Shown piece after piece: positions 1-47,939 of a DNA stretch of 47,939 nucleotides. How positions within the stretch are numbered: the stretch's first letter is position 1; every line of letters starts with the position of its first letter. The notes beneath the pieces are model-generated. The model did not search any database, was not told where the DNA came from, and saw only the letters and a list, made by a program, of their open reading frames with translations. The position numbers and the translations under genes were made by a program. This DNA is from Cyanobium sp. E1_MAG_00006 (GTDB lineage Bacteria; Cyanobacteriota; Cyanobacteriia; PCC-6307; Cyanobiaceae), in contig JAIYAQ010000038.1 in assembly GCA_027488975.1 (NCBI GenBank), positions 1 to 47,939 on the forward strand, in the 5' to 3' direction.

Positions 1-22
1 CACCCTGCGGGGTGGCTTTTTT
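1..22 (+). terminator. Rho-independent terminator of a gene left of the window
   Basis: The window opens with CACCC, loop TGCG, GGGTG, then CTTTTTT. The 5-bp stem may continue beyond the left edge, since G15 could pair with an unseen base. No coding frame precedes it here, so it belongs to an upstream plus-strand gene. The following 95 bp to the next gene are T/G-rich and show nothing else I can name. Confidence 0.65.
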
Positions 23-117
23 GTTGGCTTCTGTTTGTGGGGTTGGTTTGTGGGTGTGGGCTGCCAACCCTCGCCAATTAGTCTCTGGGGCGTCGGCGGT
101 GGCGGGGACCAGCCAGG

Positions 118-1059
118 GTGATGGAGAGTGTCCGGGGTGCCTGGCGATGGCCGCGATTGTTCTGGAGGGCCTATCGCCTCTGGGATCGTGAGGATTGCAT
201 TGATCTCAGTGCGGCTTTCGCCTACCACACACTGCAGTCTCTCTTCCCGATTCTGCTGATTGCCCTGGGTGTGGCAAGTCGTGTTCTTGGCCGAGTCGAT
301 GGCCTGATTGAGAACCTGTTGCAGCTCGCTGATCAGTTTCTGCCGCCAGCGGTGCTCCCCCTGGTGAGCGGCACGTTGTTGAAGCTTTTTCGCCAAGGTA
401 CGGGCGCTGGCGTGGTGGGTGCCGTCTTCCTGCTCGTTTCCGCCACCAATGCCTATTTGAGCTTGCAGCGCGGGGCAGACCGTCTCTGGGGATTCAGGCC
501 TTGCCTGACTCCCCCCGCCAATTGGCTTCAGCCCGTTCTGCGCTTCATCCGGGCCCGTATCGAGTCGTTCGCGTTGGTGGTCCTGATCGGATTCTTCGTG
601 GTGCTGGATCAGGTCACCACCAACCTGCGACTGCTTAGTCCTGGCAGTTGGCGCTTGCTGCTGGAGCAGTGGCTGCCCGCCAGTGTTCGCTTCTGGATGC
701 CAGTGCCATGGTTGGTGGATGTGGGTCTCAGTCTGGTGATCTCCTGCAGCCTCGCCTTTGCGCTGCTGGCACTGTTGCCAACGCGCCCTGTGCCGCGCCG
801 CCCGCTTCTGCCCGGGGCGCTGTTGATCGGCTTCGTGCTCACGGCGCTGAACGCGGCCCTGGGCCGGAGTCTGCTGTCGCTGGGGGCGCGCTTTCAGGCC
901 TATGGGGTGATCGGCGGTGTGCTGCTGCTCAGCCTCTGGGTGTGGTTGGTGGCCTTGATCATTTATTACGGCATGGCACTGAGCGTTGTGATCAGTCGCT
1001 TGGAGCACGGTGGGCGATCCACACCTGCCGCCCTCCGCCCGCTCCCCCCGCAAGCCTGA
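118..1059 (+). CDS. YihY/BrkB (UPF0761) family inner-membrane protein
   Basis: A 313-residue polytopic membrane protein. Family hallmarks are visible: an N-terminal amphipathic stretch, the motif AFAYHTLQSLFPILL at about residues 28-42, and a C-terminal half with several hydrophobic helices ending near GGVLLLSLWVWLVALIIYYG. Length fits the family (about 280-330). Molecular function is not established for the family; older ribonuclease BN and secretion labels are unreliable. GTG at 118 is immediately followed by ATG at 121, so the true start may be either. Downstream is a second small membrane protein on the same strand. Confidence 0.85.
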   Translation: MMESVRGAWRWPRLFWRAYRLWDREDCIDLSAAFAYHTLQSLFPILLIALGVASRVLGRVDGLIENLLQLADQFLPPAVLPLVSGTLLKLFRQGTGAGVVGAVFLLVSATNAYLSLQRGADRLWGFRPCLTPPANWLQPVLRFIRARIESFALVVLIGFFVVLDQVTTNLRLLSPGSWRLLLEQWLPASVRFWMPVPWLVDVGLSLVISCSLAFALLALLPTRPVPRRPLLPGALLIGFVLTALNAALGRSLLSLGARFQAYGVIGGVLLLSLWVWLVALIIYYGMALSVVISRLEHGGRSTPAALRPLPPQA

Positions 1060-1134
1060 GGATGGTGTTCAGCATCACGGCCTTCCTGCCCGACCTGGTG
1101 CGCACGCTTTCTGGGCAGACCGTGTGGTGAGTCG

Positions 1135-1476
1135 ATGCAGCGCCCCGTTCCCTGGTTCTGGCTGATTGCTCTGGCCCTGCTGCTGGTTGCTCCCGGCCTC
1201 ACGGCCCGCCTGTTCGTCGACGTGATCGAAGGGGTGACCCTGGTGCTCGTTCTTGGACCTCTGGTTCTGGCTGGTGCCGGTCTGCTGGTGTGGCAGTGGG
1301 CCAAACGCAGGATGACGATCTGCCCTGCCTGCGGCACACCCAGCCTGGGGGCTCTGCAGTGCCCCGCATGCGGCGCCAGCCTGGTGGCGGATGCTCCCGC
1401 GGCTGCCACGACGGCTGAGCCGGCCGCTCGGGATGCCGTCATCGACGTCCAGGTGCGGGACGTCAGCGACGACTGA
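1135..1476 (+). CDS. Small membrane protein with C-terminal zinc ribbon
   Basis: A 113-residue protein with two hydrophobic helices (about residues 8-25 and 33-53), a basic KRR stop-transfer, and then a zinc-ribbon-like pair CPAC (about 62-65) and CPAC (about 76-79). The tail is acidic and Ala-rich. The four cysteines should bind one metal on the cytoplasmic side. I recognise no named family or function. The ATG sits 75 bp after the YihY-type gene on the same strand, so co-transcription is possible. The next gene converges from the other strand 22 bp away. Confidence 0.7.
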   Translation: MQRPVPWFWLIALALLLVAPGLTARLFVDVIEGVTLVLVLGPLVLAGAGLLVWQWAKRRMTICPACGTPSLGALQCPACGASLVADAPAAATTAEPAARDAVIDVQVRDVSDD

Positions 1477-1498
1477 CCGGGATAACGGCCGGGTCCTC

Positions 1499-1870
1499 TC
1501 AGTGAACGGCGGCTCCCTGGCGGGCCAGTTCCGCCAGCCTCCGTTCACGCAAGAACAGGAAGAACGGGGCCGCAAAGGCGAAGGCGATCGTCACGCTGCT
1601 CAGCAGCACCAGCCAGAGGTGGCGCATCTGCAGCCGCCTGCTCTCCACCACGATCCATAGGGTCACGGCCGTCGCTCCCACCAGCAGGTCGCGCGAGAGC
1701 GACTGAGCCGCGGGATTCGCATTGGCCAGCTCAACGAACAGCCCCAGATCAAAACTGGAGCCGTATTGGCGCATGTAGTCGAGATTGGCCAGCCAAGGCA
1801 GGATCCCGCCGGCGACAGCCAGGGCCAGATACAGCCAGGCCAGCCAGGGTCGCGGAGTCGGGCTGGTCAT
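1499..1870 (-). CDS. DUF2834-like small membrane protein
   Basis: A 123-residue protein with three to four hydrophobic helices: WLAWLYLALAVAGGILPWL near the N terminus, a middle helix around DLLVGATAVTLWIVV, and LWLVLLSSVTIAFAFAAPFFLFL, followed by a basic tail. The pattern matches the DUF2834 family, which has no known function. I take the ATG at 1870 rather than an earlier in-frame start because it overlaps the xseB stop codon as ATGA, typical of translational coupling. It is the last gene of the xseA-xseB set, which does not by itself imply a DNA-repair role. Confidence 0.75.
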   Translation of the reverse strand: MTSPTPRPWLAWLYLALAVAGGILPWLANLDYMRQYGSSFDLGLFVELANANPAAQSLSRDLLVGATAVTLWIVVESRRLQMRHLWLVLLSSVTIAFAFAAPFFLFLRERRLAELARQGAAVH

Positions 1871-2163
1871 GGTGAGGGGCTCGTGCTGCGGGCCTCCCAT
1901 TCGATCACCTCCTGCTCCACCCGCTGCAGCACCGCCTCGCAGCGGTTGGCATAGGCCTCGGCCCGCTGGTACAGCCCTGCCATCTCCTCCACCTCCAGAT
2001 CGTCGGCCTGCAGCCGGGCCATGGCGAGTTGAAGGGCAGTTCGAGCCTCCTGAAAGCTCAGCCCTGCCACGTCCGCGAGCCAGTCGGGATTGCCTGCTGC
2101 AGCGAGCGCCTCTGCCGGCGTGGTGGCGCTGCCGCTGCGTCGCTTGGCGGGACTCTCGTGCAT
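1867..2163 (-). CDS. xseB: Exodeoxyribonuclease VII small subunit
   Basis: A 98-residue protein whose central segment, from about residue 28 (WLADVAGLSFQEA) to the coiled helix ending near VEQEVIEWEA, fits XseB. The key region is LQADDLEVEEMAGLYQRAEAYANRCEAVL, the usual helical hairpin that packs on the XseA C terminus. The low-complexity N-terminal extension of about 25 residues is longer than in enterobacteria. ExoVII degrades single-stranded DNA processively from both ends in the cytoplasm. It lies 21 bp downstream of xseA on the same strand and its stop overlaps the next start as ATGA. Confidence 0.88.
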   Translation of the reverse strand: MHESPAKRRSGSATTPAEALAAAGNPDWLADVAGLSFQEARTALQLAMARLQADDLEVEEMAGLYQRAEAYANRCEAVLQRVEQEVIEWEARSTSPSP

Positions 2164-2184
2164 GGGGCGGGATCGTGTGGGGGC

Positions 2185-3333
2185 TCAGCCGGGGCCTGAG
2201 CCCTCGGCAACGGCATCGATCCTGCCGTCCGCCAGCTCAAGCTGCAGCCGATCTCCTGCACGCACCTGCTGCACCGAGCGGAGCAGGCGGCCATCGGGGC
2301 GTCGCACCAAGGCAAAGCCCCGCTGCAGGAGCCGTTGGGGGGAGAGCGCTTGCAGCAGCTCATGCCGCTGCCGCAGCTGCTGCCGCCAGTGCTCCAGCAA
2401 CTGGTTGGGATGCAGCTGGACCAGCCTCTGCCGCTCCCCCTCCAGGCGTAGGCGCTCCTGCTGCAGGCGATGGTGCACGAGTTGGCGCAGCCGTGTGCGC
2501 TGGTGGCTGAGGTCCTGGATCAGGCTGAGCCGATCCGGCAGCAGTGCCACCATCGCCCCGGTGGGGGTGGCGGCCCGGTAGTCGGCCACCAGGTCGGCGA
2601 TGGTGAGGTCGTCCTCGTGGCCCAGGCCCGTGATCACCGGCAGAGGACAGGCCGCCAGGTCTCTGGCCAGGGCTTCGCTGTCGAACACCGCCAGGTCCTC
2701 GCGGCTGCCGCTGCCGCGGGCCAGCACGATCGCCTCGAGGCCCAGCGCGCTGGCCACCGCCAGTACCTCGGCGAGACGCTGGCGAATCTGCTCCTCCACG
2801 GCCCCCTGCACGGGAATCGGCACCACGTGGATTCGGGTGCTCGGCCAGCGCTCCGCTGCCGTGCGCAGCATGTCGGCCAGGGCCGAGCTGGGCACGCTGG
2901 TCAGCAGGGCGATCGCCCTCGGCATCGGCGGTAGCGGTCGATTGCGGGCTGGATCCAGAAGTCCTTCGGGCTCCAGTTGCTGGCGCACCTGCTCAAAGCG
3001 CAGCAGGACGGTGCTCAGGCTCGGACGCATGTCGAGAACCTGCACGCACAGCGACGCGCGGGCGCTCCAGAAATTGAGCTTGCCCACCACCAGCACACCA
3101 TCGCCCTCCAGGGGCTGGTGATTGAGTCGGCTCAACTGGGAGGCCCAGACCACGGCCTGAATGGAGGCTTGTCCATCCACAAGCGTCAGCCAGAGGTGCC
3201 CCTTCTTGAGCTGCGGCCGTGACACGGTGGCTTCCAGCAGGAAGCGCGGGGCGAAGCCCCGCTCCAGCAGGGAGCCGATGGCCTGGTTCAGTTCGGCGAC
3301 GCTGTAGTGCGGCAGGCCGGGATCGGAGCTCAA
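2185..3333 (-). CDS. xseA: Exodeoxyribonuclease VII large subunit
   Basis: A 382-residue protein with an N-terminal OB-fold (about residues 8-105; YSVAELNQAI, GHLWLTLVDGQASIQAVVW) and the catalytic core. The core signature is present as ARGSGSREDLAVFD and ITGLGHEDDLTIADLVADYRAATPTGA at about 204-260. The usual RGGGS reads RGSGS here. The C-terminal third is a long Arg/Gln/Leu-rich coiled coil (about 265-345) that recruits XseB. The start is TTG at 3333, three bases after the stop of an upstream small frame. No in-frame ATG lies nearby, so TTG is the best choice. Confidence 0.9.
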   Translation of the reverse strand: MSSDPGLPHYSVAELNQAIGSLLERGFAPRFLLEATVSRPQLKKGHLWLTLVDGQASIQAVVWASQLSRLNHQPLEGDGVLVVGKLNFWSARASLCVQVLDMRPSLSTVLLRFEQVRQQLEPEGLLDPARNRPLPPMPRAIALLTSVPSSALADMLRTAAERWPSTRIHVVPIPVQGAVEEQIRQRLAEVLAVASALGLEAIVLARGSGSREDLAVFDSEALARDLAACPLPVITGLGHEDDLTIADLVADYRAATPTGAMVALLPDRLSLIQDLSHQRTRLRQLVHHRLQQERLRLEGERQRLVQLHPNQLLEHWRQQLRQRHELLQALSPQRLLQRGFALVRRPDGRLLRSVQQVRAGDRLQLELADGRIDAVAEGSGPG

Positions 3334-3336
3334 GGG

Positions 3337-3573
3337 TCAGCGCTCAAGGCTGCGGTAGCAACGCCACCAGTAGAGGCTCACCAGGGCACCCAGTGCTGCC
3401 ACCACGAGCCCGACGGGATGGTCCAGGCGGATCACGCCGATGCTGGTGATCACCAGGGCGGTGCTGAGCAGCCGGGCGCCGTCACGGCGGTTCTTGGCGT
3501 AGAGGCGGGCCAGGGGAGTCGTGCTGCTGAAACGCCAGTCTCGCCCATCAAAAAACCGCCCTTGCAGGGGCGG
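3337..3573 (-). CDS. Small membrane-protein frame without an ATG/GTG/TTG start
   Basis: Between xseA and the HLIP gene a frame is open for 78 codons from an in-frame TAA (3574-3576) to TGA (3337-3339). My hand translation gives a basic amphipathic start (LARLYAKNRRDGARLL), a hydrophobic segment (LVITSIGVIRL), a second hydrophobic segment (PVGLVVAALGALVSLYWW) and a basic end (RCYRSLER). This looks like a real small membrane protein of about 58-72 residues, not a shadow frame. No ATG, GTG or TTG occurs in frame at the N terminus; CTG at 3513 is the most sensible candidate. Its TGA lies three bases before the xseA start, suggesting coupling. It could also be a decayed gene, or one reached by frameshift from the ATG at 3548. 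Confidence 0.4.
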   Translation of the reverse strand, partial: PPLQGRFFDGRDWRFSSTTPLARLYAKNRRDGARLLSTALVITSIGVIRLDHPVGLVVAALGALVSLYWWRCYRSLER

Positions 3574-3575
3574 TT
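3550..3575 (-). terminator. Rho-independent terminator of the HLIP gene
   Basis: On the minus strand CCGCCC (3573-3568 reversed), a six-base loop and GGGCGG form a stem, extended by AA/TT pairs, followed by six T residues (3555-3550). It begins 26 bp after the HLIP stop codon. The T tract runs directly into the small membrane-protein frame that precedes xseA. Confidence 0.85.
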
Positions 3576-3600
3576 AACGGGACGGTTCCGGCTGTGGGGC

Positions 3601-3741
3601 TCAGCCCAGGCCGAGCTGGCCGAGAATGCCCTGGCCGGTGAGCAGTTCGGTGGCCAGGCCGATGGTGAAACCGAGCATGGCCAGGCGGCCATTCCAGGTC
3701 TCGGCGAAGTTGACGAAACCGAAGCGGGAGGAGTCGGACAT
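3601..3741 (-). CDS. hli: High-light-inducible protein (HLIP, one-helix CAB-like)
   Basis: A 46-residue protein with the single chlorophyll-binding helix of the LHC superfamily. The motif FAETWNGRLAMLGFTIGLATEL has Glu14, Asn17 and Arg19 in the conserved positions and ends with TGQGILGQLGLG. HLIPs sit in the thylakoid membrane, bind chlorophyll and carotenoid, and protect photosystem II assembly and chlorophyll synthesis under excess light. The frame extends upstream, but the ATG at 3741 fits family length and has GGAGGAG 18-24 bases ahead on the message. It has its own terminator. Confidence 0.93.
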   Translation of the reverse strand: MSDSSRFGFVNFAETWNGRLAMLGFTIGLATELLTGQGILGQLGLG

Positions 3742-3765
3742 GGGTGATGCCTCAGCGACTCCTCC

Positions 3766-3771
3766 ATTGTA
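3766..3771 (-). promoter_or_regulatory. Candidate -10 element for the HLIP gene
   Basis: The minus strand reads TACAAT here, 25-30 bases upstream of the HLIP ATG, which would give a leader of about 18 nt. No good -35 hexamer sits 16-18 bp further upstream, so this may be an activator-dependent promoter or chance. Confidence 0.3.
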
Positions 3772-3835
3772 ACGAAACTTGGCGGGCGCTTGACAGTGCC
3801 CGTCGATACCTTGGAAGGCGGTACATCGCACCGAC

Positions 3836-4642
3836 GTGACGCCTCCCCGCCAGCGGCTGCAGCAGCAGCTCTCGGCTCCGCTGCCCGAGGCCCCGGAGCT
3901 GGTGCTGGTGACCGATCTCGACGGCACCCTGCTGGGTGGCGCCACCCCGGAGCGGCGGCGCTTCTACCGCTGGCTGGCGGAACAGCGGCAGCGGGTGCTG
4001 CATGTGTTCTGCACGGGACGGGATCTTGGCTCGATTGCCCGGGTGCTGCAGGAGGACGAGCCGATCGGCCTGGCGGCTCCCCATCTGGTGATCGGTGATG
4101 TGGGCTGCACGGTGGCCTGCGGTGCCTCCCTGTTGCCACTGCCTCTGGCGGTGGAGCCCATCGAGGCCCGCTGGCGGGATCTGGAGTCACGCCTGGTGCC
4201 GCTGCTGGAGAACCAGCCCGGTTTGTCCCTTCAGCCGGTCAGCTCCAACCGTCGGTTCGCCTACTACGTGGACCTAGAGCGATTCGATCGCAGCCTGATC
4301 GGCCGCCTGGAGGCGGAGGGGGCGGACTGCGTGCTCTCCGACAGTCGCTATTTCGATGTGCTGCCTGCCGGCGTGAACAAGGGCAGCACCCTGCTGGCGC
4401 TGCTGGAGTGGCTGGAGGCCGATCACGCCACGGTGGTCACAGCAGGCGACACCCTCAACGATCTGGCCATGTTCGAGACCGGCCTGATGGGCGTGATGGT
4501 GGGCAATGCGGAGCCGGACCTGGTGGCGCAGCTGCCGCGGCTGCCACGGGTGTATCGCGCCCGGGCCGACGGCTGCGCAGGGATCGCCGAGGGGTTGCGC
4601 CACTTCGGTTTTGACCATCTGTTCGAGCGCCTCTGGGACTGA
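3836..4642 (+). CDS. HAD-IIB sugar-phosphate phosphatase (sucrose-phosphatase-like)
   Basis: A 268-residue HAD hydrolase. Motif I is LVTDLDGTLLGG (about residues 24-35), motif II is HVFCTGRDLGS (about 57-67), the motif III lysine is in PAGVNKGSTLLALL, and motif IV is TAGDTLNDLAMF. The type-IIB cap lies between motifs II and III. This arrangement matches the sucrose-6-phosphate phosphatase and glucosyl/mannosyl-3-phosphoglycerate phosphatase group, which makes compatible solutes in cyanobacteria. I cannot pick the substrate from sequence alone. GTG at 3836 is the start. The gene diverges from the HLIP gene across 94 bp and converges with hrpB. Confidence 0.75.
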   Translation: MTPPRQRLQQQLSAPLPEAPELVLVTDLDGTLLGGATPERRRFYRWLAEQRQRVLHVFCTGRDLGSIARVLQEDEPIGLAAPHLVIGDVGCTVACGASLLPLPLAVEPIEARWRDLESRLVPLLENQPGLSLQPVSSNRRFAYYVDLERFDRSLIGRLEAEGADCVLSDSRYFDVLPAGVNKGSTLLALLEWLEADHATVVTAGDTLNDLAMFETGLMGVMVGNAEPDLVAQLPRLPRVYRARADGCAGIAEGLRHFGFDHLFERLWD

Positions 4643-4676
4643 GCGGACGCGCCGCAAGCTCGGATCAGGATCGGGA

Positions 4677-7220
4677 TCAGGCCCCAGGCGACTTGCCCTG
4701 TGCCTGCTCCAGGCGTCGCTTGGTGAGGGCTGTGGCCTGGGCGCTGCTCGGATCCTCCGGCCAGGGGTGACGCGGGTAGCGGCCGCGCAGGTCGCGGCGC
4801 ACCTCTTGGTAAGCGCCCCGCCAGAAGCCCGCCAGGTCCTGGGTGACGGCAGCAGGACGGCCAGCGGGGGAGAGCAGCTGCACGGTCACCGGCAGACGTC
4901 CCTGCAGCACGGTTGGGGTCACGGCGGAGCCGAACAGCTCCTGCAGCTTCACGGCCAGCACCGGGGTGCCGCTGCTGTAGTCGAGTCGGGCCTGGCGGCC
5001 TGAGGGGATCGGCAGCGTGATGGGCAGCCACTGATCCAGCTGGCGGCGACTGTCCCAGGCCAGGCCGCTCCAGAGCCCCTCCACCAGATCGAGACGCTGC
5101 AGGTCAACGCGGCTGCGCAGATCCGCCAGCTGATCCCCCAGCCAGGCGGTTGGCTCGGCGGCCAGTGCGGCATCGCTGCGGTCGGGCCAGGGGGCCCCGA
5201 GGTGGTGATGCGCCAGGCAGAGACGCTGCTGCAGCTGGCGGCTGGCCCCATCCCACGGCAGGGCGGCCAGTCCCATGGCCTTGAGCCCCTGCCGCCATGC
5301 GGACAGCACCGCCGATTCCGGAGCCTCCGGCCAGGGGCGACGCTCCAGGATCAGGGCGCCCAGCCGCAGCAGCCGTTCGCAGCGCACCCGCTCCTGCCGG
5401 CTGTCCCATGCCACCTGCATGTCCAGGTCGCCAGCCTCGGCCGCCAGGGCTTCGAGGCTGGCGCGGGCCAGGGGTAGGGCCAGCTGGATGCGGCAGTCGC
5501 GGCCGGCCCCGTCGGCGCTGGCGATGGCCAGGGCCTCGCAACTCAGCAGCGGGTCGCTGGGGTGCAGCAGGGCGCCGCGACCGCCACGGGTCAGGAAGCG
5601 CCCGGGGCTTCCCTCCCGCGCCAGGGCGACCCGCTCGGGGTAGGCATGGGCCACCAGCTCGGCGGCGATCACGCTCTCCGGGAGCAGGCCAGCGGCGGCA
5701 ACGCCCGTGCTGCCCAGTTGCCGCTGCAGCTGCTGCTGGAGCTGGCGCAGCTGCTGGCGGCGTGGATCGCGGCCGGGGGCCCGCAGCCAGTCGAGCCGCC
5801 GCATCAGATCACAACCCGCGGCGCTGGCCTGCAGCGGGTCCCGCTCGCTCAGCAGGGCAGCGAGGGCGCAGCCCAGCTCCTCGGCCCCCACGGCCCTGGC
5901 CCGCAGCAGCAGTCGGGCCAGGCGCGGATGCACCCCGAGGGCTGCCATCTCCCGTCCGGACGCGGTCAGGGTGCCCCGCTCGTCCAGGGCCCCCAGCTGC
6001 CGGAGCAGCAGCTGGCCCTCCTGCAGGCTGGCCCGAGGTGGTGGGTCCAGCCAGGGCAGCTGTTCCCCGAGCCCGGCCCCCCACTGCGCCAGCTGCAGCA
6101 CCACGGGGGTGGGATCGCACTCCAGCAGTTCGGGCGGGTCGAAGGAGGGTCTGCGCTGCTGCTCTGCCGGACTCCAGAGCCGGATGCAGCGTCCGGGCCC
6201 AAGGCGGCCGGCTCGGCCCGCCCGCTGCTCGGCGCTGGCCAGGCTGGCCGGCAGGGTCACCAGGCTGTCCATGCCGGTGGTCGGATCAAAGCGGCTGCGG
6301 CGGCTCAGGCCGCTGTCCACCACCAGCGTCACCCCTTCGATGGTCAACGAGCTTTCGGCGATGCTGGTGGCCAGCACCACGCGCCCGGCGGCGCGGACGC
6401 CGCGCTGGATGGCGCGGGCCTGGGCCGCCAGGGGCAGGTTGCCGTGCAGCGGGCAGAGCTCCAGCTCCGCCCCCCACGCGGTGCCAGCGATGCTCTGCAG
6501 GCACTGCTGGATCTCCCGTTGACCGGGCAGGAACACCAGCACGGTCTCCCCGGGCTGCCGCTGATCGAGCCAGTGGTGCTCCAGTGCGCGCAGCACCTGA
6601 TCCGCCAGTCTCTCCGCGGGCCGTGGTGGCTGGTGCTGCACCGCCACCGGATGGCTGCGGCCGGCGCTCTCCAGTCGCTCGGCCTCCGGTATCTGCTTCT
6701 GCAGGGGCTGCAGGTTGAGCGTGGCCGACATCACCAGCAGCCGCAGCTCCGGTGCCAGCAGCGGCCGGGCCTCGCGCAGCAGGGTCAGGGCGAGATCCGC
6801 CTCACTGCGGCGCTCATGGAACTCATCGAAGATCACGCAGGCCACATCCCCCAGGCTGGGGTCCGCCTGCAGCTGGCGCAGAAACAGCCCGTCGGTGAGC
6901 ACCTCCAGGCGTGTGGCGGCCGAAATGCGCGACTCCAGCCGCACCCGGTAGCCCACGCGCTGCCCCACCGGTTCGCCGAGTTCGCCAGCGAGTCGCTCGG
7001 CTGCGGCCTTGGCGGCCAGCCGCCGGGGCTCCAGCATCAGGATCCGCTGCCGTGGTGCGGGCTCAAGGGCGCGAAGCAGGGCCAGCGGTGCCCGGGTGGT
7101 CTTGCCCGCCCCTGGGGGCGCCTGCAGCAGCACGGTCCCGCCCGCCGGCAACCGCCGCACCAGCTCGGGCAGCAGCGGATCGATCGGCAGCGGATCGATC
7201 AGCAAAGGATCGATCAGCAA
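4677..7220 (-). CDS. hrpB: HrpB-type DEAH-box ATP-dependent helicase
   Basis: About 847 residues from the TTG at 7220. Helicase motifs occur in order: QAPPGAGKTTRAPLAL (I), FDEFHERRSEADLAL (II, DEFH), VMSATLNLQPL (III), LVFLPGQREIQQ (IV), LATSIAESSLTIEGVTLVVDSGLSR (V) and EQRAGRAGRLGPGRCIRLWS (VI). A helical HA2-like domain and the family-specific HrpB C-terminal region follow (about residues 620-845). It probably remodels RNA in an NTP-dependent way; its cellular substrates are poorly known. The frame stays open upstream into the preceding gene, but starting at 7220 leaves a 14-bp gap to it. A second TTG at 7205 is equally possible because the N terminus is a 15-bp repeat. Confidence 0.88.
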   Translation of the reverse strand: MLIDPLLIDPLPIDPLLPELVRRLPAGGTVLLQAPPGAGKTTRAPLALLRALEPAPRQRILMLEPRRLAAKAAAERLAGELGEPVGQRVGYRVRLESRISAATRLEVLTDGLFLRQLQADPSLGDVACVIFDEFHERRSEADLALTLLREARPLLAPELRLLVMSATLNLQPLQKQIPEAERLESAGRSHPVAVQHQPPRPAERLADQVLRALEHHWLDQRQPGETVLVFLPGQREIQQCLQSIAGTAWGAELELCPLHGNLPLAAQARAIQRGVRAAGRVVLATSIAESSLTIEGVTLVVDSGLSRRSRFDPTTGMDSLVTLPASLASAEQRAGRAGRLGPGRCIRLWSPAEQQRRPSFDPPELLECDPTPVVLQLAQWGAGLGEQLPWLDPPPRASLQEGQLLLRQLGALDERGTLTASGREMAALGVHPRLARLLLRARAVGAEELGCALAALLSERDPLQASAAGCDLMRRLDWLRAPGRDPRRQQLRQLQQQLQRQLGSTGVAAAGLLPESVIAAELVAHAYPERVALAREGSPGRFLTRGGRGALLHPSDPLLSCEALAIASADGAGRDCRIQLALPLARASLEALAAEAGDLDMQVAWDSRQERVRCERLLRLGALILERRPWPEAPESAVLSAWRQGLKAMGLAALPWDGASRQLQQRLCLAHHHLGAPWPDRSDAALAAEPTAWLGDQLADLRSRVDLQRLDLVEGLWSGLAWDSRRQLDQWLPITLPIPSGRQARLDYSSGTPVLAVKLQELFGSAVTPTVLQGRLPVTVQLLSPAGRPAAVTQDLAGFWRGAYQEVRRDLRGRYPRHPWPEDPSSAQATALTKRRLEQAQGKSPGA
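7176..7220 (-). repeat. Three 15-bp in-frame repeats at the hrpB start
   Basis: On the coding strand the units are TTGCTGATCGATCCT (7220-7206), TTGCTGATCGATCCG (7205-7191) and CTGCCGATCGATCCG (7190-7176), encoding LLIDP, LLIDP and LPIDP. Units 1 and 2 each begin with a potential TTG start codon. Confidence 0.85.
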
Positions 7221-7234
7221 CGGAGGGTCAGGGT

Positions 7235-7618
7235 TCAGCGCACGTGACGGGCGCCATCCACCGGGTGATACACCTCGCCCGTGGTCTCCTCGTAGACGAT
7301 CGCCGGCAGTCCGGTTTCGAACATCGTCTGCAGGGCTTCCTTCAGGTAGGGGTTCCAACCACCGGTGCTCACCTTGCCGTGGCGCACCGTCCAGTCCCAG
7401 GTGCCCTGCAGATCGCGGGGGATCCGTCCCTCACGGTCGCGGCGGGCCACCAGATCCTGCGATTCCACCAGGCCAACCAGCATCGGCTCCTTGCCGTAGG
7501 CCGGGGTGAGGATCAGTTCCAGGCGCACAGGGTCCTCCTTCACCAGCCGCAGCTGGAAGCGGGGCGGCAGCTTGATGGCCTTGAGCACGGCAGCCACGAT
7601 CCGGGTTCTTTGCTCCAC
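7235..7618 (-). CDS. Conserved hypothetical protein, hrpB neighbour
   Basis: A 127-residue soluble protein without signal peptide, membrane helix or cysteine motif. It begins MEQRTRIVAAVLKAIKLPPRFQLRLVKEDPVRLEL and contains the turn-rich stretch GTWDWTVRHGKVSTGGWNPYLKEALQTMFETGLPAIVYEE. Composition suggests an alpha/beta fold. I do not recognise a named family; it has the feel of a cyanobacteria-restricted conserved protein. The start is GTG at 7618, preceded by GGAGG four bases upstream, a strong ribosome binding site. The 14-bp gap to hrpB suggests co-transcription. Confidence 0.65.
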   Translation of the reverse strand: MEQRTRIVAAVLKAIKLPPRFQLRLVKEDPVRLELILTPAYGKEPMLVGLVESQDLVARRDREGRIPRDLQGTWDWTVRHGKVSTGGWNPYLKEALQTMFETGLPAIVYEETTGEVYHPVDGARHVR

Positions 7619-7679
7619 TCAGCCTCCGCCGATTCCACAAGCACTCAACGGTTGTACCAGCTGACGGGCCCCGCTGGCC

Positions 7680-8006
7680 TCAGCCGGGGTCTTTCGGCAG
7701 GGCGGGACGCTCGTTATCACCGCTGAAGCGCACCGTCAGGAGGTCGTCCTGGGTGAGCTGGCCATCGGCATCCAGCAGCTCGGGATGGATCGTCACCCGG
7801 CCGGTGCGATCGCCGCTGGGCAGGCGCCCCTGATCGCCCGGTCTGGGGACGGCGCCGTAGCCACGGCCCATGATCCGAAAGGCCTGCCACAGCAAAGCCA
7901 GGAAGCAGGCCCCGTACACCAGGGGCAGCAACTTGGCCAACAGCAGGGAGGAGGTGATGGGCATGCCCAGCGGGGCCGCGAGGCCCGGTGCACCGGTCTT
8001 GTTCAT
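7680..8006 (-). CDS. DUF2973-like single-helix membrane protein
   Basis: A 108-residue protein with one strong hydrophobic helix ([25 protein letters not shown], about residues 18-42), then a cytoplasmic tail with [26 protein letters not shown]. That tail segment is what I associate with DUF2973, a cyanobacterial family of unknown function. ATG codons at 8009 and 8006 follow AGGGGAG; I take 8006. A third ATG at 7964 would remove the short Gly/Ala leader. It diverges from the Deg/HtrA protease gene, so the two may share a control region at 8010-8124. Confidence 0.65.
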
Positions 8007-8069
8007 CATCGCTCCCCTGCGGCCCCCGCATCGGCTCCGGAGGGTGGGAACCCCCACTGCCGAGCCGAC

Positions 8070-8098
8070 TTGGCCTCGGCCCTGTTTCTGCTTACGGT
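8070..8098 (+). promoter_or_regulatory. Candidate sigma-70 promoter for the Deg/HtrA protease
   Basis: TTGGCC (8070-8075), a 17-bp spacer, and TACGGT (8093-8098) lie 27 bp upstream of the ATG at 8125. The -35 matches the consensus at 4 of 6 positions and the -10 at 3 of 6, so this is only suggestive. Confidence 0.3.
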
Positions 8099-8124
8099 CA
8101 AGTCCTGATCGATCGGAGAGCTTC

Positions 8125-9270
8125 ATGGCGTCTGCAGTGGTGCGGGCTCTGCCCCTGGCCCTGCTCACGGCGTTCGGTGCGCAGCTGCTGCCTGCCCCGA
8201 TGGCCCAGGCCCAGGCCGCGGCGCCGGCCTCAACCACCGCCGGCGTTCTCAACCGTCAGTCGTTCGTGGCGGAGGCGGTGCGCCGGGCCGGACCGGCCGT
8301 CGTCACGATCGACACGGAGCGCACCGTGGTGGTGCCGGGTCGGCAGTCGATGCAGTCGCTGCCGTTCCTGGATCCCCTGCTGCGCCAGTTCTTCGGAATG
8401 CCGCCCGGGATGGGAGTCGCACCGCCATCCCAGCGCACGGAGCGCGGGCTCGGCAGCGGCTTCCTATACGACCCCTCCGGCCTGCTGATCACCAATGCCC
8501 ATGTGGTGGAGGGCAGCACGCGGGTGACTGTGGGGCTCACCGATGGCCGTCGGGTGGAGGGCAAGGTGGTGGGCACCGATCCCGTCACCGATCTGGCGGT
8601 GGTGCGGCTGGAGGGGGGCGGCCCGTGGCCCGTGGTGGGCCTGGGCAACTCCGATGCCCTGCAGGTGGGGGAGTGGGTGATTGCCGTTGGCAATCCCTAC
8701 GGCCTGGATCAGACGGTGACGCTGGGCATCGTCAGCAGCCTCAACCGCAACGCCGCCAAGCTCGGCATCACCGACAAGCGACTGGAGCTAATTCAGACGG
8801 ATGCCGCCATCAACCCCGGCAACTCCGGTGGACCGCTGCTCAATGCCGATGGTCAGGTGGTGGGTATCAACACCCTGGTGCGGTCGGGTCCCGGTGCCGG
8901 CCTTGGCTTCGCGATCCCCATCAACCGGGCCCGGCAGATCGCGCAGCAGCTGGTGACCAAGGGCGTGGTGAGCCACGCGATGATCGGCGTGGGTCTGGAG
9001 CCAGCGCGCGATGGCCGGGGCGCGATTGCCGCAGGAGCCCGTGTGCGCACGGTCATGCCGTCAGGGCCTGCCGCCAGGGCCGGGCTGCGTCCCGGAGATG
9101 TGATCACCGCGGTGGACGGAGTGGCGGTCTCCAGCCCGGGTCAGCTGACACAGCTGGTGGAGCGCAGCGGGGTGGGGCGGGCGATGGCGGTGCGCGTGGA
9201 GCGCGAGGGGCAGGCCCTGAGCCTGACGATCACGCCGGTGGAGCTCAGCAGCCTCATGGGCCGGGGCTGA
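8125..9270 (+). CDS. Deg/HtrA-family serine protease, exported
   Basis: A 381-residue S1C protease. A signal peptide covers residues 1 to about 30 ([25 protein letters not shown]). The trypsin-like domain has [19 protein letters not shown] with His126, TDLAVVRL with Asp156, and [12 protein letters not shown] with Ser234. One PDZ domain follows (about 280-375; [22 protein letters not shown]). This is the HhoA/HhoB/HtrA type of cyanobacteria, acting in periplasm or thylakoid lumen on misfolded proteins, including photosystem II repair; I cannot say which paralogue. The frame extends far upstream, but the ATG at 8125 has GGAGAG four bases ahead and starts the signal peptide. Confidence 0.92.
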
Positions 9271-9307
9271 GGCCTCCGGAGCCCTTCGGGGCCGGCGCTG
9301 CCGCTGT

Positions 9308-9520
9308 TCAGAGCCCGGAGGAATCGCTCACAAGGCGCGAGGGGGCGTCAAGCTGCTGACGCATCACCCACTGCGTGGCGGCCTTCTGGCTGTGCCAGGC
9401 CATCAGCAACTGCTTGGCCAGACCTTGAAGTGCTTCAAGATCGGCGGTCGCGTCGATGGCCCGGTTCATGCGCTCCAGCTCGAACTGCTGGCCGAGGCTC
9501 AGGGTGAGAGGTTCCGTCAT
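9308..9520 (-). CDS. Small helical protein with NblA-like sequence pattern
   Basis: A 70-residue soluble helical protein: MTEPLTLSLGQQFELERMN, then IDATADLEALQGLAKQLLMAWHSQKAATQWVMRQQL. The opening L-[ST]-L-x-Q-x-F-x-L resembles NblA, the small adaptor that triggers phycobilisome degradation, and the second helix has a similar register. The resemblance is a pattern seen by eye, not an alignment. NblA is usually 55-65 residues. The start ATG at 9520 is clear. It converges with the protease gene across 37 bp that contain a short GCCC-TTCG-GGGC hairpin without a T tract. A picocyanobacterial conserved protein of unknown function is the safe alternative. Confidence 0.6.
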   Translation of the reverse strand: MTEPLTLSLGQQFELERMNRAIDATADLEALQGLAKQLLMAWHSQKAATQWVMRQQLDAPSRLVSDSSGL

Positions 9521-9627
9521 GGCGGCGGCGCGCTGGACGGAGCCAAGCTACAAAGTGTTTCAGGGGCTTGCGTATTGGAAGGCACAACCCCTGGGATTTT
9601 GCGTCAGCGTTTCCTGGTGGGGTGGGA

Positions 9628-9831
9628 TCAGGGCTGCTCCCGCAGAACTTCAACGCAGCGGGTCACGCACTCGCCGTCATCGACTGAGCAGGCCGTGATG
9701 CACTCGAAGTAGCTGCTCACGGAATCCTGGTGGCTGCTGGTGTCCTGGAGCAGAGCGGCGCCGGTCAACGCGCTTGCTTCGACGCTGCCGTACTGCTGCT
9801 GACCGGCATGACGCTGCTGGCTGATGGCCAT
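9628..9831 (-). CDS. Small protein with paired CX3C motif
   Basis: A 67-residue protein from the ATG at 9831. The N-terminal half is Gln/Ser/Ala-rich and polar. The C-terminal part reads YFECITACSVDDGECVTRCVEVLREQ, i.e. C-x3-C-x6-C-x3-C, on what looks like a helix-turn-helix. Such paired CX3C motifs can hold two helices by disulfides or bind a metal. No signal peptide is visible. I recognise no named family. The same-strand neighbour 107 bp downstream is the NblA-like protein. Confidence 0.6.
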   Translation of the reverse strand: MAISQQRHAGQQQYGSVEASALTGAALLQDTSSHQDSVSSYFECITACSVDDGECVTRCVEVLREQP

Positions 9832-9981
9832 GGTGCTCCGCTTCAGGGGGTGCTTTGTCAGCGTATGCACAGGATGTGTCCAGACCTAGAAGAATGAGTT
9901 TTCATGCCTACGGACATGTGAAGTTGCGTGTCCTGCGGTCCGGTCGGGGCGTCGGCTCCGGGTGGTGGGGTGGGGAGGAGA

Positions 9982-11709
9982 TCAGGCTGCCGTGGCCTTG
10001 CGGGCTGCCGTCTTGGCCTTCTGTTTCTCGCGGTTGCTGCGACGCTTCGCCTCCTGCTCCGCCGCCAGTTGCGCGTCCGCCGCGGCCGCAGCTTCCTCGG
10101 CCTTCTTCTCCTGGTAGTAGGCGTAGTTGCCGCGGTAGAGCACCAGTTCGCCGTCCCGCAGTTCGACGATCTTGTTCGCCACCCGCCCGATGAAGTAACG
10201 GTCGTGGCTCACCAGCAGCGCGGCGCCCTCGTACTCCGTCAGTGCGTCCTCGAGCATCTGCTTGGCGGGGATGTCGAGGTGATTGGTGGGCTCATCCAGC
10301 ACCACCAGGTTGCAGGGCATCAGCAGCATCAGCGCCAGGGCCAGGCGCGCCTTCTCGCCGCCGGAGAGCTTGCCCACCTCCTTGAACACGGCGTCGTTGC
10401 TGAAGCAGAAGCTGCCGAGCAGGGAGCGCACCTGGGTCTGGGTCCAGTCGGGCACCGCCTCGAACAGCGTGTCGATCACGGTTTTCGACAGATCCAGGGC
10501 CTCGGCTTGGTTCTGCTCGAAGTAGCCCGCGATCACGTTGTGCTCCCCCAGTCCAGCTCGGCCTTCATCCGGCGTCTCGATGCCCATCACCAGCCGCAGC
10601 AGGGTCGACTTGCCGGCGCCGTTGGGACCCACGAAGGCGATGCGATCGCCCCGCTCCACCTCGAGATTCGCCCCCAGAAACAGGATCTGCTCGCCGTAAC
10701 TGTGGCTGAGGTCGCTGATTTCGGCGATCAGGCGGCCGCTGCGGGGCGCCGGCGGGAACTGGAAGCGCGGTCCGCTCACCCCCTCGATCGGTGCATCGAT
10801 GCGCTCCACCTTGTCGAGCAGCTTCTCGCGGCTCTTGGCTTGGGTCGAGCGGGTGGCGCTGGCTCGGAAGCGGTCGATGTAGGCCTGCTGGGCGCTGAGC
10901 TCCTTCTGCTGGCGGTCGAACGCCGCCTGGCTGGCTTCCCGCTCCAGGACCTTCTGCTCCAGGTGCTGGCTGTAGTTGCCCAGATAGGTGCGGGAGATGC
11001 CTCGCTCCGTTTCCACAATCTGGTTGCAGACCCGATCCAGGAAGGCCCGGTCGTGGCTGATCACCACCAGCGGGCAGGTCTGGCCGATCAGGTACCCCTC
11101 CAACCACTGGATGGTTTCGACATCCAGATGGTTGGTGGGTTCGTCCAGCAGCAGCAGATCCGGCTCCTGCAGCAGCACCTTGCCCAGGGCGATCCGCATC
11201 TGCCAGCCGCCGGAGTAGTCGCCCACCAGCTGTTCGGCTCCTTCCGGCGTGAAGCCGATCGTGGGCAGCAGCTTGTCGATGCGGGCATCGAGTTCGTAGC
11301 CGTGCAGGTTCTCGAAGCGCGTCTGCAGGCTGCCCAGCTCGTGGATCAGCTCATCAAGGTGGTCGGGATCCTCGGCTGCCTTCTCCGAGCCCATGGCCTC
11401 CTCCACCTGCCTCTGGCGGTTGAGCACCTCAGCCGCTTCACCGAAGGCCTGGAACAGTTCCTGGCGCACCGTGTGCCTGAGGTCGACGTCGAACTCCTGC
11501 TGCAGGTAGACGATGCGCGGATCCCCCTGCTTCACCACCTGGCCGCTGCTGGGTTCCTCCAGGCCGGCGATGATCCGCATCTGGGTGGATTTGCCGGCCC
11601 CGTTGACACCCACCAGGCCGATGCGATCGCCCGGCTTCACCTCCCAGGTGACATCCCGGAGCACCTCACCGGTGGGGTAGATCTTCGAGACGCGTTCGAG
11701 GCGGAGCAC
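9982..11709 (-). CDS. ABC-F family ATPase (Uup/YheS-like)
   Basis: A 575-residue cytoplasmic protein with two ABC domains and no membrane segment. Domain 1 has LVGVNGAGKST, the signature YSGGWQMRI and LLLLDEPTNHLD; domain 2 has FVGPNGAGKST, LSGGEKARLAL and LVVLDEPTNHLD. An Arg/Gln/Lys-rich linker (about residues 235-300) joins them and a basic Ala/Lys tail ends the protein. ABC-F proteins bind the ribosome E site and act in translation or in clearing stalled complexes. The start is GTG at 11709. HIP1 octamers occur inside both ATP-binding regions. The 165 bp upstream hold a 6-4-6 inverted repeat at 11822-11837 and nothing else I can name. Confidence 0.92.
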   Translation of the reverse strand: MLRLERVSKIYPTGEVLRDVTWEVKPGDRIGLVGVNGAGKSTQMRIIAGLEEPSSGQVVKQGDPRIVYLQQEFDVDLRHTVRQELFQAFGEAAEVLNRQRQVEEAMGSEKAAEDPDHLDELIHELGSLQTRFENLHGYELDARIDKLLPTIGFTPEGAEQLVGDYSGGWQMRIALGKVLLQEPDLLLLDEPTNHLDVETIQWLEGYLIGQTCPLVVISHDRAFLDRVCNQIVETERGISRTYLGNYSQHLEQKVLEREASQAAFDRQQKELSAQQAYIDRFRASATRSTQAKSREKLLDKVERIDAPIEGVSGPRFQFPPAPRSGRLIAEISDLSHSYGEQILFLGANLEVERGDRIAFVGPNGAGKSTLLRLVMGIETPDEGRAGLGEHNVIAGYFEQNQAEALDLSKTVIDTLFEAVPDWTQTQVRSLLGSFCFSNDAVFKEVGKLSGGEKARLALALMLLMPCNLVVLDEPTNHLDIPAKQMLEDALTEYEGAALLVSHDRYFIGRVANKIVELRDGELVLYRGNYAYYQEKKAEEAAAAADAQLAAEQEAKRRSNREKQKAKTAARKATAA

Positions 11710-11874
11710 AGGGCTGAGGTTCAGGGGTGAAGCTGGAGGTCGTCGGTCTGGGTGGTGAGACCCACTGCGACCAGCATCATCCCCCGTGACGGCGCACCTG
11801 CCGTCGGGACCGCTGTCAGTTGCTGACGCAGGTCAGCCTGCAGACTGTCGAACACCCCGCATGACCGGAGCGCC

Positions 11875-12144
11875 ATGGTGAAGCGCCTCGAACAGGTGGC
11901 CGCCCTTGTAGTGGCAGCCGGTCTGGCGATCGTGAGCTACTGGCTGTTCTTCAGCTGGATGGGCCAGGACCGGCGACCGACCCGCCGTGCCGCCCTGCCT
12001 GTGTCAGAGGCCGCCGCGGGCCTTCAGCAGCCACTGCTTGGCCTCCGGGTCATCGACGCTGGCCAGGTGAGTCTTGACCTCGTCGCGGCTCACGGGCAGC
12101 CCCCAGCTGTCGCCGAGGCTGCAGATACGGCTGAGGGTGCCTGA
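11875..12144 (+). CDS. Small single-helix membrane protein with odd C-terminal extension
   Basis: An 89-residue frame. The first 45 residues look genuine: MVKRLEQVAALVVAAGLAIVSYWLFFSWMG is one transmembrane helix followed by basic QDRRPTRR. From about residue 44 the frame runs antisense to the Nif11-like gene for 141 bp, and that part has no distinctive composition. The natural protein may have ended near 12004, the stop having been lost here, or the whole C terminus may be read through. I recognise no family. The start ATG at 11875 follows GGAGCGCC. Confidence 0.5.
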   Translation: MVKRLEQVAALVVAAGLAIVSYWLFFSWMGQDRRPTRRAALPVSEAAAGLQQPLLGLRVIDAGQVSLDLVAAHGQPPAVAEAADTAEGA

Positions 12145-12237
12145 GGGGTCCTGCAGGGCCTGGCGGAACAGCTCCTGGGTGAGCGTATGGTCGCTGCGGA
12201 TGCGTTCGTAGAGGGCGGGGGCGTTGCCGGCGCTCAT
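12004..12237 (-). CDS. Nif11-like small protein
   Basis: A 77-residue protein from the ATG at 12237. It reads SAGNAPALYERIRSDHTLTQELFRQAL, then GTLSRICSLGDSWGLPVSRDEVKTHLAS. The layout of an N-terminal helix with repeated acidic/basic spacing, a break, and a second helix with G-[LF]-x-[VI]-[ST]-x-[DE]-[ED] resembles the Nif11 domain. That domain occurs in leader peptides of cyanobacterial RiPPs and in stand-alone proteins of unknown role. There is no Gly-Gly cleavage site with a core peptide behind it and no LanM or transporter nearby, so I do not call a RiPP precursor. It lies 62 bp downstream of anmK on the same strand. Confidence 0.5.
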   Translation of the reverse strand: MSAGNAPALYERIRSDHTLTQELFRQALQDPSGTLSRICSLGDSWGLPVSRDEVKTHLASVDDPEAKQWLLKARGGL

Positions 12238-12299
12238 GGGGTTCAGACGGCCATCGCTGACCACCCTATGCAGGCAGGGACCCGCTTCTCTATGGCTGC

Positions 12300-13448
12300 T
12301 CAGGGGGGCGGGGCGCAGACGCCGAGCACCGTCGCTCGGGGTGCTCCTGTCACCGAGGGGAGCGAGCCGGGATACCCAAGCCGGTGCCACCACGCCAGCA
12401 GGGCGAAGGCCAGGGCTTCGCGGTCGCTGTCGCCGATGCCTAGGTCCGCCAGGGGCCGCACCGCCAGGCCGCGGCAGCGGCGGCGCAGCTCGGCCATCAG
12501 CAGGGCATTGCGGGCACCTCCGCCGGCCACCAGCTGCTCCAGCACCGCGGGGCCGCGCTGCAGGTCCTGGGCCACCACCGCCGCCGTGAACGCCGTCAGG
12601 GTCGCCAGGACATCGGCCGGCTCCAGCGGTCTGCCGGTCGTCGCCGCTGCCCGCTCCAGCTGTGCGAGGCGTCGCTCCAGATCGGCCGCTCCGAACAGCT
12701 CGCGTCCGGTGGATTTCGGTGGGGCCTGTCTGAAATAGGGCTCCTTCAGCCACTGCTGGATCAGGGCCTCATCGGCTTGTCCCTGGGCGGCCCAGGCTCC
12801 ATCGGCATCGAAGCTGCGGCTGCCGCCACTGAAGCGTTGCACCGCCAGATCCAGCAGGGTGTTGGCCGGGCCGCAGTCCCAGCCCTGGACGGCCGCGCCC
12901 CGATCAGGGCCTCCGGGGGGCGGCAGCAGGGTGAGGTTGGCGATCCCACCCAGGTTGAGCAGGGCCCGCCAGCCGCCGCGGGCCGGCAGCAGCGCCGCAT
13001 CGGTGGCCGGCACCAGCGGGGCCCCCTGGCCGCCGAGGGCCAGGTCGGCGGCACGGAAGTCGAACACCACCGGCCGTCGCAGCAGGTGCGCCAGCAGCGG
13101 GCCCTGCAGCAGCTGCCAGCTGCAGCCGCGATGGGTTCCCTGCGGCGGACGGTGCCAGAGGGTCTGGCCATGGCAGCCCACCAGCTCCGCATGCCCTGCG
13201 GGATCGCAGGCGCGGGCGGCGGCGGCCTGGATCTCCGTGAGGGCTTCCCCCAGCTCCAGTACATCGGCTGCCTGCAGGGCGTGGCCCTGGCCGGTGGCGA
13301 TTAGCCGTGCCCGCAGGTCGGCGGGATAGGGCACGGCGGCGCGGCTCAGCAGCCGCCAGCGTGGGCGTTGCGGCCGGCCGTGGAACTCCGCCAGCACGGC
13401 ATCCACGCCGTCGGCGCTGGTGCCGCTCATCAGTCCCAACACCCGCAT
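12300..13448 (-). CDS. anmK: Anhydro-N-acetylmuramic acid kinase
   Basis: A 382-residue sugar kinase of the ASKHA fold. It starts MRVLGLMSGTSADGVDAVL, the AnmK phosphate-1 signature. Also visible are CHGQTLWHRPP, NLGGIANLT, DCGPANTLLDLAVQRF (substrate region), and VAGGGARNALLMAELRRR near the C terminus. The enzyme phosphorylates 1,6-anhydro-MurNAc from cell-wall turnover to MurNAc-6-phosphate. The partner MurQ is not in this window. The ATG at 13448 is chosen over an in-frame start 12 codons upstream because it begins the conserved region. It follows the peroxiredoxin gene, separated by a terminator. Confidence 0.92.
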   Translation of the reverse strand: MRVLGLMSGTSADGVDAVLAEFHGRPQRPRWRLLSRAAVPYPADLRARLIATGQGHALQAADVLELGEALTEIQAAAARACDPAGHAELVGCHGQTLWHRPPQGTHRGCSWQLLQGPLLAHLLRRPVVFDFRAADLALGGQGAPLVPATDAALLPARGGWRALLNLGGIANLTLLPPPGGPDRGAAVQGWDCGPANTLLDLAVQRFSGGSRSFDADGAWAAQGQADEALIQQWLKEPYFRQAPPKSTGRELFGAADLERRLAQLERAAATTGRPLEPADVLATLTAFTAAVVAQDLQRGPAVLEQLVAGGGARNALLMAELRRRCRGLAVRPLADLGIGDSDREALAFALLAWWHRLGYPGSLPSVTGAPRATVLGVCAPPP

Positions 13449-13465
13449 CGCACCCACCCGGCCAG

Positions 13466-13496
13466 CAGAAAGCCCCCGGAACATTGTCCCGGGGGC
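13466..13496 (-). terminator. Terminator after the 1-Cys peroxiredoxin gene
   Basis: On the minus strand GCCCCCGG and CCGGGGGC (13496-13489 and 13479-13472) enclose a nine-base loop, followed by TTTCTGC. The stem is strong and the T tract short. It lies between the peroxiredoxin stop and the anmK start. Confidence 0.6.
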
Positions 13497-13526
13497 CAGG
13501 GAGTTGCGCCCGCCTGGGGCGTCAGC

Positions 13527-14162
13527 TCATTTGTTGGGCTGCGGGGTGAAGCGCAGGTAGGGCTTGACCTCGGTGACGCCCTTGGGGAACTTGACGCGAG
13601 CCTCGTCGGTGGGGATCGAGGGCACCACAACGCAGTCGCCGCCGTCGGTCCAGTTCACCGGTGTGGCCACCTGGTGGTATTCGGTGAGCTGCAGCGAGTC
13701 GATCACCCGCAGGATCTCCTGGAAGTTGCGGCCGGTGCTGGCGGGGTAGGTGATCTGCAGACGCAGCTTCTTGTTGGGGTCGATGATGAACACCGAACGC
13801 ACCGTGAGGTTGTTGAGCGAATTCGGGTGGATCATCCCGTAGAGATCGCTCACCTTCTTGTCCTCATCCGCGAGGATCGGGTAGTCGACCGTGGTGCTCT
13901 GGGTCTCGTTAATGTCGCCGATCCAGCCCTTGTGGCTCTCGGCCGAGTCCACGCTCAGGGCGATGGTCTTGACGTTGCGCTTCTCCCACTCGGGACGCAG
14001 ACGGGACACCTCGCCCAGCTCGGTGGTGCAGACAGGGGTGTAGTCGGCGGGGTGGGAGAACAGGACCACCCAGCTGTCGCCGGAGTAGTCGTAGAGATTG
14101 ATCGGACCGAGCTGTGAGTCCTGGGTGAAGTCGGGAACGGTGTCGCCGAGCTGGAGCGCCAT
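13527..14162 (-). CDS. 1-Cys peroxiredoxin (Prx6 type)
   Basis: A 211-residue thioredoxin-fold peroxidase. The active site is SHPADYTPVCTTELG with the peroxidatic Cys45. The protein has the longer Prx6 C-terminal domain (VVVPSIPTDEARVKFPKGVTEVKPYLRFT), and no resolving cysteine is placed as in 2-Cys types. It reduces peroxides in the cytosol using an external thiol donor. The ATG at 14162 fits the family start MALQLGDTVPDF. A good promoter lies just upstream and a terminator downstream, so it is probably a single-gene unit. Confidence 0.93.
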   Translation of the reverse strand: MALQLGDTVPDFTQDSQLGPINLYDYSGDSWVVLFSHPADYTPVCTTELGEVSRLRPEWEKRNVKTIALSVDSAESHKGWIGDINETQSTTVDYPILADEDKKVSDLYGMIHPNSLNNLTVRSVFIIDPNKKLRLQITYPASTGRNFQEILRVIDSLQLTEYHQVATPVNWTDGGDCVVVPSIPTDEARVKFPKGVTEVKPYLRFTPQPNK

Positions 14163-14189
14163 TGGGCGAGTGTGAAAGTGCCAAATGTT

Positions 14190-14218
14190 GACATAGCCAG
14201 GCTGCCGATGGGCGTCAA
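14190..14218 (-). promoter_or_regulatory. Sigma-70 promoter of the 1-Cys peroxiredoxin
   Basis: On the minus strand TTGACG (14218-14213), exactly 17 bp, and TATGTC (14195-14190). The -35 matches at 5 of 6 positions and the -10 at 4 of 6. It predicts a leader of about 20 nt before the ATG at 14162. Confidence 0.6.
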
Positions 14219-14263
14219 CGGCCGGTCGGGTTGTGGCCACCGCTACAGCGCGAACGCAGGTCT

Positions 14264-15910
14264 TCAGCTCGGCGGGCCGAACAGGCTCTCGCGCAGGTGC
14301 TCCAGGCCCAGGCCGGCCGTGGCCGAGACGAACAGCACACCGGGGTCGAGAACCCTGGCCTGCTCCAGGGCGCCAGCCGTGCAGCGGTCGATCTGATTGC
14401 CGATCAGACGTCGCGGGGCACGGCTATCCAGCGCATCGAGGATGGCGTGCACGGTGCGGTGCTGCTCGGCCCAACCTGGGTCGGACAGATCCACCACCAG
14501 CAGCAGCTGATCCGCTTCCAGTGTTTCCTCCAGAGTTGAGCGGAAGGCCTCCAGCAGGGGTGGCGGCAGCTCGCGGATGAATCCCACCGTGTCGGTGAGC
14601 AGGAGGCTCTGCGGTGGCCCACCGGCCAGCGTGGGCCGTTCGATGCGCCGTGTGGTGGGATCGAGGGTGGCGAACAGCTTGTTCTCTGCCAGTACCCCAT
14701 CCCCCGCCGCCGGCTTGCTCAGGGCATTGAGCAACGAGCTCTTGCCGGCATTGGTGTAGCCCACCAGGGCCAGCCGCCGCTGGCCGGCACGGCTGCCCCG
14801 CAGGCGGGCCCGGTGTTCCCCCAGCTTGCGCACATCGCGCTGCAGTTTGTCGATGCGGCGGGCGATGGCGCGCCGGTCCTTCTCCAGCTGGGTTTCGCCG
14901 GGGCCGCGGGTGCCGATGCCGCCCCCCTGCCGCGAGAGGCTCAGGCCCCGACCCGTGAGCCTGGGCAGGCGGTAGCGCAGCTGGGCCAGCTCCACCTGCA
15001 GCCGGCCGGCGGCGCTGGCGGCCCGCTGGGCAAAGATGTCGAGGATCAGCTCGCTGCGGTCGCTCACTGGCAGATCCAGCAGCCGCTCCAGGTTGCGGGC
15101 CTGCGCGGGTGTGAGTTCCCGGTCGGTCACCACCAGGGTCGCGCCGAGGCGGCGGGCCTCCAGGGCTGCCTCGCGCAGCTTGCCTTCCCCCCAGAGGGTC
15201 TGGGCGGAGCCGGAGGCCTTGCGCTGCACCACCAGCCCCACCGGGGCGGCGCCGGCGCTGCGCACCAGCCCCTCCAGCTCTGCGATCTGGCGGCGGGCCT
15301 CCTCGGCATCGCTGGGGCTGAGGGCCAGCAGCAGCACCCGCTCGGTGTTGGCCGGGGTGCTGGGTGCCGGTGGGGGCATGGCCGCGGCACCATCGCCGGG
15401 GCGCATGGGCGGCGCCAGGCTGCACAGCTCCGCCAGGTCGCCCGTGTCGATCAGCTCCCAGGGGTGCTGGGGGGTCGCCCCCAGGCTGTAGGCCGCCGCC
15501 GGCCAGCGGCCGCCCGTCTGGGCGCTGTCGCCGTAGCGCAGCCACAGCAGCGGCTGCAGATCCAGCCCCACCACCGCCTCGCTGCCTTGGGGCTCCAGCT
15601 GCCGCGCACGGCCCACGCAGGTCACCAGGCGCAGGTCGGCGCCCTGACGCCGGGGGCCACCGGGCAGCCGTTCCAGCAGCCGGCCCGATTGCTCCAGCGG
15701 CCCCACCCAGAGCAGGCGGCACAGGCCACGACCATCGACCACCAGGCTCAGAGGCAGCTCCAGCTCGGCGCTTTCGGCCGCCAGCCGTTGCAGCGTCAGC
15801 AGGTCCAACCCGTCGCTCTCGGGGTGGCGGCGGTGGCTCAGGCGCTCCAGCCGCCGCGACTGAGCCGGCCGCAGGCCGGCGGTGCGACCGAGCAGGGCGG
15901 TCTGCTTCAA
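14264..15910 (-). CDS. hflX: HflX-type ribosome-associated GTPase
   Basis: About 548 residues from the TTG at 15910. An N-terminal extension of roughly 200 residues precedes the usual HflX core, which begins near RVLLLALSPSDAEEARRQIAELEGLV. The HflX glycine-rich segment GGGIGTRGPGETQLEKDRR is followed by the G domain: GYTNAGKSSLLNAL (G1), a switch region near FATLDPTTRR, DTVGFIRELPPPLLEAF (G3) and, in the NKxD position, the variant GNQIDR (G4). HflX splits stalled ribosomes. The TTG overlaps the upstream HAD stop as TTGA, so translation is probably coupled. Confidence 0.9.
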   Translation of the reverse strand: MKQTALLGRTAGLRPAQSRRLERLSHRRHPESDGLDLLTLQRLAAESAELELPLSLVVDGRGLCRLLWVGPLEQSGRLLERLPGGPRRQGADLRLVTCVGRARQLEPQGSEAVVGLDLQPLLWLRYGDSAQTGGRWPAAAYSLGATPQHPWELIDTGDLAELCSLAPPMRPGDGAAAMPPPAPSTPANTERVLLLALSPSDAEEARRQIAELEGLVRSAGAAPVGLVVQRKASGSAQTLWGEGKLREAALEARRLGATLVVTDRELTPAQARNLERLLDLPVSDRSELILDIFAQRAASAAGRLQVELAQLRYRLPRLTGRGLSLSRQGGGIGTRGPGETQLEKDRRAIARRIDKLQRDVRKLGEHRARLRGSRAGQRRLALVGYTNAGKSSLLNALSKPAAGDGVLAENKLFATLDPTTRRIERPTLAGGPPQSLLLTDTVGFIRELPPPLLEAFRSTLEETLEADQLLLVVDLSDPGWAEQHRTVHAILDALDSRAPRRLIGNQIDRCTAGALEQARVLDPGVLFVSATAGLGLEHLRESLFGPPS

Positions 15911-16602
15911 GGGGTGCCGCCGGGGCGGGGCCGGCGGATCAGCAGGCAGCGCAGGCCGCTGGCCTTGGCGCCCGCTTCGTCTTCGGGGCTGTCGCCGATG
16001 TGCCACACCGCCTCAGCGGGCAGCTGCAGCTGGTTCAGGGCCTGCTGGAAGGGCCGTGGATCCGGTTTGGCCGCCCCCACGGCCGACGACACCACCACGG
16101 TTTCGAACAGGGGCGCCAACTCCAGGGACTCCAGCAGGCCGGTGAGGCGCTGATCGAAGTTGCTCACCACCGCCAGGCGGATGCCGCGCCCGCGCCAACG
16201 CTGCAGGTGCTCCGCCACATCGGGGTAGACCAGCCACGGTTCGGCTGTGGCGAAGTGAGAGAACAGGGCGGCTCCCAGCTCCGGTGGCAGGGGGGTGTCG
16301 TGGCCGCAGGCGCGCAGGGTGGCGGCGATCAGATCGCTCCACCAGTTCTGTTCGGCCTGCAGCAGCTCCGCCCCCTCCAGACCTGGGAAGGCCAGGGGTG
16401 GCGCCTGGCGAAACAGGCGCGGGAAGGCGGCGTCGATGGCGTCTGCGGCCACATTCACCCCATGGGCCGCCGCCAGCTCGGCGTAGGTGGCCCCCACGGA
16501 GCGGCGCAGCCCGATGAGGGTGCCCATCGCATCCAGCAGCAGGCCGCGGGGGGCCGTGCCGGGCCTGCCGGCTTCGGCATTGCGTGCAAGGGTCAGAGCC
16601 AT
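15907..16602 (-). CDS. HAD-like hydrolase (HDHD3/DREG-2-like)
   Basis: A 231-residue HAD-family protein. Motif I reads LLLDAMGTLIGL, so the nucleophile Asp is present but the usual second Asp (general acid/base) is Met. Motif II is AVVSNFDQRL, the motif III lysine is in VGAAKPDPRPFQ, and motif IV is HIGDSPEDEAGAKASG. A DxxGTL motif is typical of the HDHD3/DREG-2-like subgroup, so this need not mean decay, but activity and substrate are unknown. The ATG at 16602 overlaps the ndb gene by 10 bp, and its stop overlaps hflX. The three genes form one tight operon. Confidence 0.8.
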   Translation of the reverse strand: MALTLARNAEAGRPGTAPRGLLLDAMGTLIGLRRSVGATYAELAAAHGVNVAADAIDAAFPRLFRQAPPLAFPGLEGAELLQAEQNWWSDLIAATLRACGHDTPLPPELGAALFSHFATAEPWLVYPDVAEHLQRWRGRGIRLAVVSNFDQRLTGLLESLELAPLFETVVVSSAVGAAKPDPRPFQQALNQLQLPAEAVWHIGDSPEDEAGAKASGLRCLLIRRPRPGGTP

Positions 16603-17849
16603 TCCGCCAACCAGCCCCCCGCCACCCGCAGCCGGTGCAGCGGGCCAGGCAGCCTGGCGAGATAGGCCAGACGGCGCAGCTGGAAGGCCGCCGGGCCGGC
16701 CAGGGTGAAGCCCATGCCGGTGAGCGTGGCCTGTCCGACACCCAAGCCCAGCATTTCGCCCAGATCGTTCCACTGAAACGGCTCCAGGGCGTCGTTGCGG
16801 CGCAGGTGTTGCAGGTTGGCGGCCACGCAGGCGGCCTGCTGGTAGGCCACCTGGGCTGTGGCGGGGGCCGTGGCTGGGGCCGTGGCTGGGACTGTGGCCG
16901 TGGCGGGCTGGCTGGCATCGCCGCCGAGGGGGCAGGCGGCGGCATCTCCCAGGGCGAACACCCCCTCGGTGCCGATCACCCGCAGCTCGGCGTCGCAGGG
17001 CAGCCGGCCGCGGCGATCCAGGTCAATCGGCGGATTCAGCGCCGGCACGCAGGGGGCCACGCCACCGGTCCAGATCACCGCCTCGCAGCGCAGGCTTTCA
17101 ACCGGTGCGGTCGCCGAGGCGTCGTCGGCGCCGCGCTGCAGTTCAAGGCCATCGGCCAGCACTGCCGCCACCCGGGTGTGGGTGCGCAGCCGCACGTCGC
17201 GCTGTTGCAGAGCCAGATGGGCCTGCTCGCGGTTGAACGCCTTTGATCCAGGCAGCAGCTCCGGCCCCTGTTCCACCAGCTCGATCACCGCTGCACCTGC
17301 CAGCAGATCGGCGAGCTTGCAGGCCAGTTCGACGCCGCTGGCGCCTGCTCCCACCACCGCCAGCCGCTGCAGGGGACGCAACCGCAACCGCAGGCGCCGC
17401 ACCAGCTCCTGAAGCCGCTCCACATCCGCCAAGCTGCGGAAGGCCAGGGCGTGCTCGCTCACGCCGGGAACGCCGAAGCTGTTGGCACGGCCGCCGGTGG
17501 CGATCACCAGAGCGCTGTAGTTGAGCGTGCGATCGCCGTCGGTGCGCAGCTCTCGCTCGGCGTGGTTGATCGTCACCACACGCTCCTGCAGCCAGGCCAC
17601 CCCATGACCCGCCAGCAGGTCGGCATAACGGGGAGCGATCTGCCAGCGCCGCAGCTCGCCGCTCAGCAATTCATAGAGCAGTGGCAGGAACAGGAACCGC
17701 TCCTGGGGCTCGATCAGCAGCACCGGTGGCCCGTCGGTGGCGGCTGCAAGGGTCAGGGCGGTGGTCAGGCCGCCGAAACCGCCGCCCACCACGATCACGG
17801 GGGCGCTGGAGGGTGCGGCTGGGGGCACGGCGGCGTCGCGCGGCGGCAA
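16593..17849 (-). CDS. Type II NAD(P)H dehydrogenase (NDH-2, Ndb-like)
   Basis: A 418-residue flavoprotein with two Rossmann motifs: VIVVGGGFGGLTTAL for FAD and LAVVGAGASGVELACKLA for NAD(P)H. FALGDAAACPL is the C-terminal FAD-binding motif, and a hydrophobic/basic C terminus probably gives membrane contact. NDH-2 oxidises NAD(P)H and reduces quinone without pumping protons, and in cyanobacteria tends to act in redox balance. An inserted low-complexity run VPATAPATAPATA (about residues 322-334) is encoded by a 12-bp repeat at about 16857-16900. The start is TTG at 17849; GTG at 17828 is an alternative. It diverges from cysH by 49 bp. Confidence 0.88.
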   Translation of the reverse strand: MPPRDAAVPPAAPSSAPVIVVGGGFGGLTTALTLAAATDGPPVLLIEPQERFLFLPLLYELLSGELRRWQIAPRYADLLAGHGVAWLQERVVTINHAERELRTDGDRTLNYSALVIATGGRANSFGVPGVSEHALAFRSLADVERLQELVRRLRLRLRPLQRLAVVGAGASGVELACKLADLLAGAAVIELVEQGPELLPGSKAFNREQAHLALQQRDVRLRTHTRVAAVLADGLELQRGADDASATAPVESLRCEAVIWTGGVAPCVPALNPPIDLDRRGRLPCDAELRVIGTEGVFALGDAAACPLGGDASQPATATVPATAPATAPATAQVAYQQAACVAANLQHLRRNDALEPFQWNDLGEMLGLGVGQATLTGMGFTLAGPAAFQLRRLAYLARLPGPLHRLRVAGGWLAEWL

Positions 17850-17898
17850 GTGTCTCTGCGAACCCTAACCAGCCACCTCCGCATTGGAAGATGGAGAG

Positions 17899-18624
17899 AT
17901 GACGATCTCCGCGGCTGCCGTCGATCCCCTGCAGGCCTGCCCCCACCTGGAGCAGCGCGATGCCCTCGGCCGCCTGCGCTGGGGACTGGAGACCTTCGGT
18001 GAGGGGTTCGCGCTCACCACCAGCTTCGGCATCCAGGCGGCGGTGTCGCTGCACTTGATCAGTCGGCTGGATCGCCGCGTGCCGGTGATCTGGGTCGACA
18101 CCGGTTATCTGCCGCCCGAGACCTACGCCTACGCCGAAGACCTGATGCAGCGCCTCGATCTGCAGGTGCGGGTTGCTCAGTCCTTGATGAGCCCGGCCCG
18201 CATGGAGGCACTGCACGGTCGGCTGTGGGAGTCGGGGCAGGTGGAGGATCTGGAGACCTACCACCGCATCCGCAAAGTCGAGCCCCTCGATCGGGCGATG
18301 ACCGAGCTGGGGGTGACCTGCTGGGCCAGCGGCGTGCGTGGGCGCCAGACGGACCACCGCAGTGCCATGCAGCCCCTCGAGCGGGTGCGCGGCCGCTGGG
18401 CCCTGAGGCCGTTGCTGGACTGGACCAGCCGCGACGTCTTCTATTACATGCAGGAGCACGAGCTGCCGCAGCATCCCCTGTTCGCCCAGGGATATTCCAC
18501 CGTGGGCGATTGGCACTCCAGCGGTCCCGACGATGGCAGCAGCTCCGGCCGCGCCACCCGTTTCGGTGGTCTCAAGCAGGAGTGCGGCATCCACATGCCG
18601 GGGGTTGCCGGCGAGGGCATCTAG
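17899..18624 (+). CDS. cysH: Phosphoadenylyl-sulfate (PAPS) reductase
   Basis: A 241-residue enzyme of the PP-loop fold. The substrate loop is LTTSFGIQAAVSLHL (about residues 39-53), followed by IWVDTGYLPPETYAYAE, a basic KVEPLDRAM segment and WTSRDVFYYM. The catalytic cysteine is Cys229 in QECGIHMPG. The paired cysteines of Fe-S APS reductases are absent, so it should be the thioredoxin-dependent PAPS type, making sulfite for cysteine synthesis in the cytosol. The ATG at 17899 has GGAG just ahead; a TTG five codons upstream is less likely. coaX begins directly after the TAG. Confidence 0.93.
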   Translation: MTISAAAVDPLQACPHLEQRDALGRLRWGLETFGEGFALTTSFGIQAAVSLHLISRLDRRVPVIWVDTGYLPPETYAYAEDLMQRLDLQVRVAQSLMSPARMEALHGRLWESGQVEDLETYHRIRKVEPLDRAMTELGVTCWASGVRGRQTDHRSAMQPLERVRGRWALRPLLDWTSRDVFYYMQEHELPQHPLFAQGYSTVGDWHSSGPDDGSSSGRATRFGGLKQECGIHMPGVAGEGI

Positions 18625-19377
18625 GTGGGGCGGCTGTTGCTGGTGGGCAACAGCCGCTGGCACTGGGCACAGCGGCAGCCCAACGGGCTGCGGGTGTGGC
18701 ATGAGGCTGGGCCCCCGGTTGGCTCCGGGCCGGAGCAGTGGCGCGATCTGGAGGCCTGGACCTGCGTGGGGCGGTTGTCTGCGGCCCTGGCGCTGCCGCA
18801 GGAGCGGCGCATCGGCCTGGCGCAGGTGCCCCTGCAGCATCTGCCCCCCTGGCTGGGGGTCGACCGGGCGCTGGTGGGCTGGCGGGCCTGGCGTTGCCAG
18901 GCTCAGGCTGTGCTGGTGGCTGATGCCGGCACCTGCCTGAGCCTGACCTGCATCGACGGACAGGGCCGTTTCCTGGGGGGGCGACTGAGCGCCGGTCTGG
19001 CGCTGCAGCTGCGCAGTCTTGGCCTGGCCACCGCCCAGCTGCCGGATCTTCCGGAGCCGCTGCCGGTGTTGAGCAGAGCAGCAGCGCTGCAGTCGTCTCC
19101 GTCAGCTTCTGACTGGCCGGTCGAGACGACTGACGCGATGGTCCAGGGCTGCCTGCGGGCCTGTGCGGCGGCTGTTGCCCAGGCCTGGCGGGAGCGCTGC
19201 AGCGATGGAGGACCCTGGGCCCTCTGGCTCACAGGCGGGGATGCGACTCTGCTGGAGCCGCTGCTGCGCCAGCAGGGCCTCGCCTCCGTGCTGGCGCCGG
19301 ACCTGGCCCTGGAGGCTCTGGCTGAGCTGGCCGAGCTGGCTGAGGGGAAGGGCTTCAGCCCAGACCCAGGTCGGTGA
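18625..19377 (+). CDS. coaX: Type III pantothenate kinase
   Basis: A 250-residue protein, short and divergent as usual for cyanobacterial CoaX. The ASKHA pattern is visible: RLLLVGNSRWHWA at the N terminus (normally DxGNxxxx), VLVADAGTCLSLTCID in the middle, GGRLSAGLALQLRSL, and the adenosine motif LWLTGGDATLLEPLL. It phosphorylates pantothenate as the first step of coenzyme A synthesis. GTG at 18625 directly abuts the cysH stop with zero spacing, so it depends on cysH translation or transcription. Its end overlaps the convergent bcp gene by 23 bp. Confidence 0.85.
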   Translation: MGRLLLVGNSRWHWAQRQPNGLRVWHEAGPPVGSGPEQWRDLEAWTCVGRLSAALALPQERRIGLAQVPLQHLPPWLGVDRALVGWRAWRCQAQAVLVADAGTCLSLTCIDGQGRFLGGRLSAGLALQLRSLGLATAQLPDLPEPLPVLSRAAALQSSPSASDWPVETTDAMVQGCLRACAAAVAQAWRERCSDGGPWALWLTGGDATLLEPLLRQQGLASVLAPDLALEALAELAELAEGKGFSPDPGR

Positions 19378-19822
19378 GGATGTCGTCGGCCATGGTTTCA
19401 GCCTTCACCTTGAGATAGGCCTTCTCGATGCGGCCCTCAGGGTCGACAACGAAGGTGTGCCGCATCATGCCCATGTATTCCTTGCCCATGAACTTCTTGA
19501 GGCCGTAGCTGCCGTAGCTCTCGGCCACCGGGCAGGGTTCGGCATCCGTGAGCAGGGTGAAGGGCAGGCTGTATTTATCGATGAACTTGCTGTGGCTGCC
19601 GGCGCCGTCTTTGCTGATGCCAAGCACGGCGATGTTGTGCTCCTCGAAGCGTGCCCACTGGTCGCGGAAATTGCAGGCCTCCTTGGTGCAACCGGGGGTG
19701 TCATCCTTCGGATAGAAGTAGATCACCACGCGCTGGCCGTGGAACTGGCTCAGTTCCACGGTGCTGCCGTTCTGATCGGGAAGGCTGAAGGCGGGGGCGA
19801 CATCGCCGACCTGCAGGGCCAT
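19355..19822 (-). CDS. bcp: Atypical 2-Cys peroxiredoxin (PrxQ/BCP)
   Basis: A 155-residue peroxiredoxin. The active site YPKDDTPGCTKEACNFRD has the peroxidatic Cys45 and resolving Cys50 on one helix, the PrxQ/BCP signature. It reduces hydroperoxides with thioredoxin as donor, which in this organism can be fed by the FtrC system encoded at 39.5 kb. The ATG at 19822 begins MALQVGDVAPAFSLPDQNG. It converges with coaX, sharing 23 bp of antisense coding sequence. Only 32 bp separate it from the divergent sfp gene. Confidence 0.93.
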   Translation of the reverse strand: MALQVGDVAPAFSLPDQNGSTVELSQFHGQRVVIYFYPKDDTPGCTKEACNFRDQWARFEEHNIAVLGISKDGAGSHSKFIDKYSLPFTLLTDAEPCPVAESYGSYGLKKFMGKEYMGMMRHTFVVDPEGRIEKAYLKVKAETMADDILTDLGLG

Positions 19823-19854
19823 GGCTGGGGAAGACCTGTGGGGATGAGAGCCTA

Positions 19855-20505
19855 GTGGCAGTGCTGAGCTTGTCGCTGCCGGACCTGCCCCATTACTGGT
19901 TGCTCCCGCTGGCGGCGGCGACTGATGTCGCGGCGGTGCTCACCCCGCCGGAGCGGATCTGGTGCGCGCAGCTGCCAGCAGCGCTGCGGGACCGTTACAG
20001 CGCAAGCCGCCGGTTGCTGCGCCACCACCTCGCCGCGCTGCTGGGCCTGCGCAGCGATCTTGTGCCCCTGCACAGCCCCCCCGCCGCTCCCCCCCGGCTG
20101 GCGGGAGGGCTCGGGCACGTGAGTCTCAGCCACAGCGGTGGCCAGCTGCTGCTGGCCTGGTCGCCAGCGCCGATCGGCGTCGATCTGGAGTGGTCGCTGC
20201 GGCAGCTGCAGGCGGCTGGCCTGGCGCGACGCTTCTTTCCGCCTGAGGAGGCGGAGCGGCTGCTGGCACTGCCCGCCGACGATCAGCGCGGCGCTCTGCT
20301 GGAGAGCTGGGTGCGCAAGGAGGCGGCGATCAAGTGGCAGGGCTCCAGCCTCGCCACGGATCTGCGTCACTGGTGCTGGGACGGGCAGGGCCGGCAGTTG
20401 CATCATCTGCGCCGGGGCTGGCGCCCCGCGTCGGTGTGTCGGCTGCAGGAGGGTTGGCTCTGTGCCGCCGTTGGGGAGGCTGTCGAGCGCGGGATCTGGG
20501 GCTAA
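19855..20505 (+). CDS. 4'-phosphopantetheinyl transferase (Sfp/HetI type)
   Basis: A 216-residue protein. Family motifs are VSLSHSGGQLLLAW, IGVDLEW (Asp110 and Glu112, Mg2+ ligands) and ESWVRKEAAIKWQG (about residues 150-163, with the WxxKEAxxK signature). It transfers phosphopantetheine from CoA to acyl or peptidyl carrier proteins. In cyanobacteria without AcpS this type serves the fatty-acid ACP. The adjacent coaX makes the CoA precursor, a reasonable functional link. The start is GTG at 19855, with a second GTG two codons later. Confidence 0.88.
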   Translation: MAVLSLSLPDLPHYWLLPLAAATDVAAVLTPPERIWCAQLPAALRDRYSASRRLLRHHLAALLGLRSDLVPLHSPPAAPPRLAGGLGHVSLSHSGGQLLLAWSPAPIGVDLEWSLRQLQAAGLARRFFPPEEAERLLALPADDQRGALLESWVRKEAAIKWQGSSLATDLRHWCWDGQGRQLHHLRRGWRPASVCRLQEGWLCAAVGEAVERGIWG

Positions 20506-20532
20506 CGTCCGCGCGCCCGTCTCCCTGACGTC

Positions 20533-21042
20533 ATGCCGATCGACCTGCGCTGGAGTGTGGTGTCGCTGCTCGGACTGCTCGGGCTGGCGGGGTTGGTGCA
20601 GTTGCCCCTGGCGCCGCCGCTGGCCAGCAGGACCGGTGCCGATACCGGCCGCGTTCTGGCGGATCTGGCCAGTCAGGAGGCCTCCCAGGACAGCCGCGAG
20701 CGGGCCGCGCAGCTGCTCAGTCGCTTCGTGGGTGCTGAGATGACCCGGTACTTCTGGGGTGGCTTCAGCCCCTATCTGGATGTGCTGGGGCTGGAGTCCC
20801 CGGAGGACCTTCAGGCCAGCATCCAGGAGGGCCCCGCATCTGTTCAGCTGCTGCTGGTGCCGCGCGAGGGGAGTGAGCGCTACGTGGCCAGGGTGGAGGC
20901 CGAGGACAACGTCCCCCGTGGCGTTGCCTGCCGTGGCGTTGGCAAGCCCGGAGCTTTCCGCTGGCAGGCAGATTCGCTGCGTTGTCCTGCCGGATGGGAT
21001 CCCCTACCGCTGCAGGGGCCGCAGCGCCGCGGCCAGGGCTGA
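20533..21042 (+). CDS. Hypothetical membrane-anchored or exported protein
   Basis: A 169-residue protein with one N-terminal hydrophobic segment (VVSLLGLLGLAGLVQLPLAPPLA, about residues 9-31) acting as signal or anchor. A helical region follows (DTGRVLADLASQEASQDSRERAAQLLSRFVGAEM), then a beta-rich C-terminal domain with VQLLLVPREGSERYVARVEA and two cysteines (GVACRGVG, SLRCPAGW) that could form a disulfide outside the cytoplasm. I recognise no family. It lies 27 bp after the Sfp-type gene on the same strand. Confidence 0.65.
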   Translation: MPIDLRWSVVSLLGLLGLAGLVQLPLAPPLASRTGADTGRVLADLASQEASQDSRERAAQLLSRFVGAEMTRYFWGGFSPYLDVLGLESPEDLQASIQEGPASVQLLLVPREGSERYVARVEAEDNVPRGVACRGVGKPGAFRWQADSLRCPAGWDPLPLQGPQRRGQG

Positions 21043-21101
21043 ACCTGAGTCTGAGCCTGCTGCGCAACGACGTCAGAACCGCTGCATCGGCGTTGCCGCA
21101 T

Positions 21102-21119
21102 TGCGGCGCGATTGCCGCA
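21102..21119. repeat. Alternating inverted repeat upstream of the DUF1400-like gene
   Basis: TGCGGC (21102-21107), GCGATT, GCCGCA (21114-21119) form a 6-6-6 inverted repeat. A further GCCGCA copy just upstream (about 21095-21100) can pair with the same TGCGGC. The 192-bp gap 21043-21234 otherwise shows only a T-rich stretch near 21190-21210. Confidence 0.4.
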
Positions 21120-21234
21120 GCGCGGCTGAAGATCGGCCGTCAATGCTTAAGCCTCTGCGACGACCTGTTGGCCAAGGTGTTGGCGGTCTGGTTTTTGATT
21201 ACTAGGTTTTATGTGAAGCGTTTTTCTCACTCCC

Positions 21235-21900
21235 GTGCTGACACGTCTCGCGGCTGGCCTATGCGCCGGTGCGGCTCTCTCCTTCTCCTGTCTGCCAGTT
21301 TCGGCGGCTGTCGACAACGACCTGCCGGTGCGCTGGAACAGCGGTGGTGCCGTTTGGTCCACGAATCAGACCGCCTTCAACACCTTCATCAGCGACGGCA
21401 CCGTCACCGACCGTGGCCTGTCTGACGGCATCGCCCGCTCCGGCTGGACGTCCGATGAGCTGCGGACGGGTCTGTCCAAGACCTACAACGTCGATCTGGT
21501 CGGGGTGTCCCGCTTCCTGTACTCGGATGCCGGCGTGAAGTTCCTCAAGAACCAGTCACGCAGCTACTTCCCCTACTGGACCATGTCCACCTATGCGGTG
21601 GAAGGCCTGCGCTCGGCGATCATCGCCGATGCACGCGATGGCTCCATCTCGGCGGCGGGCATCATGACCAACCTGCCCACCGACTATCGCCTGGCGGACA
21701 CCTGCAACACCTACGACGGCAAGCAGAACGTCTGCGCCGAGGGCAAGTGCACCACCGACGCCCAGTGCACCTCGCTGCTCTCCTGGTACGTCTTCCTGCC
21801 CGCCTGCATTCAGGCCAACCAGGTGGCGGTCGCGGCTGTGGCGGCTCCCGCTGCTGCGCCAGCCCCCATGGAACAGTCGCCGATCCGCGGCCTCTGGTGA
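21235..21900 (+). CDS. Exported protein, stand-alone DUF1400-like domain
   Basis: A 221-residue secreted protein with a signal peptide of about 24 residues (LTRLAAGLCAGAALSFSCLPVSA). The region with FNTFISDGTVTDRGLSDGIARSGWTSDELRTGLSKTYNVD and VSRFLYSDAGVKFLKNQ resembles DUF1400, normally the N-terminal part of cyanobacterial alpha/beta hydrolases. No hydrolase domain follows. Instead there is a cysteine-bearing segment (DTCNTY, NVCAEGKC, AQCTSLL, ACIQ) that could form disulfides, then an Ala-rich tail. The start is GTG at 21235; in the same frame ATG-TGA (21211-21216) lies eight codons upstream. A strong terminator follows. Confidence 0.65.
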   Translation: MLTRLAAGLCAGAALSFSCLPVSAAVDNDLPVRWNSGGAVWSTNQTAFNTFISDGTVTDRGLSDGIARSGWTSDELRTGLSKTYNVDLVGVSRFLYSDAGVKFLKNQSRSYFPYWTMSTYAVEGLRSAIIADARDGSISAAGIMTNLPTDYRLADTCNTYDGKQNVCAEGKCTTDAQCTSLLSWYVFLPACIQANQVAVAAVAAPAAAPAPMEQSPIRGLW

Positions 21901-21922
21901 GCTGACGCTTCTCCACTGCTCT

Positions 21923-21947
21923 GCCCCGGCCTGGCCGGGGCTTTTTT
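21923..21947 (+). terminator. Rho-independent terminator of the DUF1400-like gene
   Basis: GCCCCGGC (21923-21930), loop CTG, GCCGGGGC (21934-21941), then TTTTTT (21942-21947). It starts 23 bp after the stop codon. Confidence 0.92.
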
Positions 21948-21974
21948 CATGGCGGTGCTGCCGTTGCCAGGTCG

Positions 21975-24203
21975 TCAAGCCGGGTCTGGCGTGCGCCTGG
22001 CCACCAGCAGCTGATGCTGCAGGCGCTGCGGCAGTCGCTGTCCCTCCAGCCTGCGCAGCCGCTGCTGCAGCAGCGTGATCTCCGCCGGGCTGTGCTGCTT
22101 CTCCAGCTGCGTCAGATAGCGGGCTCCCGGCAGGAACCAGCGCTCCAGCAGGCCCGCCGTCAGCGGCAGCTCAAGCCGTTCCTCCCAGCTGCTGAGTTCG
22201 CTCTGCCATCCCTGCCGGCGCAGCAGTGCAACCAGTTGCTGAGGTTGCGGTGGGGCTGCCAGCCAGAGCGCTTCCTGCTGGGCCAGGGGTTCGAGCGTGC
22301 CCTGCAGTGGTGCCGGCATGTCGCTGAGACGTGCACCGTTGGGCTCGCCCATGGCGAGAACCGCACCGGCCGGCCCCAGCAGTGGCGTGGTGAACAGCAG
22401 TCGCAGCTCCGCCTGTGGTGCCGCCAGGGCCGTCAGCGCCGTGATCTGCCGCTTCAGCTCCGCGGCCGTGCTGTTCCGCCAGGGATGGCGCGCCGCGATC
22501 CACTCGAACTGCTGCCCCGGCTCCAGCGTGGCGGCCAGATCCATGAGAGTGGAGTTCCGGATCTGCGGCCGCTGCAACGCATCGAGCACCTGCAGCTGGG
22601 CTTGAAGCCGCTCCACGTCGGCGTCGCCGGCGGCCTGGATCACCACACCACCCTCCGGGGTGTGCTGCAGCGGATCGAGGGCCCAGAGCAGCGAGCGGGC
22701 TTCGAGGATCAGCACCCGGTCGTGCCGGTGCCAAAGGGCGTCCTGCCAGAGCCGGCGGCGCAGCTGATCGAGCCGCTCCCCCTCGCCGCTGAGCTGGCGC
22801 TGCAGCCAGCGCTCCAGGGCCGGATCATCCGGGGCACTGCTGAGCACCTCGCCCAGTTCGGCCTCATGCTCGGCCGCGGCGGCAAGCTGGGCGGCGCGGC
22901 GCTGCTGCAGCTGCCGGCGCCGCTCTCCCTCCCAGCCGAGCCGGCCCGGCTGCCAGAACAGCTGCCCCTGCAGGGCTGTGGGGAGGTACTGCTGCGCCAC
23001 CCAGTGCTCGGCGTAGGCATGGGGGTAGCGGTAGCCCACCCCATCGCCGAAGGCCTTGCCGTCGCGGTTGGCATCGCGCAGATGGGAGGGCACCTGCTGG
23101 CGGTTGCTGCTGCGCACGGTCTTGAGGGCATCGAATAAACCCAGCAGGCTGTTGCTCTTCTCGGCGCCGGCCAGGTAGAGGGCCGCCTGGGCCAGGGGAT
23201 AGAGGCCTTCCGGCAGACCCACCCGGTCGAAGGCGGCGGCGCAGGCCTCCACCACCACGATCGCCTGGGGGTCGGCCAGACCGATGTCCTCACCGGCGCT
23301 GATCAGCATGCGCCGGAAGATGAAGCGCGGGTTCTCGCCGGCCTCCATCATCCGTGCCAGCCAGAACAGAGCTGCATCCGGATCGCTGCCGCGCAGCGAC
23401 TTGATGAAGGCGCTGATCGTGTCGAAGTGGGCGTCGCCCTGCTTGTCGTAGAGGACAGCCCGCTGCTGGATCGATTCCTCGGCGATGGTGAGCCCGATGG
23501 CGACCACGCCCTCGCCATCGGGCTCGGTCGTTTCCACCGCCAGCTCGAGGGCGTTGAGCAGGCTGCGGGCGTCGCCGCCGGCTACATCCACCAGGTGGGC
23601 GATCGCCTCCTCGCTAATCGTCACCGTGCGGTCGCCGTAACCCCGTTCCGGATCGCGCAGGGCCCGCTGCAGCAGTTCGCGCAGGTGCTGCGGTTGGAGC
23701 GGCTGCAGGCGGAACAGGCGCGAGCGGCTCACCAGCGCCTTGTTCACCTCGAAGAACGGGTTCTCGGTGGTGGCGCCGATGAGCGTGACGGTGCCGTTCT
23801 CCACCCAGGGCAGCAGGGCGTCCTGCTGGGCGGTGTTGAAGCGGTGCACCTCATCGATGAACAGCAGGCTGCGCAGGCCGTGCTGCTCCAGCCGCCGCTG
23901 GGCGGCCTCCACCTCGCTGCGCAGGTCCTTCACGCCGGCCAGCACGGCGTTGAGGCTGCTGAAGTGGGCGCGGGTGCTGGCGGCGATGATGCGAGCCAGG
24001 GTGGTCTTGCCGACCCCCGGGGGTCCGTGCAGGATCAGGTTGCCGACCCGGTCGGCGGTGATGGCGCGGCGTAGCAGACGGCCCGGCCCGAGGATCTCCT
24101 CCTGCCCCTGGAACTCATCCAGGCTGCGGGGGCGCAGCCGATCCGCGAGCGGTGCCAGGCGGCTGCGCAGCTGATCGCCGCGGTGGCTGAACAGATCCGC
24201 CAA
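21975..24203 (-). CDS. RarA/MgsA-type AAA+ ATPase fused to a degenerate methyltransferase-like half
   Basis: A 742-residue protein. Residues 1 to about 430 are a full RarA/MgsA recombination-factor ATPase: ADRLRPRSLDEFQGQEEILG, Walker A GPPGVGKTT (60-68), FIDEVHRF (Asp117), sensor GATTENPFFEVNKALVSR, and the tetramerisation region ending with GVGYRYPHAYAEHWVAQQYLP. Residues about 430-742 are an extra half. Near residue 494 it has DRVLILEARSLLWAL and PEGGVVIQAAG, the place where a SAM-binding glycine loop would be; the glycines are missing. RarA acts at stalled replication forks. TTG at 24203 is the start, with GAGGAG six bases ahead. The role of the C-terminal half is unknown. Confidence 0.82.
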   Translation of the reverse strand: MADLFSHRGDQLRSRLAPLADRLRPRSLDEFQGQEEILGPGRLLRRAITADRVGNLILHGPPGVGKTTLARIIAASTRAHFSSLNAVLAGVKDLRSEVEAAQRRLEQHGLRSLLFIDEVHRFNTAQQDALLPWVENGTVTLIGATTENPFFEVNKALVSRSRLFRLQPLQPQHLRELLQRALRDPERGYGDRTVTISEEAIAHLVDVAGGDARSLLNALELAVETTEPDGEGVVAIGLTIAEESIQQRAVLYDKQGDAHFDTISAFIKSLRGSDPDAALFWLARMMEAGENPRFIFRRMLISAGEDIGLADPQAIVVVEACAAAFDRVGLPEGLYPLAQAALYLAGAEKSNSLLGLFDALKTVRSSNRQQVPSHLRDANRDGKAFGDGVGYRYPHAYAEHWVAQQYLPTALQGQLFWQPGRLGWEGERRRQLQQRRAAQLAAAAEHEAELGEVLSSAPDDPALERWLQRQLSGEGERLDQLRRRLWQDALWHRHDRVLILEARSLLWALDPLQHTPEGGVVIQAAGDADVERLQAQLQVLDALQRPQIRNSTLMDLAATLEPGQQFEWIAARHPWRNSTAAELKRQITALTALAAPQAELRLLFTTPLLGPAGAVLAMGEPNGARLSDMPAPLQGTLEPLAQQEALWLAAPPQPQQLVALLRRQGWQSELSSWEERLELPLTAGLLERWFLPGARYLTQLEKQHSPAEITLLQQRLRRLEGQRLPQRLQHQLLVARRTPDPA

Positions 24204-24246
24204 TCAGCTCCTCGCCAGCGCGCATGCGACCAACCCCATCATCCGA

Positions 24247-24275
24247 TGGAAAAGCCGGGTCGGGGACGTTATCTT
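24247..24275 (+). promoter_or_regulatory. Candidate promoter of the RND efflux operon
   Basis: TGGAAA (24247-24252), 17 bp, TATCTT (24270-24275). Each hexamer matches the sigma-70 consensus at about 4 of 6 positions. It lies 21 bp upstream of the GTG at 24297. Confidence 0.3.
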
Positions 24276-24296
24276 GCGGCTTGCTGTTCATGAGTC

Positions 24297-25430
24297 GTGC
24301 GGCGCCGCCTGGCCTCACTGCCCCTTCTGCTGCTGCCGCTGAGCGCCTGCAGTTCGTCGCAACCCCAGGCCCGTGAGCCGCTCACGGTTCAGGTGGCCCG
24401 GATCGGTGAGGCCGAGTTCACCCCGGGCATTGAGGTGGTGAGTCAGCTGAGCTCCACCTCGGATGTGGCCCTGCGGCCCGAGATTGACGGCCGCGTGGTG
24501 AAGATCCTGGTGCAGCAGGGGGATCAGGTGAAGGCTGGCCAGCCGATCCTGGTGCTCGACAATGTTCAGGAAACGGCCAGCCTCAGTGCCAGCGAGGCCG
24601 AAGCGAGGAAGGATCGGCTCAACGCCGAGCGTTACATCTTCCTCAACGACCAGGGTGCCGTGTCCACCAAGGATCGGGACGCCTACGTGACCAAGGCCCT
24701 GCAGAGCTCCGATCAGGTGAAGGCTTCGGCCGCCACCCTCGGCTACAAATACGTCACGGCACCCATCAGCGGCCAGATCGGCGATCTGGATACCGTCAAG
24801 CTCGGTGATTACGTCCGCAAGGGACAGGCGATCAGCGGCATCGTCGACAACGCCAATCTCTGGACGCTGATGGATGTGCCTGCCACCCAGGCGTCGCAGG
24901 TGCAGATCGGCCAGCCAGTGGAATTGCGCACCCAAGGTGAACCACCCGTCACCGGGACCGGCCGGGTGGTGTTCATCTCGCCTTACTTCGGTGTGAGCGG
25001 TAGTACGTCGTCGCCGAACACAGTGCTGGTGAAGGCCAGCTTCCCGAACCTCACTGGCCGCCTCAAGACCGGCCAGTACGTCAGCAACCGGATCATCACC
25101 GGCAGTGCCACCCAGCTCTCGGTGCCGGTGCAGGCCGTGATGATGCAGGCCCAGCAGCCCTTCGTGTATCGCGTGTTTCCGATCAGCCAGGTGATCGACA
25201 AGATCCGCGCCTCTACGCAGATTGCACCAGCCGCCAAGGAGAAGCTGGAGAAGCTGCCGCCGTCCACCACGATCGTGGTGCAGACACCGGTCAAACTCGG
25301 TCAGTTGCAGAGCAATCGCTACCCGCTGCTGGGCGGTCTGCAGGCTGGGGACACGGTCGTGGTCAGCAACACGGCGCTGTTGCGCACCGGATTGCCGGTG
25401 AAGGTGGCGTCCGGCGCCGATCAGAACTGA
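24297..25430 (+). CDS. RND efflux membrane-fusion lipoprotein (AcrA/HlyD type)
   Basis: A 377-residue periplasmic adaptor. The N terminus MRRRLASLPLLLLPLSAC ends in a lipobox (L15-S-A-C18), so it should be an inner-membrane lipoprotein. Then come the beta-barrel and lipoyl half-motifs (ALRPEIDGRVVKILVQQGDQVKAGQPILVLD), a short alpha-hairpin, the second lipoyl half (GYKYVTAPISGQIGDLDTVKLGDYVRKGQ), and the beta-barrel with TGQYVSNRIIT. It couples the RND pump to an outer-membrane channel. GTG at 24297 starts the signal peptide; the ATG at 24290 is in another frame. The RND gene follows after 9 bp. Confidence 0.92.
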   Translation: MRRRLASLPLLLLPLSACSSSQPQAREPLTVQVARIGEAEFTPGIEVVSQLSSTSDVALRPEIDGRVVKILVQQGDQVKAGQPILVLDNVQETASLSASEAEARKDRLNAERYIFLNDQGAVSTKDRDAYVTKALQSSDQVKASAATLGYKYVTAPISGQIGDLDTVKLGDYVRKGQAISGIVDNANLWTLMDVPATQASQVQIGQPVELRTQGEPPVTGTGRVVFISPYFGVSGSTSSPNTVLVKASFPNLTGRLKTGQYVSNRIITGSATQLSVPVQAVMMQAQQPFVYRVFPISQVIDKIRASTQIAPAAKEKLEKLPPSTTIVVQTPVKLGQLQSNRYPLLGGLQAGDTVVVSNTALLRTGLPVKVASGADQN

Positions 25431-25439
25431 GGCCCTCCG

Positions 25440-28400
25440 ATGTCGCTCTCCGATAATTTCATCAAGCGGCCGGTTCTCACCACCGTCTGCAGCATCCTGA
25501 TCGTGTTGGTGGGTCTGATCGCCATCCCCACCCTGCCGATCGAGAACCTCCCCAATATTGCCCCGCCGCAGATTCAGGTCACGGCGACCTATGGCGGCGC
25601 GAACTCATTGGTGACTGAACAGGCGGTCACCAATGTTCTGGAGCAGCAGATCAACGGTGTGCCCGGGGCTGCCTACATCTCTTCGCTCACAACCAACACC
25701 GGTGCCAGCACGGTGAACGTGTTCTTTGATGAGGGCACTGACATCAATATCGATCAGGTGAACGTGCAGAACCGCGTCTCCCTGGCGATGCCGCAGCTGC
25801 CTGATCAGGTGAAAAGTACGGGTGTGTCGGTGATCCAGACCACCCCCTCGATCCTGCTGGCTTATCAGGTGTCGTCGAGCCAGGGTCAGTTCGATGCTGC
25901 CTACATCAATGGTCTGATCTACGAGCAGCTCTATTACCAGCTGGAGCGCATCCCCGGGGTCGCCCAGGCCACGCTCTTCGGCGGCAGTAATCCTGCCTTC
26001 TGGCTGTTCGTTGACCCCGACAAGCTCAGCGCCAACCAGCTCACCGCCGATCAGGTGGTTTCAGCGGTACGCAGCCAGAACTCCGTTGCCGTTGGTGGCC
26101 TGGTGGGCGGCCCACCGGCGGGCGGCAACCAGCTGTTCACCTACCCGATTCTGATCAAGAACAACGGCAACCTTGTTTCTGTTGAGGAGCTCAACAAGCT
26201 GATCGTGGGGCGCACGCCTCAGGGCAACCTGCTTCGCCTCCAGGATGTGGGTCAGGCGACCTACGGCTTCAACAGCTTCGCTACGCAGGGCACCGATATC
26301 CACGGCTATCCGGCGATCACCGTGGGCGTGTATCAGACACCGGACAGCAACGCGCTGCAGGTGTCGGAAGCGGTGGTGGCTCTGATGAACCAGTTCACCA
26401 GCCAGCTGCCGCCTGGGGTGACGGTCAAGGAGATCTACAACGTCGGCCAGTTCATCGAATCGGCCGTGGATGGCGTCACCGACGCCCTCGGCCTGGCGAT
26501 CGTGCTGGTGCTGGTGATCCTGTTCCTGTTTCTGCAGGACTGGCGGGCCACGATCGTGCCCAGCCTGGCGATCCCAATTTCGCTGGTGGGCACCTTTGCC
26601 TTCATCAAGGCTTTCGGCTTCTCGATCAATCAGCTCACTCTGCTGGGCCTGGTGCTGGCCACGGGCCTGGTGGTCGACGACGCCATTGTTGTGATCGAGG
26701 CGGTGGCCAAGAACCTGGAGAAGGGCATGAAGCCACGCCAGGCGGCACTGGAGTGCATGGGCGAGTTGATCGGTGCCTTGATCGCCACCTCGCTGGTGCT
26801 GATGGCGGTATTCGTGCCGGTGGCCTTCTACCCCGGCGGCATCGGCATCATCTACCGCCAGTTCGCTCTCACGATCGCCTTCTCGATCGCCATTTCCACC
26901 TTCAACGCCCTCACGTTCTCGCCGATGATGGCGGGCCTGATTCTCAAAACTGAGAAGCCACCTCGGCCCGAGGGCTGGAGCTGGACCGTGGCTGGCGTGG
27001 TGGTCGGTCTGGCCTTCGGTCGCTTCAGCGCTGCCTCCTTCGGCATCGGCGCCTACGTGTTCGGGGTGTTGCTGTTCGGCTTCGCTGGCAGTCGCCTCGG
27101 CTGGATCTTCGACCAGTTCAACAGTTTCTTCCAGCGCCTGGAGAAGGCTTATGTGCGCCTGGTGGGCTTCCTGATCAGCAAGCGCCGCTTCATCCTGGCG
27201 GGTCTGGGCGGTGGCATCGTGCTCACGGCGATTGCCTTCAACGCCCTGCCCACGGCCTTCATCCCTGAGGAGGATCAGGGCTATGGACTGGGGATCTTTC
27301 AGCTGCAGAACGGCGCCTCCCTCACCCAAACGCAGAAGGTGGCCGACGAGATCGCGGCGATCGTCAAGCAGGAGGACGACATCACCGCTGCCTCCTTCAT
27401 CAGTGGTGCCGGCTTCAACGGCAACAGTCCGGATCAGGGGCTGTTCTTCTTCGGACTCAAGCCTCTTGAGGAGCGTTCCGGCGCAGAGCACAAGGCACCG
27501 GCGATTGTGGGTCGCCTGAATGAAAAGCTCTCCAAGATCAGCTCAGGTCTGGCAGTGGCTTCCCAGCCGCCGGCGATTCCAGGCTTCTCGGCCCAGGGTG
27601 GCTTCTATTTCCAGTTCAACGACCTCAGCAATGGGGCCTATAGCTTCAACGATCTCAATAACTTGGCTCAGAAGCTGGTGGCGGCTGGTCAGAACAGTGG
27701 ACAGTTCTCGACGCTCTACACCCAGTTCGTACCCAGTGCTCCGGCCTTCGGCCTGACGATCGATCGCTCGATTCTGGGCACGCTCAATGTCGACTTCCAG
27801 CAGGCCATGCAGACGATTGCCGTACTGGCGGGCGGTAACTACTCGGGCCTGACCTATGAAAGCGGTCAGGTGCGCAATATCTACGTTCAGTCCCAGCCCG
27901 AGGGCCGCAGCAGCCTGGAAGATGTTCTCAGCTACTACGTGCGCAGCAAAGACGGAAACATGGTTCAGGTGTCGGAGTTCGCCTCCACGGAGCTCACCAG
28001 CGCCCCGCCGGTGATCAGCCATTTCAACCTCTACCGCACGATCCTGGTTCAGGGAGCAGAGGCGATTGGTAAGAGCTCTGGTCAGGCCCTGGATGCGATC
28101 CAGAAGATCTTCAACAAGCTCGATTTCAATAACATCGGCTACGCCTTCACCGGTATTGCAGCCCTGCAGCTCTCAGCCGGCAACGCCAGCGTGCTTGTGT
28201 TTGGCCTTGGGGTGCTGATCGTTTACTTGGTGCTCTCCGCTCAGTACGAGAGTTATGTGACGCCCGTGATCATTCTGATGACGGTGCCACTGGCGATGCT
28301 CGGGGCTCTTGTCTTCCTCAGCCTGCGTTCGATCGATCTCAACATCTATGCGCAGGTGGGTCTAGTGACGTTGATCGGCCTGGCCGCCAAGAACGGCATT

Positions 28401-28712
28401 CTGATCGTTGAGGTGGCCGAGCAGCATGTATTGGCAGGGATGGAGGTGAGTCAGGCCGCCATCGCCGCAGCTGAATCACGGATGCGCCCGATCCTGATGA
28501 CCGCCATCGCCTCGTTGGCGGGCTTCCTGCCCCTGGTGGTGGCGACAACCGCCGGTGCGAATAGCCAGCAGTCGCTGGGTACGGTGATCTTCGGAGGCCT
28601 GCTGGTGGCCACTGTGCTGTCGCTGGGAGTTGTGCCGCCGTTCTATGTGGCGATCAAGCACCTCGAGGAGCGTTGGTTCGGTAGTGAGGCTCGCGCCGAA
28701 CAGGCATCCTGA
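25440..28712 (+). CDS. RND multidrug efflux transporter (HAE1 family)
   Basis: A 1090-residue inner-membrane pump with the usual 12-helix duplicated plan. It begins SLSDNFIKRPVLTTVCSILIVLVGLIAIPTLPIENLPNIAPPQI, as in AcrB. The proton-relay aspartates are in GLVVDDAIVVIEAVAKNLE, and the repeat-2 signature is VTLIGLAAKNGILIVEVAEQ. Between TM6 and TM7 (about residues 510-557) it carries an extra hydrophobic stretch (TVAGVVVGLAFGRF ... IGAYVFGVLLFGFAGS), longer and more apolar than the amphipathic loop of AcrB. Substrates cannot be read from sequence. No TolC-type gene is adjacent, so the outer-membrane channel must be encoded elsewhere. Confidence 0.95.
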   Translation: MSLSDNFIKRPVLTTVCSILIVLVGLIAIPTLPIENLPNIAPPQIQVTATYGGANSLVTEQAVTNVLEQQINGVPGAAYISSLTTNTGASTVNVFFDEGTDINIDQVNVQNRVSLAMPQLPDQVKSTGVSVIQTTPSILLAYQVSSSQGQFDAAYINGLIYEQLYYQLERIPGVAQATLFGGSNPAFWLFVDPDKLSANQLTADQVVSAVRSQNSVAVGGLVGGPPAGGNQLFTYPILIKNNGNLVSVEELNKLIVGRTPQGNLLRLQDVGQATYGFNSFATQGTDIHGYPAITVGVYQTPDSNALQVSEAVVALMNQFTSQLPPGVTVKEIYNVGQFIESAVDGVTDALGLAIVLVLVILFLFLQDWRATIVPSLAIPISLVGTFAFIKAFGFSINQLTLLGLVLATGLVVDDAIVVIEAVAKNLEKGMKPRQAALECMGELIGALIATSLVLMAVFVPVAFYPGGIGIIYRQFALTIAFSIAISTFNALTFSPMMAGLILKTEKPPRPEGWSWTVAGVVVGLAFGRFSAASFGIGAYVFGVLLFGFAGSRLGWIFDQFNSFFQRLEKAYVRLVGFLISKRRFILAGLGGGIVLTAIAFNALPTAFIPEEDQGYGLGIFQLQNGASLTQTQKVADEIAAIVKQEDDITAASFISGAGFNGNSPDQGLFFFGLKPLEERSGAEHKAPAIVGRLNEKLSKISSGLAVASQPPAIPGFSAQGGFYFQFNDLSNGAYSFNDLNNLAQKLVAAGQNSGQFSTLYTQFVPSAPAFGLTIDRSILGTLNVDFQQAMQTIAVLAGGNYSGLTYESGQVRNIYVQSQPEGRSSLEDVLSYYVRSKDGNMVQVSEFASTELTSAPPVISHFNLYRTILVQGAEAIGKSSGQALDAIQKIFNKLDFNNIGYAFTGIAALQLSAGNASVLVFGLGVLIVYLVLSAQYESYVTPVIILMTVPLAMLGALVFLSLRSIDLNIYAQVGLVTLIGLAAKNGILIVEVAEQHVLAGMEVSQAAIAAAESRMRPILMTAIASLAGFLPLVVATTAGANSQQSLGTVIFGGLLVATVLSLGVVPPFYVAIKHLEERWFGSEARAEQAS

Positions 28713-28727
28713 GCCTCAGCTGCAGCA

Positions 28728-29285
28728 TCAATCGGAGCTAGTAGACGACTCTGCCATGTTGAGGTGGAAGGTCATCATTTTCTGCACCAGGAAAATCAGC
28801 AGGGCTGTGCTCCAGCCGGCCATCAGGACCCCATTCACGGCTTCACCCACGCTCAGCAACTGCCAGCATTTGGCCAGTGTGATGTCGCCGTATCCAACGG
28901 TGGTGAAGGTGATACCTGAGAAGTAGAGGCTGGCTTCCAGGCCGTGAATCGCGCCGACAAAGCGATAGACCCACGCCCAGAGCAGGATATCCAGAAACAT
29001 TGTGGCTGCCGTCAGCAGCGCTCCAACGGCGATCAGCAGCAGCCTCCGGCTGCTGCTGACTGAATACCAGGCGCTGACGCGTTTGGAGTGCACCAGATCT
29101 GCCTGGATTGACGTTACCAGGGTGTGAATGATTGTTGTGGTCACGATCATCGCCAGCACAATGCCGGGAAGCCTGCCGATCTCCGGGCAGCGCGCCAGTT
29201 GCGGCGTTGTTGGCAGGCTGCTCAGGATGATTCCTGCTGTGGCTGCCCCTCCCAGAAGAGCCCACTTGATCAGCTTCAAGTTCAT
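28728..29285 (-). CDS. Two-pore-helix-type K+ channel protein
   Basis: A 185-residue membrane protein with hydrophobic segments at about residues 8-24, 41-60, 81-108 and 143-167. Between the last two lies a pore loop, ASLYFSGITFTTVGYGD (selectivity filter TVGYGD at 129-134). That marks a potassium channel of the Ion_trans_2 type with two extra N-terminal helices. No RCK/TrkA-N regulatory domain follows, and the C terminus is a short Ser-rich tail. The ATG at 29285 lies 8 bp after the ABM-domain gene stop, so the two are one operon. It converges on the RND gene, 15 bp apart, with no terminator visible. Confidence 0.82.
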   Translation of the reverse strand: MNLKLIKWALLGGAATAGIILSSLPTTPQLARCPEIGRLPGIVLAMIVTTTIIHTLVTSIQADLVHSKRVSAWYSVSSSRRLLLIAVGALLTAATMFLDILLWAWVYRFVGAIHGLEASLYFSGITFTTVGYGDITLAKCWQLLSVGEAVNGVLMAGWSTALLIFLVQKMMTFHLNMAESSTSSD

Positions 29286-29293
29286 CGGTTCTC

Positions 29294-29842
29294 TTACGCT
29301 TTGAACAGCCAACCCTTGAAGCGCCGCGTCAGGAATGGCATCACCAAATAGGTGAGCAGCGCCACCATGATGCCCGTGTTGATCAGGACGCGAAGAACCT
29401 GGGGCCACGAGGCCAGTGCAGCGGCCACAAGCGGACCCAGCAGCAGGGACAGGCCGGCGACGCCAAGCCACACCAACAGAGCCTGTTTGTAACGTTTGGG
29501 AGGTGCGTGAGGCGGTTGCCCGGGCAGCTGGAACCAGCTCTCCAGGCCCGTTAGGACCTTGATGGATTCCGGTTCGCGGATCAACGGCTTCACGCGTTCG
29601 ATCCAGTCGCGTCGGGTCTGCGATTGCATCCAACTGTCGAGTTGCTGGCATGTCTCGAACTGAACCACAATCACGTGATCAGGCGACACACCGAGTTCCG
29701 GACGCAGGATGTGGGCGCCCAGATAGCCGTTGAAGCCCAGAGCATCCGCGGCAATTCCCTTGATCCATTCTTCATAACCCGCTTCTCGGCCTGGGCGAAC
29801 GCGATGGGTGATGACAGCCGTGACGTGAACGCTGGAATCCAT
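29294..29842 (-). CDS. Membrane-anchored ABM-domain protein
   Basis: A 182-residue protein. Residues 1 to about 105 form a ferredoxin-like ABM (antibiotic biosynthesis monooxygenase-like) domain: VTAVITHRVRPGREAGYEEWIKGIAADALGFNGYLGAHILRP, VIVVQFETCQQLDSWMQS, and the solvent-side WFQLPG. The C-terminal part has two transmembrane helices (ALLVWLGVAGLSLLLGPLVAA and VLINTGIMVALLTYLVMPFL) and a basic end. This combination is a known uncharacterised arrangement; whether it is an enzyme or a sensor is open. The ATG at 29842 is clear. A CATAAT -10-like hexamer lies at 29878-29873 on the minus strand, without an evident -35. Confidence 0.78.
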   Translation of the reverse strand: MDSSVHVTAVITHRVRPGREAGYEEWIKGIAADALGFNGYLGAHILRPELGVSPDHVIVVQFETCQQLDSWMQSQTRRDWIERVKPLIREPESIKVLTGLESWFQLPGQPPHAPPKRYKQALLVWLGVAGLSLLLGPLVAAALASWPQVLRVLINTGIMVALLTYLVMPFLTRRFKGWLFKA

Positions 29843-30096
29843 GGCGGGATTTCTCTATGGAATCATCCCTGCATTATGAGACCTGGATCGTATTGCAGCT
29901 CTTTCTGGGCAACAATCATCCCTTTGAAAAGCTGACCAGCTCGACAATTCCTTGTTGGCCACTGTTCCGGCTCGGCAGTGACTTCATTGAGCCGTGATGG
30001 GTTTCCGGCTCCGAGCCGGTCATCGTTCTTGAGTGCCAATGCCTTGCCGGATGCTTCACTCACCAGACCCGCTGAGAGCTGTTGAGAGCCGGATGA
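29843..30096. other. 254-bp low-GC spacer upstream of the ABM/K+ channel pair
   Basis: This stretch is visibly richer in A and T than the flanking sequence. It contains a 66-codon minus-strand frame (29863-30063) whose product resembles nothing I know and has unremarkable composition; I do not count it as a gene. At 30005-30019 there is a perfect 7-1-7 inverted repeat, CCGGCTC-C-GAGCCGG, without a T tract. The direct repeats CATCCGGC and CTCTCA near the pgm stop appear incidental. Confidence 0.4.
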
Positions 30097-32275
<2,179 letters not shown>

Positions 32276-32777
32276 TGGCGCCGGAGCCGGCGTCGCCGGC
32301 TGGATCGGCTTCTCATTGCTGCGGCAGGCCAGCATCGCCAGCTGAGCCGGCTGTTCGATGCCATCCCGCCGGGCGAAGCTGTTGTCTGCGGCGGGCCGGG
32401 CCTTCTGGCTGAGGCTCCAGAGCTGGTCCTTGCAGGCGGCCGGCAGGCGCGGATGGTCGAGCAGAGGGTCGGCGAGCTTGCGTGCCTGCTCACAGCTGGC
32501 GGCGGTGTTCTCCCGTGCGCAGGCCAGGGCTGCCAGCTGCACCTGGCGCAGGCTGTCCTGACTGGGGTACGGCACGAAGCCCTGGGCGAGGGCCCCGGCG
32601 GGGATGGCTGTGCTCATGGCGGCCAGAAGGCTTCCCAATACGCAGCCGAAACCAAGCCGGGCATCGCGCCTGAGGGCGGTCGTCTGGGAGATGCTCTGGA
32701 TGTCCTGGGCCATCTGGTCTGCGGGGCTGATGGTCTGGCTCTCAATCATCACCGGCCCGGGGTTGTTTGGAAGTGCT

Positions 32778-34223
32778 TCAAGATCCGACTCCCTTGCGCG
32801 CGATCCCACTCCCGCACCGCTGCCTCCCCTGCTGCAGCTTGCGTGCCAGCCGCTCCGTGATCCCCAGTTCCGCTCCCTTCCAGAGGCGATCCATCTCACG
32901 GGTGAAGTGGACTGCCAGCAGCGGGGAGTCGATCACCAGCAGCACTTCGTCGTTCTGGTGGGCGGCGGAGGGGCTCCAGTTGAACGAGCCGGTGATCACG
33001 GTGCGCTTGTCGATCACAGCGAACTTGTGGTGCAGCTTGTCGCCGGCGGGCAGCCTGGCGATGCCCACCCCTTCGGCGGCTGTGGTCAGTGGCTTGTTGC
33101 CGGCCTCCAGCTTGCAGTGGCGATCCGCCAGGGAGGTGCCCAGCAGATCCAGCACCTCCGAGAACGAGCGGCTGGCGAAGCCCGCATCTGCCAGCAGGCG
33201 TAGCTGCACCCGGCGCCGCTGCAGCTCGGCGATCACCTCGGTGAGCTGCTGGGCGGAGAACACGAACAGGGCCATGTCCAGTCGGCGCCTGGCCTGGCTG
33301 AGGGTGGTGGCCAGCAGGTTCAGGCCATGGTTCGGGTCGTCGCGGCGATGGGGGGCGAACAGCACCTGCACGGGGGTGCGCCCCACCAGCACCGTCTGCG
33401 CCGGACCGGAGGCTTTGTTCTGGCCGAAGCGGCTGTTCTGCTGCCCGCCGGGGCCGTCGCCCCACATCCGCTCGAAATCAACGGTGAACACCGCCGCCAG
33501 TGCCGCGCTCTCGAAGCGCAGCTGGTGATTCACATTGCCGTGCGTGCGCGCATCACCCGGATCGCCATGCACACAGGAGGGGGTGAAGTTGGTCGAGCCG
33601 GTGATCACCACCCGGCCATCCACCAGCAGGTATTTGCTGTGCATCAGGCCGCTGCCGGCGCTGCCGTCCTCCCGGTCGTCGATCACGGGAACCCCCGCCC
33701 GTCGCAGGATCAGAACCGCATCGCCAGCTTCGATCTCAGCGCGGCTCAGTTGGCCATCGTGATTGCGGTCCGCCAGCTGCATCAGCAGGCGCCGCCTGCT
33801 GCGCAGGTGCGGACTCAGCTCCGCCTCGTGCTGCTCGCTCCAGGGGGCGCTGTAACTGTTCTCCAGCACCACCCGCACCGTCCTGCCGCGCCGGTGCTGT
33901 TGCGCGAGCGCCTCGGCCACCGCCGGCAGCGACAGCTCCTGCACCGCCACCAGCAGCTCACGCCTGGCGCTGCTGATCGCCTGCAGCAGCATCGCTTCCA
34001 GATCGTCACCGCGGCGGTGCTCGCCGCTGATCGGGCTGCGGTAGCGCACATCGGCGCGTTGGTTGAAGGCCACCGTGATGCCTGCCGGCATGGGCAATGG
34101 GGCCGCTGCCTGGCCCAGAACCCGGCCGGCGGTGGTGCAGCCCGTCAGGCCCAGGCTCATGCCCAGGGGAAGGCTCCACGGCAGGATCAAGGCCGGCAGA
34201 CGGCGCAGCAGGGGCGGCAGCAT
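32778..34223 (-). CDS. Phospholipase-D-like lipoprotein with EF-hand-like loop
   Basis: A 481-residue two-HKD protein. The N terminus is a lipoprotein signal (SLGLTGC, lipobox Cys29). HKD1 is HSKYLLVDGRVVITGSTN (His195, Lys197) and HKD2 is HHKFAVIDKRTVITGSFNWS (His398, Lys400), both complete. Between the N-terminal strand region and HKD1 lies ADRNHDGQLSRAEIEAGD; residues 152-163 (DRNHDGQLSRAE) fit a canonical 12-residue EF-hand loop, D-x-N-x-D-G-x-L-x-x-x-E. PLD-fold enzymes act on phosphodiesters such as phospholipids or nucleic acids; the substrate is unknown. The location should be outside the cytoplasm, anchored by lipid. The ATG at 34223 is preferred over the TTG one codon upstream. Confidence 0.85.
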   Translation of the reverse strand: MLPPLLRRLPALILPWSLPLGMSLGLTGCTTAGRVLGQAAAPLPMPAGITVAFNQRADVRYRSPISGEHRRGDDLEAMLLQAISSARRELLVAVQELSLPAVAEALAQQHRRGRTVRVVLENSYSAPWSEQHEAELSPHLRSRRRLLMQLADRNHDGQLSRAEIEAGDAVLILRRAGVPVIDDREDGSAGSGLMHSKYLLVDGRVVITGSTNFTPSCVHGDPGDARTHGNVNHQLRFESAALAAVFTVDFERMWGDGPGGQQNSRFGQNKASGPAQTVLVGRTPVQVLFAPHRRDDPNHGLNLLATTLSQARRRLDMALFVFSAQQLTEVIAELQRRRVQLRLLADAGFASRSFSEVLDLLGTSLADRHCKLEAGNKPLTTAAEGVGIARLPAGDKLHHKFAVIDKRTVITGSFNWSPSAAHQNDEVLLVIDSPLLAVHFTREMDRLWKGAELGITERLARKLQQGRQRCGSGIARKGVGS

Positions 34224-34274
34224 CAACGGCAGACCGGACTGACCTGAGCATTCCCCTGCTCGGGCCCCGATCGA

Positions 34275-34493
34275 TCAGCCGTGGCTGGGCAGTTCCGAGG
34301 TGCGCAGCATGGCGCTGAACCACAGGCAGCTCAGGATCACCGCCGCCAGAACGCCGGCGGCCACGCTGACGCGCACCATCAGCAGCGGCACCAGGATCGG
34401 CACCACCAGGGCACCGGCCAGTGGTGTGAAGGCGACCAAGGCCTTCACGGCGCCGGCGGGTTGTGCCTCGGCTTGGTTGGCATGTGCGCCCAT
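34275..34493 (-). CDS. Small two-helix membrane protein
   Basis: A 72-residue protein from the ATG at 34493. A polar N terminus (GAHANQAEAQPAGAVKALVAF) precedes two adjacent hydrophobic helices (PLAGALVVPILVPLLMVRV and AAGVLAAVILSCLWFSAML) and a short polar end. No family is recognised. It begins 7 bp after the stop of the DUF4912 gene and is 51 bp upstream of the PLD lipoprotein, so all three are probably co-transcribed. Confidence 0.6.
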   Translation of the reverse strand: MGAHANQAEAQPAGAVKALVAFTPLAGALVVPILVPLLMVRVSVAAGVLAAVILSCLWFSAMLRTSELPSHG

Positions 34494-34500
34494 TGGCCCC

Positions 34501-35553
34501 TCAGAACCATTCGGCCACAGCCTGATCGCTGGGGTTGCTGTTGTCTTCCGGTGTGCGGCGATCGAAATGCAGGGTGATGTTGCGCTTCTGCTCGCCATCG
34601 GCGGCTACGGCCTCGATCGGGTAGATCTGCTGGCCGTCGCGGAACGGCACCTGGATACGGAAGGTGCCGTCGCTGGAGAGAGGCACCTCCTCGCCGCCGA
34701 TGGTGAGTCGGGCCGAAGGGTCGGTCGCCCCATAAACGATCAGCTCGGCGTCAGCCACCAGCCAGAAGGCCCGCTGGCGCGGTGCCACAACGCCCGAGCC
34801 CGATTCGCTGCGGCCGCTGGCCCACACGCCGGCCCCTGAAGCGTTGAGGCCGCCGGATTCACCGGATTCCTCCAGTTCATGGAAAGCCTCCGAGCCGCGG
34901 CCGAGCCGGCGCCAGCCCACCGTTGCCGTCTGGTACAGACGCTCGTGCAGGCCGGTGTCGCTGGCTGCGGGCACACTCGGTGCCACGGGTGAGGCAGGGG
35001 TGTCGAGCGAGAAGGGCACGAACTGATCCAGGATCTGCTCGCTGGGGTGCAGGGCCGGCACCCGCGCCACTGCGGAATAGGCCAGGGAAATCCAGCCACC
35101 GCCATTGCGGCGGTAGCCCAGCTCCACCCGATAGTCGCGGTCGCTCAGGGGCACCGGCAAATACCACTCGGTGGCATGGCTGTCGACCGGGACCTCCTGC
35201 ATCGTGTGGGGGTGGCTGGAGCCACCGCTCAGCCCCGTCACATCCGCCACCCGCAGGCAGAGCTGGGTGGCGCCCACCTTGAAGGCCTCCTGGCGGTCGG
35301 CCTCGGAGATCTCCCAGAACACATAGGCCCACTGGGGATCGCGGGGCAGGAAGACAACGCGGGTATCCGCCAGGGGTGGCAGCTCTGTGGCCAGCTCGGG
35401 CTCGGCGATGGCCACGCCCCCCTGGCGACGTCCGATCGCGCTGACCAGCTCGTCCTTCGTTTTGCGGCTGTACAGGGTGACGCCCAGTTCACTCGCCACC
35501 TGGCGCAGCTGGCGCAGGGTCAGTCGGGCTAGTGAGGAAAGGGACTGGCTCAC
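34501..35553 (-). CDS. DUF4912 protein with N-terminal SAP/Rho-N-like helix-extended-helix
   Basis: A 350-residue protein. Residues about 8-42 (LARLTLRQLRQVASELGVTLYSRKTKDELVSAIG) resemble the Rho N-terminal/SAP fold, often nucleic-acid binding. Two DUF4912-like beta modules follow: TRVVFLPRDPQWAYVFWEISEADRQ (about 63-88) and, after a low-complexity Ser/Gly linker, WLVADAELIVYGATDPSARLTIGGEEVPLSSDGTFRIQVPFRDGQQIYPIEAVAADG. Function is unknown. GTG at 35553 is the start. It heads a minus-strand set with the small membrane protein and the PLD lipoprotein. Confidence 0.8.
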   Translation of the reverse strand: MSQSLSSLARLTLRQLRQVASELGVTLYSRKTKDELVSAIGRRQGGVAIAEPELATELPPLADTRVVFLPRDPQWAYVFWEISEADRQEAFKVGATQLCLRVADVTGLSGGSSHPHTMQEVPVDSHATEWYLPVPLSDRDYRVELGYRRNGGGWISLAYSAVARVPALHPSEQILDQFVPFSLDTPASPVAPSVPAASDTGLHERLYQTATVGWRRLGRGSEAFHELEESGESGGLNASGAGVWASGRSESGSGVVAPRQRAFWLVADAELIVYGATDPSARLTIGGEEVPLSSDGTFRIQVPFRDGQQIYPIEAVAADGEQKRNITLHFDRRTPEDNSNPSDQAVAEWF

Positions 35554-35674
35554 CGTATCTGCAGGTTCTGTTCGGGATCAGTCTGCCGATGTCCGTCCCA
35601 ATCCTGTCCGCCCCGGGCTCGGGAGTCAGGATCTCATGACCGCCGGCTGGTCGCGCCGGCCACGAGGCAGGCAC

Positions 35675-35701
35675 AAAAAAGCGGCGGGTTGCCCCGCCGC
35701 T
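35675..35701 (-). terminator. Rho-independent terminator after cpcG
   Basis: On the minus strand AGCGGCGGG, loop GCAA, CCCGCCGCT, followed by TTTTTT (35680-35675). The nine-pair stem has a stable GNRA loop. It begins 34 bp after the cpcG stop. Confidence 0.93.
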
Positions 35702-35735
35702 CCGATTGTTCAGCTGACGACTGTCAGGCTCAGGC

Positions 35736-36509
35736 TCAGCGGCCGAGGCTGCGGTAGGGCACCTTGGCCAGGTAGTCGATGTCGGCGCTGCCGGTGGCGG
35801 CGCTGCCGCGCAGGGCGGGCATGGAGCGCACCCAGGGCATGTAGTCCTGCGGGTAGCCACCGCGGCGCTGCAGGGAGCGCTCGGGAATGCGGCGGGCGGT
35901 GCCGGTGTACACGATCTGGGGGAAGCCCAGGATGCCGCGGTAGTAGCTCTCGTAACGAGGGCTGGTGATGTTGAAGGGGGTCTCGCCCAGGTCACGGCTG
36001 CCCACCACGCGGTTGCGGTGGTAGGGCACGGTGTCGTAACCGAAGGCGTCGAGGTACTCCTGGGAATTCAGGATGTCGTCGACCATGCCCTTGACGCCAC
36101 GGGTCATCAGCACGGCAGACCAGGCGATCTCTTCAGACTTGCCGTAGGTCTTGCGGCCCAGCAGCTTTTCCACCAGGTGGCGGGCCACCCGGTAGTTGCT
36201 GTTGAGGTTGTAGAAGCTGCGGTTGAAGGTGTCCGACAGGCACAGGGAGCGGATGAAGTCCCGCACCGTGATCTGGCCGTCGCGCAGCTGGCTTTCCAGG
36301 GTGCGGTCGCGGTCGACCTTGAAGGCGTGGAAGAAAATCTGGCGATAGGCCGCCTCGATCACGAAGTTCTGGTCTTCGCGATCGAAGGCCTTATCCAGCG
36401 AGGCAGCCTTGGGATCCTCGTCCGAACCGACCCGGAGGGGATCCACACGGGAGTTCTGCGTGGTGGGCGCGTAGTTCAGCAGAGGCAGGGCCACTCGTGC
36501 TTCAGGCAT
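35736..36509 (-). CDS. cpcG: Phycobilisome rod-core linker CpcG
   Basis: A 257-residue linker. The N terminus ALPLLNYAPTTQNSRV is the typical CpcG start. A PBS-linker domain spans about residues 20-180 with FVIEAAYRQIFFHAFKVDRDRTLESQLRDGQITVRDFIRSLCLSDTF and VEKLLGRKTYGKSEEIAWSAVLMTRGVKGMVDDILNSQEYLDAFGYDTVPYHR. The C-terminal tail is soluble (PQDYMPWVRSMPALRG), without the hydrophobic helix of CpcL, so it should attach phycocyanin rods to the allophycocyanin core. The leader has a CTGAG-CGCT-CTCAG hairpin at 36548-36561. cpcS lies upstream, 78 bp away. Confidence 0.95.
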   Translation of the reverse strand: MPEARVALPLLNYAPTTQNSRVDPLRVGSDEDPKAASLDKAFDREDQNFVIEAAYRQIFFHAFKVDRDRTLESQLRDGQITVRDFIRSLCLSDTFNRSFYNLNSNYRVARHLVEKLLGRKTYGKSEEIAWSAVLMTRGVKGMVDDILNSQEYLDAFGYDTVPYHRNRVVGSRDLGETPFNITSPRYESYYRGILGFPQIVYTGTARRIPERSLQRRGGYPQDYMPWVRSMPALRGSAATGSADIDYLAKVPYRSLGR

Positions 36510-36587
36510 CCGTCGTGGCCGATCGTAGAAGTGAGGCCTCGGCTGGACTGAGCGCTCTCAGCCAGGGCTCACAGTCCGTAACGTTGC

Positions 36588-37202
36588 TCACCAGCCCAGC
36601 GGTGAGAGTGCACCCGCCCTCGCCAGGCCCTCGCCAGCGCTCGCTCCGGCGGCTCCGCCGCTGATCTCGTCCTCGGCGCAGCGGGTCTCGATGCAGAAGG
36701 AGGCAGTGTTGGAGAGCCCCTCCACGGTGCTGCTGCGCAGGCGCACGTTCGGGCCGGCGAAGGAGAAGCGCTCCCAGGAGCTCATCGTTTCGTAGTCGGT
36801 ACTGAGCAGCAGGCCGTCGCGCTCATCCATGCGGAAATGCCCCGCCACCGGTGCGGTCTCGGCGTAGCCGCGGTCGCGCAGCAACAGGCCGGCGCGGCCC
36901 CGCTCATCCGTGGGGATCAGGCCGAACAGGCTCTCGCCTTCGTGGGCTTCACCGGCCTTGTCCCAGGCCATCGAGCCGCTCCAGCGCACTCGGCAGCCGC
37001 CCACCAGGCCGGCGGGGTCCTGCCCGTGCAGCGCGGCGATCGCCTCCAGCCGCTCATCGCCAAGCTCAAGCTCCTCCACCACGATCAGCGAACCGCCCGC
37101 TTCGGCGCGCCGGTGCAGGAGATGGTGGCTGCTGCGCTGGGAGCGCCAGCGGCCGCAGCTCAGCTGGAAGAAGCTGAGGGCATCGGCGATCGGGAGAGTC
37201 AC
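36588..37202 (-). CDS. cpcS: Phycobiliprotein lyase, CpcS/CpeS type
   Basis: A 204-residue protein with the lipocalin-like lyase pattern: ADALSFFQLSCGRWRSQRSSHHLLHRRAEAGGSLIVVEELE, MAWDKAGEAHEGESLFGLIPTDERGRAGLLLRDRGYAETAPVAGHFRMDERDGLLLSTDYETMSSWERFSFAGPNVRLRSST. It attaches phycocyanobilin or a related bilin to the beta-84-equivalent cysteine of phycobiliproteins. Sequence alone does not separate CpcS from CpeS subgroups, but the neighbouring cpcG favours phycocyanin. GTG at 37202 is preferred over a 95-codon upstream extension that is Arg/Ser-rich and lacks family similarity. Confidence 0.88.
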   Translation of the reverse strand: MTLPIADALSFFQLSCGRWRSQRSSHHLLHRRAEAGGSLIVVEELELGDERLEAIAALHGQDPAGLVGGCRVRWSGSMAWDKAGEAHEGESLFGLIPTDERGRAGLLLRDRGYAETAPVAGHFRMDERDGLLLSTDYETMSSWERFSFAGPNVRLRSSTVEGLSNTASFCIETRCAEDEISGGAAGASAGEGLARAGALSPLGW

Positions 37203-37257
37203 GGGCCGGCGGCGGTTGGAGCGATGATCGCAAGCCGCCGTCGCCCGTCGCCGCTCC

Positions 37258-38154
37258 GTGGCAACTCCCGTGCTCACGGGCGCCCTGGCGGCGCTGGCGG
37301 CCGCCCTGTGCTGGACCCTGGCCAGCAGCCTCTGGCACCGCCTGCCCACGTCCCTCTCGGCGGTGCAGCTCAACCTGCTCAAGAACCTGCTGGCCCTGGT
37401 CCTGCTGGCACCGGCCCTGGCGCTGCAGCCCTGGCGGGTTGGCTGGGATCCGCTGCTGCTGCTTGCGGCCAGCGGGGTGCTTGGCATCGCCCTCGGCGAC
37501 AGCCTCTACTTCGCCGCCCTGCGCCGGCTCGGCACCCGCCGCTGCCTCACCCTTGATGCCGGGGGGCCCGCCGTGACGGCCGTGGCTGGGTTCCTGTGGC
37601 TGGCGGAATGGCCCAGTCCGCTCCAGTGGCTGGGGGTTGGGCTGATCAGCCTGGCGGTGCTGCTGGTGGCACGACAGAAGCCCGAACGATCCCCGGCTGC
37701 TGGTCTGGCAGTGCCGGCGGCAGCGCAGCGGCTGGGGGTGCTGCTGGCCCTGGGGGCCCTGCTCTGCGGCAGCGGTGGAGCTCTACTGGCGCGGGCGGCC
37801 CTGCGCGCCGGCGAACTCGATCCGCTCCAGTCGGCCGTGTTGCGCCTGGCGGCGGCCAGCCTGGTGCTGCTGCCCCTGCTGCGGGGGGTGCCGGTGTCGC
37901 CTCCCAGGCCACGCCCGGCGCAGCGGCGCTGGCCGCTCTGGCTGGCGGCCACCCTGCTGGGCACCAGTGCCGGCATTGCGCTCCAGCAGACGGCACTGCA
38001 GCACCTGCCGGGGGCCTTGGCTGTGGCCCTGATGGCCACGGCGCCGGTGATGGCGTTACCCCTGGCGCCGTTGGAAGGGGATCGGCCCGGAGTCGTCGGT
38101 GTGCTGGCGGCGCTGCTGGCCCTGGGTGGCGTCAGCTGCGTGGTGGTGGGCTGA
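37258..38154 (+). CDS. EamA/DMT-superfamily transporter
   Basis: A 298-residue protein with ten hydrophobic helices in two EamA repeats. The first repeat starts GALAALAAALCWTLASSLWHRL; the second starts RLGVLLALGALLCGSGGALLARAAL. Helix boundaries carry LGIALGDSLYFAALRRLGTRR and LQQTALQHLPGALAVALMATAPVMALPLA. Such proteins export or import amino acids, nucleosides or other small metabolites; the substrate cannot be told. The start is GTG at 37258, as an upstream ATG is out of frame. It diverges from cpcS by 55 bp and its end overlaps the next minus-strand gene by 23 bp. Confidence 0.85.
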   Translation: MATPVLTGALAALAAALCWTLASSLWHRLPTSLSAVQLNLLKNLLALVLLAPALALQPWRVGWDPLLLLAASGVLGIALGDSLYFAALRRLGTRRCLTLDAGGPAVTAVAGFLWLAEWPSPLQWLGVGLISLAVLLVARQKPERSPAAGLAVPAAAQRLGVLLALGALLCGSGGALLARAALRAGELDPLQSAVLRLAAASLVLLPLLRGVPVSPPRPRPAQRRWPLWLAATLLGTSAGIALQQTALQHLPGALAVALMATAPVMALPLAPLEGDRPGVVGVLAALLALGGVSCVVVG

Positions 38155-38500
38155 GGCCTGCCTCCGCGAGGCGCCGGTCGGCGCTGGCCTTCCCCCAGGC
38201 CACCAGGTCGGCCATGTCCAGGCTCAGGGGGGCTTTGCCCTGCTCCAGGCCGATCTGATCGAGCTGCAGGGCCGCCTTGCTCAGCTGCTCCACCAGCACC
38301 GGAATGAAGGCGGGATCGGCCACCAGGTTTGGCTGCCGCTCCGCCCAGGCAGTGAGGGCGGCCTGATCAGGCCGTTCGGCGGCATCGCCGCTCACCTGCT
38401 GCAGGCAGCGCAGGCTGTGGGCCAGCAGGCGCAGGTGATGCCGCTCCAGCGCGGGCAGCAGGCTGCTCTCCAGTACCTCCAGGTCCTGCTCGCTCAGCAC
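38132..38500 (-). CDS. Helical hypothetical protein coupled to sufR
   Basis: A 122-residue soluble helical protein: VLSEQDLEVLESSLLPALERHHLRLLAHSLRCLQQVSG, LTAWAERQPNLVADPAFIPVLVEQLSKAALQLDQIG, and the tail LDMADLVAWGKASADRRLAEAGL. No cysteine cluster or membrane helix is present. I recognise no family. GTG at 38500 overlaps the last 7 bp of sufR, pointing to coupled translation and a possible role near SufR or iron-sulfur assembly; that role is inference only. Confidence 0.65.
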   Translation of the reverse strand: MLSEQDLEVLESSLLPALERHHLRLLAHSLRCLQQVSGDAAERPDQAALTAWAERQPNLVADPAFIPVLVEQLSKAALQLDQIGLEQGKAPLSLDMADLVAWGKASADRRLAEAGLSPPPRS

Positions 38501-39150
38501 GCGCTGGCTGAGCTCTCGGGCAGCTGCAGGCGGAAGCCGCAGGCGTGACCACCCTCCAGAAGCCAGTGGACGCGCTCCACCTCGCAATCTGGGAAGGTGT
38601 GGCGGATCAGCTGCAGCTCCTGATCACAGATGCAGGGGAACTGCTCGGCGATCTTCATCACCGAGCAGTGGAACTCACTCATCACCCAGCCGTGCCCCTC
38701 GGGATCGGGACGCAGTTCGGCCACAAAGCCCTCGCTGCGGCGCAGCTCCACCAGCCGTTCGAGGCGGGCACGGAGAGGTCCGGCGCCGATGCTTCGGCGG
38801 TAGTCCGCCGCTTTCTCGGCCGCCTGGCGCTGCAGCAGGTCCGCCACCATGTCGGGCGGGAGGCTGGCGGCCATGGAATTGAGCAATCCCAGAGCGAAAT
38901 CGTCGCTGCCGTCGGGGAAGTGACCACGACCGGCGGTGGTCAGCCGCCAGCGGTTGCTCGGCCGGCCGGGGCCTTCGCTGGCCGGGCTGGCCTCCACCAG
39001 GCCCTCCTCCTCGAGGGAACGGAGATGGCGCCGCATCGCCTGCACGGAAACGGCCAGTTCCTCGGCGAGCTCGGCCGCAGTGATCTCTCCCTGGCGCAGC
39101 ATCAGGGTCAGGGCGGCTTCGCGCGTCGGTGCCTGGGTGGAGGCGCTCAT
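38494..39150 (-). CDS. sufR: SufR, iron-sulfur repressor of the suf genes
   Basis: A 218-residue DeoR/ArsR-like regulator. A winged helix-turn-helix lies at about residues 21-70 (EITAAELAEELAVSVQAMRRHLRSLEEEGLVEASP). Candidate Fe-S ligands are Cys162, Cys173, Cys175, Cys189 and Cys204, in SEFHCSVMK, EQFPCICDQ, FPDCEVE and GHACGF. In cyanobacteria SufR binds 4Fe-4S clusters and represses sufBCDS and itself; loss of the cluster relieves repression. The ATG at 39150 opens the conserved part; a longer frame upstream lacks similarity. It is divergent from the ftrC-suf genes, the usual arrangement. Confidence 0.93.
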   Translation of the reverse strand: MSASTQAPTREAALTLMLRQGEITAAELAEELAVSVQAMRRHLRSLEEEGLVEASPASEGPGRPSNRWRLTTAGRGHFPDGSDDFALGLLNSMAASLPPDMVADLLQRQAAEKAADYRRSIGAGPLRARLERLVELRRSEGFVAELRPDPEGHGWVMSEFHCSVMKIAEQFPCICDQELQLIRHTFPDCEVERVHWLLEGGHACGFRLQLPESSASAC

Positions 39151-39498
39151 GACCAGGGGAACGTGCTCACACCATGCCACGCAGACTTGATAACTGGCGA
39201 ACCGACCCATCGCAGGTGCTGGTTCTGCTACACGATCTGCGGGGCAGGGGCGAGTCGCGGGCCACAATGGGCCTTCACCCCGGCCGGCCTGCGCGTGCCT
39301 TAGGGTCGACTTGCGAAACCACTGTGTTTCGTAACTGGGTTCAACGGCGACCCGTTCGCCGCCTATCCCGATCCGGCTTGGAGCTGTCCCACTCTCTCAG
39401 TTCCCACCGCATCGTTCTCGCTGCACCGTTTCGGCTGCACCGTCCCAGCTGCATCGCCACTTCTTTCACCCGCCGCTGCCTCTCCTCGACCCTGCGCC
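39151..39498. other. 348-bp control region between sufR and ftrC-suf
   Basis: No convincing gene is present; the 110-codon plus-strand frame here is Arg/Ser-rich and unlike a real protein. The notable element is the inverted repeat at 39311-39334 (separate entry). The 165 bp from that repeat to the ftrC ATG form a long C/T-rich leader (for example CTCTCTCAGTTCCCACC and TCTCCTCGACCC) with little purine content. I found no hexamer pair good enough to call a promoter on either strand. Confidence 0.5.
39311..39334. promoter_or_regulatory. Candidate SufR operator
   Basis: TTGCGAAAC, six bases (CACTGT), GTTTCGTAA: a nine-base inverted repeat with one mismatch. The core AAAC-N6-GTTT has the same spacing as the published cyanobacterial SufR core CAAC-N6-GTTG. 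It lies 160 bp from the sufR start and 165 bp from the ftrC start, well placed to act on both. Confidence 0.6.
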
Positions 39499-39867
39499 AT
39501 GTCTGACGCCCCCAGTTCTGACGCCCCCAGCACCCCAGCCAGCGACAGCCTCGAGGTGATCCGTAAGTTCGCCGAGACCTACGCCCAGCGCACCGGTACC
39601 TATTTCTGTAGTGATCCCGGCGTGACCGCCGTGGTGCTCGAGGGTCTGGCCCGTCATAAGGACGAGCTGGGAGGTGCCCTCTGCCCATGCCGCCACTACG
39701 AGGACAAGCAGGCCGAGGTGGCCCAGGCCTTCTGGAACTGCCCCTGCGTGCCGATGCGCGAGCGCAAGGAGTGTCACTGCATGCTGTTCCTCACGGAGGA
39801 CAACCCCTTCCGCGGCGAGTCGCAGACCATCAGCCTCGACGACCTCAAAGCCCTCACCGCCGGCTGA
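39499..39867 (+). CDS. ftrC: Ferredoxin:thioredoxin reductase catalytic chain
   Basis: A 122-residue protein with the complete FTR-beta signature CPC-x16-CPC-x8-CHC: Cys62 and Cys64 in [11 protein letters not shown], Cys81 and Cys83 in NCPCVP, Cys92 and Cys94 in ECHCM. Four of these hold a 4Fe-4S cluster and two form the redox-active disulfide that receives electrons from ferredoxin and reduces thioredoxin. The first 17 residues are Ser/Pro/Ala-rich and may be disordered. It lies 20 bp before sufB on the same strand and is the first gene behind the SufR control region, suggesting joint control of this Fe-S enzyme with Fe-S assembly. Confidence 0.95.
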
Positions 39868-39887
39868 ACCGCCGGCTGATCCCTCCC

Positions 39888-41330
39888 ATGAGCAGCGCAC
39901 AGGCCGTTGGCGATCTGGTGAGTCAGCCGTACAAGTACGGCTTCGTCACCGACATCGAAACCGAGAAGATCGCCAAGGGCCTCAGTGAGGACGTTGTGCG
40001 GCTGATCTCCAGCAAGAAGCAGGAGCCGGACTTCCTGTTGGACTTCCGCCTGCGGGCCTATCGCCAGTGGCTGCAGATGCAGGAGCCCGACTGGGCCAGC
40101 CTCGGCTACCCGCCGATCGACTACCAGAACATCATCTATTACGCCGCACCGAAGCAGCAGGCCAAGAAGGCCAGCCTCGATGAGGTGGATCCCAAGCTGC
40201 TCGAAACCTTCGACAAGCTCGGGATTCCCCTGAGCGAACAGAAGCGTCTCTCCAACGTGGCTGTTGATGCGGTGTTCGACAGCGTCTCGATCGCCACCAC
40301 CTACAAGGAGAAGCTGGCCGAGCATGGCGTGATCTTCTGCTCGATCAGCGAGGCGGTGAAGGAGCATCCCGAGCTGATTGAGCGTTACCTGGGCACCGTG
40401 GTGGCCAGCAACGACAACTATTTCGCGGCCCTCAACTCGGCCGTGTTCAGCGACGGCTCCTTCGTGTTCATCCCGAAAGGTGTGGACTGCCCGATGGAGC
40501 TCTCCACTTACTTCCGCATCAACTCCGGCGACACGGGTCAGTTCGAGCGCACCCTGATCGTGGCCGAGGAGGGTGCTTCCGTCAGCTACCTCGAGGGTTG
40601 CACGGCGCCGATGTTCGATACCAACCAGCTGCACGCCGCCGTGGTGGAGCTGGTGGCGCTGGATGACGCCTCGATCAAGTACTCAACCGTGCAGAACTGG
40701 TACGCCGGTGATGAGAACGGTGTGGGCGGCATCTACAACTTCGTCACCAAGCGTGGCCACTGCCGCGGCGATCGCAGCCACATCAGCTGGACCCAGGTGG
40801 AAACCGGTTCGGCGATCACCTGGAAGTACCCCAGCTGTGTGCTGCAGGGGGCTGATTCCGTGGGCGAGTTTTACTCCGTGGCCCTCACCAACAACTGCCA
40901 GCAGGCGGATACCGGCACCAAGATGATTCATGTGGGGCCCCGCAGTCGCTCCACGATCGTGAGCAAGGGCATCAGCGCCGGTCGCTCCTCCAATAGCTAT
41001 CGCGGCCTGGTGCAGATCGGTCCGAAAGCGGTGGGTGCCCGCAACTACAGCCAGTGCGATTCGATGTTGATCGGTGATCGCGCCGCTGCCAACACCTACC
41101 CCTACATCCGCTCGCAGCAGCCCCAGTCGGCCGTTGAGCACGAGGCCAGCACCTGCCGCATCTCCGAAGACCAGCTCTTCTACCTGCAGAGCCGTGGCAT
41201 CGGCCTGGAGGAAGCCGTCTCGATGATGGTGAGTGGCTTCTGCCGCGATGTGTTCAACCAGCTGCCGATGGAGTTCGCCGCCGAGGCGGACAAACTGCTG
41301 GCCCTCAAACTCGAGGGTTCGGTGGGCTGA
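39888..41330 (+). CDS. sufB: SufB, Fe-S scaffold subunit
   Basis: A 480-residue protein, typical SufB length. It starts [40 protein letters not shown]. The beta-helix core follows, with [60 protein letters not shown] and [12 protein letters not shown]. The C-terminal [38 protein letters not shown] is the signature shared with SufD. With SufC and SufD it builds and passes on 4Fe-4S clusters in the cytosol. The ATG at 39888 is chosen because upstream in-frame residues are the ftrC shadow. Confidence 0.97.
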
Positions 41331-41405
41331 GGTACGACTTCCGCATCACGTCCTGCCTCCCCGCCCATTCTTTTCTTTCCCGCTCCTTTCTGATCGCCCG
41401 CTGCC

Positions 41406-42220
<815 letters not shown>

Positions 42221-42221
<1 letters not shown>

Positions 42222-43498
42222 TGACCGCCAGCCTCAGCGCTCCCGGCAGCAGCGTCATGGGTCGTTCCGCCTGGCTTGAGCCCTGGCTGGCGACACTCCC
42301 CGCTCCCTCCGGTCCCCTGGAGGCGGTGCAGGTGCGCGGACGACGCGCCCTGCGCGAGCAACCGGTGCCCTCCTCGCGCCAGGAGGACTGGCGCTTCACC
42401 GATCTTTCCCTGCTGCAGCAGCTGCAGCAGGCGCCTGGGGCCGGTGATGCTGCCGCCGCGGCGTCCGCCGCCGCACTGCCCCCGCCTGCTCCCGGCGCGT
42501 TTCGCCTGGTGCTGGATGGCCGCAGTGATCCCCTCGACGGGGTGACCCTGCCCGAGGGCTTGCAGGCCCTCAACCCCTTGGAGATCGGCCAGGGCCTCGG
42601 CCACACCCTGGCGGCCACCGGCTGCGAGCAGCACTGGCCCGTGGAGCTGAACCACGCTGCCGCCGGCACGTTGCTGGCCCTGCGGGTCACCGCCCGCCAC
42701 AGCGTCCGCCTGGAACTGGTGAGTGCCGCTGGCGCCGGCCTGCTGCCGCTACGGCTGCTGCTGGTGCTTGAGGAGAAGGCCGCGCTGGAGGTGAACCAGC
42801 TGCTGCTGGCCCCAGGCCCCGGCTCCATCAGCCTGGTGCTTGAGGCCCATCTCGCCCGCAGCGCTCGGCTGCACCACGGTCTGGTGGCCCTGGGCCATCC
42901 CGAGGCGGCCCTGCTGGGCCATCTGGCCCTGGAACAGGAGCCGGAGAGCAGTGCCAACCTCACGGCGGTGAGTGCCGGCTGGGGCCTGGCGCGCCTCGAG
43001 CCGCGCGTGCTGCAGGTGGATGGCCAGGCCGTCACCACCCTGCGGGGGCTGCAGGTGGTGGATGGCCGCCAGATCGCTGACACCCACAGCCATGTGCGCT
43101 TCAACGGTCCGGAGGGGCAGCTCGATCAGCTGCACAAGGTGGTGGCAGCCGGCCAGGGCCGCAGCGTGTTCAACGGCGCCGTGCGCGTGCCCCGCGAAGC
43201 CCAGCGCACCAACGCCGCCCAGCTCAGCCGCAGCCTGCTGCTCTCCGATCGGGCCCGCATCGATACCAAGCCCGAGCTGGAGATCGTCGCCGACGACGTG
43301 AAGTGCGCCCACGGCGCCACCGTGAGCTCCCTGCAGACCGACGAACTCTTCTATTTGCAGAGCCGCGGCATCGGTGCCGATCAGGCCGCTCAGCTGCTGC
43401 AGCGTGCCTTCTGTGAGGAGGTGCTGCGGGAGCTGCCGGCTGTGGCCAGGGCCTGGTGCCCGCTTGAGGCCCTGCAGCGGCAGGACGGCTTGGCATGA
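42221..43498 (+). CDS. sufD: SufD, Fe-S assembly subunit
   Basis: A 425-residue SufBD-family protein. The N-terminal helical domain includes ALREQPVPSSRQEDWRFTDLSLLQQL. The beta-helix follows, with HSHVRFNGPEGQLDQLHKVVAAGQGRSVFNGAVRVPREAQRTNAAQLSRSLLLSDRARIDTKPELEIVADDVKCAHGATV. The end [34 protein letters not shown] is the conserved SufBD tail. It pairs with SufB. It starts on the last base of the sufC stop and ends in an ATGA overlap with sufS. Confidence 0.96.
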
Positions 43499-44781
43499 CC
43501 AGCACCCTTCCGGCACCGGCCGCAGCCGGCACCCATTCCGAGAATCTGGCCGCCCTCACCCGGCCCGATTTCCCGCTGCTGGCGCAGACGGCCTGCCTCG
43601 GCCAGCCGCTGATCTACCTCGATCACGCCGCCACCAGCCAGAAGCCCCGCCAAGTGCTGGCGGCTCTGCAGCACTACTACGACCACGACAACGCCAACGT
43701 GCACCGCGGCGCTCACCAGCTGAGCGCCCGTGCCACTGAAGGCTTCGAGGGTGCCCGTGCCAAGACGGCCACCTTCATCGGGGCCGCGAGCCCCAACGAG
43801 ATCGTGTTCACCCGCAACGCCAGTGAGGCGATCAACCTGGTGGCCCGCAGCTGGGGCGAGGCCAACCTGCGCCCCGGCGATGAGGTGCTGCTCACGGTGA
43901 TGGAGCACCACAGCAACCTGGTGCCCTGGCAGCTGCTGGCCGACCGCACCGGCTGCGTGCTGCGCCATGCCGGCCTCACGACCAGCGGCGAACTGGATCT
44001 CGAAGACCTGCGCGGCAAGCTCAGCGAGCGCACCCGTCTGGTGAGCCTGGTGCAGGTGAGCAACACCCTCGGCTGCCTCAACCCGATCGCCGAGGTGGCG
44101 GCCCTCGCCCACGCCGCCGGTGCACTCCTGCTGGTGGATGCCTGCCAGAGCCTGCCGCACCTGCCCCTGGACGTGAAGACCCTCGGGGCCGACTTCCTGG
44201 TGGGCAGCTCCCACAAGCTCTGCGGCCCCACCGGCATGGGCTTCCTCTGGGGGCGCGAGGCGCTGCTGGAGGCGATGCCGCCCTTCCTCGGTGGTGGCGA
44301 GATGATTCAGGATGTGTACCTGGACCACAGCAGCTGGGCCGGCCTGCCGCACAAGTTCGAGGCCGGTACCCCCGCCATCGGCGAGGCGATCGGTATGGGC
44401 GCCGCCCTCGACTATCTGCAGGCCATCGGCCTGGGGCGCATCCATTCCTGGGAGCAGCAGCTCACCCGCCAGCTGTTTGATCGCCTGCAGGCGATCGACC
44501 GCCTGACGATCCTTGGCCCCACCCCGGAGCAGCAGCCCGACCGCGGCGCCCTGGCCGCGTTCCACCTGGAGGGCGTTCACGCCAACGACATCGCCGCCCT
44601 GCTGGATTCCTCCGGGATCTGCATCCGCAGCGGCCACCACTGCACCCAACCGCTGCATCGCCACTACGGCCTCAGCGGTTCGGCCCGCGCCAGCCTCAGC
44701 TTCACCACCACCCCCGAGGAGATCGATCGCTTCGCCGAAGAGTTGGCGGGCGCCATCAGCTTCCTGCGCGAGCACAGCTGA
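43495..44781 (+). CDS. sufS: SufS cysteine desulfurase
   Basis: A 428-residue PLP enzyme of the group II desulfurases. IYLDHAATSQKPRQVL is the N-terminal signature, HRGAHQLSARATEGFEGAR follows, and the PLP lysine is Lys241 in GSSHKLCGPTGMGFLWG. The catalytic cysteine is Cys383 in IRSGHHCTQPLHRHYG. It takes sulfur from cysteine for cluster assembly. A SufE partner is not in this window. The ATG overlaps the sufD stop as ATGA. It is the last gene of the plus-strand suf set; the next gene converges 7 bp away with no terminator. Confidence 0.97.
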   Translation: MTSTLPAPAAAGTHSENLAALTRPDFPLLAQTACLGQPLIYLDHAATSQKPRQVLAALQHYYDHDNANVHRGAHQLSARATEGFEGARAKTATFIGAASPNEIVFTRNASEAINLVARSWGEANLRPGDEVLLTVMEHHSNLVPWQLLADRTGCVLRHAGLTTSGELDLEDLRGKLSERTRLVSLVQVSNTLGCLNPIAEVAALAHAAGALLLVDACQSLPHLPLDVKTLGADFLVGSSHKLCGPTGMGFLWGREALLEAMPPFLGGGEMIQDVYLDHSSWAGLPHKFEAGTPAIGEAIGMGAALDYLQAIGLGRIHSWEQQLTRQLFDRLQAIDRLTILGPTPEQQPDRGALAAFHLEGVHANDIAALLDSSGICIRSGHHCTQPLHRHYGLSGSARASLSFTTTPEEIDRFAEELAGAISFLREHS

Positions 44782-44788
44782 CGCTGCC

Positions 44789-46267
44789 TCAGCACGCCAG
44801 GACGGCCGCAGCCCGTGTCGCCGCAGCCAGGCCTGCTTCGATCGCCCCTTCGAAGTAGCCCGGCCAGCGGGGTGAGGCCTCGCTGCCGGCCCACAGCACC
44901 CTGCCGTGGTCCGCTGGGCCGGGCCCTCCTGACTCCCCAGCCGCCAGGCGGGCCGGACCGCTCCAGCTCCCGGGGCTGAGGAAGCTGGTGAAGGCGCCGC
45001 TGCTCCAGGGCTCCTCAGCCCAGGGCTGCTCCACCAGATCGCGCGGTGTCGCCGCCTCCGGCCCCCAGTAGGCCACCAGGTCGGCGAGGATCAGGCGCCG
45101 CCGCTCCGCGGCCGGCAGTGCCCCCAGCCTCAGGGCCCGTTCTCCCGCCACAAAGCTCGCCAGCACGGCGGGCTGGCCCTCCGGCGGTCCGCTGTCGGCC
45201 GTGAGCTCAAGGGCGGGCCGATCGCCGATCCCCAGGCCGTTCAGCCCGCGCTCCCGCCAGAACGGGCGGGCATAGGTGGCGAGGATCTTGGTCATGCCAC
45301 CCATGGGTGAGCGTTGCAGCAGGGCCCGCTGAGCCGCGGGCAGCGGCGGCTCAAACCGAATCGCCAGCCGCAGCGGTGGCGGCACCGCCACGATCACCAG
45401 CCGGGCCCGTTGGCACTGGCCATCGCCGCTGAGCAGCGTCACCCCCTGCGGGTTCTGTTCGATCTGCAGCACCGCCTGCCCCAGTTGCAGGCAGCCCGGA
45501 TCCTGGCGCTGCAGCTCCGCCGCCAACGCCTGCGCCACCGATCCGGCCCCACCGCGCACCAGCCAGGCCTCCGGGGATTCGGCCTGGGGCGCCACCGCCT
45601 GGGTCCAGGCCAGGTGCAGGATCGAGGCCTCCCAGGGCTCAAACCCGCCGGAGCCGCCCACCCGGCAGAGCCAGTCGAGCGGCAGCCGGGCCAGGGGGAT
45701 GCTGGTGTGACGGGCCGCCCAGGCGGCCACGCTGAGTTGATCGAGCGCATCCGCCTGGGGGGTGAGCCAGGGCTGCTGCGGGTTCACCGAGGCCACCAGC
45801 TCACTGAAGGCGGCGTGAAGGGTGCGGGTGGCCGCCAGCTCGTCAGCGGGAAACTCCAGCGCACTGGGTTCGAAGAACAGCAGGCTGTCGGCGAAGCTCG
45901 CGGCCAGCGGGACCTCGTGCCGGCGCCCCTGCCAGTGGAAAACCCCATGGCCGTCGTAGTGGCTGGGGAAGCGCTCCAGGCCCAGCTCCTCCACCAGTGC
46001 GGCGAAGCGGTGGTGGCTGGCGCCACCCCACTGCCCGCCCAGATCCACGATGCTGCCATCTCTGGTGCGGGCGCTCACCATCCGCCCGCCCACGCGGGTG
46101 CGGGCCTCCAGCAGCGCCACGCTCAGCCCTCGGGCCCGCAGCTCCCGTGCCGCCACAAGCCCGGAGAGGCCCGCGCCCACGATCAGCACGTCGCGCTCGG
46201 GCCTGCTCAGCTCGGCTGGCATCGCCTTGGCTGACATTGCCTCTGGTGACATCGCTTCGGGTGACAT
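44789..46267 (-). CDS. FAD-dependent amine oxidase (flavin monoamine oxidase type)
   Basis: About 492 residues from the ATG at 46267. The FAD-binding motif is DVLIVGAGLSGLVAARELRARGLSVALLEARTRVGGR (about residues 26-62), DLGGQWGGASHHRF follows, and the C-terminal FAD site is RVLWAGSEASPRWPGYFEGAIEAGLAAA. Substrate-domain residues such as PMGGMTKILATYARPFWRERGLNG fit the amino-acid/polyamine oxidase group; the substrate is unknown. Four ATGs at 46267, 46252, 46237 and 46222 sit in successive 15-bp repeats, so the start is ambiguous by up to 15 residues. It faces the DUF1543 gene. Confidence 0.85.
   Translation of the reverse strand: MSPEAMSPEAMSAKAMPAELSRPERDVLIVGAGLSGLVAARELRARGLSVALLEARTRVGGRMVSARTRDGSIVDLGGQWGGASHHRFAALVEELGLERFPSHYDGHGVFHWQGRRHEVPLAASFADSLLFFEPSALEFPADELAATRTLHAAFSELVASVNPQQPWLTPQADALDQLSVAAWAARHTSIPLARLPLDWLCRVGGSGGFEPWEASILHLAWTQAVAPQAESPEAWLVRGGAGSVAQALAAELQRQDPGCLQLGQAVLQIEQNPQGVTLLSGDGQCQRARLVIVAVPPPLRLAIRFEPPLPAAQRALLQRSPMGGMTKILATYARPFWRERGLNGLGIGDRPALELTADSGPPEGQPAVLASFVAGERALRLGALPAAERRRLILADLVAYWGPEAATPRDLVEQPWAEEPWSSGAFTSFLSPGSWSGPARLAAGESGGPGPADHGRVLWAGSEASPRWPGYFEGAIEAGLAAATRAAAVLAC
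46211..46267 (-). repeat. 15-bp start-codon repeats of the amine oxidase gene
   Basis: On the coding strand ATGTCACCCGAAGCG, ATGTCACCAGAGGCA, ATGTCAGCCAAGGCG and the partial ATGCCAGCCGAG follow each other, encoding MSPEA, MSPEA, MSAKA and MPAE. Each unit supplies an ATG and most end in a purine-rich stretch that could serve as ribosome binding site for the next ATG. Confidence 0.85.
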
Positions 46268-46331
46268 TGCCGCCTTGCCGCCTGCTGGAATGCTGGCAAG
46301 GACCGGCGCCGCTGTCCTGTCGTCCGCTCCC

Positions 46332-46868
46332 GTGGTTCGCACTTCTCCCACGCTGTTTCTGGTGGTGCTCGGCGGCCGGATGGCCAGCAGCCACATCGAG
46401 CTGCACGACGTGCGTTTCGTGGCCGGCCGCAGCATCGATGACACCCTGCCGGAGCTGCGGCGCCAGTGGTTCGGGCGGCGTGAGGGTCTGCACCTGGACA
46501 GCTTCATGGCGGTGCGGGCGGTGGATGGCTACGCGGTGCGCCTCGGGCGTGAGCCGTCCGCGCCCGGGCCCGAGCGGCTCTGGTTCGTGAACCTGGGCGC
46601 CTACTGCCCCGATTCCCTGGCCGAACTGCACCACTTCGGGCTGGTGGTGGCCACCTCGGCGGTGGCGGCCAAGGCAGCGGCGAAGCGCCAGTGGCTGAAG
46701 GGCGCGTTGCAGCAGCACAAGGATGATCTCTGGGCTGTGGACGACTGCCTGGCGATCGAGCAGCTGGACCTGCTGAGCGAGGGCCGCTGGCATGTGCAGC
46801 TGGAGCCCCATCCCGAGGGCCTCAGTCAACCCCAGGTGCCGGACTGGTTCGGCTACCGGCCGATCTGA
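46332..46868 (+). CDS. DUF1543 protein
   Basis: A 178-residue soluble protein. TLFLVVLGGRMASSHIELHDVRFVAGRSIDDTLPELRRQWFG and a later second module, LAELHHFGLVVATSAVAAKAAAKRQWLKGALQQHKDDLWAVDDCLAIEQL, fit the DUF1543 pattern of a strand-rich start with E-x-H-D-V-x-F-V-x-G. Function is unknown. The start is uncertain: GTG at 46332 directly precedes the conserved part, and ATG at 46290 would add 14 residues. It diverges from the amine oxidase gene by as little as 22-64 bp. Confidence 0.72.
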   Translation: MVRTSPTLFLVVLGGRMASSHIELHDVRFVAGRSIDDTLPELRRQWFGRREGLHLDSFMAVRAVDGYAVRLGREPSAPGPERLWFVNLGAYCPDSLAELHHFGLVVATSAVAAKAAAKRQWLKGALQQHKDDLWAVDDCLAIEQLDLLSEGRWHVQLEPHPEGLSQPQVPDWFGYRPI

Positions 46869-46905
46869 GGGGCTGGCTGGTCGCCGGCGGGGAGTGTTGG
46901 CCGGT

Positions 46906-46934
46906 GTGTCCCACACTCTGTACGTTCTGTACGG
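46906..46934. repeat. GTGT/ACAC hairpin followed by a 10-bp-period direct repeat
   Basis: GTGT-CCC-ACAC (46906-46916) is followed by TCTGTACG at 46917-46924 and again at 46927-46934, exactly 10 bp apart. It lies in the 154-bp gap before mtnA, about 90 bp upstream of its ATG. It could bind a regulator arranged on one face of the helix. No other feature is apparent in the gap. Confidence 0.45.
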
Positions 46935-47022
46935 AATTCAGGAGGGCGTTGCGGCGGCCTCTGCCCTGCCGCCGGCGTGATCAGATGATTTCTGCAGTTC
47001 CCGTTCTCCGCGGCTTGCTCTG

Positions 47023-47939
47023 ATGAACATCGACGGTCAGGCCTGGCGCACCATCGGGCTGGAGGAGGGAGAGCGCTCCGTCTGGGTGATCGATCAGACC
47101 CTGCTGCCCCACCGCTTCACCACCCACAGCCTGCGCAGCTGTGATGAGGCCGCCGAGGCGATCCGCACGATGGTGGTGCGCGGCGCGCCGCTGATCGGTG
47201 TGACCGGGGCCTACGGGCTGATGCTGGCCCTGCAGGTGGATCCCTCCGATGCGGCGCTGGCCGCGGCCTTTGAGCAGCTCAACGCCACACGCCCCACGGC
47301 GGTGAACCTGCGCTGGGCCCTGGAGCGGGTGCGGAAGGTGGTGGCGCCGTTGCCGCCGACGGAGCGGGCCGAGGCCGCCCGGCACGAGGCCGGTGCCATA
47401 GCCGATGAGGACGTGGCCATGTGCGACGCGATCGGTGAGCACGGCCTGCGGATCTTCCAGGAGCTGGCTGCGGCGCGGCCGGCGGCGCGCCAGGGCGAGC
47501 CGTTCAACGTGCTCACCCACTGCAATGCCGGCTGGTTGGCCACGGTCGACTGGGGCACGGCTCTGGCCCCCATCTACAAGGCTCATCGCGCTGGCCTGAA
47601 CATCCATGTGTGGGTGGATGAGACGCGCCCCCGCAACCAGGGCGCCTCGCTCACCGCCTATGAGCTGGGGCGGGAAGGGGTGCCGCACACCGTGATCGTG
47701 GACAACGCCGGCGGCCACCTGATGCAGCACGGCCAGGTGGATGCGGTGATCGTGGGCACCGACCGCACCACCCGCCGCGGCGATGTGTGCAACAAGATCG
47801 GCACCTACCTCAAGGCCCTGGCCGCCCACGACAACGGCGTGCCCTTCTACGTGGCCCTGCCCGCCTCCACGATCGACTGGAGCATCGACGACGGCGTGGC
47901 CGAGATCCCGATCGAGGCCCGCAGCGCCGAGGAGGTGAC
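47023..47939 (+). CDS. mtnA: Methylthioribose-1-phosphate isomerase, 3'-truncated by the window
   Basis: The frame is open from the ATG at 47023 to the window edge: 305 residues of an expected 330-370. It begins [30 protein letters not shown]. Family motifs are [26 protein letters not shown] with catalytic Cys167, [18 protein letters not shown], and [25 protein letters not shown] with catalytic Asp247. The 80-residue Cys-Asp spacing matches characterised MtnA. It converts methylthioribose-1-phosphate to methylthioribulose-1-phosphate in methionine salvage. The first part of the gene is preceded by the repeat at 46906-46934; I see no SAM riboswitch. Confidence 0.94.

Follow-up and report, generated by a model that had tools for sequence, protein, structure and literature searches.

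A putative lineage-specific SufR operator in front of the ftrC-sufBCDS genes of picocyanobacteria, with a sigma-factor gene as a probable second target

Introduction

SufR has been described as a repressor of sufBCDS and of its own gene (PMC7058544), and CAAC-N6-GTTG has been reported as the operator in a mixed group of cyanobacteria, CC9311 and MIT 9303 among them (PMC4755962). A 2009 screen recorded the insertion of ftrC, the gene for the catalytic subunit of ferredoxin:thioredoxin reductase (FTR), ahead of sufB in Synechococcus PCC 6301, and predicted, between sufR and sufB, a pair of stem-loops separated by 17 nt, which it called an RNA element (PMC2662882). According to a 2026 review ftrC is commonly found near sufBCDS, and in PCC 7942 it is co-transcribed with suf and has SufR listed as a regulator (PMC13421787). 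FTR is reported to be missing from Prochlorococcus and Gloeobacter (PMC9025218). A preliminary description of the DNA studied here had noted ftrC at the head of the suf genes and proposed its control by SufR. Since both the ftrC-suf insertion and the regulation by SufR are in print (PMC2662882, PMC13421787), that finding, as it was worded, is correct and already known.

The locus lies in a 47,939-nucleotide stretch of Cyanobium sp. E1_MAG_00006 (contig JAIYAQ010000038.1), here called the window. It shares with the SufR-sufBCDS locus of Synechocystis PCC 6803 the divergent sufR, the repressor family, the conserved C-terminal cysteines, the suf gene order, and operator half-sites that end in AAC and flank a 6-bp spacer. 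It differs in the insertion of ftrC before sufB, in the operator arms (ACGAAAC instead of AACAAC), in the recognition helix (SVQ..MRRHLRS instead of SPQA.RRHLKD) and in the number of operators, which is one here and two or more in 31 of 45 suf gaps from outside the picocyanobacterial family. S. elongatus PCC 6301/7942 also has ftrC as the first gene of the operon, with SufR implicated (PMC2662882, PMC13421787), but the operator class is different, as a putative S. elongatus locus (L082) carries two copies of CAAC-N6-GTTG. What the present sequence comparisons appear to add to this picture is a lineage-specific SufR operator, matching changes in the SufR helix, and a probable sigma-factor target.

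Results and Discussion

Organization and distribution of the sufR-ftrC-sufBCDS genes

The features of the region are listed below, with positions counted from the start of the window.

38494-39150, minus strand: sufR, 218 amino acids, Fe-S-sensing winged-helix repressor (TIGR02702 SufR_cyano, 211.5 bits, cut-off 178.8)
39301-39306, plus strand: -10-like hexamer TAGGGT of the candidate ftrC-suf promoter, recognized by conservation among loci
39312-39333, either strand: putative SufR operator TGCGAAAC-N6-GTTTCGTA, a single copy detected by inverted-repeat search, over the expected transcription start
39499-39867, plus strand: ftrC, 122 amino acids, FTR catalytic subunit (PF02943, FeThRed_B, 144 bits)
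39868-39887, plus strand: ftrC-sufB spacer, 20 bp, no promoter or terminator match
39888-41330, plus strand: sufB (PRK11814, 888 bits)
41406-42221, plus strand: sufC (TIGR01978, 360 bits), start codon predicted
42221-43498, plus strand: sufD (TIGR01981, 210.6 bits, slightly below the cut-off of 222; PF01458, 198.7 bits)
43495-44781, plus strand: sufS (TIGR01979, 530.8 bits)

Coordinates and profile matches confirm that ftrC heads the suf genes behind a divergent sufR, from which it is separated by 348 bp, and that it ends 20 bp before sufB, a spacing that follows from the sufB start at 39888. The interval singled out in the preliminary description, 39301-39890, runs from the -10-like TAGGGT through the sufB start codon. 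The contiguous sufB, sufC, sufD and sufS are arranged as in a suf operon, and the PF02943 family score together with a partner FtrV encoded in the genome identifies ftrC as the gene for the FTR catalytic subunit; it is the sole FtrC match across the genome. A consensus scan of positions 38100-40200 returned no sigma-70 promoter, and the call of the -10 hexamer consequently rests on conservation. The same scan placed no terminator-like site in the ftrC-sufB spacer; the only one in the scanned segment falls within sufB on the minus strand (40037-40020), with 0.6 expected by chance. A separate promoter or terminator between ftrC and sufB was thus matched nowhere, in agreement with what had been proposed. 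The 75 bp between sufB and the start of sufC make a single transcript reaching sufS less certain.

The gene order was surveyed in 81 loci, consisting of our own and the best 80 of 544 FtrC relatives. SufR, FtrC and SufB occur in the same order in 79 of them, the exceptions being L057, which lacks a SufB match, and L080, which lacks a SufR match; the arrangement is therefore not due to chance. One of the loci with this picocyanobacterial order, L047, is titled Bifidobacterium breve and is probably a mislabelled metagenome bin. In a sample of 116 genomes of the phylum, FtrC was found in 53, of which 50 belong to the class of the present organism, and coordinates showed ftrC adjoining sufB in 11 of these 50 genomes (8 of 21 families). 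This survey of the position of ftrC had been suggested in the preliminary description.

Among 71 genomes of the picocyanobacterial family, SufR was found in 58 (52 of the 58 matches exceed the TIGR02702 cut-off), FtrV in 46 and FtrC in 45. All 45 genomes with FtrC also have SufR, with ftrC divergent from sufR on the same contig. SufR occurs without FtrC in 13 genomes, both are missing from another 13, and FtrC never occurs without SufR. This nested pattern fits an order of events in which ftrC was lost first and sufR later. FtrV accompanies FtrC in 45 of 45 genomes and is present in one genome that lacks it. G140 has SufR and FtrV with no FtrC match, possibly because of an assembly gap, and G027 has two copies of ftrC, of which one belongs to the suf cluster and the other, at a separate place, has no SufR site.

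The palindrome in front of ftrC

A SufR-type control region had been expected between sufR and ftrC. This expectation held in that a conserved palindrome precedes ftrC, but the known operator is absent and a lineage-specific sequence occupies its place. CAAC-N6-GTTG has no match in positions 39151-39498, even with one mismatch, and it was rejected as the operator of this locus, its only two exact matches in the window being at 40253, inside sufB, and at the distant position 29631. The pattern GAAAC-N6-GTTTC, with up to one mismatch, is found in the window only at 39312-39333.

The exact form CGAAAC-N6-GTTTCG is present in 66 of 79 named loci. For the matrix, 77 of these 79 were used, L036 and L046 being left out as misfits to the search pattern. 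With this matrix the site at 39312-39333 scores 28 bits, and the best score elsewhere in the window is below 0. All 81 suf loci scanned, 77 of which had served to build the matrix, score at least 19.6 bits in front of ftrC, and past the ftrC start no score exceeds 11.9 bits (79 loci). The exact suf site is missing from 21 SufR-bearing family genomes, and the suf gap was scored in six of them; these six gaps, which lack the exact form and lie outside the matrix set, reach 19.6-28.0 bits. In an alignment of 78 loci, conservation above 80% is confined to the palindrome arms, to individual positions at -1, 18, 20 and 22, and to a C at -37; no such column lies closer to ftrC, and the six central bases vary freely.

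A TANNNT hexamer oriented toward ftrC begins 16 to 9 bases ahead of the palindrome core in 76 of 79 loci; two control windows gave 0 of 79 each. The -16 to -9 window was set after inspection of the aligned flanks. The transcription start expected from TAGGGT would fall inside the palindrome, where repressors classically bind.

The palindrome is also tied to SufR by its distribution. Exact copies occur in 43 of 58 SufR-bearing family genomes versus 0 of 13 without SufR (Fisher 6e-7, uncorrected for kinship); the suf upstream region was scanned in two of these 13 (L135 and L136). The loci L137, L138, L186 and L187 did not enter the analysis, except that L142 and L143, which overlap them, were scanned with the matrix. 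Together with the conserved -10-like hexamer and palindrome before ftrC, the confinement of the exact site to SufR-bearing genomes supports the proposed control of ftrC by SufR along with suf.

The broader idea that light-driven thioredoxin reduction is tied to Fe-S status found support for the catalytic subunit gene ftrC only: ftrV is located elsewhere, and the 30 of 46 ftrV loci scanned with the operator matrix reach a maximum of 13.5 bits. Within FTR, the tie to SufR would thus be limited to the catalytic subunit.

Operators and SufR proteins inside and outside the family

CAAC-N6-GTTG is present in 44 of 45 suf gaps from outside the family, and where it is repeated the copies are spaced 38-47 bp apart. 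The new matrix reaches at most 3.7 bits on 53 non-family suf loci, and motif searches that use the published operator would miss the picocyanobacterial family. Upstream regions of solo ftrC genes in other cyanobacteria contained CAAC-N6-GTTG in 0 of 40 cases, and the new matrix gave them at most 1.5 bits. Cyanobacteria thus have no general need to place ftrC under SufR, and ftrC seems to come under SufR solely through its position in the operon.

Four cysteines of SufR, at residues 162, 175, 189 and 204, have a conserved fraction of 1.0 among 79 aligned SufR sequences; they are candidate cluster-binding residues, of the kind named C164, C171 and C206 in the PCC 6803 protein. The compared helix, presumably the one that reads DNA as judged from helix-turn-helix profile matches, is different inside and outside the family. 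At residue 36, 80 of 80 named and 36 of 36 family loci, two sets that may overlap in species, have V, and 49 of 49 non-family loci have P, T or L; residue 44 is R in the family versus K or N outside, and residue 45 is S, G, T, A, C or N versus D or E. SufR of the picocyanobacterial family seems to have kept its architecture and changed its operator along with the recognition helix. If true, this paired change would offer a clear natural example of repressor-operator co-evolution.

A sigma-factor gene as a probable second target

The exact sequence CGAAAC-N6-GTTTCG occurs 57 times in the 71 family genomes. Twenty-eight of these sites are next to suf genes with ftrC, 9 next to suf genes without ftrC, 16 next to a sigma-factor gene and 4 elsewhere, so that suf or the sigma gene accounts for 53 of the 57. 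The present genome is among those with a site at the sigma gene, an operator with perfect 8-bp arms (G000:C6:766-787, L184) located between the genes for the sigma factor and an RsuA/RluB-type pseudouridine synthase. The sigma factor belongs to the RpoD/SigA family TIGR02997: a full-length relative (L260) scores 426.9 versus a cut-off of 384.5, and our copy, cut by the contig end, scores 361.9.

The synthase gene is the usual divergent neighbour of the sigma gene and served as an internal control. Loci were collected from 64 of the 71 family genomes; 52 were scored, and 12 that had no sigma or RsuA match were left out. The 31 scored loci that include the sigma gene all contain a site (18.0-34.7 bits), and all 21 without the sigma gene score below 0, the maximum of 156 shuffles being 5.7 bits. 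Where the sigma gene is farther from the synthase gene, the site accompanies the sigma gene (L218, L232, L234, L313-L315). The weakest sites at sigma genes (18.0-19.8 bits) have altered cores.

The sigma factor was searched for in 41 genomes, and loci were taken from 30 of the matches. Among the SufR-bearing genomes, 37 of 58 have an operator of at least 18 bits at the sigma gene, 14 have none at the best sigma match and 7 are undecided; it was found in 0 of 12 SufR-less genomes examined. The sigma branch is therefore not universal, given the 14 SufR-bearing genomes that lack it. In 30 of 32 loci a TANNNT starts at -8 or -7 from the site; this offset was recognized in hindsight, and the hexamer shares some bases with the site's conserved flank. 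The -16 to -9 window used for suf gives 0 of 32. A tree of the sigma proteins was built from 55 rows, with matches of fewer than 110 residues dropped and one G158 gene entered twice. Its operator-bearing (29) and operator-free (26) copies do not form two clean clades.

Among the titles listed by literature searches on SufR, sigma factors and picocyanobacteria, none reports a link between SufR and a sigma factor; a regulon database may already contain the variant operator or the sigma target. The closest parallel is the control of type II sigma factors by RpaB/RpaA in PCC 7942, where a redox-linked regulator also acts on sigma factors (PMC13421787); the difference is that the candidate regulator here is the Fe-S sensor SufR.

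Interpretation and alternatives

The gene order, the conserved sites and their placement, the co-occurrence with SufR and the helix residues were observed directly, and from them we infer SufR binding, operon transcription, the direction of the response and the sigma branch; the chemistry of SufR and its repressing action are taken by analogy from literature on other species. We consider it probable that ftrC-sufBCDS is one SufR-controlled operon with a lineage-specific operator, and that SufR controls the sigma factor too in most SufR-bearing genomes. Transcription of ftrC and sufBCDS would start from the promoter with the -10 hexamer at 39301-39306, and SufR holding its [4Fe-4S] cluster would bind the palindrome at 39312-39333 over the expected start and block transcription. 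Loss or reduction of the cluster, under iron limitation, oxidants or an over-reduced acceptor side of photosystem I, would release SufR, and FtrC would then be made alongside the SUF machinery that supplies its 4Fe-4S cluster. SufR of the picocyanobacterial family would read CGAAAC-N6-GTTTCG in place of CAAC-N6-GTTG, and the identical operator right after a -10 hexamer would place the RpoD/SigA-family sigma factor under SufR, in the present genome as well.

Ownership of the palindrome by another redox or iron regulator that co-occurs with SufR seems unlikely. The palindrome does mismatch CAAC-N6-GTTG and also marks the sigma gene, and a repressor lost jointly with SufR could own it; but it stands where other cyanobacteria have the SufR operator, retains AAC-N6-GTT as its core and has no exact copy in any of the 13 family genomes without SufR, and it is in this clade that the recognition helix of SufR is different. 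We find it slightly harder still to believe that ftrC is a mere neighbour, with a SufR-independent promoter in the 165 bp past the palindrome and SufR acting on suf or on sufR alone. The stretch in question (39334-39498) is long, and the palindrome lies at differing distances from ftrC in the loci compared, with a median of 61 bp. Against this, the stretch contains no promoter match, and the alignment shows no column conserved above 80% between the immediate flank of the palindrome and ftrC. Moreover, the site is near ftrC and not near sufR in WH7803 (L074), despite an ORF between the two genes, and likewise in other loci with sufR-ftrC gaps above 1,200 bp.

A role of the palindrome as a leader RNA hairpin is very improbable. 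Such a reading could appeal to the two stem-loops predicted in the sufR-sufB gap of other species (PMC2662882), yet the six central bases are unconserved, few flanking bases are conserved, and the stem-loop pair matches the two CAAC-N6-GTTG operators found 38-47 bp apart elsewhere in cyanobacteria. This spacing suggests that the element of PMC2662882 is itself a CAAC-N6-GTTG operator pair.

We also lean toward a wider version of SufR control, in which picocyanobacterial SufR directly represses an RpoD/SigA-family sigma factor together with ftrC-sufBCDS, so that Fe-S status resets promoter choice genome-wide; this regulation would have come with the switch in SufR specificity, and both would have been lost in streamlined lineages that dropped ftrC and then sufR. 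Picocyanobacteria carry much of the ocean's photosynthesis and are often iron-limited. If SufR drives their sigma factor, Fe-S status would be a global transcription input, beyond feedback on cluster assembly.

Other occurrences of the palindrome

A degenerate scan of the genome that allowed two mismatches was uninformative, with 39 sites compared to 55 for the reversed pattern, and only exact sites and matrix scores were therefore used. Across the 71 family genomes the reversed control pattern was counted 27 times, which puts the four stray exact sites within chance; a pattern with seven-base arms gave 42 sites versus 0 for its control. The third exact site of the present genome (L185:3080-3101, contig C9) scores 28.4 bits and lies 98 bp before an ammonium transporter gene. 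It is regarded as no more than a possible SufR target, as the three genomes of the same genus have exact sites only at suf and sigma. The ORF between sufR and ftrC in WH7803 (L074:2716-3789) resembles, by eye, a class I fructose-bisphosphate aldolase, and similarly long sufR-ftrC gaps are present in L050, L054, L055, L062 and L079. A stray site of 23.6 bits (L240:1499-1520, G136) is located among ORFs without assigned identity. Exact palindromes around position 1500 of L229 and L239 fall inside an ORF that by eye is ftsZ-like, and are probably a coding coincidence.
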